From: Peronospora farinosa
Taxonomy: Eukaryota > Oomycota > Peronosporomycetes > Peronosporales > Peronosporaceae
Assembly (NCBI GenBank): GCA_947646735.1
Contig: CANTFK010000994.1
Span: 868,001 to 932,000 of the forward strand
Reading direction: 5' to 3'
DNA: 64,000 nucleotides
Shown: piece after piece, positions 1 to 64,000 of the stretch
How positions within the stretch are numbered: the stretch's first letter is position 1
Layout: every line of letters starts with the position of its first letter
Program-made: the position numbers and the translations under genes
Notes under the pieces: generated by a model
What the model was told of the DNA's origin: nothing
Seen by the model: the letters and a program-made list of their open reading frames with translations, nothing else
Database searches by the model: none

Positions 1-1075
1 CTTCTGTCTGCGTTCTCCTTTTGTTTGTCTACTGCCTTTTCCAATGCATCACGCACATAACGCGTGATATCTTGTCGTAATAGCAGAAATTCGGTTACTG
101 CAGCCGAACTTACAGGCGAAGTATTTTCTTCGGAGGCAAAATTAGCAACGGGAGATGCGATGGAATGCATCGCGTCAGAAGTTGATATGCCGTTTGTTAC
201 AAAATTACCAGCATTACTTGCATCGACAGCAACCTTGACTTTGTCGTAATCAATCACCCAAGAGATTCGGTGCAATTCCCCCTACCAAGCTTTGTGAAAG
301 TGTGTTCTGAAGATGAGAGAGAATAAAGCGCCGGAACGCGAGGATGCCTCGCGTTGTTAACGAAAAAGGGTGTCAACTCGGTTGACGCATGGACAGCATT
401 GCTGATTGCAGACTCTGCAAGTGGAAGAAACGAAATCCATGACGAACCAGATGTTGCATAACTGCGCAAGACATCTTCGAGCACTCTGTTCACACGCTCC
501 GTTTGCCCATTTATATCTGGATGGGCCTCCGTAAACATAAGCAACCACGGCCTGATAGATGAAATAATATAGCCCAGAAAGCCGAAGTGAAACGCTGGTC
601 ACGGTCCGAAACAATAAATTCTAGCAAGCCGTGATGCCTGAAGATAAGATCAATGAAAACCTTTTTGTCGTCTCCGCCGTAGTTAGCGGATACCGGAGCA
701 AAATGCACCATTTTGCTGAATCGATCCACTAGGACCAATACGCCTGTGCGTTGCTGTTCATCCGGTGGAAGTCCAACGATAAATCCATGCTGACCGAGCG
801 CCAGGCTTCCGTAGCAATCGGAAGCGGACGCAATGGGGCTTGTGAAGGCGGCGAGGACTTCACACACTGACAAGTTTCACAGAAGCGCACCCATTTCTGA
901 ATGTACTTGTACAATCGCGGCCAGAAAAAAACGCGAGATATAGACGCAAACGTCTTTTCGCGACCCAGATGCCCGCTAGCTGGGCTGTCGTGAAAATTTA
1001 TGAACCGATCGGGCTCGAAGGTCGTCATCGGCAGAGATGACGACACGCGGTGAATTTAAGACGCTTATCGTGTAC
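1..1075 (-). mobile_element. Ty3/gypsy LTR retrotransposon pol remnant (integrase part), frame-broken
   Basis: Minus-strand translation in several frames gives integrase pieces in the expected order. At 729-1046 lies the zinc-binding HHCC part (HDSPASGHLGREKT, then CETC) followed by the start of the catalytic core. At 511-873 the core continues (VDRFSKMVHF, then a FIVSDRD aspartate motif). At 254-544 is the segment with DINGQTERVNRVLEDVLRSY, which carries the core glutamate region. The frame then changes again and 1-250 reads as the basic region after the integrase core (LRQDITRYVRDALEKA). At least three frame breaks make it non-functional. The element runs off the left edge. No LTR was delimited. 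Confidence 0.85.
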
Positions 1076-1304
1076 GTCAGCAACAGTCCGTCAAGTGCGT
1101 AGCGTTTAAAGTTATCGCGTGTTGATTAAGTCAACTTCGCGAGTGATTCATCGCTAGGGTTCCTGAGATAATTGATGACTCCCGCATTGAAAAAATCGTT
1201 CGCTAGTATTCAGTGATATGAGTTCGGATCGACAGCACACATGCCATTGTGGTGAAGTGCTTTTCGAAATGTGGAGAACCCAGGGGCAAGTTGGATTGAA
1301 ATGA

Positions 1305-1400
1305 CAAGAGACCGCGCATCAGGGAGAAGGGATCCCGCACCAGATAGAAGGGACCGGAGAGAAAGGGGCCTCGGAGTGAGGCGACCGTTGGCTGACAATG
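1305..1400 (-). repeat. Degenerate GGTCCCT-type repeat array, minus orientation
   Basis: Read on the minus strand this stretch has repeated CCGGTCCCTT / GGGATCCCTT / GCGGTCTCTT words of the same kind as the plus-strand array at 1488-1715. About four degenerate units can be seen. It is probably part of the repeat-derived block at the window edge. Confidence 0.4.
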
Positions 1401-1487
1401 TAAAGGACCAAGAAAGGAGAGATCGTTACCAGGGTACTGGTTAAATAATACCGCAAGGAGTCGACTACGATCCCCTCATTTTTAGAC

Positions 1488-1715
1488 CTGAGTCTCTAAT
1501 TGGTACGCCTGGTCTCTCGTCGGACGACTTCGGTCCCTCTTCGGTATACCCGGTCTCTCTTCGACAGACCTGGTCCCTCTTCGAGACATGGGTTCCTCAT
1601 CAATAGACCTGGGTTCATCATAGGAATACCCCAGTCCTTCATCTCGAGACCCGGTCCCTCATCGCGAAACCCAGTCCCTCATTGGTGGAACTGAGTCCCT
1701 CATCAGTCCCTCGAG
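1488..1715 (+). repeat. Degenerate tandem repeat, ~20-bp unit, about 11 copies
   Basis: The units follow the pattern CC(T/C)GGTCCCTC(T/A)TCG plus 4-8 variable bases, for example CCTGGTCCCTCTTCGAGACA, CCCGGTCCCTCATCGCGAAA and CCCAGTCCCTCATTGGTGGA. Spacing varies from about 18 to 22 bp and units differ at 10-30% of positions. The repeat reads open in one frame (1500-1694), but only because the unit is stop-poor. It is not considered a gene. Confidence 0.75.
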
Positions 1716-1823
1716 GTTCAGCCACTTCTGACCAGTCAACACAAGGATCATAGCAGTCGACTCAAGGAATCAGAGCTTCAGGCAAGGATAGAGTAAATGT
1801 AACGGGGCGAGCCTGCTACATAA

Positions 1824-1850
1824 TATTGACACTTATATGAAGTGTCAATA
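1824..1850. repeat. Perfect 11-bp hairpin (5-nt loop)
   Basis: TATTGACACTT at 1824-1834 pairs with AAGTGTCAATA at 1840-1850, with loop ATATG between. It is the first of a series of perfect short inverted repeats up to 2582, in AT-rich non-coding DNA. Confidence 0.8.
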
Positions 1851-1942
1851 AAAATATTATTATAACTAATAATAGCTGATAATATTACCTTTTCATATAA
1901 TATTGTTCTCACATTTCCTTGAAGTTGGAGATGCCCTCTAAT

Positions 1943-1970
1943 TGGTTGATATGGGCCATCATATCAACCA
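1943..1970. repeat. Perfect 11-bp hairpin (6-nt loop)
   Basis: TGGTTGATATG at 1943-1953 pairs with CATATCAACCA at 1960-1970 around loop GGCCAT. It belongs to the hairpin cluster at 1.8-2.6 kb. Confidence 0.8.
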
Positions 1971-2119
1971 CCGCGCTGACCAATGACCGATGGACGGGCG
2001 CAATGAGTGGAGGGCAAGTTGTCAACATACATAGTTGTAGTTTAATATAGTTAACATAGGTTATAACAGATTAGTTTTATTAGACACTTAACTATATAAA
2101 TTACAGTTTTTTTTCCTTC

Positions 2120-2246
2120 TCAACTAAGCGTTTGTTTAGTTGATTCCCTTCCTCTGCTCACGTGTACGTGAGGTAATTGAGGCACCTGCTTTCACTGTAA
2201 TCAGTGAAAGTAGACTATACTGTAATCAGTATAGTCGGAGGGTGCC
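2120..2246. repeat. Hairpin cluster with predicted three-way junction
   Basis: Four perfect stems lie end to end. TCAACTAA/TTAGTTGA spans 2120-2143 and CTCACG/CGTGAG spans 2157-2172 (loop TGTA). CTTTCACT/AGTGAAAG spans 2189-2210 and GACTATACT/AGTATAGTC spans 2213-2236. The last two have the same 6-nt loop, GTAATC. They are enclosed by GGCACC (2181-2186) and GGTGCC (2241-2246), so the segment can fold as a two-armed cruciform on a closing stem. No coding potential is seen. It may be a retroelement LTR or another structured mobile element end. Confidence 0.75.
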
Positions 2247-2359
2247 CTATTACAGTAAAGGAGTTTAAAGGATAAGACTTAAGTAAATGCTACTCAACAT
2301 TGCAATCTACTTGGCAAGTCTTCGTCGCGCTGTAAAGGAACTCGAGTCTGGCCACACGC

Positions 2360-2560
2360 CTGTTCCGGGAAAGGGATATATCTTCCCCCTCGCTGAAGAC
2401 AGTCGTATGGTTAGAATCAAGTGCGAGCTGAACCCCACGTGGCACGACTTCGTCGTCCTTAGGACCTTGCTCTAAGCTACTCACCTGTTCCGGTGGGTAC
2501 ATATTTTGCCCCCCCGTTGAAGACAGTTGTAGCGAAGCTCGAGTGCGAATAGAGCTCCAG
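2360..2560 (+). repeat. Imperfect direct duplication, ~125-bp period
   Basis: The words CCTGTTCCGG, then ATAT..TT, then CCCCC..CG.TGAAGACAGT and later GTGCGA occur at about 2358-2430 and again at about 2483-2552. The copies differ by substitutions and small indels. Neither copy is coding. The block looks repeat-derived (LTR-like) and ends at a hairpin at 2552-2582. Confidence 0.5.
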
Positions 2561-2582
2561 GATATATTTGTCCTGTGAGCTC
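2552..2582. repeat. 11-bp hairpin with one bulged base
   Basis: GAGCTC-CAGGA at 2552-2562 pairs with TCCTG-(T)-GAGCTC at 2571-2582 around an 8-nt loop. This is the last member of the hairpin series before the 5'-nucleotidase gene. Confidence 0.7.
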
Positions 2583-2677
2583 GTTCACAGTGAGTGATTT
2601 GGAGTCTTTATCATAACATTATTAAGACAGCATAATTTTTCTATATATTTTTTATTTATTAAAATAAAAAACCCTTT

Positions 2678-3918
2678 ATGACTCCTTTGTTTTACTGTAT
2701 GATTTGGAATAAAATGACTTGGCATCGGTCTCACTCCAGGATCTTAACTCTCTGTACAGCTACAGGTGGTTCTCTTCTCGCTTCCTGCTCTAGTACAAAT
2801 TGCTCGGATTCCGACACCTCTGCTTTGGGACCTTCTATTCACGCGCATTCCTATAGTGATGGTTACAAACGTCGTGCCCCTCGAATGATAATCGCAGACC
2901 CTGGTACGAAGATCAAAGCGATGCGATATTTATTTTTATACTTAGTAAGACTAGGACTAATACATTTAATACCTTCTATAAATATTTCTTTCCAGATGCA
3001 TTTGCTCACAAGATAAAAAAGTTTGTTAAGGACGGACCAGACCATCTCTTGGTGATCACCGATTTTGATCGGACGTTGACGCCATACTACAAGCAACGGA
3101 ATGATTCTAAGGCCCCATTAGAGCAAGAAAATAGCAGCCATGGACTGCTTATGACCAGCAGTGTGTTGCACCCACAAGTACGTGTTGGAGAGCAAGAGCT
3201 TTTTGCAAAATTTTACCCTGTGGAGATGTCTCTGTCACTTTCAAATGAGGAGAAGCTACCGTTTATGGAGCAATGGTGGAACAGTGCGCATGCGTTGCTT
3301 GTTAAGTACAAGCTGACACGTGAGCAGGTGAAAGAAGCAGTTTCTCTAGGATCGTTCAGTTTTCGTCAGGGCTTTCACTCCTTGTTGAAGCTACTGCACG
3401 ACGAGCATGTACCGATACTTATCTTCTCGGCTGGACTCTACGATGTCATCCACGCTGTATTGGAGCAAGAGTTTGCTATTGCGTGCAAGCATAACGGAAG
3501 TACAGAAAAGGCTGGAAGTGGTGCCAACCGAGTTTTCACTCCTAGCAACGTGCACGTGGTTTCAAACATGATGCGCTTCGATGCCGATGGAATCATTGAA
3601 GGCTTTTATGGGGAGATTATTCACTCGCTAAACAAAACTGCGCGTGTACTTCTTGACTCGCCATTCTGGAAGGATTGTCAGATGGAGAAGCGGCGCAATG
3701 TGCTGCTGATGGGAGATTCGCGAGGCGATGTACACATGGCCGAAGGGTTGATTGCGGACGAAATTATCCGCGTTGGATTCCTTAACGTGCATGTGGACGA
3801 AGCGTTGGACGAGTACCTCGAGCTTTATGATGTAGTATTTACCCACGACGTGAGTCTTGTCCCCGTGCAAATGTTGATCGAGCAGATAGCGACGGCGTCA
3901 AAGGGTTGCAAGAGTTGA
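2678..3918 (+). CDS. Cytosolic 5'-nucleotidase III (NT5C3/UMPH-1 type)
   Basis: HAD-superfamily pyrimidine 5'-nucleotidase, which hydrolyses UMP/CMP-type monophosphates. Motif I is DFDRTLT (nucleophile aspartate), motif II FSAGLYDV, and motif III is LMGDSRGD followed by MAEG; HPQV...FYPVE and SNEEKLPFMEQWW are family-typical. Two exons are predicted: 2678-2903 and 2996-3918, with a 92-nt intron (2904-2995). The join is phase-consistent and gives DPDAFAHKIKKF, matching the helix that precedes motif I in the family. The true start is uncertain. ATG 2678 adds about 69 residues rich in Ser, Arg and Cys, which could be an organelle presequence; an internal ATG at 2885 would give a cytosolic form. 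The open frame that begins at GTG 3049 lacks the first helix and is not the real start. Confidence 0.88.
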
Positions 3919-4265
3919 TAGGAAGCTAACAGGTCATTTTGTTGCATGTGGTAAGCTACGATATACATTACTTTGTAGCCATTGTGTTGGTAGCTATTAA
4001 AGCAAGAGATATACCTACTAATTACCCAAAATCCACCTTATCCTTGCATCCGTCCTGCATAAAATAAGCTTAAATATGGTTGTAAAATATATAAATATTC
4101 ACAATCTCTATGTTAATTCATCATGTGCACCACTCGATTTTCATATTTTAGTAATAAAAAATTCCCAATCAATTAGGACCGCTTTAAGCGCCTCTGCCTC
4201 TAACGGTAGACCTAAAAAAAGCCGCCTCTCCACTCAATACGACGTTATTTCATTACATTTTTTCC
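3919..4265. other. Intergenic region, 347 bp
   Basis: AT-rich 3' flank of the nucleotidase and promoter of the chromodomain gene. The short open frame here (4076-4312) overlaps the start of the next gene and has no recognisable content. No RNA gene or repeat was seen. Confidence 0.6.
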
Positions 4266-6050
4266 ATGACGGACGATACGTCAATGCGCTCGAAACAGCT
4301 CGAGCTCTTTGACAAAATGCACGTGGGTATGGACCACGTGCTGTCGAAACTGTTACAGGACGCGCCACCTCTTCCCGACTCGTTAAAGCTCCAGACTGAG
4401 ACACAGTCGCTCAGTTCCACGTGGTTGCAAGTGACCGAGACGTTTGAAAAGCGGAAATTGATGTTACAACGTCGTAGAGAGAAGGAAAAAAGCAAGAACA
4501 AAGATAAAAAACGAGAAGAAGATTTAATTTCAATGAAAAAGAAGAAGGAAAAAATAAAGGAGAAGATAAAGGAGAAGGATGTGCAAAAGAGTGCTGTCCC
4601 AAAAAAGATGAAGAATCATAGCTTGTATGATTCGTTACGGAATATAAAAAGCTCTTCCAGTGATAAAATGGACACGAAAAGTGTCGAGAAGAAGAAAATG
4701 ACGATCGTGACGACGTCACCTCTTCCTCAGAAATTGGAGACAGTTGTTGCAGTTGGGAAGGATAAGGGGACGCTAAATGCACATGAGAAATCGATATTGA
4801 AGAAGCTGAGAAAATTGCCATTGTGTGGAAATGTCGTGCACGATACTAACAAGTTTAGGGCTATGATCAAGTGGATGGAGTTAGACAAGGGTGACAATGC
4901 AGCCATGTCAACTGAATTGACCAAGTTACTGGAAAAACTGCAGCTTAAAACTGCATTGGAAAAGAAACACAAGCCTAAGCTGAGTCGGAAACGCTCGTTG
5001 GAGACGGTGGGTGATACTTCGCAGATGCAGGAGAAAAAGAGCAAACCAAAAGATTCGACTGGAGATCGAGAACGGAGGCCTAAACAGTCAAGGCCGTCTG
5101 TGGATGAATCTGAAGGGGTCTGTAAATCGGAAAGAGAAAAAGAGAAAGAATCTAGTGAGGGATCATCTGAATCAGACGAAGCAGAGTTCGTACCAGAGCT
5201 GCATTATAATCCTCCATCTCCTGCAAAGCCTCATAAGAGTGAAGAGGTGCAGCCACTGAAACGGCAAAAGCAGCAGATGGTAGAAGAAGTAAAAGAAAAG
5301 AAGACTGCTATTCAGATGACATCCAAGGAGCAGTTAGCTGCAGTTGTGGCGAAGATCCGAGCAGATGAAGCGGCCTCTGTAAACGAAACCAAGTATTTTT
5401 CTTACGAGGAGAAGGAACAACAGCTTGTTAAGCTAGGAGCTTCTCCCAAGTCTGCAATCGTTGTGGATGATACTGAGAAAGAGGGAGACAAAGAGGAGGA
5501 AGCACAGGACGAAGAAGCACAAGATAAGGAAGAGGCCAGTTTTGGAAGAATAGAGGAGGAATCCACGCAGTCACTGGAACACGATTCGTCCACTGACGAA
5601 GACAGTGGCGTCTTTGATTTAAATGAAGAGGATGTCTTTGTTGTGGAGGCTATATTATGCGTCAAGGAAGGACGGGTATTGATGTCGGCAGGAGGATTGC
5701 GGCGCCACAAAGAATCAGATTTGTACCTAGTCAAGTGGGAAGGCTACGATGAACTGACATGGGAGCCGGACGAGAACATCCCACGACGACTTATTGATAT
5801 GTTTCGTGGGCGTGAACGCGCCAAACGAGCGTGCCAGTATCAGATTAAAGTCGCTCACGAGCGCAGGGAGGTGAACAACTTGACCACACAAGCGAGAGAG
5901 ATCATTTACATGATTCAATGGATCAACCAGGACTTGCCTATGTGGGAGGCACGCGCCACGCTTCCGATTAAAACGCAGGTGTGGTTGGACAAAGTTTTAG
6001 GTGCTGCCCCGGCCAAGAAACGCCGCGACACAAAAGCTGCAATCTGTTGA
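4266..6050 (+). CDS. Chromodomain protein with long charged N-terminal region
   Basis: A 594-residue single-exon nuclear protein. A chromodomain lies at about residues 454-510: DVFVVEAIL, then LYLVKWEGYDELTWEPDENI, which includes the aromatic-cage positions expected for methyl-lysine binding. A second, weaker chromo-like fold follows at about 525-580 (YQIKVAHER... IIYMIQWINQDLPMWEARATLP), with a basic end (AKKRR). Residues 60-150 and 215-400 are Lys/Glu-rich and probably disordered. A compact helical segment sits at about 160-220 (AHEKSILKKLRKLPLCG...FRAMIKWMEL). The tandem arrangement suggests a heterochromatin reader, with the second module in the place of a chromoshadow domain. ATG 4266 is the first in-frame start. 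Confidence 0.8.
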   Translation: MTDDTSMRSKQLELFDKMHVGMDHVLSKLLQDAPPLPDSLKLQTETQSLSSTWLQVTETFEKRKLMLQRRREKEKSKNKDKKREEDLISMKKKKEKIKEKIKEKDVQKSAVPKKMKNHSLYDSLRNIKSSSSDKMDTKSVEKKKMTIVTTSPLPQKLETVVAVGKDKGTLNAHEKSILKKLRKLPLCGNVVHDTNKFRAMIKWMELDKGDNAAMSTELTKLLEKLQLKTALEKKHKPKLSRKRSLETVGDTSQMQEKKSKPKDSTGDRERRPKQSRPSVDESEGVCKSEREKEKESSEGSSESDEAEFVPELHYNPPSPAKPHKSEEVQPLKRQKQQMVEEVKEKKTAIQMTSKEQLAAVVAKIRADEAASVNETKYFSYEEKEQQLVKLGASPKSAIVVDDTEKEGDKEEEAQDEEAQDKEEASFGRIEEESTQSLEHDSSTDEDSGVFDLNEEDVFVVEAILCVKEGRVLMSAGGLRRHKESDLYLVKWEGYDELTWEPDENIPRRLIDMFRGRERAKRACQYQIKVAHERREVNNLTTQAREIIYMIQWINQDLPMWEARATLPIKTQVWLDKVLGAAPAKKRRDTKAAIC

Positions 6051-6220
6051 CTAGCTGGAAATCTTGGTGTACCATAAAGTGGGGTAAGAATCACATATCG
6101 AAGAATGAATCAACGTCACCGTCAGTAAATGACGCCACGCTTTGGAAACAATGGCATGGCTGTTATTCCTTGGTTCATGGATTTGCTTTTTTCCATCCGC
6201 CATAACCTGTTCATTTCTTT

Positions 6221-7184
6221 TTATACGATACGGTCCAGTTCCGTAGCGTACGCGAGCGTCTCACCAACTAATCTCAACGAAGGAATATCCGAAGCGCCCA
6301 ACGATTTCTCCGGTGCCTTGAACCACACTCGACCTTCGCGCACAGTCCACTCTGTCTTCTCTTCCTGAATGTAGGCACCAAGTTCAGCAGCCGAGTCAAA
6401 GATGAGCATCTTTTGAGCGTCGGCCAACGTGAGACATTGATAAGCTACTTCAGCACAGTCAGCAATGTTCTCACGAACGGTCTGCAGCAGTTGCGATAGA
6501 AAAAAAGGAAAGTACGGATTGGGTACGTTAGTGCGTGCCTCTAGCACTTTGTTGTACGTGCCTTCCATCAAATACTGCTCCAGCTTGACAGCAAAGGCAA
6601 TATTTGGATCTTGGCGACTCTGTTCAGGCAGCAGCTCCAACTCATTGTGGAATTCCGCCATGCGATTCTCCACAAGCAGCTGCAGCAGCCTTGTGCCCAG
6701 AATCGGGTAGTGCAGTGGCGATAGTGGTAGTCCACAACTGTAATAGACTTTAAGCTGGATCATATTGCGCTCAAAAGCAGTCATATCTTCTTGCAAAATG
6801 CTCAGCAACGTCGCGCTTTCCAGTACGTGGCCTACAAAAAAGACGAGAAAAGAAGCAATAGGACGTTAATCGTGACTTAAAAGACTCAAAAGCTTTGAGA
6901 GACACACGTACGTGCAACCTCCAGCTCCATTTTAGCTGTAGGAGAGTCGATTCCGCATGGAGGAAGCGCTGGGAGTGTCGTAAGTGCCATCTACACCATG
7001 AAAAAGCATGGAGTTTCTGACGTTATGGCGATGGAATATTGAGGTTATTTAAAGTGGAATACATGAGTATTATACGTACTTTCAATTGTACAAGCACTTT
7101 TGTCGCTTCGACGACATTATTATCGTCAATAGCAGTACGCAAGACATGCGCTTCCTTGTCCAGAGCCTCGAGATTCATCGACAT
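6221..7184 (-). CDS. RPN12: 26S proteasome lid subunit Rpn12 (PSMD8)
   Basis: Non-ATPase subunit of the 19S regulatory particle lid. Three exons are predicted from splice sites and phase: 7184-7080 (35 codons), 6990-6912 and 6831-6221, with introns of 89 and 80 nt, giving 264 residues, normal for the family. Family signatures are ELEVARHVLE across the second junction, FERNMIQLKVYY, NRMAEFHNELE, KLEQYLMEGTYNKV, and a C-terminal winged-helix part ending ELDRIV. The long open frame alone would start at TTG 6808 and lose the first 69 residues. It is divergent from the amino-acid transporter (170 bp between starts). Rpn7 and PAAF1 in this window serve the same particle. Confidence 0.93.
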
Positions 7185-7354
7185 GGTTCTTAATTCGTTT
7201 TTAGTAGGGAGGAAGGATCGCCTGGATGTAAAATGTTGGTGGAATGTTACTTGTAAAGATACAGCCTTAGTGGTCTATAAATAAATGAAAATAAACCAAT
7301 CAGAATGCGACAAGCACGAGTGTTTATCGCGAGCAGACACCGTCACTACGTAAT

Positions 7355-9072
7355 ATGGCTACGCTCCAGGAGCCTAATCTCCAAGCTATTGACTTGACTC
7401 GCCTGTCTGATACTAGCTCTACTATCTCGAATTCTAGTGTGTGTTTGGGAGAGAGGGACGATAACATCGATAGTTCGATATCCTAAGCAGCTTGATAGTC
7501 CTGCATTGCATGAACACGCAGAAGCTACTTTACATCTGACCTCGTAGGTGAATTCGATTGTATACTTATACAAGTGCAAATAGAGGGAACAAAAGGAAAC
7601 CGAATGGATTACTGACTGCTGACGTAATCATTCTTGATATTTTTGTGTATAGTGACGTGAAGATATTTATCAACACGTGCATTGCTTTCTTGGGTTCAGG
7701 AGTATTAGGTCTTCCGTATGCATTTCGACAGTGCGGTATTTTGGTACTGACTTGCAATAACGACTTGTCAGCATTTCAATAATAATATTATTGTCTTTGT
7801 TCTATTGCTAATAATAATATTAATTGTTTTGTAGACGGGGCTACTGACGTTAATGGGTGTAGCTGGAGTTACAACCTATGCTATGATGCTCGTGGTGCAG
7901 TGCAAATACAAACTCAAGCAACAAGGAAAAAATGTCACAAGTTATGGAGAAATTGGGTACTTTGCAATGGGTTCTGCTGGCTCAGTGATTGTAAATACGG
8001 CACTTGTAATCTCTCAAATGGGATTCTGCATTGCATGTAGGTATTTGAATACTATCGGTGCATCAAGACAAGTGCTAACTTCTTTTTCTTTCTTACTTAT
8101 TTTTTTTGCTGGTGGTTTGTTTTTAATGTAGATTTGATTTTCATTGCTTCCAATGTTAATCAGTTCTTGAATGTGTCAAAGCAGCTGATTGTGTTGGTGT
8201 GTGTGCCACCACTTGTTGGATTATCACTGCTAAAACACATGCGAGAGTTGGCTTATGTGGCATTATTTGCTGACTTTATGTGCATCTTTGGACTTTTGGT
8301 CGTGCTTAACATTGATCTGACTTACATGGAGTATGATCACGACGATATTGAAGTTATAGGCGTCGTGTCTGCAATACCTTTTTTCTTTGGAGTGGCCAAC
8401 TACTGCTTCGAAGGAGTGGGAATGGTGCTATCGTTGGAAAACTCGATGCGGAACAAAAGAAATTTTACGCCTATTCTTGTCAGCACGGTTGTGATCATTT
8501 CGTCACTGTATGCTACGTTTGGAATCTGTGGATACCTTGCTTTCGGCAACGAAACCAACGCTGTCATTACCCTCAACTTTGATGGCGGCGGCAGTTTGGC
8601 CATTCTTGTCAAAGTTTCTCTGTGTTTGGGCCTCTTCTTTACGTACCCAGTGATGCTGTTTCCAGTCTTTGAGGTTTTGCAACCTATGATGGTACGCGGC
8701 CAAAGGCTTGAAAGCCCGCAGCCTAGTCAAACGAAAGGTATAATTTTGCGCGTGGGTATCGTGTTGGTCACTGCGGTTATCGCGGCTGGAATTCCAGGTA
8801 CAAAAGGTGCTGTCAGTTTGTTGTGAATTATCTCGTTGAGCCTAACGTTGTGTTTCCTGACAGATTTTGGTTGGTTTATTTCGTTCGTTGGCTCAACATG
8901 CTGCTCGTTGCTGGCCTTCATCTTGCCAGCATTCTTTCACTTATGCCTATTTCGTGATGAGCCGCCGACGTGCACAAATCGACTGCGGCAGTTTTTTCTG
9001 TGTGCAATGATGGTTTTAGGGTTTGTCATGCTTTGTGCCGGAGGTTTTGAGGTAATCGACAAGGTACTCTAG
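7355..9072 (+). CDS. Amino-acid/auxin permease family transporter (SLC36-like)
   Basis: Multi-pass proton-coupled amino-acid transporter of the AAAP family. TM1 carries INTCIAFLGSGVLGLPYAF, the diagnostic motif. Predicted exons: 7653-7743, 7835-8036, 8132-8797 and 8864-9072, with introns 7744-7834, 8037-8131 and 8798-8863; all joins keep phase. Upstream, an exon ending at 7543 (donor GTAGGT, intron 7544-7652) joins in phase to give HLTSDVKIF. The extreme 5' part is uncertain: ATG 7355 is the best start, but reaching the 7543 exon needs a frame change. A 38-nt GT-AG intron inside about 7430-7480 would provide it, but that is short for this genome. About ten membrane segments are visible. The substrate cannot be told from sequence. 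Confidence 0.85.
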
Positions 9073-9675
9073 GTGGCGCCGCTGAGTTTGAAGGCGAGAT
9101 TACAGTTTTACTAGAAGTTATTTGTCAGAAGTTGCACACTCACATGATGAATCATGTGCTTGATGCCAATAGCACTTGATGTGCTGTATGATAATTTGAT
9201 ATCTTGCTCGTTGCCACGCAAGATCATCTATCTCGAGATCTATCTTGAGTAATATCGAGAGAGTCATAGATAGATCCATGATGGCCGTAGTTGACATTGT
9301 GGAAAAGAATCTCGTCACTGATATGATCCAAGCGCAAGACTTTAATGGTCATAGATCGACAGTTTGTCGAGTGATTGCTGAAGATGACACGTGATGTTGC
9401 GCTTGAGAGTAAGTCATACTCTTCTTAAAAAAATTTCGTTGATGTTAGCCAAGATGTTGAGCATTTCAATGTGCTACGTGGCTTCATGCAGCATCATCAA
9501 GTCGATCATTTAACTTAAGCACTCGTCTCGAGGAGACGCTGTTATCAGTAAGATACTGGGTAAAATGACGATAACATCGACCAGCACTTGATATCAATAA
9601 CTACTGACTTTGGAACCGGCTGCAACGGTGCAGGATCATCCTTCATACGTCAACATTAAGCTGCTAATCACAAAC
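9073..9675. other. Intergenic region between convergent genes, 603 bp
   Basis: It lies between the 3' ends of the transporter (plus) and the TatB-like gene (minus). Several short ATC/GAT-rich imperfect palindromes around 9210-9300 (GAGATCTATCTTGAG and similar) are the only structure. No supported gene was found. Confidence 0.6.
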
Positions 9676-10263
9676 TTAAGTCTGCTGCTTCATCTTTGTC
9701 TCGTCGAGCAGCAAGCTGTCCATAATGCTTGCAGACACATAATCTGCACCTCCTTCCTGAATCTCCACTCGTGGACTAAACTTACCTTGTTCTGCCAGCT
9801 TCAATTCAGCCATAGCCAAACTAGCTTCAGCATTGCGTCGTCCTTCCTTCGGCACCTCATATTCGGCTGTGGACGCCAAGGAGACGCTCGAACGTCCTCC
9901 AGAGGTTTGTTGCGACATTGATGCACTAGTGGACACAGATGTTGCCGAGTGGGTCACTGTATCACTTGACATAGCACTAGATGTCGTCCCTGTTGGCTCC
10001 AAAGGCCGCCGCAAACTACCGACACTTGTGAGCTCCGAACGGATTTCATTGAGCTCCTCAATACCTCGCTGGAAATTGCGCTGGAGTTTGACAAGATCGT
10101 TATCATTGGTAACATTGAAGAATTCCTTTTTGGCTCGAAGAATAGCACCCATTGAACGACCAGTATAGAGACCGATGAAACGTCCGAGTTTCGGTAACTC
10201 GCGCCGTCCAAGCAGAAAACTTGCTGCCGTTACCGTCACGAAAACTGTACCCCAATGAACCAT
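9676..10263 (-). CDS. TatA/TatB-like Sec-independent translocase protein, probably mitochondrial
   Basis: A 195-residue single-exon protein. Residues 4-19 are one short membrane span (GTVFVTVTAASFLLG). There follows the Tat hinge, GRRELPKLGR, with Gly19 and Leu-Pro at 23-24; an amphipathic helix at about 25-49 (FIGLYTGRSMGAILRAKKEF); then a charged helix at 55-80 (LVKLQRNFQRGIEELNEIRS) and a Ser/Thr-rich tail. This matches the TatA/TatB plan of short TM, G-x3-LP hinge, amphipathic helix and variable tail. The helix with I/L-x-x-IR-x-E recalls the nuclear-encoded mitochondrial TatB-like proteins of plants. Oomycete mtDNA is known to encode a TatC-type protein (ymf16), so this could be its partner. 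There is no long presequence. A bacterial origin by transfer, or a look-alike small membrane protein, is less likely but possible. Confidence 0.65.
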   Translation of the reverse strand: MVHWGTVFVTVTAASFLLGRRELPKLGRFIGLYTGRSMGAILRAKKEFFNVTNDNDLVKLQRNFQRGIEELNEIRSELTSVGSLRRPLEPTGTTSSAMSSDTVTHSATSVSTSASMSQQTSGGRSSVSLASTAEYEVPKEGRRNAEASLAMAELKLAEQGKFSPRVEIQEGGADYVSASIMDSLLLDETKMKQQT

Positions 10264-10325
10264 AACTTGATAAGGCGATTGTGTAAAAGATATTGCTAAT
10301 GTATGACGATAATTATGTGCTCAAG

Positions 10326-10423
10326 GGAGGCGTTATATATCCCCCACGTTGTTGTTTATCAGCCCCACCCCAATTTTATATAAATTTGATTTTGTAATGA
10401 GGTGGGGGATATATAACGCCTCC
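10326..10423. repeat. 98-bp element with perfect 22-bp inverted terminal repeats
   Basis: Positions 10326-10347 (beginning GGAGGCGTTATATATCCCCC) are the exact reverse complement of 10402-10423, with a 54-bp AT-rich spacer. It lies in the 370-bp gap between the TatB-like start (10263) and the 3' end of the aldehyde dehydrogenase gene (10634). It could be a miniature inverted-repeat element, or a hairpin in a 3' UTR or promoter. The rest of the gap shows nothing else. Confidence 0.85.
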
Positions 10424-10633
10424 TTATACAATTTTTTTTCGAATGCTTGTCTAAAATGATACTAGAAGACATCTATCCGTTATAACAAGTTATTAATTAT
10501 ACAAGTATTATAATAGGTCAGTTGTATTGTATGGCATCAATACTAAGAAGCAATTAACAAAAGTTATCAATTAAGGCAGTATCATTTTTAGATCACTTGG
10601 TGGTGGAATCGCTTGAAAGACCTTTTCCTGCCG

Positions 10634-12112
10634 TTATTTAGCGTAGGGACAGTCCACACCATTCATCTCAACGTAAACAGACTTCAATTGCGTCCACGAG
10701 TTAATACCTGCAAGACCATTTTCACGGCCGACACCAGATTTCTTGTAACCACCCCATGGGGTCTCCACAGGAGCGAGATTGTAGTTGTTAATCCATGTGG
10801 TACCAGCCTGCAGCTCATCAATCATTCGATGTGCACGGGTGATATCCTTCGTAAAGACACCCGCCGACAAACCAAAGATTGTATCATTAGCACGGGCTAA
10901 TACCTCCTCCTCAGTGTCGAACGGCAAGATGCACATGACCATGCCAAAGATCTCTTCACGTACAATAGCCATCTCATCGATACAGTCCACAAAAATAGCC
11001 GGTGTTAAAAAGAATCCGTTCTTGGTGGCTTCTGACGGCATCATACGTTGACCTCCACCTTTTAGTAAAGTAGCACCTTCCGCCACACCCTTCTTGATAT
11101 AGCTCTGCACAAGCTTCATGTGTTTCTCATTAATCATCGGACCAATGTCCGTGGTTGGATCCAATGGATCTCCAATTCGTAACTTTAGCGTGCGTTCATG
11201 CATACGCTGTACAAATTTCTTAAAGATTGCCCTCTGCACAAACACTCGCGTGCCATTTGAGCACACTTGCCCCGAGGAGTACCAATTGCCCATCATGGCT
11301 CCTGCTACAGCTTCTTCAACATCAGCATCTTCAAAGACAATCAAAGGTGATTTGCCTCCAAGTTCCATCGTCACTTTCTTCAAATGCTTGGCAGCTTCAG
11401 TATAAACATTCTTCCCAGTCTCCACAGAACCTGTAAACGACACCTTGGCAATATCTTCATGTTGCACGAGTGCTTTTCCCGTCTCACTTGCTCCTAGTAC
11501 AACATTAAAAACACCTTCAGGTACTCCTGCTTCAAGATAAGCTTCAGCTAAAATCAAAGCTGTCAGTGGTGTCTCCTCCGACGGTTTGAACACCATCGAG
11601 TTCCCAAATGCCAAAGCAGGTGCAGATTTCCATGCTGCGCTTTGTAACGGATAATTCCAGGCTCCAATACCTGCTGTAACGCCCAATGGTTCTCTCTTAG
11701 TATAAGCCCAGCTACCTCCAGTGAGCTCCAAATGCTGCCCACCAATTGATGGACACACGCCTCCATAGTAATTTAAACAGTCCGTAGCACTCAAGACATC
11801 AGTAACCTTGGTCTCAGCAATGGGACGACCGGTATCCAGCGTTTCCAGCATCGCAATCTCATCCGTTTGAGCCGTCAGAATGTCCGCAGCTTTGCGCAAA
11901 ATTGCACCACGTTGCGCTGGACTCAGACGCTTCCAATGGCGCTGAGCAGAGCGACCAGCAGCTACAGCATCGTCTACTTGAGCCTTATCGGCAGCTGAGA
12001 AGGATGTCTCGGGTGCACGAGTAGCGGCATTTAATAGAGTAAATGATTGGCTCAGAGCCTTTGGGGTTACGTACTTGCCATTAATAAACGACTTAACCAC
12101 ACGCGCAGCCAT
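10634..12112 (-). CDS. Aldehyde dehydrogenase, ALDH9/betaine-aldehyde type
   Basis: A 492-residue NAD-dependent aldehyde dehydrogenase. It most resembles the 4-trimethylaminobutyraldehyde/betaine aldehyde dehydrogenases, which act in carnitine or betaine formation. Visible landmarks are the catalytic Asn in GAWNYP (152), the general-base Glu in TMELGGKSP (250), the nucleophile Cys in GQVCSNGTRVF (284) and the EEIFGMVM region that binds NAD ribose. It is a single exon of normal length, with ATG at 12112. The second residue is Ala and there is no targeting peptide, so it is likely cytosolic. It is divergent from the ABC ATPase (140 bp between starts). The exact substrate is inference. Confidence 0.92.
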   Translation of the reverse strand: MAARVVKSFINGKYVTPKALSQSFTLLNAATRAPETSFSAADKAQVDDAVAAGRSAQRHWKRLSPAQRGAILRKAADILTAQTDEIAMLETLDTGRPIAETKVTDVLSATDCLNYYGGVCPSIGGQHLELTGGSWAYTKREPLGVTAGIGAWNYPLQSAAWKSAPALAFGNSMVFKPSEETPLTALILAEAYLEAGVPEGVFNVVLGASETGKALVQHEDIAKVSFTGSVETGKNVYTEAAKHLKKVTMELGGKSPLIVFEDADVEEAVAGAMMGNWYSSGQVCSNGTRVFVQRAIFKKFVQRMHERTLKLRIGDPLDPTTDIGPMINEKHMKLVQSYIKKGVAEGATLLKGGGQRMMPSEATKNGFFLTPAIFVDCIDEMAIVREEIFGMVMCILPFDTEEEVLARANDTIFGLSAGVFTKDITRAHRMIDELQAGTTWINNYNLAPVETPWGGYKKSGVGRENGLAGINSWTQLKSVYVEMNGVDCPYAK

Positions 12113-12252
12113 TGTGAGAGTGACAATGGCACTAAAGGGACGAGCAGCGAAAACCTAAGGAACGGAATGCGTCTGTCCGATTATAGGAAGATGATGTATG
12201 CAAGAGCTGATGTGGGCCACATTTGCGCAACTTTAGTTTTGATTCCAACGAC

Positions 12253-14016
12253 ATGCTGTCGTTCCGACGGGCATGGGCTGCGTTGCGACGCTCGTCCCGC
12301 ACGCGACGTCGATGTTACTATCTGTATAATCGTCCTGTCTTCCTCTCCGTCATCTCCCTCAACTCTGGAATGTTGTTTCATGCACCATCTCTCTCTAGTT
12401 GCTTTGCAATTCAAGGTTATCCAGTCAGAGTTCGTGATTACAGTGTGCTGCTGGATAATGGCATTACAAGACGCCGTACGACACCCGTTGCTGCTTCAAT
12501 ACCAGTAATTAAGTTTTCATCGAAGTATGAGCTACTACCGGATGATGTACACTGCTTTGTGGGGCTCAATGGTAGTGGCAAGACGCAGTTTCTAGCCAAG
12601 TTACAGGAATATGTGAAGATGCAGCAAGCTCATGGGACAATATCGACATCGGTTCGTCTTGCAACTCTCAGTCTCGATGCTCATCGAGATTTCCAAGCAG
12701 AGCATGGAAAGCGGGTGGTAGCCGATGTACTGGGTGGTATTGGGTCTCCAACTGCACGGGATCTTATTGTAAGGCTTGGGCTGTATCCTGTGTGGGAGCA
12801 GCAAGTGCGTCACTTGTCGACGGGAGAAATGAGAAAACTTTTGCTTGCTGTGTCGTTGTTGGAGACTCCAAGAGCATCGGTGCTGATTTTGGATCAGCCT
12901 TTTGATGGGTTGGATATAAAAGCGAGAAGACAACTACACTGGATGCTTGGACAGTTGACAAGAGGATTCACAAGACTGTTGGTTGAGACAACGGGTGCCA
13001 AGCACGAGGCGTTTGCTTTCAAAACACAGGTGCTGTTGGTTGCTAACAGATTGGAGCAAGTATTCCCGGAGATCTTTTCCCACACAATCCTGTTGAAGCA
13101 CAATGAGATTGGGAATTTTGAAATGGTGGCATGGCCGGGAGATAAAGAGAATGACGCACGCAACAAGGCTATGATGGAGCGTCTTGAAAATTTTTATAAT
13201 GAAGAGCACGGAAAACGAGTTAGGATGAAGGACACGGAACTAATGTCATTAGTCGAGCAACTGTTTAGCTGCAAGGATGAAGATCTGACCGAGGTCGAGC
13301 TAGCCTCTGCGGTGCAATTGAAGGATGTTTCGATCGCATACAACCACAAGAGGATCTTACTGAAACATGTAAATTTTGTGCGCCAAACCCATCAACACTG
13401 GGCTCTACTTGGGCCAAATGGCTCGGGTAAAAGTTCCCTGATGCGTGTACTGATGCAGACGCCTGGGCATGGGTTAACTGAAGGTGAAGTGCTGGTTATT
13501 GGCGAGCAAGTGTGTGTCTCTGGCTTGTCTTTCACCGAGGATGGCACTTCTACGGCCTCGAAGCCACGAGTTGAAGCGATCTCGACTGATCAGCACATTC
13601 AGCTACTGCACCGAAGTTTACAGTCCGACCAGGTAGAGGACCAAACTGCCTTTAACCTCATCGACAACAATGCTGCAAGTCCCGAGACTGCTAGACTCGC
13701 TATGCGCCTGCTAGCTTTACCTGATGCTGTTAAGACCCGCACTCTAGCTCAGCTTTCGCAGGGAGAGCAGAAACTCGTGTTGATTGCACGTGCACTGGCC
13801 GCACGTCCGAAATTGCTGATACTGGATGAAATCACGCACGGACTCGATCCGTTTAACCGCGCTCACGTGCTGCGTGTGATTGAAGCTATCGGGCAACATG
13901 CCGCACAGCGCACTCACATGGTACTCATCACACACCACGAAGAGGAAATTACTCCATGTTTTTCCAGCATTTTTGAAATCCAAGACAAACAACTTATCGA
14001 GCGTCGATCCGCATAG
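12253..14016 (+). CDS. Twin ATP-binding-cassette ATPase without membrane domain (ModF/YDR061W type), probably mitochondrial
   Basis: 587 residues from ATG 12253; an in-frame TTG upstream at 12223 is not a credible start. The first ~45 residues are Arg/Ser/Tyr-rich without acidic residues (MLSFRRAWAALRRSS), as in a mitochondrial presequence. Cassette 1: Walker A GLNGSGKT (~102), signature LSTGEMRK (~188), Walker B VLILDQP (~209), with Gln where the catalytic Glu is normal. Cassette 2: Walker A GPNGSGKSS (~386), signature LSQGEQK (~500), Walker B LLILDEI (~521) and switch LITHH. No membrane helices. The layout matches bacterial ModF/PhrA and yeast YDR061W, whose roles are poorly known. Confidence 0.85.
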   Translation: MLSFRRAWAALRRSSRTRRRCYYLYNRPVFLSVISLNSGMLFHAPSLSSCFAIQGYPVRVRDYSVLLDNGITRRRTTPVAASIPVIKFSSKYELLPDDVHCFVGLNGSGKTQFLAKLQEYVKMQQAHGTISTSVRLATLSLDAHRDFQAEHGKRVVADVLGGIGSPTARDLIVRLGLYPVWEQQVRHLSTGEMRKLLLAVSLLETPRASVLILDQPFDGLDIKARRQLHWMLGQLTRGFTRLLVETTGAKHEAFAFKTQVLLVANRLEQVFPEIFSHTILLKHNEIGNFEMVAWPGDKENDARNKAMMERLENFYNEEHGKRVRMKDTELMSLVEQLFSCKDEDLTEVELASAVQLKDVSIAYNHKRILLKHVNFVRQTHQHWALLGPNGSGKSSLMRVLMQTPGHGLTEGEVLVIGEQVCVSGLSFTEDGTSTASKPRVEAISTDQHIQLLHRSLQSDQVEDQTAFNLIDNNAASPETARLAMRLLALPDAVKTRTLAQLSQGEQKLVLIARALAARPKLLILDEITHGLDPFNRAHVLRVIEAIGQHAAQRTHMVLITHHEEEITPCFSSIFEIQDKQLIERRSA

Positions 14017-14688
14017 CCAAATGCAGAAAGAAGACTAAGTATAGCTGAATTGCCAAGCATCTTCATGTCACGACAACCGAAGGTTTAGGCAGAAATTGTG
14101 CTGACAAGGACACGTTTCTCGGATCTCACTTGTGTAGACTCGTTGCTAGTGAACCACGCCATCATGAAAGAGAACCACTACGCTTTGATTATGAACTGGA
14201 AACGAGTGCGCGGCTGGAGACCGACTAACTTATCACCATGGACTCAAAAACAAGTGTACAAGCAGCAACATGTAACGATGTGGTTTTACAATCGCTTTGA
14301 GAAGATGTGTTTCTTAATGGTCTGGTGTTCGTTATTACGGTAAGACTACTACATGTAGGTTGAATTCCTACAATGCAGCTAAGTATATGTTGTTACAAAG
14401 CAAGAAAATGACAGTATCAAGGAACTAATTTTACGTTTGGAAAGACGTTGTATGAATTCATCCACATCCTTCCTCAAACAGTCAGTCCATGTAGTTTAAC
14501 TTTGCATGCATCACGTTGGAATGTTTGTCTTTCTTAAGGCCAAAAAAAGCAAAAACAGTCTCTAGCAAATGGATTCCCGCCATCGGCATTGTGGCTAGCA
14601 CTGAGCGAAGATTCTTGTGAACGAGGCGCAAAAAAACTAAGGGATGTCCATAGTTCGATAATCCAGCAATGGTGACGCAATTGAGTGC
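14017..14688. other. Intergenic region between convergent genes, 672 bp
   Basis: It lies between the stops of the twin ABC ATPase and the CotH-domain gene. An 81-codon open frame (14098-14343, GTG start) has no recognisable content and is rejected. No repeats or RNA genes are evident. Confidence 0.55.
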
Positions 14689-16746
14689 TTACGAAGTGCC
14701 GTAGAAAAGTCTTTGCCCGTCATGTTCATCACGTAAGTTGGCGGCCGTCCGACCAAATGTTTCGCGCAAACGAATGAAGCGGCGGTGACGGCGCTTTTGA
14801 TGGGCTGCCACGGCCACACCCAACACCATCGCAGAGAAAGCACACAAGAAGAAGAGTGGATAGCGGAAGTGCGTGCCATCATCTCTATCCAGATACTGGC
14901 TTAGCAATGACGTTGGCTCGACCATGTCATCTTCAGTGAAGCCACCGTGAGGTACAATCACATCGTCGCTACGAGCACAGGTGGGTGGGTGGCGTCCACT
15001 CGTGCACGTACACTTCGCTCCTGGTCCCTCGGGGCAAAAGCCATATCCTCCGCAGAAAGGTGTAATCGAGCCATCCGTCATGTATACACCCGCTGACAAC
15101 CAGCACGGGTCAATTGATGGCTTCTCCAGCTTGCTGGAATGCTTAGATGGGTCGCAAACCTTTGCAGCCATAGATTTGCGGGGCTCCGGAAAGTCGACAG
15201 CGTTGCTGTATAGGTCGGGGTTCGACAGGCATCCTTTGTCACTGCCATCCGCAGCGCAGTTGTAGGCAGGAAGTTTGCCAATAGGCACACACAGGTCACG
15301 GTCCAGTTTTTTATAAAACCCAGCCACACTTGAGTCCATCCATATAGCACGCGCAAGAACCGCGATGATCAAATCATTTACTGCATCGTCATAGGTGTCC
15401 GCTGATTTTCCATTGACATTTGCGCACTGCAAATTCTCGCTTTTCCATCCGACACAATTTATCAACTGTCGACGAATCGGCTCGGCACTTGTTAAGATGA
15501 AGGATTCAATCGCGTCATTACTCCACAAAGTCGAGCGCAATGTAGTCCATCGCTGTTGAACGAGGGATGCAAACTTGTAATTGCATGCGAGACGCTTCCA
15601 AAACGTATGAACCGTGTAAAACCACGTCGTTTGAGTACCAGCACGTCCATAAGCCAAATTGAAATCCCAGACAGGGCCAGCGTTAATGGGTTGACCACGG
15701 TCTTTGAAAAAGTAAGTGCTGCGACGGTAGGCGTCCGAGTTTTCCGACAGCTCCGTGTGCAGGAAGTAGTCTACAAACGAACCAATGTCGATGTGCTCTT
15801 CTAGTCCATCAGGATCAGTCATATTGTCGTAAAGGTACTGATACAATCGAGGAAGAGGCCCTGTTTCGGGCGACACGAAGTAGTCACGCATAGTTTGTGT
15901 AAGCACTTTTGCCTCCGGAAATGTCAGAACTGGTCTTGCACCGGACCCAAAGAGTCCGGTTGCTGCATTCAGCACAAAGTTGGGCGAATAATCACCGTAG
16001 TCAAGCGGGTTGTTTTGCCATGCCCAGCCTCCAGAGAGTTCTTCCTTCGTCTGGCAATTGCTGTTCAGCTTTGCCAGTCCGACTCGGTTTGGAGTGTACG
16101 TGATCTTCTCCAACGCCAAGTAGATACCGCGATACCGTGGGCTCCAATCGTTCGTATCCAATCGGTCACGAACGAACACTACAACATGACGGGTCCGGGG
16201 TGAATAGCGATCCGTGCCGCGAAACATCCAATGGGCTAAATGGTTCCGCAATAAGCTATCATCAATTGTTGGACCATTCAGTACGAAACTGCGATCCGCT
16301 GGAAACCCAAGCAGCTCGCCATCTTCACTCAGTTCAACCGCTATCTGGTGCTTTGTGAAATGAAGACTGGACTGGCCGCGGTAGTGAGCACTACCCGAAT
16401 AGACCGCGGTTCGGCTTCCATTCAGGCAATTGAGCACGCCTTCAACGTTGTCAATTACCTCAATGTTGGCTTCGACGGGGTCTTTCATGCAATCAGGAGC
16501 GGGCACACGAGGTTGATTACAGGTCTCAGTTGGCAGCCTCACCTTTGTAGGTGACACGATTACGATCGGTAACTCGAAACACGCTGAGTTCATTGCAAAA
16601 GCAACATCATTAGTTAGATTAGATGATCTGATGATCTATCTTCGACCGAGTGTGAAAATGGACTTACTCATGTCTACTGCTAGCACCATGTTGGTATGGA
16701 TCCCAACCAATGCCAGCAGCAACACTTGGACAGCTGCAAACTTCAT
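14689..16746 (-). CDS. CotH-kinase-domain surface protein, type I membrane
   Basis: 657 residues from two exons: 16746-16668 and 16583-14689, with an 84-nt intron whose join keeps phase. Exon 1 encodes a signal peptide (MKFAAVQVLLLALVGIHTNM). The CotH domain follows (about residues 70-400): FVLNGPTIDDSLLRNHLAH, the RGIYLALEKI strand, the HIDIGSFVDYFLHTELSENSD core and GPVWDFNLAYG. These are the usual positions of the atypical-kinase active site, including the D in WDFN. A Cys-rich EGF-like segment (FCGGYGFCPEGPGAKCTC) precedes a single TM (FFLCAFSAMVLGVAVAA) and a short basic tail. CotH proteins occur as spore-coat kinases in bacteria and as surface proteins in fungi. Here it is most likely a cell-surface protein, function unknown. 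The long open frame starting at 16593 misses the signal peptide. Confidence 0.85.
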
Positions 16747-16838
16747 TGCTCAGCTTTTGTGCAGCACTTTTCCGCACTTTTCAGTACTTGTATCGAACTC
16801 GTACTGCTCCCTTTGTTACGATTTCGCAAATGATAAAA

Positions 16839-16905
16839 CTCATAAGATTTTCTCATTTTATGAAACGCGTTCTTTGTGACGCGTTTCATTAAATGATCTT
16901 ATGAG
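16839..16905. repeat. Long imperfect hairpin
   Basis: CTCATAAGAT (16839-16848) pairs with ATCTTATGAG (16896-16905). Inside, CATTT-T-ATGAAACGCGT (16854-16870) pairs with ACGCGTTTCAT-T-AAATG (16879-16895) with one T/T mismatch, a 5-nt bulge on the left arm and an 8-nt loop. It sits between the 5' end of the CotH gene and the 3' end of the upstream coiled-coil gene, both on the minus strand. It could be a decayed MITE or act in 3'-end formation. Confidence 0.8.
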
Positions 16906-17056
16906 CAGACGGATCCAGCGCAAAAAAAGAGCCTTTCTTAAAGATCTTTGCAAAGATGAAGGGTGAGGAACTTTCCGTTTGTCTTCCGCGAATTCCAAAA
17001 GCACGATCAAAAGAAAAATCAGCCCTTTGCTTACATGTTTTACTCATGACACGTGT

Positions 17057-19118
17057 CTATGGCCGGGCAAGATTCATCATAATGACAAAGGCGCGTGCCG
17101 ATGCAGCTATTTTTCGTATACCGTCATGGGGAAGGTTGCTTAGAAAATGCAAAACAGCGAGAAACGAATGCACTTGGTCATCTCCACCTAGTTCGCTTCG
17201 TAGATCCACATAGCGCGAAAGCAGTCCAACCAAAGCAAATGCATCTTGGATCAAATCCAAACGAAAGTGATCACGTAACAATGCGTGCGTTTCGAAACTT
17301 TCTCCTCCAGTCCGTATCTCGAATGTCTCTTGGTCGAGCAGACGTGCCAGATAATAAATCACCGACCGATATCCGTCTGGGTCACCAGGCAGGCCATGAG
17401 TGCTTTCAAGCACAAAACAAATCCCTTCGGATGGATACAACGTAATGATCGACAGCAACAACTTCACGATCTGGTGCTGAAACGCCCGAACACTGCTGAC
17501 TTCATTCCGAGAAAGATTCCCTTCGCACAACAACATCTTGACGCATCGGTTGAAAAGCAAAATTTTCTTTGACTCGGCCGCCACTTCAATAAAAATTTCT
17601 GGAACGCGTAGCAGTTGAGAAAGCAGCCCCACAGCTTGCGCCTTGACGGTAGGAATACTCTTTGGTGCCAACAGAATACCTGAAATTACGTTACTTGCCA
17701 ACAACGGCTTGAAATCTGGCATTAATGCAGGCCCATGTGCTAGTCCAAGGTCAACCCAAAAACAGAGCACGCGTAGGCCATCCTTCACGACGACAGGCTC
17801 CTTGATATTGCTCTTTACAGCCCGGCAAAGCGCACACATCAGCTTAGACCGAATCTCTTTTTGGTCTGCAGCAGCTTCGGCCGCCGATGCCTGCAGTAAA
17901 TCATTCTGTGCCATAGATCCATATTCTGACTGAGCCGATAAGTATTCATCCAACGAAATAAACCGTAGTCCAGGTAACACTATTCGTGGGTGCTCCATGC
18001 TGTTGCTATTCCTTTGGAGCTCGGCATTTGTAGATGACGTTGCATCAGAAGACGACGATTCTACCGTAAGAAAGCGCTGAAAATGTGTGCTATGATGCAT
18101 CACCGAATACATGACGCGCAGTACACTGCACATCACCGTCCACTCTAAATCTGTTAGTGTCGTGAGGTATTTAATGAATACCGGTACTAGTGCAACAGCA
18201 GAAACGTCTCCTGTCAACATTCTCCCCATCACATCGTACAGTTCTCGAGCACGTTCTGTCACCAGAGTATTTTGCTCAGCATTTGTCTCCTTCGCATCAT
18301 CCAAGAATGAAGCTGATGTTCTCCCTGTCACTTGAGAAAATACACTCTGAGAGAACGGGACACCACCTGATGACTGCTGTAACGAGCCATTCAAAGAGTT
18401 TCCGGATGAATTCTGTAAGATACTGCGTCGGAGTCGAGCTGTGCCATCCTTGTGGAAGCTGCGTCCGGTCAACGTCTGCATTCTCTTGTGCCTCGTCTTT
18501 TGAGCGCACAACTGCAACTCCATTCAATAACGTCAGTAAATCCCTCGAAGTTCCAGTCAAAAGATACGAAATAAGACGCGCATTCTCTTTCGTGAGACTT
18601 GGGTGACCTCGTTCAGTCTCTTCTTTCACGGGATTCTCAGTTTGCACAGAAGTTTCCATCACAGGAACTGACACCTTCATAACCTGCTGTTGAGTCATAG
18701 CGATAGACTGACTGGTGGCCAAGAAACTCTCATGTTTACGTCGTTTCGTGGCCATGAGCCGCCTCTCAGCGTCGCGCCGCTTGTTCTCGACCCGCTGTTT
18801 CTGCTGCAGATCCTCTACTTCTTTAATGACTCGTAACTTGGCACGTTCAGCGTTCTGAAACTTCTCCGACATGAAAGAAAGCTTTGACTCGAGCGCCGAT
18901 ATTTTATTCTGCATCTCACGTTCCTTCTTGTCACCTTCAAGACGTGTCTCTGTCTCAAAAAGAGACATACTGGCATGCAAATCAAAATTCTCTTCTTGTG
19001 CTTCCTGTAGCTTGGATGTCAAGATCTGCATCATACCTTCTACCTCACTCTTTTCATGCTGCAATCGTTGCAACATCTCCTGCAATTGCGCGCTGTCATT
19101 GCGCGGCACATTCGACAT
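17057..19118 (-). CDS. Coiled-coil N-terminal plus helical-repeat C-terminal protein, possibly ATRIP-like
   Basis: Two open frames on the minus strand probably form one gene. The first (ATG 19118; an upstream GTG at 19145 is not credible) encodes a coiled coil of about 130 residues (QLQEMLQRLQHEKSEVEGM onwards) with a basic patch (RRLMATKRRKHESF), then TKENARLISYLLTGTSRDLL. The second, shifted by +1, covers 18523-17057 and encodes a Ser-rich linker and Leu-rich helices (LTDLEWTVMCSVLRVMYSVM; LLSQLLRVPEIFIEVAAESKK). The change of frame falls in 18300-18523. A GT-AG intron of length 1 mod 3 would explain it, but no strong donor is visible. Layout and length resemble ATRIP, the ATR partner, but no diagnostic RPA-binding motif was found. 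Confidence 0.45.
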
Positions 19119-19252
19119 GATGCACGGAATAGTGCGGGGTTGCACTGACCATCACTCTGCATCAACATATGGTAGCGTATACAAAACGCAAGTGAAATAT
19201 ATTTCTGATAAATTCTCCGTCATTGTTTTCCCGAGTCAGTAATTTATCTTAG

Positions 19253-19939
19253 ATGGAGGAAATAAAAGCGGACGTCACCGCCGTGACGGAAGAGAGCATC
19301 GGAACGGTGTCACCGACTGTACACGTCGCTCTAGAGACCATTGATCGACCACTTTTTGATGAGATTTACGAGGATTGGGCCTCCTTTGACGCCGCAATTG
19401 CTCGTGCAACAGCAGCGTACCATCCGATCCGGAAACGCTCGTCCCTGACCTTTGAAGTCTACAATCGCACTGTGTCTAAGGGCCGTCACGATCGTAAAAA
19501 TATTGCTGAGTTTCTCTCCAAGACGTTTAAATGCACACATGGAATCAAGTTTCGTTCACGTGGAAGTGGGAAGCGAATGCGACATAAATTACGGGACATT
19601 GGCTGTCCATTTCACGTCTATGCATCAGCAGTGGAGTTTGGACCGACGTATCGTATTAAAGTACGTATGCATGACAAACATAATCATCCAATTGGACCAG
19701 ATTCAATGAAGATGATGAGTGGGGCACTTCATGAATCGGATTATGAGTTGGCTACACCCAATCGAGACACTGAGAACGTGGAGATTTCGACAACAAATAC
19801 GATGGAACACGTTATACCATCAGAAGAATCAGATGAAGCAGCACAAGCAGCTTATGAGAATCAGATACGGGAACAATTGGCTGAAGCGGCGGCTCATCAT
19901 GCCCATGCTGAATCAAGCTCAAGCACAGGCAGAAGCTGA
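19253..19939 (+). CDS. FAR1-type zinc-finger DNA-binding protein
   Basis: 228 residues. The zinc-binding module at about residues 90-145 has the FAR1/WRKY-GCM1 layout: FKCTHGIKFRS, then IGCPFHVYAS, then MHDKHNHP (C-C-H-H). This module occurs in MULE transposases and in host factors derived from them. No transposase core follows, so a domesticated factor is more likely than an active element. The C-terminal part is acidic, then Ala/Gln/His-rich. It ends at TGA 19937, but the +1 frame continues as a Gln/Ala/Glu-rich tract to 20111, with the same composition as known low-complexity tails, so a 1-nt slippage near 19890-19940 is suspected. Divergent from the coiled-coil gene (134 bp). Confidence 0.6.
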   Translation: MEEIKADVTAVTEESIGTVSPTVHVALETIDRPLFDEIYEDWASFDAAIARATAAYHPIRKRSSLTFEVYNRTVSKGRHDRKNIAEFLSKTFKCTHGIKFRSRGSGKRMRHKLRDIGCPFHVYASAVEFGPTYRIKVRMHDKHNHPIGPDSMKMMSGALHESDYELATPNRDTENVEISTTNTMEHVIPSEESDEAAQAAYENQIREQLAEAAAHHAHAESSSSTGRS

Positions 19940-20151
19940 AGCTGAAGCTCAGTCACAGGTGTACCAGATTGCTCAGGCACAGGCACTACTAAAAGCAGAA
20001 GTACAGACAATGACGGGAGATGCTCGAGCACAGGAGATCTTGCAGTCGCAACCCAATCACACCCACCCACAGTCTCAATCAGTAGCACACGTCGGATATT
20101 CTCAGTGGTAATGGACATGATAGTGAGTCACTGGGAGTTCTAGATGGCACT

Positions 20152-20914
20152 ATGGACAGCAGTATGGGAGATGAAGTTTTTTCGGGAACTTCAGCAGCAG
20201 CTCAAATGTCTGCTGCTGAATCTGCTGTTGCAGCTAATAGCAGTATTCAAGCAGCTAGATCTAATAGTGTTGAAACGCCTTCTAAGTTTGAAGAAACGAT
20301 GACTTTCGAGGCACTTCGGAAACGTGTTGCTGACTTTGCTGATGAACGTGACTGGAATCAGGTAAGGGCTAATTCGTTATGGTTTGGGGTGAACTTTGAT
20401 AGCATTAACCTTTTTGCGCCGTTGTTCGTGCTCTCTTTATTTGCAACTGCCAGATTCACACGCCTCGTAATCTGCTGCTGGCTCTTAATAGTGAAGTGGG
20501 CGAGTTGTGCGAGATTTTTCAGTGGAAAGGCGAGGTCAACAATACCGAAGGTATACATTTTTTGATTGCGTTGTGATGTTAAGACGGTATCAGCAAATGT
20601 CAACTGTTCGCTTCCTTGGTGATAGATTGGTCTGCACGCGAAAAAGAGCATCTTGGCGAGGAGATTAGCGATGTGTTGATCTACTTGGTGCGACTTGCTG
20701 ACAAGTGCGATGTAGATCTGCCTGCTGCTTTGAACGACAAGATCGCCAAGAATGCACGGAAATATCCCGCTGAGCTGGTGCGAACATGTGCATTACGTGT
20801 GAGGATTCGTGTTGCTAACGAATGTTTTGGTAATGGCGGCTGCAGATAAGAGGATCGTCCAAGAAGTACAACGAGTACAAGCGGATGCGTATAGTGGAGG
20901 AGTCGACGTTGTAG
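20152..20914 (+). CDS. dCTP pyrophosphatase (DCTPP1/XTP3TPA, MazG-like fold)
   Basis: All-alpha NTP pyrophosphatase that cleaves dCTP and its modified forms to the monophosphate, sanitising the nucleotide pool. Four exons with phase-correct joins: 20152-20361, 20454-20550, 20626-20777 and 20846-20914; introns are 92, 75 and 68 nt, giving 175 residues. Signatures are FADERDWNQIHTPRNL, LNSEVGELCEIFQWKG (metal-binding E-x2-E), EEISDVLIYLVRLADKC (E-x3-D) and RGSSKKYNEYK. The first ~45 residues are Ser/Ala-rich and not conserved. The frame is open upstream of ATG 20152 to about 20087, which leaves room for a longer N-terminus (see the finding on the upstream FAR1-type ORF). Confidence 0.92.
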
Positions 20915-21231
20915 AGAAGTCAGTCAGGGCATAAGGAAGGGCAAGATACGTGTATAAATGAATTTGATAGGTACAGTATGCACTCCATCAAATCAAAGCA
21001 CCAAATAAGGCCTGCGGATATATAAAAGTAGCGAATTCACCACTGCGTAGGCATCTAGCTCTATTGAGTTTGCATGCAACGCGTTCCCATAATCTTTCAC
21101 AAGAATCGAGTCGCAGTGCAAGATATGGTCCTATGTGGCTAAGGGGTGGATCAAAAAGCTTGCCACCAAGCTTAACTGCAGCCTCCACAGCATCGTCCAA
21201 TCTTCCCTGCCTTCCTCTGCTCTGTGCCTGT
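20915..21231. other. Intergenic region between convergent genes, 317 bp
   Basis: 3' flanks of the dCTP pyrophosphatase (plus) and eIF2-alpha (minus). Antisense open frames seen here are not credible genes. No repeat or RNA gene was found. Confidence 0.55.
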
Positions 21232-22236
21232 CTAATCCTCGGGCGCGTCGCCATCCACCAGGCGATTTTCGTTCTCAAGCTTCTCAATCATTTGCAGGAA
21301 CTCCTTCTCCTCGTTCACACTCACGACCTTCGGCTCCATCTTGACCGACATCGTGCCCTTCTTGGCAGTAATGTGTTCCCGCACCATTTCAATGGCTTCC
21401 TGTAGCTTTTGTATCCCCTTCTGCTTGTCCAGCGTACTGGTAGTCATGACGTACATGGGGGGTGCAATAAGCTTCACTTTAACAGGTACATCCTCCGTAC
21501 CCACATCTTGTCCAGCCTGTAAAGCTGATCGAATGGCCTCGATGCCCTCATACGTGAAGCACGTAACCTCAATGTCCGCTCGGATTTTAATAGGCTGCGG
21601 AGTCAAACGACGACGAATCTGAGTCTTAAGAGCCGTGAGAATCTCGGACGACACGTCCAGTTCCTCAAAGACTGCATCATCTGTAATGCCCATTTTAAAG
21701 ACATCGTAACAATGCACGTACTCGATCTTCTTCTCATCATCATTTACAGTCTCAATTTTGAACTTCTTGTACAGTGGCCACGCCACCTTTGCATACAAAT
21801 CTTCAATCTTTATCTGATTCTCCTGAGCCACTTGACGGAGTACACCATGTACCGTTTTGGCTTTATTATAGCGCTCTTCGCACTTAGCGATATCCTCAGG
21901 GGATACACGACGTTTGGACAGATCAATGTAACCCTTCTCCTTGTCTACACGTAGCACCATAACCACCTCATTTTTCCCCACACGAATGAGCTTATTAATG
22001 GATCGAATACGACGTCGAGACAGCTCGGAAAGCAGAATCATGCCCTCAATGTTATTGTACTCGAGGAGTGACACATAAGCGCCCATTTCAGCGATAGAAC
22101 GCACGTTCACCATCACCAGCTCATCAATCTCGGGGAATTTCTGCTCATAAAAGCGGCATTGCAAGTGCAGAATCTCTTGCGCTTGCGATGTCTCCTCACC
22201 GGACACTACGGCTACACTATTGAGGGTCTCGGCCAT
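21232..22236 (-). CDS. SUI2: Translation initiation factor eIF2 subunit alpha
   Basis: 334 residues, single exon, normal length. The N-terminal S1 RNA-binding domain includes EIDELVMVNVRSIAEMGAYV and IEGMILLSELSRRRIRSI. Ser73, the serine in LLSELSRRR, aligns with the regulatory Ser51 of other eukaryotes, the target of eIF2-alpha kinases in stress control. A helical domain and the C-terminal alpha/beta domain (IKIRADIEVTCFTYEGIEAI; KLIAPPMYVMTTSTLDKQKG) follow, then an acidic tail. The protein is part of the eIF2-GTP-Met-tRNAi ternary complex in the cytosol. ATG 22236 is the first start after stops in this frame; its N-terminus is about 20 residues longer than the human protein. Confidence 0.97.
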   Translation of the reverse strand: MAETLNSVAVVSGEETSQAQEILHLQCRFYEQKFPEIDELVMVNVRSIAEMGAYVSLLEYNNIEGMILLSELSRRRIRSINKLIRVGKNEVVMVLRVDKEKGYIDLSKRRVSPEDIAKCEERYNKAKTVHGVLRQVAQENQIKIEDLYAKVAWPLYKKFKIETVNDDEKKIEYVHCYDVFKMGITDDAVFEELDVSSEILTALKTQIRRRLTPQPIKIRADIEVTCFTYEGIEAIRSALQAGQDVGTEDVPVKVKLIAPPMYVMTTSTLDKQKGIQKLQEAIEMVREHITAKKGTMSVKMEPKVVSVNEEKEFLQMIEKLENENRLVDGDAPED

Positions 22237-22453
22237 CTCGAATCGGATTATGGGCAGAAAATTGACCGTAACTAACCACCAGTCACCACAAGAAAATTAT
22301 AAGATTATGTGGTGCACACCCCTTTGACCGTACTTACAGAAATTAAGAATAACGATATCCTACGCACTTAATGGTACGCACTTAGTGTGCCAACACATGA
22401 GCTAGCATTTTGAAATTAGAGCAATAGTCTAGAGACTATCAGTTTATAGCTGT

Positions 22454-23758
22454 CTAGACATTGATAACTCGCGTAAGTTTCTGAATACGGTTCAGTAGCA
22501 AGTCGCCCTTCTTGATAGCATCCTGATACTGCGCATTCTTGGCATCTAGACGGTTGGTTTCAATCACACCAGCAACTTTGTCAATCTTGGCATTCAATCG
22601 ACCCGCAGCAATAAACCGTGCCAGTTCCGTGTCCAAGAAATCAATGCTCACACCAAATGCAGCAGCCATTGATGCAATCGTCACACTGCGATAGGCTTCC
22701 AAGAATTGTGCATAGACAAGCACACGAAGTTCACGGTATAAGAAACGTGAGTGTGTCGAGAGGTACTTGTCACGTAGAATAAATGGCTGGATATCCACCA
22801 TAGCAGCAAAGAATTTCTTGTAATCACAGTCGTACACTCCATTCAGAAAGTCCGTAAGGAACGGGATCTCCTTGATAACCGCGAGAATCTCCGGTGAGTC
22901 CACGATCTTTTTCTTCAAATCCACACGACTCATACTGAGCACGCACGTAATGACACAATAAAACACCATTGTATTGTACGGCATCAATTCCGTTGCAGTG
23001 AACGTCGCCACTGACTCTTGAAACAGCTTGGATGCCTTCGTAAAGTCTCGAGCCATTAGTAAATAGCAGCCTTCGTATACTTTTAGACGGTTGCGTCGGT
23101 CCCAATCACCACCTTCATCAATTAACCTGCAACAATCTCTCATCAGTCCTCTTCATTTCACAACACATCTAACAAGTTCGACGTACACTGCAGCTTTCTT
23201 GATATACTGCTCAACCAGTTCCAGATCAGAGAAAAAGAGACCAATACGGATAATGTGCAGAGCAACGAGAATCTTCTGGTTAATCGACTGAGGTTTCTCT
23301 CCTGCAATTGCAAAAGCCTCCAGTGCTTTCTCTTTATCACCGATTCTTGAATACATCCGTGCTTTCGTCAAAAGTGCCTCCAGAACTTCAATATCACCGA
23401 GATTCTGCTCTGCATCCGCCAATCGTTCGTCCAAATCAACTAATTCGTGTGCATTCTTGTCATTCATTTGAGCCTCAAGTGTTGTATCCACTGGCCATTG
23501 AAATTCATGACACACAAGACGATAGAAAGGCGTCATGTTGTTTTGTTGGATAATATCCAATACTTGTTGCTTCGTTGCTACGTCTTCGGGTGAATTAGTC
23601 GCGTGCTGGTGTTGGAGCAGGAAATGCAAGTGACTTAACTCCATATTTGGCAATGTACTGAGTTCGTCCTCGATCTCTTCAGAGATATTGCCCATACTCA
23701 CTTGTTTCTTGAGCATTGGGACTTTAGTAGAGGGGGTTTTCGCGTCGTCGGCGGCCAT
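22454..23758 (-). CDS. RPN7: 26S proteasome lid subunit Rpn7 (PSMD6)
   Basis: 414 residues from two exons, 23758-23187 and 23126-22454, with a 60-nt intron (donor GTACGT, acceptor TTGCAG). The join gives IKKAAVLIDEGGDWDRRNRLK, exactly the conserved family stretch. An N-terminal helical/TPR-like part (HFLLQHQHATNSPEDVATKQQ; FYRLVCHEFQWPVD) and a C-terminal PCI domain (LVYAQFLEAYRSVTIASMAAAFGVSIDFLD; LNAKIDKVAGVIETNR) are present. It is a structural subunit of the lid, next to Rpn3/Rpn6 in the known complex. The start is ATG 23758. Confidence 0.96.
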
Positions 23759-23816
23759 GAGATGGATTAAAGTCGGTAAGGAGGATAAGATCCGGATTTT
23801 TTACCAGGGGGGAGCT

Positions 23817-23935
23817 CCCCGTTATAAACGATGGATACAGTGATCATGTTGAAAGGGACACCATATTGTCATAAGTTCCCCGCTGAAATAGATGGATACA
23901 TTGATCATGTTAAAAGGGACACTACTTTGCCAATG
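23817..23935 (+). repeat. Imperfect tandem duplication, 61-bp period, two copies
   Basis: CCCCGTTATAAACGATGGAT (from 23817) and CCCCGCTGAAATAGATGGAT (from 23878) start two copies that share ATGGATACA.TGATCATGTT.AAAGGGACAC. They lie in the gap between the Rpn7 start and the IF3 3' end (23759-24155). The rest of that gap shows no gene. A small palindrome, GGGGAGCTCCCC, precedes copy 1. Confidence 0.75.
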
Positions 23936-24155
23936 CTGTGGCTAAGAAATGCCACTTAGCACGATATCAATGTAGCCAAGTTGAATTACAAGTGGATATT
24001 GCTATGATTTTGGCAGGCTATACATTTACTGTGGTTGTCTTGGTTCTCTAGTAGTCAAGCTGCTTTGATCTTATCCTTCCAGTAATGTATAGCGAGTCGG
24101 AACAGCTCTAGTGCTGTGCTTCCCTCTAGATGATACAACTGAAGCTGCTGCTTCT

Positions 24156-24838
24156 CTAGATGGCCGGTGAGTAGAACACATACACAGCACCAAACTGCTC
24201 TCTCACTGGGCCACTGGGGACACCCAACGTGGCATCAATGCGGCTTTCAATCTGTTTCAACTGCTCCACTGACTGCATCTTCAACTGATATGCTTGATAA
24301 TACTTGATCGTGACTTTGACCTTGTGGCCCTTGGTTAAGAACCTCTTGAGCTGTTCGACTTTCATATTCAAGTCATTTGGCTACAAAACATCAACACCAA
24401 TGGATCATTTTCAATACTTTAGCCTACACAACCTCTTCATCAGTAGTACTACAAACTTACCGCGATCTTGGCACCAACCACGACCTCCTTGTCTGGCTTT
24501 GGTTTTTGCTGTTTCGAGGCCTTTTTAGTCGCCTTCTTGAGCTCATAGAAGCGTTTCTTGGCATCAAAAAGTCGACAGAAAACTGGTTGTTTACCTACAG
24601 GCGACATTTGCACCAGATCAACGCCTTGAATCTCTGCGTCTTGAATAGCCTGGCGAATCGGGACATCCAGACGCACATTATCACCCTCTTCAACGATATT
24701 AACAACTTGTGCAGTAATGTTCTCATTAATAAGACCCCATTTGGAATCAGCTGATGCAAAGCCACGTAATAGTAAAGAGTGATGGTCATGTCCTAGTCGA
24801 CGAGGGCGCAACGCCGCTCGACGTACCAAGGACAGCAT
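24156..24838 (-). CDS. Translation initiation factor IF-3, mitochondrial
   Basis: 200 residues from two exons, 24838-24461 and 24380-24156, with an 80-nt intron and phase-0 join (GAKIAPNDLNMKVEQ). The N-terminus MLSLVRRAALRPRRLGHDHH is a typical mitochondrial presequence. The N-terminal IF3 domain shows WGLINENITAQVVNIV and LDLVQMSP-like residues (GVDLVQMSPVGKQPVFCRLF). The C-terminal domain shows QLKRFLTKGHKVKVTIKY, the ribosome-binding face. IF3 keeps mitochondrial ribosomal subunits apart and checks initiator pairing. A plastid role is excluded if, as inferred, the organism is an oomycete. Divergent from FANCL (124 bp). Confidence 0.9.
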
Positions 24839-24962
24839 TATGGGCAGGTCAATTGTGAGCCTGCGAGGAGATTGGATAAAATACCAACTAGAATAATAAC
24901 CTTTCAAGGTACATGTTTCTGCAGTACTAAATTTTATTAAATATTACAGAGTATCAATAATC

Positions 24963-26174
24963 ATGTTCTTCGTATCAGAGGATGGAGAGCGCTCGTCGTA
25001 TCGTGGCTACGTGTGCGTCCAAGGCGATGAGTTTGCCGTTCGGGTATCGAATGTCGAGTATGATGCGTCTACAGGTCGTATCGTGCTAAAAAATGCACAA
25101 TTAGACGTGGAACGCGCTCTCGCAGCGCGTTTGAAACCACATCATGCGACTCTAAAGCTTCGATTGGCTCAGGCGTCATCTCTTGAAGGGTTTGGAGCAG
25201 AATTGGAAGAACTAGTGGCCATTTGCTGTCGGAAACTAGTCGGCAATCAAGTGGCATTGCCTAGTGCCAAGTATTACGCGAGATTAATGGCTGAATTGGA
25301 CGTTGTGGGCTGGAATCGGCTCCGTCAATTGAGTGACGACTTGAGATCATTGGAGCTCGAGATAATGGACAAATCTGGACGAAGTCACACGGTTCAAGTG
25401 CTGTTGCCATTGCAGTATAAAGATCAAGGGTTTGCCATCAAACCCGAGTGTTTTGTAGACGCTCCTGAGCCTTTTGAGCTGCAGTGGCCTTCAGATAACA
25501 ACCAGGTGGTGTTGGACGAAGTCTTGAAACAGTTTGAGCTTTTCTTGGACAGGTTCCAGACGTTCTGGAATGTCCTGGATGTACTTGATGCAACGACGTG
25601 TGTGTTGGAGCCACATCGTCCTGCAAGAGCCACGGGACGAAGAAGACTGGCCCTTGAACGGCATGCTTCAGTGCAGTTTGAAGTGGATCCAGCACACCCC
25701 ACTGCGATGTTGAGTGAGCTGAGTTTCTTTGGCAATCAAGCAAGTGTTGGAGCACTGCGTGAACGTTGGGGCAGTGCATCGAGTCGATGGGATGAGACAA
25801 GATCGTTGCAGGAAAACTTGGAGGATGTACTAAAAATCACGCTGCCATCCCAAAAGACAACCAAACCAGATGAGTTTGCCGTGGAATGCGGGATTTGCTA
25901 TTCATACCGTTTGGAAGAAGAGGATGAGGACACCGAGGAAACGAAGCAAGACTCTGGGGCTACGTCAATGCAGCAAAAGAAAGCGCCGAAACAAGGTTCT
26001 CGGATTCCGGACAGATTGTGCGAGAATGTGAAATGTAATCGGCCATTCCACGTCAAATGCCTCTTTGACTGGTTGCGTGCGCTACCCACGTCGCGTCAGT
26101 CTTTTCACACCGTTTTTGGTGAGTGTCCGTATTGCCGGGAAGCAATCAGCGCCAAATTTCAGCCAAAATTTTAA
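24963..26174 (+). CDS. FANCL: FANCL-type E3 ubiquitin ligase (Fanconi anaemia pathway)
   Basis: 403 residues, single exon. The C-terminal PHD/RING-like domain is diagnostic: ECGICYSYRL at ~308, an acidic/Gln insert, then RLCENVKCNRPFHVKCLFDW and SRQSF..VFGECPYCREAI. FANCL ubiquitinates FANCD2/FANCI with UBE2T after interstrand crosslinks. The central double-RWD/URD region is recognisable from LPLQYKDQGFAIKPECF and LPSAKYYARLMAELDVVGWNRL. The insert of about 35 residues inside the RING (EEEDEDTEETKQDSG...) is longer than usual. The start is the first ATG. Confidence 0.92.
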   Translation: MFFVSEDGERSSYRGYVCVQGDEFAVRVSNVEYDASTGRIVLKNAQLDVERALAARLKPHHATLKLRLAQASSLEGFGAELEELVAICCRKLVGNQVALPSAKYYARLMAELDVVGWNRLRQLSDDLRSLELEIMDKSGRSHTVQVLLPLQYKDQGFAIKPECFVDAPEPFELQWPSDNNQVVLDEVLKQFELFLDRFQTFWNVLDVLDATTCVLEPHRPARATGRRRLALERHASVQFEVDPAHPTAMLSELSFFGNQASVGALRERWGSASSRWDETRSLQENLEDVLKITLPSQKTTKPDEFAVECGICYSYRLEEEDEDTEETKQDSGATSMQQKKAPKQGSRIPDRLCENVKCNRPFHVKCLFDWLRALPTSRQSFHTVFGECPYCREAISAKFQPKF

Positions 26175-26299
26175 ATGAAAGAGGCTGGTGACAACAATTA
26201 GCGGTAACTTATCGACAGCTTTGGGTGAAGCTGATTTTGTTTGACTGCGTTTCCGGTCGGCAATATTATCTTTCACATCGCTTGCTTGCATGATACAAC

Positions 26300-28261
26300 T
26301 CAGTTGGCGGGCTTCTTCTCGTCCGCTGATCTACTCATGACTGCTCCATCACGCACGATATTAATGGAGCCATCAGCGTTCACACGAATACGCTTAGACG
26401 GTTTGCCAGTGTCGCGGTCATCATTCTTGTTGCGATGACGCCGGCTTCCTAACGATTCGTCGCCACGTCTGTCCTCGCAGAATTCCCCGTAAGGGTGAGC
26501 CCGCGCGCGATCGCTGCCTCGTCGTGATGAAGATCCAGTGTCGCGGTTGTTGTGGCGGCGGCTGCCACGCGCGTCATGGTGCTGGTTGCCCCGAGCGTGG
26601 TACATTCCCTTTTTAGGGATCTTTTCAGGCGGAAAGTCCTCGTCGGTTGCTTTTCGTAGCAGTACTCGCCACTTCTTGTCACGAGGTTGCGTCTTGCTGC
26701 CAATCGGTTTGTTACCCACATACCACTGCGAGCGATTAAAGGCAACATCATGGGCCTTAGCTTCCTCCTCCTCTTCCTGTGTTACCGTAGCAGAATCATT
26801 ATCGCCAGGTGTCTCTACATCTCCCATGTCAACGTCTTCTCCTGATACTGGTACATTTTCAGCTTTTACCTTCTCCTTCTTTTGCTTCAGAAACTGTGGC
26901 GGAATCGCCTGACCGAGTGCAATAAGCGCTCTACTAGCGGTGAAGTTATCTTGGAAAACAATAGTACACGAGCTGTCATTGAGCCACTCCACGTATGCAG
27001 GGCCGTACCCAACGAAATACTCCATCACATCGCTTGTACGAACTTGTTGGAACTTGTCATCCAGCGAGTACATGTGCAATGCGTCGTCACGAAATGCCAC
27101 CGCGTGTCCATCCTCGGCGGCCTTAGCGTCCCAGCGTTCACGACCGACCTTAGCAGATGCCGGATGAAGGCCTGTCGGGACCACCTGTGAGCGATCTTCT
27201 TCAGCTGGTAGCCCAAACTTTTGCGCGCGAACACGCAATTTCTCCTGGTCGCGCTGCTTTTCAACCCACTCTTCCTGAGTTAGACCCTGCTCCAACGCCC
27301 TTGCTGTCTCAGCAGAATACTCTACTGCAAACTGGGGCGTATCAAAGCGTTTCATACGCTGTTCTCTCTTGCTTTGCTCCTCCTGACTTGTAATGTCAAT
27401 ACCGGTTGTAAAACCAGGTACAATTGCTCCCGTCCGTTGCAGCTTCCTCACTTCTCGTGGGTCTAAAAACGTTTTAATATCTGGTGCGACGAATGGAGCT
27501 CCAAATCTCTCGGCTCGACGCTTTGAAGTTGCATACTCCGTTTCATAGTTCTCTCGCTGCTCCATTGTCAGTAAATCGTCTTTACCCAGCGGATCAGCTC
27601 TCACCATAAGCCTTGGAGACGGGAATGCAGCTACATTAGAAGCTGCAAGAGCTTCTGTTTGACCTTCATAGACTCCATGAACTTGAATGCCACGTAGAGA
27701 CACAGAAGAGTCCCACGACGTGAATGCCGTCTGCGTCACTTGAATAAAATCCGGATCCTGACACGTCGCTAGGACGTCCTGACCCACCTGATTGCCTACA
27801 CCAATCGACAACAAGCCGTTCTTGATATCTACAACAATCCAATAGGCCACAAACTCCTGGGCAGAGCAGATACGACCCGTAAAGACCCGGACCAGATCCA
27901 CCTCCTTGTTACGTCCTGAAGCCGATTTTCTCCACACCAGCTCGGTATTTCCACTCGTTCCAACTGTTACTTCATACTTCCATTTCGTATGAGATTTCCT
28001 GTGTGTTTTGTTGCTTGTAGTGTCCTCAGGGACGTCAGGAAAAGCGTCCAAAGACGGAGCAAAACCAACTCGAAGATCTTCACGTGCTGAAGCTTCAAAC
28101 TGCACGACCAGTGCACATAGAGAAGCGAGAGAGGTCTCATTCGAAGCGTCTTCCATTGAAGTATCAGAGGAGGGCATAGAGGGAGACCGCCAGTCGCGGT
28201 AACGCCCGTACAATGCACTCAAGTGTAGCTCCGACGGTGGTGGTGACGTGTTCGCGTTCAT
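26300..28261 (-). CDS. NCBP3-like RNA-binding protein with FAMeT-type N-terminal domain
   Basis: 653 residues, single exon. Residues ~45-200 resemble the farnesoic-acid-O-methyltransferase-type (Methyltransf_FA) beta domain: WKYEVTVGTSGNTELVWRK, then VAYWIVVDIKNGLLSIGVG. The middle part holds three short KRRAERFG-like motifs (KRRAERFGAP, QRMKRFDTP, VRAQKFGLP), a pattern also seen in Tho1/MOS11-type mRNA-export proteins. Residues ~390-450 are the NCBP3-type RRM (DALHMYSLDD, VMEYFVGYGPAYVEWLNDSS). The NCBP3 signature continues with WRVLLRKATDEDFPPEKIPK and an Arg/His-rich low-complexity tail. NCBP3 binds the mRNA cap complex and TREX in the nucleus. The combination with a FAMeT domain is unusual. 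Divergent from FAM136A by only 81 bp. Confidence 0.8.
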   Translation of the reverse strand: MNANTSPPPSELHLSALYGRYRDWRSPSMPSSDTSMEDASNETSLASLCALVVQFEASAREDLRVGFAPSLDAFPDVPEDTTSNKTHRKSHTKWKYEVTVGTSGNTELVWRKSASGRNKEVDLVRVFTGRICSAQEFVAYWIVVDIKNGLLSIGVGNQVGQDVLATCQDPDFIQVTQTAFTSWDSSVSLRGIQVHGVYEGQTEALAASNVAAFPSPRLMVRADPLGKDDLLTMEQRENYETEYATSKRRAERFGAPFVAPDIKTFLDPREVRKLQRTGAIVPGFTTGIDITSQEEQSKREQRMKRFDTPQFAVEYSAETARALEQGLTQEEWVEKQRDQEKLRVRAQKFGLPAEEDRSQVVPTGLHPASAKVGRERWDAKAAEDGHAVAFRDDALHMYSLDDKFQQVRTSDVMEYFVGYGPAYVEWLNDSSCTIVFQDNFTASRALIALGQAIPPQFLKQKKEKVKAENVPVSGEDVDMGDVETPGDNDSATVTQEEEEEAKAHDVAFNRSQWYVGNKPIGSKTQPRDKKWRVLLRKATDEDFPPEKIPKKGMYHARGNQHHDARGSRRHNNRDTGSSSRRGSDRARAHPYGEFCEDRRGDESLGSRRHRNKNDDRDTGKPSKRIRVNADGSINIVRDGAVMSRSADEKKPAN

Positions 28262-28342
28262 GACAAAAACGGTTTTGTTTCAGGTCGTTTAACCCAAAAA
28301 TGGGTTTTATGTCTTCGAAATGTAGACCACACCAAGTGTTTT

Positions 28343-28813
28343 ATGGGTGAAATGGACAAAATAATTCGCTCATTCCGAACAATGGCTGACAATAAACTAC
28401 AGGATGCCGTGACTAAAATGGTGAACCGCCTGGATCGTAATTTCCTGCGTACGATGCAACGTGATGGCTACTTATGTGCAGCTAAAGTATTGGAGAACAA
28501 GAACTTGTCATCGGATCAATTGGCCGCTGCCGTGGAACGCTGTCAAATGCCAACGAACCAGTTGAATCAGTTTATGCAGCAAGAGATGCAAAACTTACAG
28601 AATCGTGTCCAGCGTTGCGCTCAGGATTGTCAGGACAAGGCAAAGGATTCGTTACCGACCAGTGGAAATCCTAGTGAGTCACAGATTGCTCACGCTCAAA
28701 AGGACATGGAGAAGTGCGTGAACCGCTGCGTGGACATGTACGTGAAGCTGCTGCCCACCATTAGCTCACGTATTGAGCAGGCCGTTGCTCAAGTCAAGCA
28801 GCAGCAGCAATAG
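28343..28813 (+). CDS. FAM136A-family protein (DUF842)
   Basis: 156 residues, single exon. The family signature is present: DGYLCAAKVLENKNLS, VERCQMP and the twin CX3C pairs CAQDC (92/96) and CVNRC (125/129), followed by KLLPTISSRIEQAV. The cysteine spacing resembles substrates of the mitochondrial intermembrane-space oxidation pathway, and animal FAM136A has been placed in mitochondria; the role here is inference. It ends in a short poly-Gln tail. ATG 28343 was chosen; MADN at residue 15 is a possible internal start that still keeps the domain. Confidence 0.9.
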   Translation: MGEMDKIIRSFRTMADNKLQDAVTKMVNRLDRNFLRTMQRDGYLCAAKVLENKNLSSDQLAAAVERCQMPTNQLNQFMQQEMQNLQNRVQRCAQDCQDKAKDSLPTSGNPSESQIAHAQKDMEKCVNRCVDMYVKLLPTISSRIEQAVAQVKQQQQ

Positions 28814-28995
28814 GAATAATGCAGCAATAGATAGACGGGTGAGACGGATCTGGGACTTTTTTTCTTGAGAGCTTGGGGCTGTTCGTTTTACGAGCTAGAT
28901 GAGGCTCCAGTGTGCTTCCAAGTTGTTTATTCTGGTTGCATAGCTTACGGAAAAGGTAGTGTTGATCCGTTCGTGTGTGTGTGTCTGTGAATGTC

Positions 28996-29985
28996 CTAGA
29001 GCACTGTAAGCTCTCGGTCTCGTTCTTCCAGCTTAACATCGGTGACCTTAATTACGGCGGGACTGTCCTTGACGACAGACATGGATACTACTCGTGTACT
29101 GGTGGAGATGATTTCACCTGTTGCAGTGTGTTTCTTCTGTTTCTTGGCCTCCAATTTCGCACGCTGTTCCTTGCGTCGACGTAGCATCCACTCGTACGTA
29201 CCGTAGCCCAACACCATGAGCCATAGATGAAAACTCACCAATACAAAGTACATGAACATGCACGGGACGGACATTACCAAACACACAACTAAGCAACTTT
29301 CCACGACGTAGCCGAATATGCCAGCATCGAATGGATGGTAGTGCAGCCACAAGAGACACAAAGCCGCATACACGACTTGCAGTACGAATTGCACTGTGCC
29401 CGTGCATGCTACTGTGAAGAACTGAGCGTAATTGACTTTACCGATACAAGTCTGCAGCCACGTACAGTGGTGGTCCAGTCCAGGCACGGCTTTCCGACAC
29501 AAAGCACAGTACCGTGTCTTCTCCCATCTTGGTCCACTAAGTCTCACACATCTCCATCCATTGGACATCGAATCGTCCACAGGTGCAGCTGGGTCAATGG
29601 TCTCACAAGATCTCCAGGATGTGATTAAAATGGTCGAGTTGACCACATGCATTCCAACTGCGACCAGTGTCTGTAGACAGCACAAACAGTTTGTCGGTTA
29701 GTCATGGAACTTAATCTTCCTCCTACTTTATCTCCCATTTGTTGTTCATACCAATGTAGTCATTACAGAACTCGTCGATTGTTCTTCATTGCGACTTTCC
29801 TGTCCAGTGCATAGATAAACTCCAGCTGTTCCAATATAAAAACTCAACCCGGAGACTGAATGACCAATCCAGGAAATCACTTGATCCCGTGAAAATGGCC
29901 GTTCAAATCCATTGATACGCTGGTGAGTTGATAAAACGCTTGGGATATCACTGGATTCGCTTGGTTGTGGCAAAGGATGATCCAT
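28996..29985 (-). CDS. DHHC-type protein S-palmitoyltransferase
   Basis: 302 residues from two exons, 29985-29752 and 29670-28996, with an 81-nt intron (donor GTATGA, acceptor CTACAG, phase 0). The N-terminal RINGFERPFSRDQVISWI precedes TM1 (SVSGLSFYIGTAGVYLC). TM2 is LVAVGMHVVNSTILITSW. The catalytic Cys-rich domain contains RYCALCRKAVPGLDHHCTW, with DHHC at 144-147, then TCIGKVNYAQF. TM3 and TM4 follow, then a Lys/Arg-rich cytosolic tail. The topology matches the ZDHHC1/11 group. The enzyme acylates cysteines of membrane-associated proteins. The frame that begins at TTG 29685 lacks the first TM. Confidence 0.9.
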
Positions 29986-30658
29986 GGATAAGGGACTTGA
30001 AAGAATGGAGAAAGTCGACTTGTAGGAGAGAGAACCTTGATAAATGCCAAACTATTAACATGGAATTTAGAGGAATACTGACTGAAGACTCTGTATCTAC
30101 TAGTAATAGTTGTAAAAATGGCTGCAGTGTGAGACTAGAACCAAACGATTCGAGCACTGGGTGAAGTGTGTCCTGGAAGTGCTACAGCATATGAAGCTTT
30201 TGCCATTCTAAGTCCAACAACACCATGTCGAATCGGTACCGGATTTCTAGCTAGAAAGAGTACGACGAAACAGTGCGTCATTCACTACGCGAGGAAGCGA
30301 ATGCTGAGCATTTATGAATAGGAAGAGACATAGTCTTCAAGACTTGAGCGATTGCGGACGTTCGAATACAACGTGAGGATCCTTTAGTGTCACAAAGCAT
30401 CGTAGGTATGCTGGTAGCGACAACAACATCGTAATAGTTCCACAAAGTCTATTAGAGACAGGGTGGGTGGGGTCTCTGCATTCCCATTAATTGACTATCC
30501 AACGCATGTCAAACAATGCCATCGAGGCCTATCAACGCTGATCACTTCTCTTGCCAACACTGGGTGTCATTGTATCTCATTGTCAAAGCTCCTGCCTCAT
30601 TATCCGTCTTGATATCAACCCAGCACTCGATCTCGTTCCAAGAATCTCCAACTCCATC
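29986..30658. other. Intergenic region, 673 bp
   Basis: Non-coding 5' flank shared by the DHHC gene (minus) and the condensation-domain gene (plus). The in-frame open stretch upstream of ATG 30659 begins at TTG 30551 and is not taken as coding. A 78-codon open frame at 29928-30164 is antisense to DHHC exon 1 and rejected. No repeats were found. Confidence 0.5.
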
Positions 30659-32314
30659 ATGAACTCGGAAAGCTGTAGCCCTGCCGGTAGTCGAGTATCC
30701 CTTCGAGGTGTTGAACGGATGGTCTCCGCAATTAATGGAGTATCAACCAAGATTGCACACTCGATGCTCGTTCGGTGTGACACAATGACATTGCTTCGGT
30801 TCCTGCCCACTGCAGTCCTCAATACCTTTAACATGCATCCTCGGATGCGAGCACTTCAACTTCAAGACCGGATATTTTCAGCGGAGATCCAAGCTCCACT
30901 AACGCCGGACAACCTCACCACTTTGCTTCGAGTGAGAATGCTGTCACCAGTAGACTACGGAGACGGTACTCCAACGAGTTGGCAGGCGTTTGTGGAGAAG
31001 GAGTGTAGTGTTGGCTTCGATCGCCACAGCCAGCTCCCGTTCTATCTGTCGGTGTGGGTGGCCAAACGCAAGGGCACTGCTCGCCTCATGCTCTTCTCGG
31101 ACCAGTACATGTCCGACGAATTTTCGGGTGTTGTGGTTCTCAACTGCATTCTTGAACAGGTATCGATGCTTGCTAGACAAACCACAGCGGAGCACCAAAC
31201 ACCAAGCATATTGCCTGTGAAGGAGTTTCCATTACGTCCGTCACTCTATCGGATGTGGCTCAAGAAACTTACATGGGCCAAGCCTCTTCTAAAGGGAACC
31301 AATGCCCTTTTTGGCCGACGCATGTTTCGTGGGAATGTGCACAGGTTCACATCACTACTGCCTGCTCGGGAAGATCAGAAAGATTTCGCAGTGCCTCCAG
31401 TCACAAACAGTACCAGTGCTTTGTTTGCCGAAGGAGAAGCCAAGTGCATGCATGAAGCTTTAGCTCGATGCAAAAAAGAGGGTGTGGCTCTCAACGGTGT
31501 TGTAGTTGTCGTCATGCTACTCGCGTTCTATCGCATGCGTGGTTACAAGGAGCAACGCGGACGCTTTAACCCTTTCCGGATCACGTTAGATATCGACTGC
31601 AACATGCGTCAGCACGTGCAATCCCCTGCTGACGAAGACCAGGTTGGATTGTTCACCGCTACTACCAACCTCGACTGGCTCACTTTAGAAGGTGTCGACA
31701 TGCTGACCACGTGCTTTTGGGACTTGTGCGGTCGTGCAACTCGGGAGATTGATGCTAACCTTAAGAACACCATGGCAATGGCACTACCTACGATCACAGC
31801 TGATCAGAAACTAAATGCACGGATGGAAGCCTCTTTTCTCAAGAACATCAGTGTTCCTTCTTCTATCATTTCAGATGTTGGAGTTGCTGAAGTGATGCAA
31901 TACCCGTTTGAAAAGCACCATTCACTCACACCTTCATCTGATACAGCAAGTCAACGACACAGTGTCTTATCGTACAAGAAAAATTGTCAAGCAGTGGTGA
32001 CATCTGAAAGAGCAGGACGTTTGACAAGATCATGGTGTCTCGACAGCACGAGTTCAACTCGACACCATCTACTCTCAATCGAAAGTTTGCACGTGTTCAA
32101 GACCCTACCTCATCTTGCGCCGTCAGTTACAATTTTTCTATCGTCGGTCAATGCATTTGCCTATTCCATGGCGCACAAAGTTGACGCTAAGGTGGGACAG
32201 AATTTGTTTACAGCTTTCGTATTAATCTGCGAAAGTTTGAGCGAGATTCAAAGTGATGAACATTTAATGGATGTTCTTGCTCGCTTGGATGAAGGCGACA
32301 AAGAGCTACTATAA
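30659..32314 (+). CDS. Condensation/alcohol-acetyltransferase-like protein
   Basis: 551 residues from ATG 30659, single exon, no membrane helix. The fold is that of the CoA-dependent acyltransferase/condensation superfamily: HPRMRALQL near the N-terminus, LPFYLSVWVAKRKGTARLML, then LFSDQYMSDEFSGVVVLN at the place of the HxxxDG catalytic motif, and a C-terminal strand (DNMRQH-like NMRQHV; VGLFTATTNLDW). At the motif the expected His is Gln (Q-Y-M-S-D-E), so acyl transfer by the usual mechanism is doubtful. Function is unknown. The final ~100 residues (MDVLARLDEGDKELL end) match no motif known to me. Confidence 0.6.
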   Translation: MNSESCSPAGSRVSLRGVERMVSAINGVSTKIAHSMLVRCDTMTLLRFLPTAVLNTFNMHPRMRALQLQDRIFSAEIQAPLTPDNLTTLLRVRMLSPVDYGDGTPTSWQAFVEKECSVGFDRHSQLPFYLSVWVAKRKGTARLMLFSDQYMSDEFSGVVVLNCILEQVSMLARQTTAEHQTPSILPVKEFPLRPSLYRMWLKKLTWAKPLLKGTNALFGRRMFRGNVHRFTSLLPAREDQKDFAVPPVTNSTSALFAEGEAKCMHEALARCKKEGVALNGVVVVVMLLAFYRMRGYKEQRGRFNPFRITLDIDCNMRQHVQSPADEDQVGLFTATTNLDWLTLEGVDMLTTCFWDLCGRATREIDANLKNTMAMALPTITADQKLNARMEASFLKNISVPSSIISDVGVAEVMQYPFEKHHSLTPSSDTASQRHSVLSYKKNCQAVVTSERAGRLTRSWCLDSTSSTRHHLLSIESLHVFKTLPHLAPSVTIFLSSVNAFAYSMAHKVDAKVGQNLFTAFVLICESLSEIQSDEHLMDVLARLDEGDKELL

Positions 32315-32564
32315 GAAGATGGGTGACTCGAGACCATTTAAAATTGGTATGACAAGCAATTTCGTATGACTATTGGGAGTCGCAATATGTTACTTAAGAA
32401 GCAAAAGACATTGTTTCGTATATAAAAGGTTTTTTTAACGCGTTTATATTCGTTTAAACAAAAAGAATCCTAATTTAGCGTTAGAGCAGTGCAAAAGACG
32501 GGATGAATAGCCGATTCAATTTGATAATGTCTACGGTACTGTACCCAATAGGACAATTGTTGAT

Positions 32565-33762
32565 ATGTGGACATGTCCAGTCCCTCTTCATTCCAGGGCA
32601 TTAAATGTGCTATTGGGCTTTGAGCATGAGATTCGAGCTTTTCTGATCGTATCCGATCAAAACCATTTATCTCACTCAAATTGGTGGTTATCTCACGCTC
32701 CAAGAAGAAGAAAAAGCGCTGGAATATACGACGCCTCATGGCCAACAAATGCCCAACTTTTTCTACAAACGCAACAACTTTATGCTCAATTGACAAGAAG
32801 AAGAAGAAGAAGTCAAGACATTTGTATGAAGAGACAACAGAAGAAAGAACGGTTGAGTATCCATCAAGTGCATGTATTGCTACAAGACTTGGTGCCCGTG
32901 GTGGTGGGACTGCGACCGTCGTGTCTAGTGGACTCTTGTGCATTGACAAAAGAACTGGCTCAGCTGTTGCTCGACTCTTTCGTCACTGAGAATGTATCGA
33001 GCCCTCAGCAATGGTTCTTTGATCCGATACAAGTTCGTGCAATTCTGTTGGATGGCAACATCTTTTTTGTAAACGTGGAAGCTTTTGTGCGGGAGAAAAT
33101 GGTCCAGTTGGCGACTGGACTGAGTGAAGACATGTACGTGGATGTGAGTGCTAGTCTCTCTCTTCCTCGACTCATTTGCAACAGTTCAGAATCTGGAAAA
33201 GAGAGGTTAAAGGTGTTTGCAGACTGGATCGTGTTCGCCTGCAGAAGTCTCCTCACGTCGACGTACTCTCGAGTGCTCGATTGGAAGAGACCCTCGACAC
33301 TTAATGCAACTGCATTGGCAGGTATACTGTTGTGTTACCCGTGCGTGTACGACATCTTTGAAGATAACAAGATCACGAAGGAAGATGATTGGACTGAGCA
33401 GAAAAACTCTCTTGCAATGTGTCCACTCTACCTGTTCCAGATCAAAGCTCTCATGTAAGTAGCCAGCCTCTTTGCACATATCTAGAACTCACTTCTAATC
33501 TTGTGGGTATGTCGAATGTCTTTACCTTCTCTACAGACCTACTGAGCAGATGGAAATAGCATTGCAAGAATTCTCCGTGCCTCAGCATTTACTCGATCAT
33601 GACTTGAAAAATGAAGCCAAACTTCATCCACTTGTGAAAATCCTTCAAGCTCATTGCAAATTGAAATTGCAGCGTGCAATTAGACGAAGTTGTTTGGTAT
33701 CAACCCACGTGCAGCCTCAAGTTCATGTCAATAGCAAAATGCTCCATCGTGTTGCGCTCTAA
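32565..33762 (+). CDS. UPF0739 (C1orf74)-like conserved protein
   Basis: 371 residues from two exons, 32565-33454 and 33537-33762, with an 82-nt intron (donor GTAAGT, acceptor CTACAG, phase 2) giving FQIKALIPTEQMEIA. The recognisable part starts at HVLLQDLVPVVVGLRPSCLVD and continues with VRAILLDGNIFFVNVEAF and TALAGILLCYPCVYDIF, a pattern recalling the UPF0739/C1orf74 family of unknown function. The first ~87 codons (to ATG 32826) are basic and not family-like, with a GAAGAAGAA run; the real start may be 32826. No catalytic residues can be named. Confidence 0.5.
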
Positions 33763-33921
33763 GTCGCAAGTCCTTGACGTGTATACTTATGTACACGTCA
33801 AGAATATACATTAAATGTTATTTTTGTATGTTGTATATCTCTTTGAAGCTCTCATGTAGCACACATGTTATTGATGTGAACGAACACAACAACATCAGCT
33901 CACTTTGTAACAGTCGTCGTC

Positions 33922-36900
33922 ATGGGCACGTCGATCTCTACACAACGTCGTCCCTATCGTCCATGTACGTAATTTCCTCACGAACGTTATCATTTAACTT
34001 AAAATTAGATCGTCATCTTGTTGCTTTCATAGTCAATACAGGGGAATTTACCGTCGCATGGCTCACATTTAAGGTCTTTTTTACCTTAAAAATTAGTCTA
34101 AAAAGTGGTGAATTAATGAAATACATGGGATACTTATTGCAGGGAGATGCTATAGAAGATGAAGAGCAGCATTATGTAGCCAAGAAGGACGAATTAGTGT
34201 CATCAAAGCTACTACGAGGACTTTTTGGAGGTGATAGAAATACGTCGTTTATGATGGGGTTCGTGGTGATGAAAGGGTGTTTATTATTTTCTATGGAACA
34301 GACATTATTATGCAGTATTTTGAAGACATTCCGGAGAATTTGATTTCCAAGGAGGCATTTGTCTGTATCTTGGCTTTATTCTACGAGTTCGTGGTGGTTT
34401 TGGAGGATATCGTTCTTGTTCTTTGGTGATACGATACTGATGATACTTTTATTTTGCTGCTATTGGACATTGCAATGGATTTAGAGGCTCTCTAGAGGAT
34501 CGTATCAGCTACATGTTCACCATGTATAGTATCATTTTTTTGGGTGAAAAGTACGTTGCAGCTATTGGTGTCAGGACATGACAAAAGAATGAATCGAGTG
34601 ACTAATTGCAATGACGGGAAATGGTGAATTCTAGTCACAAGAAAGAAGGGTTTATTGCGGAAAAGGACTACCTTTATCTGCTTAACTACTTGGAGGATCA
34701 CATGACGTTGCCGAAACAACTCTACGCTGCATTTGAAGAATGCACGATTCCCATGGCAGGACTGTTGTCAAATTCGCAATTTATAACGTGGATGCGTCAA
34801 TATCAAGACGTCATGGAGGCAAGTATTGATTGGTATAACTTGTACAACATATTGTTTCGTTTGGATCTAATGTTGAGCTACTGTCTTGTCGCAATTTATG
34901 CAGTTTCTTACTATCCATCTTGCGCAACCTGCAGTACCTGGAACTCCGCTGGTATCTATTCACAATAGTGAAGAGAATCTGTCAAGCCTGTACGTTGCTG
35001 ATCCTTTCGTTTCAGACTTCTACCCATTTTTACTTTTGGCGTGGTTTCCAGGGATTCTTTGAACAACAGCCCATCTTGCCAAAACGATACAAACCCGAAT
35101 CCGCTCCGTTCCTTCGACTTCATAGGTGGCGAGGACAGTTGCGATGAAGACTCGGACGGACTCTACGACTCTGACCACCTCACGGAGATGGAGATGTCCC
35201 AGAGTTCGTATCGTGATAGCGCCACGTCAATGAATGGGAACGATGAACGGACAAGCATTTTGAAAAACGCTGGCGCAGTGGTTCAAGATGACATTGGTGA
35301 ACACATAAGCGACGTAAGCGGTCAGGGAGGGCAACGAGTTGATACGCCGTCAGTACCCGTATCTGCTCGCAATCCTGCTTACCCGTCTGAAGACTCCGCA
35401 ACACAATCAAGGCAAGCACAAAACCGGTCTGGACGTTTACGTTCGCGTGGCGTTCAAAAGATGGGAAGATACATGGGCAAGGCCGTTGGTGGTGGTATTT
35501 CCCGAGTTGGCCACGTGGGCCGAAGCATCTTGCATGTGCGCAAATCCCAGGGCCACAACCAACAACATTCTGGTGACCAGCACAACGATGATCCAGCAGC
35601 AGTCTTGCCCGCAGGTTATTCGTTCTCATCGGAGTCTCAAAGTACAAAAAAGTATGTCTGTGGCTACTTGCACAAGATAAGCGACAGCAAGTGGGGTAAG
35701 AAGGGGTCGTGGCACCGAAGATGGTTCGTGCTTGATCGTCAGCGTGGAGTTCTCTCTTACTATCGACATAACCCCGCCAACCTCATGCCAACGTCATCGT
35801 CTCAAAATGACAACATTGTTCACATGGTAGATTCCCCCCTTCCACCAGGTAAATGTACGACTGCTGCCTCTAGCGACCCATCTTCCGAGCCGAAAACGCA
35901 ATCAATTGGATCAACGACGACCGTTCCATCTTCTACCGGTAGTAGCATCGGCGAGGATGACAATAATGACATCTTTGGCTGCGTAAGTACATCGACTGAT
36001 GAAGCAAAAGAAGCAGAATTGGCTGTCCGAAATACCACAGTTATCGACGAACCAATTACTTCTGGGCAACAGCAAGAGCAGGACCAATCTCAAGAGCAGC
36101 AGCAACAGACTGTACTGTATCTGAACGAGGCCCATCCCTGGTATCGCGGTGCCTTGGACTTAAACATGGACAACGTGTCATTGCTTTTCGAGAAGACTCT
36201 AGCAAGGAATGCGCCGACACAGTATTTCTTTCAGGCTTCCACATTGTCTCTGCACGATATCGACTCGAAGCGCGGCGTCAAATACAAGGTACGACAAGAG
36301 ATTTCTTGTACTCATACTTGAGACTGACAATACTGCGACGCACTTCTTTGCCATCCTTCAGCTGTGCGCGGACACGGAAACCGATTTTAATCTCTGGACA
36401 TCTGCGATAGCCGATGTCATCAACCGAAAGGATGCTCAAAATGGGAAAGCTAGTAGTGGCGCACCAGTACGTTCACATCAGCAGCTCTATCGGCAGCGGC
36501 TACTCCAGAAGCAAATGGAGGCGGAAGTAGTGCAGGCTCATGACTCGGAAGGTGGTCCTGACGAAGCAGCTGATAGTGGCCACGACTCGCCACCCCCAGT
36601 TCTTGGACGAGCTATTCCCGACCGTCATGGCCCTGTTGAAGATAGACAAACCACCCAGGTATTGAACGATGCTGCCCCATCGTCGTACGTGAAGCGAAAT
36701 ATTCCTCCTCGCATCGTGACGCAGTTTTCCTCGGACCTCGACGGTGGTGCTTCGAGCTGGCATCTTCACATTCATGTTGATGGAGCCAAGCAATGCCTCA
36801 TTGTCGGCTTCATGCTGAACATTGTAGCACTCCATTTCCTTGCTAGCGAGCACGTGCTGTGGAAAGTGGCCATTTGCTTTACCGTGTCGGGCATGTTTGT

Positions 36901-38163
36901 GCGCAACGTATACAACCCGAGGGCACTGCGTCAGCAGCGACATGGAAGCTATGGAGACTTGAATGGTAATATGGAGAAAACACGACATGGGACTGACGTC
37001 GCACAGTGTAGTGATCCAGCAAAATGTTGCCAACACAAGGTGATGCCAGCGGGCTCGGATCGAGGAGCAAACGATTGTATGGACGGATCTACTGATGAAC
37101 CACACCAGCGCTCCAGCGGTGCTGACAATCGAAGTCTTGCGAAGATACCTATGGGCAGCACCATGACTCAATCCGATATGCAAGCAGACGGGCGATCAAG
37201 TAACGTGGAGCATTCATGGACGTCAACCCGAGCTGAAGCCTTTGCAGTTCGGAGCTCTGACTACAAGAAGTCACGGAAGAAAGAGGTACGACTTGGTTTG
37301 AAGCGTAGCACTTCCTGCAGCGTTGAATACTGTGTTAACGCATTGTATTTGTACTTGTCTTGCAGCCTTCAAAGGCAGCACTCTTCGAGTTTATCGGAGC
37401 TGACTTCGTTCGAACCGATAGCAAGCTGGATCTGATCTCTGAGCGCGTTGAATTTCCTCCAGAGCATGAAAATAGACGGCTCTTTGTCATCAATGCTCAG
37501 GTAAAGTCAAGTGTATATGTCATTGGACGGACCAACGATTCTGACACTGCCTTTATGTCCTCAGCTTCCGTCATATGGACCAAGTGTATGGGGAGATAGC
37601 TCGTACGATGGCCCAGGCTACAGCTTAGCTCTATACTGGAAGATCCCAGACGAAATTTTCGAGGTGAGTCGCTGTCAACACTACCGGAAGTATCCACACC
37701 GAGATACTAACTTTGACCTTGTGTGGTGGGTATGCAGGAATTGAAGAACCCCACGACAACGACACTCAAGCTGCTCAAACGCTTCCTCGAAGCTGGCAAC
37801 GACACGTCATTAACCGATCGCTTCAAGGTCATTGCACAAGTGATGAACCAAGAAGAGTGTGGCATCACTGGAATGAGCAAGAAGTTACTAATGAGCCACA
37901 ATGCAACGCCTGTGCTAACACGGCCACAGCATCGTATCTACCATTTCCAAGACGAGTGCACTGAGATTGTCATAGACATTCACGCTTTCTCGTACATTGC
38001 ACGTCGAGGCATTCACTCCCTGATCGACAAGACGTCACGTTTGGTGATTGATCTAGCTTTTGTGATCCAAGGAGAAGCAGAAGACGAACTTCCAGAGCAA
38101 GTACTGGGTTGCTGTCGTCTAGACCGTATCAACGTGCAAAAGGCAGTAGATCTGCCGTGCTAA
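33922..38163 (+). CDS. EF-hand + PH + EDR2-type (DUF1336) protein, N-terminally acylated candidate
   Basis: Multi-exon gene. Predicted exons: 33922-33964, 34042-34073, 34143-?, 34276?-34386, 34485-34550, 34635-34818, 34904-34989, 35052-36288, 36362-37285, 37366-37500, 37565-37663 and 37738-38163. All joins keep phase except that between the 34143 and 34276 exons, which is unresolved (frame 0 to frame 2). The start MGTSISTQR fits N-myristoylation. Two EF-hand-like segments follow (around SLEDRISYMFTMY and NHKKEGFIAEKD, the latter with N and E in place of D). A PH domain begins at KYVCGYLHKISDSKWG (WHRRWFVLD) and, after an acidic insert, ends ADTETDFNLWTSAI. A hydrophobic hairpin (CLIVGFMLNIVALHFLAS ... 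VAICFTVSGMFVRNVY) comes next. The EDR2 C-terminal domain (LPSYGPSVWGDSSYDGPGY; DLAFVIQGEAEDELPEQVLG) closes it. The intron at 34819-34903 has a GC donor. Confidence 0.75.
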
Positions 38164-38884
38164 AGCAGTTTCAAAAGGATGGTATTGTATAGTAGACATT
38201 AGGACCTTGCTTAGGAATGGTTTGCATTGTAGTAAAACAATGTATTTGCATGGAGGAAAGGTCAGTAGTTCTAGTTATGCATCAAATACTTGGAATATCA
38301 GCCCCGAAAGATGGTTGACAGAAAATAAAAACTCATCATTCCTTTCCTCACCACATTATGAAATGTACTTTTAGCTAGCAGTTGATGACTTAGTATGAAT
38401 GCTCAGAGTATAATTCTCATCAACCTGGGCTACTACCCCCTGGATTCAGAAACTCTAGTCTGAAAATGAAAGGTTAGATCGTCATTGCATTCCCATATAA
38501 ATTCTTATGCTTCTTTGTACTACGCTGCTAAAGGCAGAATGATAATATTAAGATTGACCATTCCAAGTGAACGTGTAACGTGCTCCAGTCATTTCTTAAT
38601 GTCTGTTTTCTGTGCGAAAATGCCAGTTTTATCGCGAAAATAGGGTTGAGAGAGTAATATAAGGAGTAGACCCTAGTATAAGGTGCAGGTTGTGTATCAG
38701 ACCGATATCAATCGATAATACCGGTAGTCTCTGTAATTTACTCATAATTTACATTGCGACCGTCGTCAAGGTCATAAATGTTTTGTATGAAAAGATGTAA
38801 GTAATTCATCGTTCATGTGATACCCTCGAGTCAAATTAAAGCCACTCGATCTACTTCTTTAGTCCCTCCTTAGCTCCACTCGAT
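38164..38884. other. Intergenic region between convergent genes, 721 bp
   Basis: 3' flanks of the EDR2-like gene and thiamin pyrophosphokinase. A short near-repeat (CCACTCGATCTACTT at 38846 and again at 38877) flanks the stop of the pyrophosphokinase. No gene is supported. Confidence 0.55.
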
Positions 38885-39709
38885 CTACTTTTTCAGCTCC
38901 GTCGTCCAAATCAATGGATGCGATGTCACAACCTCCACTTGCTCACTTGAATCTTCCATGTGATTTGAGCTACTAATAAGTCCACCAAAACCTGTTTCCA
39001 TCCCCGGACTCAGATTCCACTTTAATCCCGACGTTGTTGTCTCCTTGCACGTTCCTGCTATTGGAATCAAGCCGCACGTGCGTGTTTCAAAGTTAAAATT
39101 AGGTATGATCACATGCCGAATCGCCGGCATTAACAACCGAACCGTCGTCTCATTTGCCAGCAACACCATCTGCTCAAACTTGTCTCTCCAACGAAACAAT
39201 GCATTGATGTTCTGCATTTCCTGATCAAAACGTCCACCCATAGCACCAAAAATCATGACGGAAAACTGTCTGTTCTTATTTCCCTCTGTATCGTGCTCTT
39301 CCTGCACTTGATAGATCAGTTGCAAACACTTGTCCAAGTCGTTCGTGTCCTGATCCGGATCCTTCAAAACTGTTGTCCCCTTAGCAGCGTAAAAGTCACG
39401 TACATCATCACGAAGCGAATCCAAGTCACCTTTGATATAGTGTGGTGTGACAATATCCTGTGCTTGAATTTCTACGCTACGATCGTACAGACGATTGGCG
39501 CCACCGTCAGCACAAACTGTAAGTGACGCATGGGTCCACAAGTTCCAAAACAGCTCCGAACTGTCGAATCCCACATCGTTCTTTGCCACGCACCATGAAT
39601 CATGAGATGCATTGAGAACCAGCACTGCAAGCCGTGGTACAATCTTTGGATTACACCAGAATGCATTCGAGTGTTCTTGTATAGGTAGCTCCGGATACTG
39701 GAGTGTCAT
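38885..39709 (-). CDS. TPK1: Thiamin pyrophosphokinase
   Basis: 274 residues, single exon. It transfers pyrophosphate from ATP to thiamin to make the cofactor ThDP. Visible motifs are CADGGANRLY (67), YIKGDLDSLR with the metal-binding aspartates (94-98), DQDTNDLDKC (119-125) and FGAMGGRFDQEMQN (158-163). The C-terminal beta-sandwich that binds thiamin includes CGLIPIAGTCKETTTSGLKWNL, typical of the eukaryotic enzyme. No targeting peptide is seen, so cytosolic. ATG 39709 is the only good start. Divergent from the SPIN90-like gene (136 bp). Confidence 0.95.
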   Translation of the reverse strand: MTLQYPELPIQEHSNAFWCNPKIVPRLAVLVLNASHDSWCVAKNDVGFDSSELFWNLWTHASLTVCADGGANRLYDRSVEIQAQDIVTPHYIKGDLDSLRDDVRDFYAAKGTTVLKDPDQDTNDLDKCLQLIYQVQEEHDTEGNKNRQFSVMIFGAMGGRFDQEMQNINALFRWRDKFEQMVLLANETTVRLLMPAIRHVIIPNFNFETRTCGLIPIAGTCKETTTSGLKWNLSPGMETGFGGLISSSNHMEDSSEQVEVVTSHPLIWTTELKK

Positions 39710-39845
39710 TATTACACCAAGCCGAAGAATTAAAAACTTAAAGTCGTACTTATAGCACCGAAGATATCCATCACAGATTCATATATTGGAGGATGGTACG
39801 TCAACTTCAGGTGCACCACACAAAACGTCTCTATTTACATGTACA

Positions 39846-40970
39846 ATGGGCTTCGTCGACTCGTCCGTCGACCAGAGCGAGCACTTGGAGCTGCTCGCAC
39901 GTATTGAGCGTCAGTTGTACGTACATTCTACCACTGACAATCGTATTATTAAGTCTGCTAGCGCTACTTCCTCTTCTGTCAACGTCTGGTCTCCTCTCTC
40001 TGCTGAACTCTTTCACAATCTTTGGACACTTGTACTGGACGTTGTCTTTGCTCCATTATGGCTTCGTATTCATGCTGCAGAGCTACTTTGTGTCTATTGT
40101 GACACGGAATCCGAATCAGATCAACTTGTGAAACTTCATACTCAAGAGACACATAAACTTCGTGCAATTGTAAGCTCCACCTGTCAAGCACTTGAAGAAT
40201 TAAACGCCATGGACACGATACAAGCGGATCAACTGTTTACATGGTTTGGATTCCTGGAACGAGTCTTGTTGGCTACAAAAAGTGACGTGTGTAGCCAAGT
40301 TTTCCAGAATAGCATGTATACAGGCATGCTGATCAAGATGTTGCGACTTCTGTCGGCGTGTTCGACCAAAGTCTTTGCTGCGACAACAATATGTCTGGGT
40401 CTCTTTCATTCTCATGAGAAAGCTTGTGGCCATTCTGTCTTGGTGAGACAAGTTTTGAGGGAGATGAAGGAAGGAAGGGAACATTTGAGTGGTGCACTCT
40501 TGCACGTCATTAACTCGTGTGGGTGTCCATGTCCGACGGAAAGGACGATACATCTTTGGAATACTCTGCAGGTAAGACTTGAGTGAGATTGGATTGATGG
40601 ACGCTGTGTCGTTGTTTTATATTTTAATTGTTTTTGTTGTATTGTGTAGTTGTTTGGCGATATTCTGGCAGATGAAACAGCTTCGGAATTGGTGTTTCCA
40701 AATGACTATAAAGTGCTCATTGATCTTATCATTCGGGAATCGACAGATCTTCCACAAGACGATATGACTCGTTTTTACTTTATGAAATTGTTGCAACGAG
40801 TGCTGGACTCTTCTCTCTATTTTCAAGTAAAATTGTATCGCAACCGGGATCTATTGGAACTATTGGAGTCATTGCTAAAAGCCGGAGTTACTCAAGAGTC
40901 CACCATGCCACGAGATGTTGTCGAAATTATCAAACAAATTCTTGTCACCCATATCGACTTGCTTGACTGA
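39846..40970 (+). CDS. SPIN90/Ldb17-like leucine-rich protein (Arp2/3 regulator family)
   Basis: 348 residues from two exons, 39846-40571 and 40650-40970, with a 78-nt phase-0 intron (GTAAGA donor). The family signature of the SPIN90/Ldb17 armadillo-like domain spans the second exon: LFGDILADETASELVFPNDYKVLIDLIIRE, then LPQDDMTRFYFMKLLQRVLDSS and YRNRDLLELLESLLK. In animals and fungi these proteins activate the Arp2/3 complex to seed linear actin filaments at endocytic sites. The SH3 or Pro-rich tail of the animal and yeast proteins is absent. An in-frame TTG at 39786 is not a credible start. Confidence 0.8.
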
Positions 40971-41106
40971 CAAGGTACTAGTATAACGATAATAATGTAC
41001 CACACCACACTATTTTTCTTCTACTTCACGTGGTCCACTTCATCTCCGTAATTAAATCTACGGCTCTATAAGGAGCTCTCTGTCTCTCTCTCCTCAGTAT
41101 CATAAG

Positions 41107-41775
41107 ATGGTCCTATTTCACAGTCGACAAGCTCTTCTCATTGGTAAAGCCCCTATCATCGTCGTCCAGCGTCACGTTCTCCAAACGCGTTCCTTCTTTA
41201 CCGTGTTTCAAAAATATCTGGAAGCAAACAAACGTTTTGGATGGCAACAAACGCTTTGGAAACTTTACAATGTCGGGGATGTGAAATTTGGACGATTGGT
41301 GGGCAAAGATGCGAATGGATTCAAGTATTACGAAGATCCAACGGAAGTGTATGGACAACATCGATGGACGGAATATAAAGTGGATACATTTGACGAAGTG
41401 GAAGGCACACTTGTTCCACCCGAGTGGCATTTATGGATGCATCATGTAACGGATTCACCACCGAATGAAGGAGGTCAAGATCCTCATAATTGGGAAAAAA
41501 CAGAGACAGTGGCTCATTCGGATGCACCATTTACTACTCATTTGGGGGACCATGTGCCATATTATCCAAACAAGACGCTCTATCGTTCACGTGGTTATAA
41601 TGTTGGTAGTTTGGCTACGAAACCGGATGAACCGGATCAGTATTATCTCCAACCTGGTCATTTGCGTCGCACACGTAAGCACAAGCAGCATTTTTTTGCT
41701 CATGTGGATTACAACAATCCAGAAAACTCGGACGAGACTCGTGAGCAATTCTTGCGTCCTGCGGACGTGAACTAA
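41107..41775 (+). CDS. NDUFA12: NADH dehydrogenase (complex I) subunit NDUFA12/B17.2
   Basis: 222 residues, single exon. The first ~35 residues (MVLFHSRQALLIGKAPIIVV...TRSF) are a mitochondrial presequence. The conserved core follows: LWKLYNVGDVKFGRLVGKD, YYEDPTEVYGQHRWTEY and VPPEWHLWMHHVTDSPP. This accessory subunit sits on the matrix arm of respiratory complex I. The C-terminal extension (NKTLYRSRGYNVG to end) is longer than in animals but of the type found in protists. Confidence 0.95.
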   Translation: MVLFHSRQALLIGKAPIIVVQRHVLQTRSFFTVFQKYLEANKRFGWQQTLWKLYNVGDVKFGRLVGKDANGFKYYEDPTEVYGQHRWTEYKVDTFDEVEGTLVPPEWHLWMHHVTDSPPNEGGQDPHNWEKTETVAHSDAPFTTHLGDHVPYYPNKTLYRSRGYNVGSLATKPDEPDQYYLQPGHLRRTRKHKQHFFAHVDYNNPENSDETREQFLRPADVN

Positions 41776-42023
41776 GGAGGGAGGGAGGGAGGAGGGGATA
41801 GTACTGCTCTCTCGTGGTCGTTTACACTTGACATGTAAAGGTGACAGACAAATGAAACAACATGACAATAAAGAGGAACCCTGTGCTTGAATAACACTTG
41901 TTTATGATGCTCGACAATCCGTCCTTGTCTTTTGCTTCATACCTACTGTCCATTCTTCCTTCAAAACCACCTTGTCCAAAACGAGAAATCGCGCTGCTAC
42001 TTGCCGCTTGACCAAAAAACTAC

Positions 42024-42115
42024 ATCCATCAATCCATTCATTCATCCATCCATTCATTCATCCATCCAGCGCACTGCAAATACATCCATCCAGCGCACTG
42101 CAAATACATCCATCC
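42024..42115 (+). repeat. (ATCC)n microsatellite with a 24-bp tandem duplication
   Basis: CATCCATCAATCCATTCATT-type tetranucleotide repeats at 42024-42058 are followed by two identical 24-bp copies (42059-42082 and 42083-42106; core CAGCGCACTGCAAATA) and a partial third. The array lies between the 3' ends of NDUFA12 (plus) and the serine-rich membrane protein (minus). Confidence 0.9.
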
Positions 42116-42145
42116 GATCGATCGCTCTTCATTCTTTTGTTTTTT

Positions 42146-43615
42146 CTAAATGGCAATCTCACTGCTACTTCCTTTGGCTTTTTCCGGGTTTAATGCAATG
42201 AGCGAACCTGGACGCGCCATGTTAGCGTTCGTGTTCAAAGACCCCATCGACGCACGGTCGGACGAAAGATCCGCGTAACCGCTAATGTCAGTCTTGGATG
42301 ATTGCTGCAATAAAGGAATCGACGACACGTATGCTGACCCATGCGCGCTTGTAGCAAAGCTGTCTCTCGTAGACACGGACGAGATTGATGACTCGGACAA
42401 GAACGAAGCAGTCGACATGGCGTTTGGGTCGTCGTCAGAACTTCGCAGCAAAGTCGACAACTTGGCTGGTGAGTCCGGTCCCATGCTCTCTTCAGACGCA
42501 CGAGCCGCCATCGGCTTTGAGCGTGTCGGAGCCGGTATCGCACGAGTCGGAGCCGGTACCGCATGAGTCAGGAGAGGTGCCAAAAAGCTGCGGTTGTCAT
42601 CAGGTCCCATACTTATGTCCATATCATCCTGACTCGTAGTACTCTGTGTAAAGCCTGCATCTTGCTTGGGTGATTGAATGTGTGAGCTCATCTCCATCTC
42701 TGCATGTGCATTGGTAGCCGTCGCAAGTTCTGCGTATTCATCCGGAGCAGATAATTTACGGCTTGCAGGAATACGCAACGAATTGGCGTGATTGCCTCGA
42801 CCACTAGCGTGGCCATTGCCAATTAAGCCCGTCAGATGAAACATCGTACTCGTTGCAAGCTGAGGATTTACATTTGGATTGCCATTCTCTTCGGATTCAC
42901 GATAATGGTACGAGTAGCTGTTCATCTTCCGGTTACTGAAAGTAGTAGGACTCAACCCTCCTCTCGTGTTAAACACACTACTGTCCGTGCTGCTGGCATT
43001 GCTATTGTCAAATTGTTGATTACTAGCTCCACTTGTTCGTGTCGATGACACATAACTCATGTCAAACCCTTTTGAAAGTCCCAACTCGCCGGGAGAGAGT
43101 TCAATGGACATTTCTGGCATTCCAAGGTCTTGTTCATTCTTGAATCCTCGATGAACAGGGACGGTCATTGAAGCAACGCCCAGAGGAGGAGGACTGACAG
43201 AAGTGCGTTTCTTTTGAGGTCGTTTTCGTTGCAATCGTAGACAAAACAATGCAGCAATCACAAAGAATAAGACACCCATGGTAATTCCAATAGACAGAAG
43301 CGTCCCATTGCCATCTTTGTCCGTATTTGTACTTCCTATGACCTTGTCAGGGGTCACATCTTTTGCCGTTGGAGGAGTCACAGGTGCTGGACTGGATGAA
43401 GGAGCGCTTGTGACTGGAGATAAAGCTGAATTGTCTGGTAAAATTGACGGATTTGGACTCTGTAAACTTCCTGATGAAGAAGAACTCGACGCCGTTGATT
43501 TTGATTCGATAGGTTTTGTGATTGAATTAGGACCATTTGTTGTAGTATCAGGTGTAACAGATTGAAGAAGACTGTTCACGAGATCATCCGTAGACACATC
43601 AGCCACGGACTTCAT
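42146..43615 (-). CDS. Serine-rich single-pass membrane protein, function unknown
   Basis: 489 residues as written. A Ser/Thr/Pro-rich N-terminal part (about 100 residues, probably O-glycosylated ectodomain) leads to one TM (TLLSIGITMGVLFFVIAALF), a basic stop-transfer (LRLQRKRPQKKR) and a long disordered Ser/Asn-rich cytosolic tail with repeats such as HAVPAPTRAIPAPTRSKP. No signal peptide is present at ATG 43615, so the real first exon is probably upstream: an open Cys-containing stretch on the minus strand at 43822-43680 (FFCHSNKNWCATAGITCPQY) has a good GTATGT donor and could belong to this gene, but the join could not be settled. Confidence 0.6.
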   Translation of the reverse strand: MKSVADVSTDDLVNSLLQSVTPDTTTNGPNSITKPIESKSTASSSSSSGSLQSPNPSILPDNSALSPVTSAPSSSPAPVTPPTAKDVTPDKVIGSTNTDKDGNGTLLSIGITMGVLFFVIAALFCLRLQRKRPQKKRTSVSPPPLGVASMTVPVHRGFKNEQDLGMPEMSIELSPGELGLSKGFDMSYVSSTRTSGASNQQFDNSNASSTDSSVFNTRGGLSPTTFSNRKMNSYSYHYRESEENGNPNVNPQLATSTMFHLTGLIGNGHASGRGNHANSLRIPASRKLSAPDEYAELATATNAHAEMEMSSHIQSPKQDAGFTQSTTSQDDMDISMGPDDNRSFLAPLLTHAVPAPTRAIPAPTRSKPMAARASEESMGPDSPAKLSTLLRSSDDDPNAMSTASFLSESSISSVSTRDSFATSAHGSAYVSSIPLLQQSSKTDISGYADLSSDRASMGSLNTNANMARPGSLIALNPEKAKGSSSEIAI

Positions 43616-44072
43616 GAGTATTTCACAAGGAAAAAGAAGGAATGAGTGGGAAATAGAAAGTAGTCAGTCCTCGTATCGATCGTCTGGCACATACTGAGGG
43701 CAAGTGATTCCAGCTGTTGCGCACCAATTCTTGTTTGAGTGACAAAAAAAGGGAAGCTTCAGGTCATGTGGTGTAGTAGGACCAATGATAATTGAGTACA
43801 ACAACTTGCGAGTAGGACACATGCGAACCTAAAAATCAGTTGAATAACAAACTATCGAATCTGTTACGGTAAGTGATCAAGTATAGGATGGATTTATCCA
43901 TCCATCCTAATTGTCCAAACAATTGGAGAATACTTGCTTTAATTTGTAGAAACACTTTTTTTTCAACAATTCGACAATCTTATATCGAATAAAAACAAAC
44001 GAAATTTTGGTTTTTTATTTTTTCTTCGAGAATAAACTGCCAACGTCGACTTCTGCTTCGATTATCATCGTC
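43616..44072 (-). other. Intergenic region with candidate upstream exon of the serine-rich membrane protein
   Basis: On the minus strand, 43822-43680 is open and reads as a short Cys-rich segment ending near a GTATGT donor. It may be the missing 5' exon of the gene at 42146-43615. The remaining part (43830-44072) is AT-rich 3' flank of ATG2, with a GGATGGATTTATCCATCC palindrome-like run at about 43886-43910. Confidence 0.35.
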
Positions 44073-47000
44073 TTAACTTGTTCGAAAGTCCTTAAACTTA
44101 TTCTCAATGTCTTCTTTAAGTTCTGGATCCACAGCATTGCGTACGCCAATTAATGCTTTGGCTACAGCCTCAGATGCACCAATCATAGGACGTAACACTG
44201 CCACCGGAACAGCACGAATAACTGATCGCACGTAACCTTGAGAACCAGTTTTCTTGTACTCGACAAGCGGTACAGCCACAATAGTCTTGGCTGCTACATG
44301 AAACTCACGTGCAAGTGAGTCGTAAGCTTGGCCAAACCCCTCTGCGGCAGTCGCTGGTTGCTGAGTCAAATATTGACGGCCTCCAATACCACCACCCGTA
44401 TCCTGAGCATTGCGAATACCACCACCACCCATCCGTCGAGAATTCCGAGCAATTCGACTACCAGCTTGTCGGTATTTCAGTCGTTTACGACGCAGCGCTG
44501 ACGATGACGACACGACATCATCTGCATGTTCTAGTAATGCTTGAGTGCCCTGAGCCATTTTTGAAGCAGTGTTGAGTGTCTCGATTGTCACAGACTTGAG
44601 AAAACTGGATGCACCCTTTTTGATTCCACGCACAAGTCGCCGATCACGCCCATAGTGCTCCATTGGAAGCAAAATCAAGTTTGCGGCGCCTGCGCCAATG
44701 TTTACAAATGGACGTAGAGGAGGCATCGACACACTCGCAACGCACTTGTGAATCTGGTGCCTTGAAATGTCTTGTACCCATGACAATAGTACACTTTCGC
44801 TCAGAGCAGCCCATCCATCCAGTCCACTCATTTGCACTCGTCGGAGCACTAGTTCCATATCCTCAAGCACGAAAAGGTTAATCACTTCTAGATAGTCACC
44901 GGCACGAAGCGCCGCGTAGTCGACATGATTAGGCCGGTAATCAATCTTAATTTTGCACGGCTTGATGTCAATGCTCTGGAAAAACCAAGCACCTAAACTA
45001 ACATCCGCCTCCAGTGCAGGTATAGTCTCACCAATAGGTTTCATCTCCATCCCACCTTCATGCATCGCTGATTCAACATCATCCGTATCGTCAATCTGGT
45101 ACATTGTAGAACGTATCTTTGGCGCCGGTGGTGGATCCTCAAGAGGCACGAACTGCCGCAGAAACTTTACAACCTCCTGATCAAGATTAATGCGCAATGG
45201 CAGCAACCGAGCCTTTAGACGGTGTTCTTCGCACAAGTTAGCACCTGGTCGGACTGTCGTCAACTGCAATCGCGCCATTGAGCTGCCACTTTCGCGCGGG
45301 TGCGTCGCCTCAGACTTCCAGTAGCACATGATCTTGCGGATCTGCGATGTTGAAATGTAATCCAGCAATTCCACATCCCCTAGTGCGAGCACCATGTGAG
45401 ATGCCAGTGATTGGTCCTTGGCATTATCGAATATGTCCAGACGCAATTGAATCCGTGTCGCCACTAACTCGAGCATTTCTTCTGTTTTGCGACCACTATT
45501 CTTTAACGAACGCTTTCGCGATGCAGGCATGCAATCAATTGACGCAGCCCGCATTGATCGTGTAGCTGGATCTCGTTTCATAAAGGATGCAGCGGGTGCG
45601 CTTTTTGCGCTGGTAAATAGAGGTGAGCTGCTATCGTTTCCAAAGAGGTCACCACCATCTGAAGGAACGTAATTGTCATACAGAACATCCAGCAATTTCT
45701 CTTTCTTTGTGGTAGCACTGTCCGGTTGCTGCATATCCTCAGTGGGCATATCGGTATCCTTTGGAGGGTGGAGTCTTACAGCTTCACTGGCATCGCGTGT
45801 CCAGTCGTGGCCACCGAAGAACCGCATGCAAATATTAAAGTTACGCAGCAGCACGTGCTGTATAACGATCGGGGGCGGCGCCACCACTTTCCGAACTGCA
45901 TTTTCTCGTGTGATGGATCTTATGGCAGCTTCGCATTCTTTTTCACCAAATGATAGAGATGTCGCAGAGCCACCAATCGGTATTTCTACATGATGCGGAT
46001 AAATTCGCGATGGCAGACCCGTCACGCGGGGACCACCATCATCAGACCGCAGGTCATCGTAGAACCAGCGTGCCGTAGGCTCATCCGATGGAGAGACCGT
46101 CGGCATTCCAAAAGACGAAGAAGGAGCACCAGCGTGGCTACTAGTTGACAAAAACGATGCTGGTCGTTTCGGAACGGCACGTGGAGACGACGTCACGGAG
46201 TGGTTGCGCCGCTGTTCCTCTCTGCTCTGTTGTCTACACGCTAACTCGTCCGTATCACTTTCGCCATAATCGCCGTCCATATCCTGAACTTCATGGCCGC
46301 TGTTCGATTCCATGTCAAGCAGTCTATTGAACCGCGACTGAAGGTCACTGTCGAGAGCAAACTCGAGTTCGATCTCTTTGCCTTCGTCCTCACCGACGTC
46401 GACAATTGACATGGACATGCCATTGGGGAAAATGTCGTTGCTGTTTGCACCGTGCACTTCCTCACCGTCTACTTCACCGGAAGACTGACGAGCCATACTT
46501 TTGCTCTCCAGGAGGTCCATTTGGTGCGAGAATGAAGATGCAGTTCCCTCTGTTTGTAAATCACTAAGCTCCACTTCGTCAAGCCCGTTCTGCATACCCC
46601 ACCAGTTCTTCGACGCAGCCGGGAACGCGGCATTTACGTCAACACCGTCACCATCATTATCGTCATTAAACGCGTACGCATCATTGTAGCTCGCGTTTGC
46701 TTGCTCAACACTCGCTGGAGAGCTCATTGGCTGTACAGGAAATGGAACAGGAGGCTTCTCTTCCACTGGCTCAAACAAAGAAATTTTTTCTCCAGATGCT
46801 TCGCCTGTAGAAGCGCTTTCATCTTCGCCTACAATACCAGTGGTTGCATCACGTGCAAGCCACCGCGCATTGTGCTCGTTGTATAACACTTTTTCTCTCT
46901 CATGAGAGGAACCCATTTGCATCGAGGCATTTAATGAGCTTCCAGTGGCCGGAGAAAACCAAGGGTCATCTTCAGGTGTAGCCCCTTGGGGTGAGCGACC

Positions 47001-50000
47001 ACTGTTTGGCTCGGGTCCCATTAGAAATGCTCCTGCAGACTCGTGTCCCTCGAACGATCTCACCTCGGAATAATAGTCTTCGATGACTAGCTCGTTAATA
47101 CGAACAGGTTTTGAATATTTCCGCCTCTCCTCTTGCTGATGCTTTAATCGTAACTCTGACGCTGATAACTGGTCGTCACGATCGAGGCCATGAACCATAC
47201 GATCCTTCTCCTTTTGAATCAAATCCATTCGAGTGCGCAGCAAGCGGGCTTCAGTATCAGTTGCAACAGCTTTCCCAGGAAAAATCTTCTTCCCGCCACC
47301 GAAAGCGTCTTCATCGATTTGCTCTAGGACGTTGATAGAGCCTCGGCTAGAATCGCCTTTGTTACCGACGGAAAGCCGTTCACTTCGTACGCTGCTAGTG
47401 CTAGATATATCAGCTACTCCCTGCGCAAAATCAGATGAAGGAATACTCATCGGTCGCAAACTATTTGCAGGTGCGGAGGTTATATTCGTGACAACTGACA
47501 CACTGGATGGATCGCTCACCCCATCCAGACCCACGTATGCAGTAGTATCACGTGGCTCCTGTTCGGATGCAAGCTGATCCGTCCATACCAAAAGCAACTT
47601 AATCAATGTGTTAAAAGAATCAAAGCACGCATAAACATTGGCCGTGCCTAAATTCAGTTCCACTGACAGCTCCGGTGACACTGATGGAGCTGACACTTTT
47701 TCTTCACGCTGGCCACGGGATACAGATGAAACATTAAGCGTAGAAGGTGGCACCTGCACGCGTAGGAAAACATCCACAAAATCCATCGTAACAATCTGCA
47801 AGAAGCCAAACTTTTCCAGAAACGTAAGCAAGGAAGGGTATACTGCATCCAGACTACCGCCTCCTCCTCCAGCATACGTGTCAGCAAACTTAAGTGACTT
47901 CTTCTTTGAAACTTTAGAGCTGCCACGGAGAAAAAGATCTTTGCCCAGAAGAACGTCATCGATGTCATCGTAGCCTGCACGTGCTTGCGTTAGAAACAGC
48001 TCCAAGTCGCCGACGGAAATTTTGTATCCTTGCATGACAGCACCCGTGACAACGTTGGAAGACACATTGACCTTACCCAACACGAGAATCATGCGTGATG
48101 TCAAGGTCAAAGGCGCGTAATCGACTATGACGTCGTAAAAATTGACGAAAAGATTTGTAAAAACAGTTTTCGTGGCCATTGCCAGAGGTTCAGCGTCGTA
48201 GCTGCCTCCGCCCTTGATAGTTTCAGAGAGCTTCGTACCTTCTTCATCTGACATGCTCACCGAGTCCAGCGGAATAATTGGGGTCGGGTATTCCATCAGC
48301 ATCATATTCAGCATTTGAAGTAGCCATTTCGAGCGTACGTCGTAGCGTAAACTGAGATGCGACAGATGTAATTCCACTTTCATCTCGCGCATCTCGTTAG
48401 TTTGGTCAGCGATGTCGACACCCATGAACAAGATAGGTGCTTTCGATACTCCAAAAGGTGTCCTATAAATTATTGGCACAACAGCGTTTGTGCGACCATC
48501 TTCTTCCAGCAAAGTAGTATTGTGTGCTAGTACGTGGACACGAGAGACCAATTGTCCCATCCACTGTGATACCTGAAATACCTGGAGAGTCTCAAACGCG
48601 AAATGATACGTGAACAGAGCTTTGTCAGACTCAAGTTCATCTAGCGCCTTATGTTCGCTCTCATTTTTTCCAGACGGGGTTGGAGCATGAGCAAACAGCG
48701 ATGAAGGCAATGTAACGTAGTCACATATGCTGACAGTTCCTTCGCGTAGTGTGAGTTTCATGCTCATGTAGCTGGGCATCAATCGATATTTAAGCGCAGC
48801 CGTAGCGAGCATATGATTGTAGCTGTCGACATCAATAGGATTGATCATCAAAAGCGCGTCAAACAGCACCATCAATCGATTCAGCGAAGACTTGGAAAAG
48901 GTTGCGTTGGCACAAGGCAAACCAATTTTCACCGAATAAAGTGAAGCCGCTGCTGCTGCACTTTCGTAGGACTCTGTACGCCCGAAAGCATCCAGGCTCC
49001 AACCGTTCAGCCCCACTCTTCCACCGTCGTTGTCATCGCCACTTACGTCGTCAGGTAAGTTGCTCGATGCAGCATCAGGGCTTTGACTAGAATCGTGAGA
49101 TAGGTTCTGCTTGCTAGTAATAGCATCTTCCATTTCTTCACGAGATGGCACTTGAAGACGCAAACGGAGCGTACAAACGTCTCCTGAGCGTTCATCGCTA
49201 CAAGCAGTAACAAGCACGAATTTTTCCAGGCAGGAACTCCGCTGGTCACCATTTTCAGGAGTCAACAACGACACTTTCGCGTTGTCGAAAGAAACCTCAA
49301 AATCTGACAACCACGGAAGCGCGCACCCTTTCCTATGCAGGGGTGGTATCGGTGCGCCTGGTTCAGCGGCCTCGTCAATCCCATCCTTAGTGCGTGGAGA
49401 GTATGACCCAACCTTCACGTCTTCTAAAGTCATCAGTAGCCTATCTTCGCACAGTCCCCGCTTTGAGGACGGGCCAAACCGAATAAGGTCGCTGTTAACC
49501 ATAGGAAACCGCAGCGTCACCTGCATGCATTCCGTCGTCATGTCGATAGATTTTGCAAGCTCCCGAACTCCATTTGTCGAATCCACTGCTAAAGCCGCTT
49601 TTCGCTTTGATACCGGTGTATCATCTTCCAGTAAGGCTAACAAGCGATGCGCTCTATCTAACAGATACATATCCCATTCTACGACAACAGGCTGAACGTT
49701 TACATGCACCCCAAGAGATGCAAGCGCTGCCGGCATTTCGTCCTCCAATTCAAAATCGATTCGTACCTGAGCAGACAAATTTGATGACAAATTCGCTCTC
49801 CGCCCGGAAACTGGAGATATATCAACACACTTCAAAACGCATGCAGACAGCATTGCTGCTTCATCCTCTTCAGTGTCTACTGACATTCGAGGAAGCGTCT
49901 TTTCCGTAATCGTGAGCTTTCCAATCGTAAATGCGAGTAATGAGTACCGTGAGTACGCCAAGCTTGAAAAAATAACATCCTTGAAAGAAAGCTCCAAGCG

Positions 50001-51776
50001 CTCGAGTCCGCCTACAGAAGGTAAGGCCTTTTTCGGTCTGACAGGGGCACGGAGAGTACAGCTCTCGGTCATTAAGCCCTCGTCGTCCTGCTTACCTTGT
50101 GCATCTCCGTTTACTTTATCTTCTTCATCACCATCATCAGGTAGGTCATCGTACAGGAAGACGCATTCGCACTCAAGCAAATGAATTTTTATCCGTGACT
50201 GCACACGCCGTGCCGCTCGGTCCTGTGCTGCTGCTGCTGTTGACCATGATAAATGACTTCGGTCCTCGCATTTTTCACCATCGTCGAAGCCATAACGAGC
50301 CGACGCATACATAGACTGGCCCATTGCACTCATGCTTTCAAACGATGCACCTGGTGCGAACGAACTAGCGATCCCCGAATCACACTCAAAAAATCCATCA
50401 TCCTCATTTTCGACATCTGACAATCCAATGCTCTCAACGCTATCTGCGACAGACAGCTTTTGTGTCTTAAAAGGTATATTTCCTTCTGCAGGTACCATTT
50501 TCGCTTCAGATGAACTTCTACTGCGACGCGCAAATTGTAGTTCATCCTGCGTTTGCCGATATTGTAAGAGCAGGTGCTCAATGCGCTGAAACTCCTTAAA
50601 CGATAAGTTTAACGCTCCTCCCGTCGCATCGACCTCGCCATCTTCACTTCCGGTCATCCATCCAGGTTGATCGTCACAAATAGACTGGAACATTGCTGCC
50701 GATGCATATCGATCTTCGAAATGGTGCGTATGTAGCTTGGTGGGATCCGTCGAAAAGGCATCCACGATTTTTCCCAGTTCCGGGAAATACTGAGGCTGCA
50801 ACACAATCCGAATAGAGCGAAAAAAAACATCTGCATCCATTGCTGGTGCCTCCAATGCCTCGTAATGAGAAAGTTTCACTTGTATATAACACTGATTGCT
50901 CGGGTCACTTGCGAGGAAGGGATGCAGCACCATGTCGCTGTATTCATTACGGCGACGCTCGTTCCAGTACTCTTCGCCGTTTTCTTCTTCGCTGCTCAAG
51001 TGCAAATCCATACTGATTCCACGGAACTTGATGCCCTTTTGGGATATACCAAACAGCGTGCTCGCTGCCATGGAAGACTGCGTCCAGCCATCCGTCGTCT
51101 GTGGGCCGGCCGGCTGGTCCACACTACTTCGTCCGTAGACGCTCTGTAGTTCCGATGCGGACTCGTCCATAAACTGTGCCCACTCCAATTTACACAGCAA
51201 TGCAACGTCTCGTCCGTTATGTGTTTCTCCCGTCTCCAGTCGCAGACAAATGTTCGACAAAGTGACTTTAATCTTAGACGTGACTTGTTCAATCCAACTG
51301 GCTACAAAGTCAAGTCCTTCCTGTGAGATCTCATCGACTGGCTCATGCATCATTGATTTTTTCTTCTGTCCACTGTCCTTCTGCTCTTGTTGTGCTTCAT
51401 CTTTAGCTGTTGTCTCGCTTCGTCTAAACTGCTGCATCTCGTCCTTATCCAATGGCACCAGAACGATCTCAATATCATCAATCTCCATCAAGCAACTCTC
51501 GCTCATAATATTGGCGTAGGAAATAGCCACCCGAACGGAGCCCAGATAACCTTTTTTCACCTTGAACGGTAGTTTCTGAGCCTCACAAAGCTCTACATTG
51601 AGCACGTCAGCATTTAGCAATAAATCACAAAGCTCGAGACGTCCAGACCGAAGATGTACGTCCAATTGATCCAGATTCAGCTCATCGGCAGCCAAGAAAC
51701 GACCGATCATTCGTTCAAGTACGAATTTATACAACCGTTTCAATGCTGGGTCGGTCAATTGCTTAAAAAACTGCAT
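44073..51776 (-). CDS. ATG2: Autophagy lipid-transfer protein ATG2
   Basis: 2567 residues in one uninterrupted 7.7-kb exon. The N-terminal chorein domain starts MQFFKQLTDPALKRLYKFVL and contains ADELNLDQLDVHLRSGRLEL and LNADVLN, the ATG2/VPS13 hallmark. The C-terminal ATG2 region has FVNIGAGAANLILLPMEHYG, GIKKGASSFLKSVTIETLN and VRSVIRAVPVAVLRPMIGASEA, which includes the amphipathic membrane-binding part. Long acidic/Ser-rich linkers fill residues ~1450-1800. ATG2 forms a rod that moves phospholipids from the ER to the growing autophagosome with ATG9 and ATG18. VPS13 is excluded by the C-terminus and the lack of a VAB domain. ATG at 51776. Confidence 0.93.
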   Translation of the reverse strand: MQFFKQLTDPALKRLYKFVLERMIGRFLAADELNLDQLDVHLRSGRLELCDLLLNADVLNVELCEAQKLPFKVKKGYLGSVRVAISYANIMSESCLMEIDDIEIVLVPLDKDEMQQFRRSETTAKDEAQQEQKDSGQKKKSMMHEPVDEISQEGLDFVASWIEQVTSKIKVTLSNICLRLETGETHNGRDVALLCKLEWAQFMDESASELQSVYGRSSVDQPAGPQTTDGWTQSSMAASTLFGISQKGIKFRGISMDLHLSSEEENGEEYWNERRRNEYSDMVLHPFLASDPSNQCYIQVKLSHYEALEAPAMDADVFFRSIRIVLQPQYFPELGKIVDAFSTDPTKLHTHHFEDRYASAAMFQSICDDQPGWMTGSEDGEVDATGGALNLSFKEFQRIEHLLLQYRQTQDELQFARRSRSSSEAKMVPAEGNIPFKTQKLSVADSVESIGLSDVENEDDGFFECDSGIASSFAPGASFESMSAMGQSMYASARYGFDDGEKCEDRSHLSWSTAAAAQDRAARRVQSRIKIHLLECECVFLYDDLPDDGDEEDKVNGDAQGKQDDEGLMTESCTLRAPVRPKKALPSVGGLERLELSFKDVIFSSLAYSRYSLLAFTIGKLTITEKTLPRMSVDTEEDEAAMLSACVLKCVDISPVSGRRANLSSNLSAQVRIDFELEDEMPAALASLGVHVNVQPVVVEWDMYLLDRAHRLLALLEDDTPVSKRKAALAVDSTNGVRELAKSIDMTTECMQVTLRFPMVNSDLIRFGPSSKRGLCEDRLLMTLEDVKVGSYSPRTKDGIDEAAEPGAPIPPLHRKGCALPWLSDFEVSFDNAKVSLLTPENGDQRSSCLEKFVLVTACSDERSGDVCTLRLRLQVPSREEMEDAITSKQNLSHDSSQSPDAASSNLPDDVSGDDNDGGRVGLNGWSLDAFGRTESYESAAAAASLYSVKIGLPCANATFSKSSLNRLMVLFDALLMINPIDVDSYNHMLATAALKYRLMPSYMSMKLTLREGTVSICDYVTLPSSLFAHAPTPSGKNESEHKALDELESDKALFTYHFAFETLQVFQVSQWMGQLVSRVHVLAHNTTLLEEDGRTNAVVPIIYRTPFGVSKAPILFMGVDIADQTNEMREMKVELHLSHLSLRYDVRSKWLLQMLNMMLMEYPTPIIPLDSVSMSDEEGTKLSETIKGGGSYDAEPLAMATKTVFTNLFVNFYDVIVDYAPLTLTSRMILVLGKVNVSSNVVTGAVMQGYKISVGDLELFLTQARAGYDDIDDVLLGKDLFLRGSSKVSKKKSLKFADTYAGGGGGSLDAVYPSLLTFLEKFGFLQIVTMDFVDVFLRVQVPPSTLNVSSVSRGQREEKVSAPSVSPELSVELNLGTANVYACFDSFNTLIKLLLVWTDQLASEQEPRDTTAYVGLDGVSDPSSVSVVTNITSAPANSLRPMSIPSSDFAQGVADISSTSSVRSERLSVGNKGDSSRGSINVLEQIDEDAFGGGKKIFPGKAVATDTEARLLRTRMDLIQKEKDRMVHGLDRDDQLSASELRLKHQQEERRKYSKPVRINELVIEDYYSEVRSFEGHESAGAFLMGPEPNSGRSPQGATPEDDPWFSPATGSSLNASMQMGSSHEREKVLYNEHNARWLARDATTGIVGEDESASTGEASGEKISLFEPVEEKPPVPFPVQPMSSPASVEQANASYNDAYAFNDDNDGDGVDVNAAFPAASKNWWGMQNGLDEVELSDLQTEGTASSFSHQMDLLESKSMARQSSGEVDGEEVHGANSNDIFPNGMSMSIVDVGEDEGKEIELEFALDSDLQSRFNRLLDMESNSGHEVQDMDGDYGESDTDELACRQQSREEQRRNHSVTSSPRAVPKRPASFLSTSSHAGAPSSSFGMPTVSPSDEPTARWFYDDLRSDDGGPRVTGLPSRIYPHHVEIPIGGSATSLSFGEKECEAAIRSITRENAVRKVVAPPPIVIQHVLLRNFNICMRFFGGHDWTRDASEAVRLHPPKDTDMPTEDMQQPDSATTKKEKLLDVLYDNYVPSDGGDLFGNDSSSPLFTSAKSAPAASFMKRDPATRSMRAASIDCMPASRKRSLKNSGRKTEEMLELVATRIQLRLDIFDNAKDQSLASHMVLALGDVELLDYISTSQIRKIMCYWKSEATHPRESGSSMARLQLTTVRPGANLCEEHRLKARLLPLRINLDQEVVKFLRQFVPLEDPPPAPKIRSTMYQIDDTDDVESAMHEGGMEMKPIGETIPALEADVSLGAWFFQSIDIKPCKIKIDYRPNHVDYAALRAGDYLEVINLFVLEDMELVLRRVQMSGLDGWAALSESVLLSWVQDISRHQIHKCVASVSMPPLRPFVNIGAGAANLILLPMEHYGRDRRLVRGIKKGASSFLKSVTIETLNTASKMAQGTQALLEHADDVVSSSSALRRKRLKYRQAGSRIARNSRRMGGGGIRNAQDTGGGIGGRQYLTQQPATAAEGFGQAYDSLAREFHVAAKTIVAVPLVEYKKTGSQGYVRSVIRAVPVAVLRPMIGASEAVAKALIGVRNAVDPELKEDIENKFKDFRTS

Positions 51777-52500
51777 TTTTCCTTCCTTGGTATTGAAATA
51801 TCAATGACTTGGTATCAAGGTCCACAGAACTTGTATTTTAGGGTTTCACAGTTCAAATTTATAGCGAAAAAGCCAAAAAATTACCCTAATAATAGCCAAA
51901 ATCACGTTAATTAGAGGCAATATTTTAAATAAGACGTTTGATGCAAAGATGCAGCGGTAAAGGACCGGAAAAACGGGACTAGAGAAAAAGAGCGTCTTAC
52001 CTGTTTAATGCTCGTATTAAGAGCGATCGACTGCAGCTCGGGCGTGAAGGACGCACTGCCAAACACTGCGTCTACCGCTTCCACCTTCAGGCTCTTTTGT
52101 GTTGTTCTTTGAAGAATTCGGAGCGGTTTTTTGACCAATGAAAATCGTGGATTGAAGTGTGCAGTTTATGGACAGTCGTAGTGTTTTTGTTTTGCCATAT
52201 TTCAATACTGAATACTTTGTCATATGTGGTTGACATCAGCTACTTTTGACTTGGTTTTTGTATTAATGTTCATTTGACCTGTGAAACTTAATCTGTGCAA
52301 TAAAAGCAGTGGGAAATGTGTAGAAAAGCGGATGCTGTCCACTTCAAGTTACGTTCTAACGACAGTCAGCAGACTCAGAAAATTTTCAGATTTGATGTGT
52401 ATATAGTAGGCTGAACTTTATCAAATGTAGCCATCTACATTTTAACCAATCACGTTGAATCCAAAACGTTTATCCCAATCAATACAGGATAAACGTCGTC
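51777..52500. other. Divergent intergenic region, 724 bp
   Basis: It lies between the starts of ATG2 (minus) and PAAF1 (plus). On the minus strand 52132-52001 is open and ends at a textbook donor (CAG then GTAAGA), reading SLKVEAVDAVFGSASFTPEL. It could be a non-AUG-started or leader exon spliced into the ATG2 5' region, but no credible ATG or matching acceptor was found. Otherwise AT-rich promoter DNA. Confidence 0.4.
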
Positions 52501-54086
52501 ATGGAGACGTCGTCATTGGATGCGCAGATGTACATGCAGATCGAACCAGACTGGGAAAAAGCTGAAGAATCTTGCTGGTTAGATGTTTATGAACGTACTG
52601 TCCAAATTTCCACTCCAGAAGCTCAAGAACGTGCTCAGAACGAGCGTATAATTGCTGAAGTGCACACGACTCCAAGCCATCAGTATCAATTGCCTCTATC
52701 GACGTCTATACAAGCCCCTGTAGAGCCGTCTTTGGTGCAAATAATGGACAAAAGAGACTTGAGGATTGATATTCAAGTGGATTTAAAGTCGTCCAAGTCA
52801 CCTACGAAGCAGCTGCGCACAGTGTTCCAAGCTCCTAAAGAAACGGTAGATGTGTCCGTTCTTGGCTGCTCGGAGGCTGTTGTGACGCCACTATCACCGC
52901 TATTGCAATTGTACTCCATCGATGTGTGTAAGGATGAGAGATTCGTGGTGCTTGGAGGCTCAAATGGTGTATGTATGCTCTGGGACAGCCAGAACAAGAC
53001 GCAGATGCTGCCATTGCTAGGCCATGTGGCGGATGTCACCTGTGTTCGCTTCTTTCCTAGCTCACAGGTTGTGCTTACGGGCTCGCTAGATTTTACATTG
53101 AGGATTTTTAGTGTCTATGGACGTTGTGCTGCAGTGATGAAGGGACATCGAGGTGGAGTCGAGGACGTTTCGATCGTTGGAAGAGGGAGGAATGTGCTTT
53201 GTAAGATATTGTTTTGGTTGTTTTCTTACTTTGTGGCCAGAAGGTATGACCATGTGTCTTGTTGAAATCTATTGTAGCATGTGGAACCGATGGACTTATT
53301 CAGCTATGGAATTGCGGGACGCAAGATGTTGTTGCCAAGTGGTCTAACGATGATCATAGTCCAGTGCATTGTTTGTCGGTTATGGACGACACTGCGCAGC
53401 TCCTAGTGGAAGGCAACTACTCACCGTGTCTCAATGAGAACGAGGTTGAGACGGATGGAAAGGTGTTTTTTGCTGGGCTTGACAACGGAGAAACGCTGGG
53501 TGTGGACGTCCGTGCCCGCGAAGCTGTACGTTTTGTATGAAGCGAGGATGTTGGTAGGCGAAAGACTGATCAGTTATTGTCCTTGGTCAGGTGCTTAACG
53601 TTGATGGAATTGCCGGCTCTATTATCTCATGCGCTGCTAGCACCTCAACTGCTTCATTGCCGATGCTATTCACTGGAAGTGAGGACGGTGTTCTGACTGC
53701 ATGGGATTTACGTCGTACAAGGTACGTTTACTATGCTAAAGTCGGGGTGGTATACAATTTCCGAGCAGTTTCTGACCACCTCGTTGGCAACATACAGTGC
53801 ACCGTTGCACGCTTTATCTCGAAGCTCATCGCCAATCCATAGCATTTCAGTCTCGGGCTCACTTGCAAATGACCCAGTTTCTGCGAGTAGTGTGTGGACC
53901 GCTCATGGCGATGGTGTATGCTGCAACTGGAGCAACCTTGGCAATAAACCCTACGTTTCCAATGAGCTAACCGGCCCGCATTATGATGCAGTACGCGGTA
54001 TCGCACTTGCAAGCCAAACTGGTCGTGTTTTTAGCGCCTGCCGCGATGGGCGTTTGCGTGTGTATGTTCCACCTGTTGTCGCGTGA
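52501..54086 (+). CDS. PAAF1: Proteasomal ATPase-associated factor 1-like WD40 protein (PAAF1/Rpn14)
   Basis: 455 residues from four exons, 52501-53200, 53278-53525, 53591-53721 and 53798-54086; introns 77, 65 and 76 nt; all joins keep phase. The N-terminal segment begins with IEPDWEKAEESCWLDVY. A WD40 propeller follows, with blades such as LGGSNGVCMLWDSQNK, HVADVTCVRFFPSSQVVLTG, GHRGGVEDVSIVGRGRNVL and CGTDGLIQLWNCG, ending VFSACRDGRLRVYV. The GHRGGVEDVSIVGRGRNV blade is diagnostic for PAAF1. The protein is a chaperone for assembly of the 19S base ATPase ring. It is the third proteasome-related gene of this window. Confidence 0.9.
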
Positions 54087-54156
54087 ATGGGTCAGCAGTA
54101 GTTTGCTGTACGGAGCCTAAATGGACCAACAGTAGTAAGCTGTAAACGGAGCCCAA
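54087..54156 (+). repeat. Imperfect tandem duplication, ~34-bp unit, directly after the PAAF1 stop
   Basis: ATGGGTCAGCAGTAGTTTGC... (54087) and ATGGACCAACAGTAGTAAGC... (54121) share CAGTAGT..GCTGTA..CGGAGCC.AAAT. The duplication lies in the 308-bp gap between convergent PAAF1 and the transporter at 54395. The rest of the gap is plain 3' flank. Confidence 0.7.
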
Positions 54157-54394
54157 ATCCCTTTGTTCAACTTCTATGATTTACTTAGTTCACGAACAAT
54201 GCAGCTGAAGTGTTACAGCACTCTTTACTTTCTCGTCGCATGAGCTCTGCGCCAGACACCCGAGTTCAGCTTTCTATTGTTGCTGCGATACCTCTCTTGT
54301 TCTTCATGTAAATATTTTCCAGTGACTGGAGACCTATACGTCCGAACTAGAGGTTGGAACGGTTCGATATCCCTGCACTTTGCCATTTCTACAG

Positions 54395-55561
54395 TCACCT
54401 CTGCTTCGAGTGGGTAAAGGTGTAAAAAAGCACACCGCACGTGGCAACAACGAGGCCAAAGACATTGATCGCGATGAGCTCGTCACCAAAAATGAAGACT
54501 GCGAGCAGCACTTGGGTGACGTCCTTAAAGCTACCAGCGATGCCTAACGACAACGCCGACGTTTTCTTGACCAGCGAAATCTCGATGAAAATTAGCACGA
54601 AAGCCAGACAGCCACTAATGAAGATGAAAAACAGCGACATCATGAGCAGCTGCAAGTCCAACAGAAAGCGTGACGACGTGTAATCACTCGCTTCTGTGAA
54701 CAGCGCGATTGGGAGCAGACCAAGTGCACTCGCCGGTGACACGTAATACACCACGGCAAGTACTTTGTTCCTCGGGGCTCCATAATTGTCTTCCATTGAT
54801 TGCAACAGCGACTGGGTCAGAACCCATCGCAATGTCCCAATAACTGACGCTGCTAGCACTAACACAAAGCCATGGAGAACAAAATGAGCGGAGCCATAAC
54901 TGGCTAGTCCAATGCCACTCGAAATCAGCACAATGACTGCAACCAACGGCCACGACGGACGTTGATGTCCGAGAGAAATGGAAAAGAGCAAGTTCCAGAC
55001 ATTTCCTCCCGACTTGACGATCGTATAAAACGTTACTGTAATGTAGAACAGCGACATATTGGACAGCATAATGTCCAGAGCTGTGCAGACACCAATGGGA
55101 ACTGCAAGTTTCCAATCGATACTTGTAGGTAATTCTATCATAGCTCCATTACCATGGCATCTATCACTGGAACAGCGATTAAAAACTCGGGATAAGAGAC
55201 ACCTGACAAACATATTGATACCTGTCATACTTGTAGCAAAAGGGTACCCACTACCAGCCCAGACACGTAGAAACCACTTATTAAATAGCGTCATCCCAAT
55301 ACTTACAGCGTACCACAGTACGACAAAAACACTGACGTCTAAAGCATGTAAAACTGCTACGAATGGTATTGAAATATTTAAAATACCAGGCAGGAATTGC
55401 ATCCGTTTACGTCGACGTCGAGTCTTGGCCACGTAGAAATGTAATAGTCGTAATACCAGTACTAGAGACAACATAAAGGAACAAGTGACTACTAATGCTG
55501 CTGTTTTTTTCATCAGTATCAATTGATACCCGAGCTTCCAAAGTCGGAAGTGGTGGTCCAT
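54395..55561 (-). CDS. SLC35-type drug/metabolite transporter (triose-phosphate/nucleotide-sugar family)
   Basis: 388 residues from ATG 55561; a GTG two codons upstream is not the start. Ten hydrophobic spans are visible. Family markers are MTLFNKWFLRVWAGSGYPF (N-K-W in TM2), NMSLFYITVTFYTIVKSGG with the conserved Lys, LGHQRPSWPLVAVIVLISSGIGLASYG, GTLRWVLTQSLLQ and LGIAGSFKDVTQVLLAVFIFGDE. The set is closest to the SLC35C2/KT-GT subfamily of Golgi or ER sugar-phosphate/nucleotide-sugar carriers. Substrate unknown. An additional N-terminal hydrophobic segment (ALVVTCSFMLSLVLVLRLL) precedes the core. Confidence 0.88.
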   Translation of the reverse strand: MDHHFRLWKLGYQLILMKKTAALVVTCSFMLSLVLVLRLLHFYVAKTRRRRKRMQFLPGILNISIPFVAVLHALDVSVFVVLWYAVSIGMTLFNKWFLRVWAGSGYPFATSMTGINMFVRCLLSRVFNRCSSDRCHGNGAMIELPTSIDWKLAVPIGVCTALDIMLSNMSLFYITVTFYTIVKSGGNVWNLLFSISLGHQRPSWPLVAVIVLISSGIGLASYGSAHFVLHGFVLVLAASVIGTLRWVLTQSLLQSMEDNYGAPRNKVLAVVYYVSPASALGLLPIALFTEASDYTSSRFLLDLQLLMMSLFFIFISGCLAFVLIFIEISLVKKTSALSLGIAGSFKDVTQVLLAVFIFGDELIAINVFGLVVATCGVLFYTFTHSKQR

Positions 55562-55699
55562 GATCACTATTATCTGTCATTGGCAATGTAGGAAAAATAA
55601 TATTTTTTTTTAATAATCTGTAAAATAAAATTTATTTTTTCTAGTAAAAAGTATGTTTTCATAGCCTCTCATCTGACATATTGAAATGGTGATGGATGA

Positions 55700-57020
55700 C
55701 AGGTTTTGGACGTAATCTTCACCTGCCAGCAACAATGGCTCGCCCCGACCACAGACCCTTCACATTTTGTGGACGGGACTAGCGGAATACGTCATGCGGG
55801 TATTAATCTCTCGGGGTCCACCCGGTCCCCATTTCGACGCGAAACTCCGACGGTGGGCAATAGCCCTCCTGTTATCATCCCTGGACTTACCCATCGAGAC
55901 AGCATTGTACTCGACACCGCCATTAACAGGCACCACAGAGTTTGGGTAGTTATCGCTGTAGGATTCTCGGCGACGGCATAATCGTAGGCCACTTAACGGA
56001 GATCAAACATGGCCAAAACCAGCCCCGTCACTCTGCACCAAGCTGGTGATGGGATACACTGGTTTTGCCATGGATTACTGCCGGAGCTCACTGATGACTC
56101 GTAATCTGATCGACAGGCAACTGATCTCGCTATTCGACGAGGGGGTCTCGTATTCGAGGCGCACCCGCAGCTTCATCGGTTTCCTTGGTCTGTTCCGGAC
56201 ACAACGTCGAACCACTTCATCACAAAGGTCTTAGGCAAGCAAGCTTTTCGGGTCCACAAAAAAGTTCTCGCCCGTCAACTTTTGGTTCTCGTTGATTGCC
56301 CTTTACAATCGGCAACGACGGATGAATGGCAAAGCGCAGCGCTCCGGCAAACGTCGACGCAAGTGTAATGGTCTCACTCCATATCAAGTCTGGACAGGGT
56401 ACCGGGTGGCGACAAGACAAGACAATTAAATCTGTATTACGCCGAGAGAATCGAACACAATAGTTGCAGAAAGACGCCGGATTGCAGCGGCAGGAAGGAG
56501 ACCATTGTCCATCTGTTTTGGGAATGTGATTGCGCTGCAGCGCTTTGGAAATAACTCATTGGTCACTGGACCGGGCAAATCGTCACCCGACAATTGACCC
56601 AAAACTTTCGGAAGGCCTGTACCAGTCGACGAGTTGACAGCATACCCGAGTGCCGCACGAAAATCATAGCGGACTGATTTCAGGAAGACGCCAACGAAGC
56701 CGAACGCGTCTGGACACAATTTTTTTGGCATGTCCTCGCAACGATATGCCAAACACGAATTTGGATAGACAGGAATGCAGCCGTCTTCAAGGCTGTCACA
56801 CTCCACATTCCCAGCAGCATCGCCAGATTTTGGGCCTCGTGCCTTTGTCAGCTCCGAGCAATCGCAAAGAGAGAGCATCGAAAAATTGCATTAGCCACAC
56901 GTGGTGCCTTGCTTTATGCTTGCATTGAATTACGTGAGCGCGACCCTAGAGGGCCATCCGGCGCTGATATCCTGGCTCAGGACTTTCCAGAGATCTTGCA
57001 CATAGTTAACACCGTGTAAA
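55700..57020 (+). mobile_element. Decayed non-LTR retrotransposon (LINE) 3' part
   Basis: Plus-strand reading across several frames and stops shows the C-terminal end of a LINE reverse-transcriptase ORF. At about 56450-56560 lies the zinc-binding segment, NSCRKTPDCSGRKETIVHLF followed by WECDCAAALW (zf-RVT layout C-C-H-C). At 56700-56800 comes ERVWTQFFWHVLATICQTRI followed by WIDRNAAVF, the conserved tail of such elements. Stops and frame changes make it inactive. The upstream limit (55700-56000) is less certain; that part reads PIETALYSTPPLTGTTEFG in a separate frame without a clear match. Confidence 0.6.
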
Positions 57021-57505
57021 TAGACAATCTGAACCTCCCTCTCGCTTTCGTTGTAATCACATACGAGACGACAAATGGTGGTTGACTGGACAATATTTTA
57101 GTCGCGTGTACCTTCATGTGCTGGTTTAACTTGTGCAGACCAATGAATGATGCTTGACAATAGAATTCCGTGCACATACATCGCGTGTTCATGGCCGCTT
57201 TGTTCACTTGCAAATTAAAGCACCTGATGGCAGCCGCAATCCGTGCGCATCTGTGGGATGAACGTCGCGATGCGGTTGTTGGCAGAGGAAGCCTCGCCGC
57301 TTGCATCGCTTCGACGTGCGTCGCTGCATACGACGCAAGTCTTCGCAGCACTATCCATCGCTCCTGATACATTTGACACCAGTTGTGCTTGTAGCTGTCA
57401 CCGTGGCGGCATTCTATACTGGCGAAGCAGGTACAACGCTTTGCTTCTTACCGATGGAAGACCCGATTCGTAAATACAGATAGCGATACAGTGACGCGCT
57501 GTGGC

Positions 57506-59580
57506 TTAGCTCTGCAAAACTCGACCCATCAGGGTCATTCGGCAAAGTCGCGTTCCACTCATAATGGAGCAAACTCGCTCCATTACATCCGGCAGCAGCA
57601 GCACATCGAACGAACGCTCCAGCTGCTCGGGATTGATTTTAGTCGTCAACAAACTTTCTGTCCGCCGACGCTTTCGTCCTCGAATGATATATTCAATTTC
57701 ATCATTCAGGTCTTCATCATTCAGGTCTGCGAGCGGTAAAGATATTGAGTACGCGTTCACCAAAGTTTTCATCTGCGAAAACCGCAAAAATGATGGCAAT
57801 TTGAAAAAGATAAACGCCTCCCACGCTTGTCACGTTGTTGCCACGTTGTCGCTCGCTTCTGAAACTCTTGCTCGGTATCCGTATCATTTTCTTGAGCCTC
57901 AGACACAATGGATTGTACATCTTTGTCTGACAGGAAGACCCAATATTTCCAAACCCGAGCCATCCAATGCACAGGGGCAGCGACTTGAAAGTCCTCGTAA
58001 ACGATTTCACTGCCAAGCTGCATCTGAAACTGCTTCAGGAGCACTTATATTGCCGCTGCATCGGAGCTGATCTCTCGACGTAAGCTGTCGACACTTTCCA
58101 TTCGAAGCAACGTCACATATACGATATACACTACATGCTGTAAGACCCAATGCTTCCTGTAATGTACCAAGAAGCGTCTGCTTGACCATCTCATCAGCTC
58201 GCCAACTTGTAAACGAAAAATTTGCATCCCAATAAAACCTATTCCAGTAGTTGGTCGTCAAGGTGCGAGTCCACCGACTTTTTGTCAACTTTCGCATTTT
58301 TGCAACAGAGTAGCATTCTATCACTTGCAACTCTTACCAAACTTGCCACATCACGTCCGTCACCGCTCTCTGCGTCTCCTTGTCACCTCAATCCAACTCT
58401 TCCACAAGTCTCCAGATGCTTCGTATCAGTGCAAAATCACAACTCACTCGATGGATTGTTCGTTATAAGCGCCGATGTTACATCACCACTTGTTATACGT
58501 CGTCCGGAATGGAATTCCAATCAGTGCTGCAAACGGCAGCAGGGATGGCCACACTGGAAGGCACGTCATGGCATGAAATCTGGGTTTGAGCTGCAGCGGA
58601 CGCCATCTACAGGCGTCAGGAGCTAGTCCAAGTCTCTGGGCACATAATGACAGCAACGCATCAAGCAGTACGTGCATAATGAGCCAATATATTCGTCGGC
58701 TCTGCTGCCGACAAATATGTTGTATTGTTATTGTGGTCCTGGATGCCATTGTCACTGTCTTGTCTTGTAAGTCGCACCAGTTGTTGGCTAGCAGCGCCGA
58801 GAAGCCGTTCTGTTGTACAATATGACTCAACCACGGAGCTTCTGGATAACGGAAAGCGTGTCGCACGAGCGATGATGGTGGAGCAACAATGCTATTGTTA
58901 TTTGTAGTAAAAGGTATCGGCAGGAACGAGTCCACAAAGTGGCCGAGCTCGGGCAATACTCGGCGATTGTCAGAAAGTGAACACTGTAGCATCTCAGTAG
59001 GCGTCACCTGTTGTGTATACATACGACGTGCTAAAATACTCACGCAATCGTTTGGCTGCTGCAACAGAGAGAGCACTTCTCGCAGCTCTCGACGCTGCAT
59101 GGTCGGTGGATACTACAACAATAAATTTATGATCATGAACTAAGTCTTGCAGGGTCTAGGATGAGCCTTTCCAGCGTTGTAACAGCGGTACCACTAACCA
59201 GCTCTGTATTCTCGTTTTCTACCCTTGTCTTTGCCCATCGAGCAGTATACTATCCTACTGCAATTCAAATAGACGGTCTCTCCAGTATCTCGATGGAGTT
59301 ATCCTGTCGTTTCGGCTGTCCCATATGGCTGTCTCTTCCAAAGCATTCAAGCACTTGGAAAAGGCTTTCTACAAACATGGCCATCTTTTTTTGCTGCCAT
59401 CGTTGCGTTTCGAAAAGCAACATTTTTACTGACGATCCCGCGTTTGTACTCTTCATTGCTTGCTTTACACGTTGCATTGCCTCAATATTAACGACGAGCT
59501 CGAGTTGCCTTACGGAGGTGAATACTGATGTGTATGTGGTAGTAAAACGGACAGTGTTCCTGGTTCAATAAACTTTTAGA
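57506..59580 (-). pseudogene. Unidentified multi-exon or decaying gene
   Basis: A chain of protein-like segments on the minus strand in changing frames. 59570-59265: VRQLELVVNIEAMQRVKQAM, then WQQKKMAMFVESLFQVLECF. About 59230-59130: TRVENENTELVSGTAVTTLE. 59100-58483: MQRRELREVLSLLQQPNDCV and YPEAPWLSHIVQQNG. About 58260-58030: SWRADEMVKQTLLGTLQEAL. 58044-57790: GSEIVYEDFQVAAPVHWMAR. 57799-57506: the end, with a basic RGRKRRR patch. Some borders have plausible GT/AG sites (donor GTATAA near 58488, acceptors near 59120 and 59250), but no complete model could be built. I do not recognise the family. It may be a real intron-rich gene or one in decay, next to the LINE remnant and the effector locus. 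Confidence 0.35.
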
Positions 59581-59611
59581 ATCGGCTCAGCTCTGTAATC
59601 TTGTTTATACC

Positions 59612-59617
59612 TCATTC
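59612..59617 (+). promoter_or_regulatory. Possible oomycete initiator element of the RXLR gene
   Basis: TCATTC at 59612-59617 fits the start of the oomycete Inr consensus (TCA-T-T-Py), 119 bp before the ATG at 59736, a common distance for a transcription start. The assignment rests on sequence match only. Confidence 0.3.
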
Positions 59618-59735
59618 ATCAACCGTCTATGTTCATCCAGCAGTGCTGGTAGTTATCCCCTCGTCGTCCATTCGCACTCGTCCCCAGCTCGCAGTGATCT
59701 CGACTCTGCATTTCCAATTATTTGCCTTTGAAACC

Positions 59736-60566
59736 ATGCGTCCTCAACTCGTCCACATTTGTGCGGTTGTTGTTGTCCATCTAGTGGCTGTCGCTTTCCA
59801 TCTAGTGACTGTTGGTGCGCATGACGTGTCACCTAACGCCATCACCAAGTCAGCTTCTGCGCTTCAACTTGGTCAAGGTACTAGGCACTTGAGGACTCAC
59901 AGGTCTACACAAGACGGTGAAGAAGAGAGAGGATATGAAATTGCAGCTGAATTTAGCACGCTCGTGGAAGAATACAAAAATGTAATGGAAATACCGAGCG
60001 ACGCACCACTACACGAGGTGGTTAAGAAAGCGTTGGAGTCGGGATACTTCACTGATCTCTTGAAAAATTTTTACAATAGAGGAATGCAAGTTAACGACGT
60101 TTATACGACAATGGAGATTTACGACAAAGAGGTGAGAGCGGGATTTGAGAAGGCGTACATGGAATACGTCAACGAAATGAACTCCAGAGTTTACCCCACG
60201 CTCCCTGAACACGTTTCAATTCGCTCCAAAGACAAAGGTCCGGCCGAGGTCGTTCACTCCACGGTCGCTGAACCCATTTCAGCTCGCTCCAAAGACAAAG
60301 GCCCCGCCGAGATCGCTGGAGTCCAGCTTACTCCAAAAGAAATGAGCGATCAAGATCAATATGCAGTGTGGCTGCAACACGGGGTCCACCCCACCGATGT
60401 TCTAAAATTACTGAAACTTGGCGAAGCAGGTGAGAATTTTCTTGGAGATTTGCGCATGTTCACGTGGATAAAATACGTAAAAAATTTTAACGACAGGCAC
60501 CCCGAGAATCCGACAACCGTGATTGATGCATTGAAGAAGGGGGGATCAAAGAAGAAACTTTGGTAA
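59736..60566 (+). CDS. RXLR-dEER secreted effector candidate with WY-type module
   Basis: 276 residues from ATG 59736 (an in-frame TTG at 59601 is rejected). Residues 1-28 form a signal peptide rich in Val/Ala/His, probably cleaved after VGA. RHLR at 50-53 and EEER at 62-65 are the RXLR and dEER motifs that define cytoplasmic effectors of Peronosporales. The body shows helical repeats; the Trp motif of a WY domain begins near residue 213 (WLQHGVHPTDVLKLLKL) and ends WIKYVKNFNDRHPEN. A Ser/Lys-rich linker contains two copies of RSKDKGPAE (66-nt period, 60219-60315). Such proteins act inside host plant cells, usually against immunity; the target is unknown. A G6 run at 60539-60544 precedes the stop, and a related ORF follows in another frame, so this may be the front part of a longer broken effector. 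Confidence 0.85.
   Translation: MRPQLVHICAVVVVHLVAVAFHLVTVGAHDVSPNAITKSASALQLGQGTRHLRTHRSTQDGEEERGYEIAAEFSTLVEEYKNVMEIPSDAPLHEVVKKALESGYFTDLLKNFYNRGMQVNDVYTTMEIYDKEVRAGFEKAYMEYVNEMNSRVYPTLPEHVSIRSKDKGPAEVVHSTVAEPISARSKDKGPAEIAGVQLTPKEMSDQDQYAVWLQHGVHPTDVLKLLKLGEAGENFLGDLRMFTWIKYVKNFNDRHPENPTTVIDALKKGGSKKKLW
60209..60316 (+). repeat. In-frame 66-nt tandem duplication inside the effector gene
   Basis: Two copies of a 22-codon unit, each containing CGCTCCAAAGACAAAGG, code for RSKDKGPAE linkers between the helical modules. The copies differ at several positions, mostly codon first or third bases. Confidence 0.85.
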
Positions 60567-60579
60567 ATATGGTGTTTTC

Positions 60580-61068
60580 ATGGGATTTGCGTCGAAAAAG
60601 CATCGTAGGCAAGTGGAAAAGTACATGTATTTTCCTTCCGATAAGAGCAGAAAGGAAACGATAAAATCGCTGCTCAAACGTCAGAAGGAAATTAGAACGA
60701 ATATATTGGATGAGCTGACGAATTCATGGCTAGTTGGAGGCTATGATTTAGAACAAGCCCTCGACGCTTTCGGTCTTTCGCCGACCCTACCACTGACCGG
60801 TTTCGATTTCTCTCGTTTCTTTGAATGGATGAACAAGTTTGCTTCTAGTTGGGTTAAACGAAAAAAGCAGAGGTTTAATAACTTCAAGGTGTTCCCTGTT
60901 TTATGGAGGAGGTATGACTGGGAGGGGCTAGAGCAATTGAAGGACCAGGCAAAAGGCAAGTCATCTAAAAGCTTGGCCAGTATGTTAGCCCAATGGATTG
61001 AAACGAAGAAGGAAGATATCGAAGCTGCATCCACTAGTTCAACACAAAAGCGAAAAAGGGATACGTAG
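60580..61068 (+). pseudogene. Effector-like helical ORF in a shifted frame, probable C-terminal continuation of the RXLR gene
   Basis: A 162-codon frame that starts 13 bp after the RXLR stop. It has no signal peptide and no RXLR. Its first ATG (MGFASKKHRRQ) has no promoter space. The content is Lys/Trp-rich and helical (LLKRQKEIRTNILDELTNSW; FSRFFEWMNKFASSWV), like the later modules of LWY-type effectors, and ends with a Lys/Arg-rich tail. The simplest view is that both ORFs were one coding sequence, split by small indels between about 60538 and 60600. A separate small gene or a spliced second exon cannot be excluded. Confidence 0.5.
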
Positions 61069-61845
61069 GCTCTATCCTAAAGATGCCCTTCGTCTGTGGC
61101 ATTGGTGAATATGCTGTCGCGACATGAATGGCCTCGATCTCACCGACGTGCTGGAAGATCTAGGCAAGTGATTAAAGCTTTGTAAATGGCTTAGCAAAAA
61201 TGTAAGGAGGAGATTGGGTACGTCAGAAATAGGCATTACAATGTATGCAAGCGATAATTGTTCATAATAAAGACTTCATCGTTTGCCATGCATTAGCGTG
61301 TCAGTGTCATTCAATATGTCTCTGTTCAACTTATAAACACATGTTGTACATTTTCTTTATAAGTCGTCATTCTTTACTAGACAGATGGACCAAACATGTT
61401 TCGTGTTTCCACCAAGTTAGCCTTTCACCTCTTGGACGTTGATTTGTACGATGAATATCTATTTAAGTTAGGAGTATACGATTTTGCACGTTCTTTTCAG
61501 CCGTTCTCCCGAGATTACGTGCCCTCGCCTGTTTTCATCATACCAGATTCTCGAAGGCTCAATGTCTGAGACAGAAAAATACAACCGCCGATCTGGATGT
61601 CAGTAGTATTTGCGCAGCGCCAACAACGTCATTCTATAAAAACTAAGACTGTACCGGCTCGAGTAAAACGATAATTTGCGCCCATCTAATGACGCGCGGG
61701 AAAAAGTGCAACGAGGTTACACGACGGTTGGATAATAAGATGTCTCCTGTCGGTAACGAGGTACCGGTTTCCTGTCGCTTACCCTTTATAACTAAATACT
61801 TCGGTATAACGATGTCTTCCCTCTCATGTTTGATATTCTTATAAC
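61069..61845. other. Intergenic region, 777 bp
   Basis: AT-rich stretch between the effector locus and COA5. A short plus-strand open frame at 61245-61442 has no recognisable content. No repeats, tRNA or mobile-element signatures were identified. Confidence 0.5.
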
Positions 61846-62137
61846 ATGGGCAAAGCATGTCGCGATATGGCAGAAGCTCTACGGGATTGTATGTTGCAGC
61901 AAGAGTGCATGGCTGACGGTACAAGGACATTGAAGCAATGTCTCCACGATCGCACGTATTCACACGAGTGCAAGGTATGCAATAAAAAGAGCTACAACAT
62001 GAGAAAGAGAGACTAAATGCACTCGTGATTAGGAGTATCGGGTGGCATATTTTGAGTGCAAACGCGGTCAATTGGACATGCGCCAGAGGATCCGAGGCCC
62101 AAAAGGAGGCATGTCGAAGCCTACGGAAGGAAATTAG
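61846..62137 (+). CDS. COA5: Cytochrome c oxidase assembly factor COA5/PET191
   Basis: A 77-residue protein missed by open-frame searches because it has two short exons: 61846-61974 and 62033-62137, with a 58-nt phase-0 intron (GTATGC donor, ATTAG acceptor). The cysteine pattern is CRDMAEALRDC (a CX9C pair), then QQEC, KQC and HEC, followed by YFECKRGQLDMRQRIRGPKG. That last block is the conserved PET191 signature. COA5 is an intermembrane-space factor needed to build respiratory complex IV. A longer open frame on the opposite strand (61643-62071) is only its antisense shadow. Confidence 0.9.
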
Positions 62138-62184
62138 AGGCTGACGGTGATGAGAAATGCAGTCAATAAACTGAAAACAAACGT

Positions 62185-63657
62185 TTAATCACTTACGAGA
62201 CGCCTTATGCACGGAGGTAGCAGTTGTAAAAGAGTTGACTGATGGTGTAGAAGCAGCTGGATGTCACATTCAAAGACCAGTTGATGTAAAGCCATCTTGG
62301 TAATCCACTTGAGCTTGTGGTCGACTTGAAGTGTCGTAATCTCAGACAGCAACTCGATCATTTGAATGTAAAGTCGAGAATTCTTGAGCCAGATGGAGTT
62401 GTGAGCTAGTGATAGTTCAAGCAGTAGACTCAGAACGTCTACACAGCTATCAACGTCGTGGGTTCGCCGCTCAAATAGTGCGAAAAGGATGACAATTGCT
62501 TCTGTCGCCACGCTCTGTAGTTCTCGAGCTGTAGACGAAAGTGTTGCACGGAGAATCAATGCTAGGAAGATGAAGGCGTGCGGGAACAAGTGAGGTGGTG
62601 CTTCATCCAAATCTCGCTCCAGCTCGGCGAGCAGCAACTGCTTTTCTTTGTCGGAGAGTGACTGGACGTATGTTTCCACACGAACAGCATGGATAGATAG
62701 ATGTGTTATTTTTGACGTAACGCCGTGAATGTGCTCGGCATTGCGAGTGAATGCACGTTCCAACTCGTCTCTGGTCGCAGCCATCTCTCTCAAGATCCTT
62801 TCTCGACTAGTGACATCCACTAAACCCACAAGATCGCTCAATAAAGTGCTTGCCCACAAGGGGCCAGTTGTGATTGTCTCTGCAACAGTCTTGAATGCGA
62901 TTGCGTGCTGTAGCAGAGGTTTGAACAGCATTGGCTTCAGCATCAATGACCAGCGCAACCTCACCAGCACCTCCTCCTCCTGCGACAATTTTATCGTACT
63001 CCTCTCGGTCCTCATGGCCAACGCGTGCATCTTTGCAGCGCAGAGAAGACTGTAACTTGCAAGCTGCTCGGCGTGCAAGAAGCAAAAGTCCAGCAACTTC
63101 TCAACGGTCTCAATCGACTGCAAGACCGGCTCTGATGCAATAATCACCTTGTTGCATTTGGAATGAGCCTCAATTGTCTCGTTTATTAAACTTAGAAACG
63201 GTAACAAGGTCCTCTTCAATGACTTGACCGTCTCGTTTATCGTCGCTATCCATAGCACGTGTCTCCATTGCAATAGCATTACTGGATCCATTGATATCGT
63301 CAGATGGCTACATTTGAGCCAGTCATAGAGTAGCCATGTTCGAAAACGAATACTATGTACCTGCTGTAGCCATCCCTGCACAAGTCGATTCACTTGTATG
63401 AAGTATGTGGACTCGCTGTACCGCATCAATGCCTTTAATTTGGCGGATACGGGACTATAATCGGGTAGATACGGTACGACCTCGTCCATCGCAATGATCA
63501 TTGCTGGACAACGGCTCCTCTTCTGCTCTTCATCTTTCGTCACTGCATCTACCACATCATTTTTCTCTTTATCATCACGAAATATGGAGTCCCATTCTTC
63601 CAACGTCTCTAATCGATCGTGCAGCAGCAGCAAGCGCAGCAACCTCTCTTTTGTCAT
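62185..63657 (-). CDS. Helical protein of unknown function
   Basis: 490 residues, single exon, ATG 63657. Predicted almost entirely alpha-helical and Leu-rich, without TM, signal peptide or coiled coil (for example TWLLYDWLKCSHLTISMDPV; LQSVATEAIVILFALFERRT; LSLLLELSLAHNSIWLKNSR). It resembles HEAT/ARM-type scaffold proteins in texture only. No family could be recognised. It is divergent from glycyl-tRNA synthetase with 101 bp between starts. It is a real gene by length and by the stop-free reading frame. Confidence 0.6.
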   Translation of the reverse strand: MTKERLLRLLLLHDRLETLEEWDSIFRDDKEKNDVVDAVTKDEEQKRSRCPAMIIAMDEVVPYLPDYSPVSAKLKALMRYSESTYFIQVNRLVQGWLQQVHSIRFRTWLLYDWLKCSHLTISMDPVMLLQWRHVLWIATINETVKSLKRTLLPFLSLINETIEAHSKCNKVIIASEPVLQSIETVEKLLDFCFLHAEQLASYSLLCAAKMHALAMRTERSTIKLSQEEEVLVRLRWSLMLKPMLFKPLLQHAIAFKTVAETITTGPLWASTLLSDLVGLVDVTSRERILREMAATRDELERAFTRNAEHIHGVTSKITHLSIHAVRVETYVQSLSDKEKQLLLAELERDLDEAPPHLFPHAFIFLALILRATLSSTARELQSVATEAIVILFALFERRTHDVDSCVDVLSLLLELSLAHNSIWLKNSRLYIQMIELLSEITTLQVDHKLKWITKMALHQLVFECDIQLLLHHQSTLLQLLPPCIRRLVSD

Positions 63658-63758
63658 ACCCTATTCCCTGATCAGTACCAAGCTGTGGGTAGGGCTAAAA
63701 CATGTAGCCATGTTATCTTGTAAGGGATGACCATCCAGTCAATGACAGCCATACAATA

Positions 63759-63939
63759 ATGTATCAACAACTGTCTATTGCATTGACTCGGAGCTCGTCG
63801 TGTCGTGGGTTTGCCCAGAAAGCAGCAAATATTAATGTACAAGAGCGTCTAGTAGCTTTATGTCGTCATCGTGGCTTTGTATTTCCTGGTTCAGAATTAT
63901 ACGGTGGTCTTGCCAATAGCTTTGACTACGGACCACTCG
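63759..63939 (+). CDS. Glycyl-tRNA synthetase (dimeric type), first exon, cut by window end
   Basis: Exon 1 only: ATG 63759 to a donor at 63940 (GTACGT, phase 1). It encodes a short Ser/Arg-rich leader ([15 protein letters not shown]), probably a mitochondrial presequence, then [20 protein letters not shown] and [14 protein letters not shown], the start of the class II catalytic core (motif for Gly-adenylate binding region). The next exon begins beyond 64000. Confidence 0.88.
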
Positions 63940-64000
63940 GTACGTTACGTCAGTCAATCAATTACTCTCGCTTTCTCTCATTGTACCCATTTATCTTTTT

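Follow-up and report, generated by a model that had tools for sequence, protein, structure and literature searches.

The window is a 64,000-nucleotide stretch of a Peronospora farinosa contig and carries, at positions 9676 to 10263, a gene for a TatB-like protein. The original prediction had this interval and the protein length of 195 residues exactly right; the gene itself lies on the minus strand, and the corresponding frame of the plus strand is interrupted by stops. It is located on a 998-kb contig of the 46.9-Mb assembly, and so is encoded in the nucleus, as plant-type mitochondrial TatB is. When the Albugo orthologue was compared with all six frames of the assembly, it matched this locus and no other, which makes the gene single-copy within the reach of that search. 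The closest database relative of the protein (P0001) in a protein search is from Peronospora effusa, with 98% identity. The gene and its parts are:

9676-10263, minus: TatB-like coding sequence of 195 codons and a stop in a single exon, found once in the genome
10255-10257, minus: codon of residue 3 (His), roughly one turn of the helix from residue 6
10246-10248, minus: codon of residue 6 (Thr), where TatB has a conserved transmembrane (TM) Glu
10210-10254, minus: short, weakly hydrophobic N-terminal helix, residues 4-18
10192-10209, minus: hinge G19-R-R-E-L-P24 (G-x3-LP)
10120-10194, minus: basic, modestly amphipathic helix, residues 24-48, which holds G31, G35, R36, G39 and A44
10024-10098, minus: charged second helix, residues 56-80, collinear with plant TatB
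9847-10002, minus: variable linker rich in Ser, Thr and Ala, residues 88-139
9706-9828, minus: C-terminal block conserved in oomycetes, residues 146-186 (EGGADYVSASI.DSLLL)

The neighbouring genes encode an aldehyde dehydrogenase (10634-12112, minus) and an amino-acid transporter (ORF 8134-8826, plus). Further along are genes for a protein with two ABC-transporter ATPase stretches (PF00005; 12223-14016, plus) and for a CotH kinase-domain protein (PF08757; 14689-16593, minus), which has what by eye looks like a TM segment at its C-terminus. Some 60 bp ahead of the start codon of the TatB-like gene lies a perfect 22-nucleotide inverted repeat (10326-10347 and 10402-10423, 54-nucleotide spacer); a surrounding stretch of 113 bp was found once in the genome, and so does not belong to an evident repeat family.

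With only three residues before its N-terminal helix, the protein has no room for a presequence. The helix is weakly hydrophobic, with a mean Kyte-Doolittle value of 1.71 at residues 5-19 (E. coli TatB 2.77, TatA 3.07), and residues 20-48 carry a net charge of +6. Amphipathicity is only modestly above chance: the helical moment of residues 24-48 was reached by 5.5% of 5000 shuffles and that of residues 56-80 by 2.1% of 5000. AlphaFold2 predicted two helices, residues 4-17 and residues 19-83, interrupted at residue 18; confidence was low (mean pLDDT 57.7, pTM 0.18), and we judged this model too weak for a fold search. What raises the Tat-like architecture above chance is conservation: G19, L23, G31, G35, R36, G39, A44, Q65, L71, I74, R75 and E77 are invariant in alignment A5, a chosen subset of 37 of the 54 oomycete-type proteins and 20 of the 76 plant proteins. 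The gene had been described as carrying the full TatA/TatB plan, and the weakly hydrophobic TM segment, the G-x3-LP hinge, the modestly amphipathic helix and the second helix are indeed in place; "full" nevertheless does not hold here, since the TM glutamate is missing: the conserved polar TM residue (E8 in E. coli TatB) is T6.

Orthologues are found across the oomycetes: among records with named sources they come from Phytophthora, Peronospora, Hyaloperonospora, Bremia, Plasmopara, Peronosclerospora, Nothophytophthora, Pythium, Globisporangium and Lagenidium, as well as from Albugo, Saprolegnia, Achlya, Thraustotheca and Aphanomyces. Phytophthora, Saprolegnia and Albugo, where a look for orthologues had been proposed as a check, all carry the protein. 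Family members were collected in three protein searches, with 37 matches at E≤0.01 among 400 candidates, 46 matches at E≤1 among 7999 scored candidates, and 516 matches at E≤10 among 7996 scored candidates, of which the best 120 were considered. A midpoint-rooted tree of 32 of the 54 family proteins splits the Saprolegniales, Albugo, the Pythium-like genera and the Peronosporaceae, a grouping by lineage as expected from vertical inheritance; support is full on only 8 of its 29 inner branches, and the long Albugo and Saprolegniales branches meet, which drew a warning from the tool. Ten family records (P0006, P0009, P0022, P0039, P0042, P0052, P0015, P0019, P0033 and P0021) are publicly labelled sulfatase or sulfatase-like, peroxin-14 or RxLR effector candidate.

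The oomycete family is homologous to plant mitochondrial TatB across the TM segment, the hinge and both helices. We built an oomycete-only profile from 42 N-termini of a 45-protein set (P0034, P0036, P0037, P0038 and P0043-P0047 are outside the set, and P0024, P0026 and P0029 were also left out of the profile). It matched all 76 plant mitochondrial TatB-type proteins at 47.3-60.5 bits, with the best of 2420 block-shuffled decoys at 14.9. In the reverse search the plant profile scored the window protein at 42.1 bits and its best decoy at 30.3; of the 45 oomycete proteins, 44 scored higher than that decoy and only P0029, which is truncated at the N-terminus, fell short (26.0 bits). Alignment of the two profiles with hhalign gave a probability of 98.9 and a score of 92.2 over 84 columns, while column-shuffled controls stayed at or below 19.6 in 60 of 60 cases. 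The plant proteins were retrieved with the aid of a plant query sequence; the profiles tested contain database sequences only. The plant mitochondrial TatB-like profile that had been suggested as a check is matched above decoys by all oomycete proteins of the set but P0029.

The likeness to plant mitochondrial TatB, which is nucleus-encoded (Carrie et al. 2016, as cited in PMC5855863 and PMC6251230), takes in an N-terminal TM segment without a preceding presequence, the G-x3-LP hinge, two helices, a nuclear gene and TatC in the mitochondrial DNA (mtDNA). R36, G39, A44, Q65, L71, I74, R75 and E77 of the window protein are shared with the plant helices. The hinge reads G-P-K-D-L-P in plants and G-R-R-E-L-P in the window protein, and all 20 plant rows have E at the TM polar site, where the window protein has T. 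The similarity is, as far as these comparisons indicate, confined to the N-terminal domain: the C-terminal regions of the oomycete and plant proteins scored 8.8 in hhalign against up to 19.0 in 80 shuffled controls, and C-terminal cross-searches brought none of 69 plant and none of 45 oomycete proteins above the best decoy. A shared C-terminal motif that the full-length alignment had hinted at was not supported by these hhalign and decoy tests.

The link to bacterial TatA/B is weaker, by the same kinds of comparison, than that to plant mitochondrial TatB. Pfam and NCBIfam scans of the window protein matched no Tat model. A search with PF02416 (TatA/B), also part of the original prediction, matched none of 25 oomycete members at E≤10 and nothing in the whole P. 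farinosa genome; this failure is insensitive rather than refuting, since a comparable scan of plant mitochondrial TatB-type proteins matched only 1 of 10 (E 0.02). A precomputed database column gives PF02416 for many plant TatB-type proteins. The NCBIfam TatA/TatB models gave weak matches in 8 of 10 oomycete members, with the N-terminus in register and all below cut-off (best E 0.0019), and TIGR01410 (tatB) was among the matches of 27 of the 57 A5 members (37 oomycete, 20 plant). The order of TM segment, hinge and helix in bacterial TatB (E. coli, TIGR01410) is thus common to the window protein, with weak, in-register profile matches, but oomycete scores lie under every curated cut-off.

Against a six-sequence TatA/B set, the oomycete profile reached an hhalign score of 28.5 (probability 59, 31 columns; controls ≤17.9 in 60 of 60) and the plant profile 47.4 (controls at most 16.3). 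Single E. coli sequences scored poorly: TatB and TatA obtained 5.0 and 2.5 bits with the oomycete profile (ranks 107 and 308, below many decoys), and 8.4 and 3.4 bits with the plant profile (ranks 195 and 832, not above decoys). Among solved structures, neither the window protein nor the oomycete alignment found more than chance matches; with the plant alignment, the top matches were a chloroplast TatA (E 0.015) and a bacterial TatB (E 0.17).

In bacterial TatB, E8 lies near the N-end of the TM helix and hydrogen-bonds TatC T208, and TatC Q215 bonds the main chain of TatB E8 (PMC13323110); a polar cluster of TatB and TatC is also described in PMC10197872. Petru et al. 2018 list the TM Glu as a conserved signature of mitochondrial TatB (PMC6251230). 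At this site, where plant-type mitochondrial TatB has a Glu held to be essential, the window protein has T6. Across A5, the 37 oomycete rows hold E (11), Q (5), D (1), T (19) and S (1), against E in all 20 plant rows. The N-terminus is intact in 47 of the 54 oomycete-type proteins, and several of these 47 repeat a species or carry no species name. In them the replacement goes together with a change at residue 3: where residue 6 is T or S (27 proteins), residue 3 is H (23), Q (3) or N (1), and where residue 6 is E, D or Q (20 proteins), residue 3 is S (14) or T (6). Among named records, T/S6 sequences belong to Phytophthora and the downy mildews, and in the 32-protein tree they form one clade of 17 rows (support 100/98) that holds all Phytophthora and downy mildew rows. 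The replacement of Glu is therefore most simply a single event, and as one event on the tree the coupling of the two residues is without statistical replication. We hypothesise that the shift at residue 3 compensates for the change at residue 6.

The TatC partner is known from published mtDNAs. The gene ymf16 is present in Peronospora effusa mtDNA (PMC6264045), and Pfam identifies its product as TatC in each of 10 Phytophthora species (PMC7224479); two Aphanomyces mtDNAs carry an import gene named secY (PMC5093560), a name that has been used for tatC in Phytophthora (PMC7224479). In the P. farinosa assembly a tatC search gave one noise match (16.9 bits, stops inside) and a COX1 search three short fragments, none intact, so the assembly seems to be without mtDNA. 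The COX1-like fragments (L003, L004 and L005) contain stops in two of three cases, and are possibly nuclear copies of mtDNA. That a TatB-like protein is nuclear in a lineage with mtDNA-encoded TatC, as originally proposed, is supported by the profile and hhalign comparisons, with TatC taken from the literature. The arrangement resembles that of the jakobid Andalucia godoyi, in which a nucleus-encoded mitochondrial TatB stands beside an mtDNA TatC (PMC7050145). A. godoyi also has an mtDNA TatA, and oomycetes do not figure among the listed TatA-bearing lineages.

The Rieske iron-sulphur protein is the cargo that the original prediction had in mind. Its ORF in the P. farinosa genome (L006, 1291-2010) has S-K-R-A-F, a KR form of the motif, just before the TM segment. 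Animals and fungi use Bcs1 for the Rieske route; BCS1_N and AAA_lid_BCS1 domains were matched nowhere in the P. farinosa genome in searches run without a positive control. In the account of A. godoyi, which has Tat, BCS1_N proteins are reported from other protists and not from Andalucia (PMC7050145). Arabidopsis does not survive knockout of mitochondrial TatB, and in this plant the Rieske signal is of importance when complex III is assembled (PMC5855863). Petru et al. 2018 found the Rieske arginine motif uncorrelated with Tat presence, and their export test could not decide the Tat question (PMC6251230), so that Rieske as a Tat cargo is something that we infer. A working two-part Tat translocase in oomycete mitochondria, perhaps with a Rieske cargo, is plausible.

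We favour the reading, with a probability of about 0.7, that the window protein is a TatB orthologue of plant type which acts in the mitochondrial inner membrane and pairs with TatC, probably for the Rieske protein, through a rewired contact. Starting from the homology, distribution and residue switch observed here and from TatC in mtDNA as reported in papers, we infer location, topology, partnership, cargo and rewiring as follows. The protein would be made in the cytosol and imported without a classical presequence. Its one short N-terminal helix would anchor it in the inner membrane, with the N-terminus in the intermembrane space and the helices in the matrix, and paired with mtDNA-encoded TatC (ymf16) it would act as the receptor of folded proteins, the likeliest of them being the Rieske iron-sulphur protein of complex III. 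At the site equivalent to that of the Glu which bonds TatC in bacteria, Phytophthora and the downy mildews have Thr or Ser (residue 6) in place of Glu, with a larger polar His, Gln or Asn one turn off at residue 3, and the contact between TatB and TatC would be rewired and not lost. A more specific version we put forward only tentatively: the TatBC translocase of these organisms would have given up its TM acid and moved the contact from residue 6 to residue 3, and mtDNA TatC would have changed to match.

The strongest alternative is exaptation: a TatB descendant in the Peronosporaceae that no longer pairs with TatC and has taken another role in the inner membrane or in complex III assembly, with TatC left alone or decaying. 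That all 27 intact sequences of the window type lack the TM Glu would fit it, as would the oomycete-conserved C-terminal block, which has no detectable counterpart in plant TatB, and the fact that most Tat-bearing eukaryotes have TatC only. We nevertheless consider it rather unlikely: the helix region shared with plants is still constrained after the Glu change, Thr and Ser are still polar and occur in the same clade as the larger polar residue 3, and tatC is kept in the mtDNAs of P. effusa and 10 Phytophthora species (PMC6264045, PMC7224479). Convergence of an unrelated protein on a short TM segment, an LP hinge and helices is very improbable; the absence of PF02416 from all 25 members, the weak TM hydrophobicity with only modest amphipathicity and the limitation of plant similarity to the N-terminal domain could be read in its favour, but the collinear 84-column match to plant mitochondrial TatB is far above shuffled controls and includes the second helix, which convergence on TM segment and hinge would not give. 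The database labels are almost certainly mistaken, even if seven source records bear them (sulfatase for P0006, P0009 and P0022, peroxin-14 for P0015, P0019 and P0033, RxLR effector candidate for P0021), since sulfatase and peroxin-14 families are absent at E≤10 from the matches of the 25 of 54 members scanned, these seven included, and an orthologue kept from Saprolegnia to Peronospora is unlike the behaviour of an effector.

The TatB orthologue that we favour had been presented as the missing TatA/B partner. There was such a gap: Table 1 of a 2011 survey lists TatC for P. infestans with TatA/B not identified, and the same survey reports one nuclear TatA/B in the brown alga Ectocarpus (PMC3097184). 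The gap has been closed in print since 2018, when Petru et al. described nucleus-encoded homologues of mitochondrial TatB "in stramenopiles (like oomycetes)", alongside a mitochondrial TatC, naming no species in the passage concerned (PMC6251230), so the discovery itself is not new. Their homologues, found with plant TatB as query, are very probably the same family; their text, on which this comparison rests, gives the TM Glu as conserved, whereas the clade of the window protein is without it. Searches of open-licence PubMed Central for oomycete or Phytophthora TatB turned up no description of the Glu loss.

This analysis adds a verified TatB-like gene in a downy mildew. It also shows that the oomycete TatB-like family escapes curated models and goes under wrong names in some public records, and it documents a natural exchange at a TM site whose residue touches TatC in bacteria. 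Should the Rieske protein turn out to travel by Tat in oomycetes, this would set them apart from animals and fungi with their Bcs1. The replacement of Glu makes the mitochondrial TatB-TatC contact directly testable from existing mtDNA sequences, and a shift of this contact with accompanying changes in TatC would, if true, be an event of mito-nuclear co-evolution in a protein translocase.
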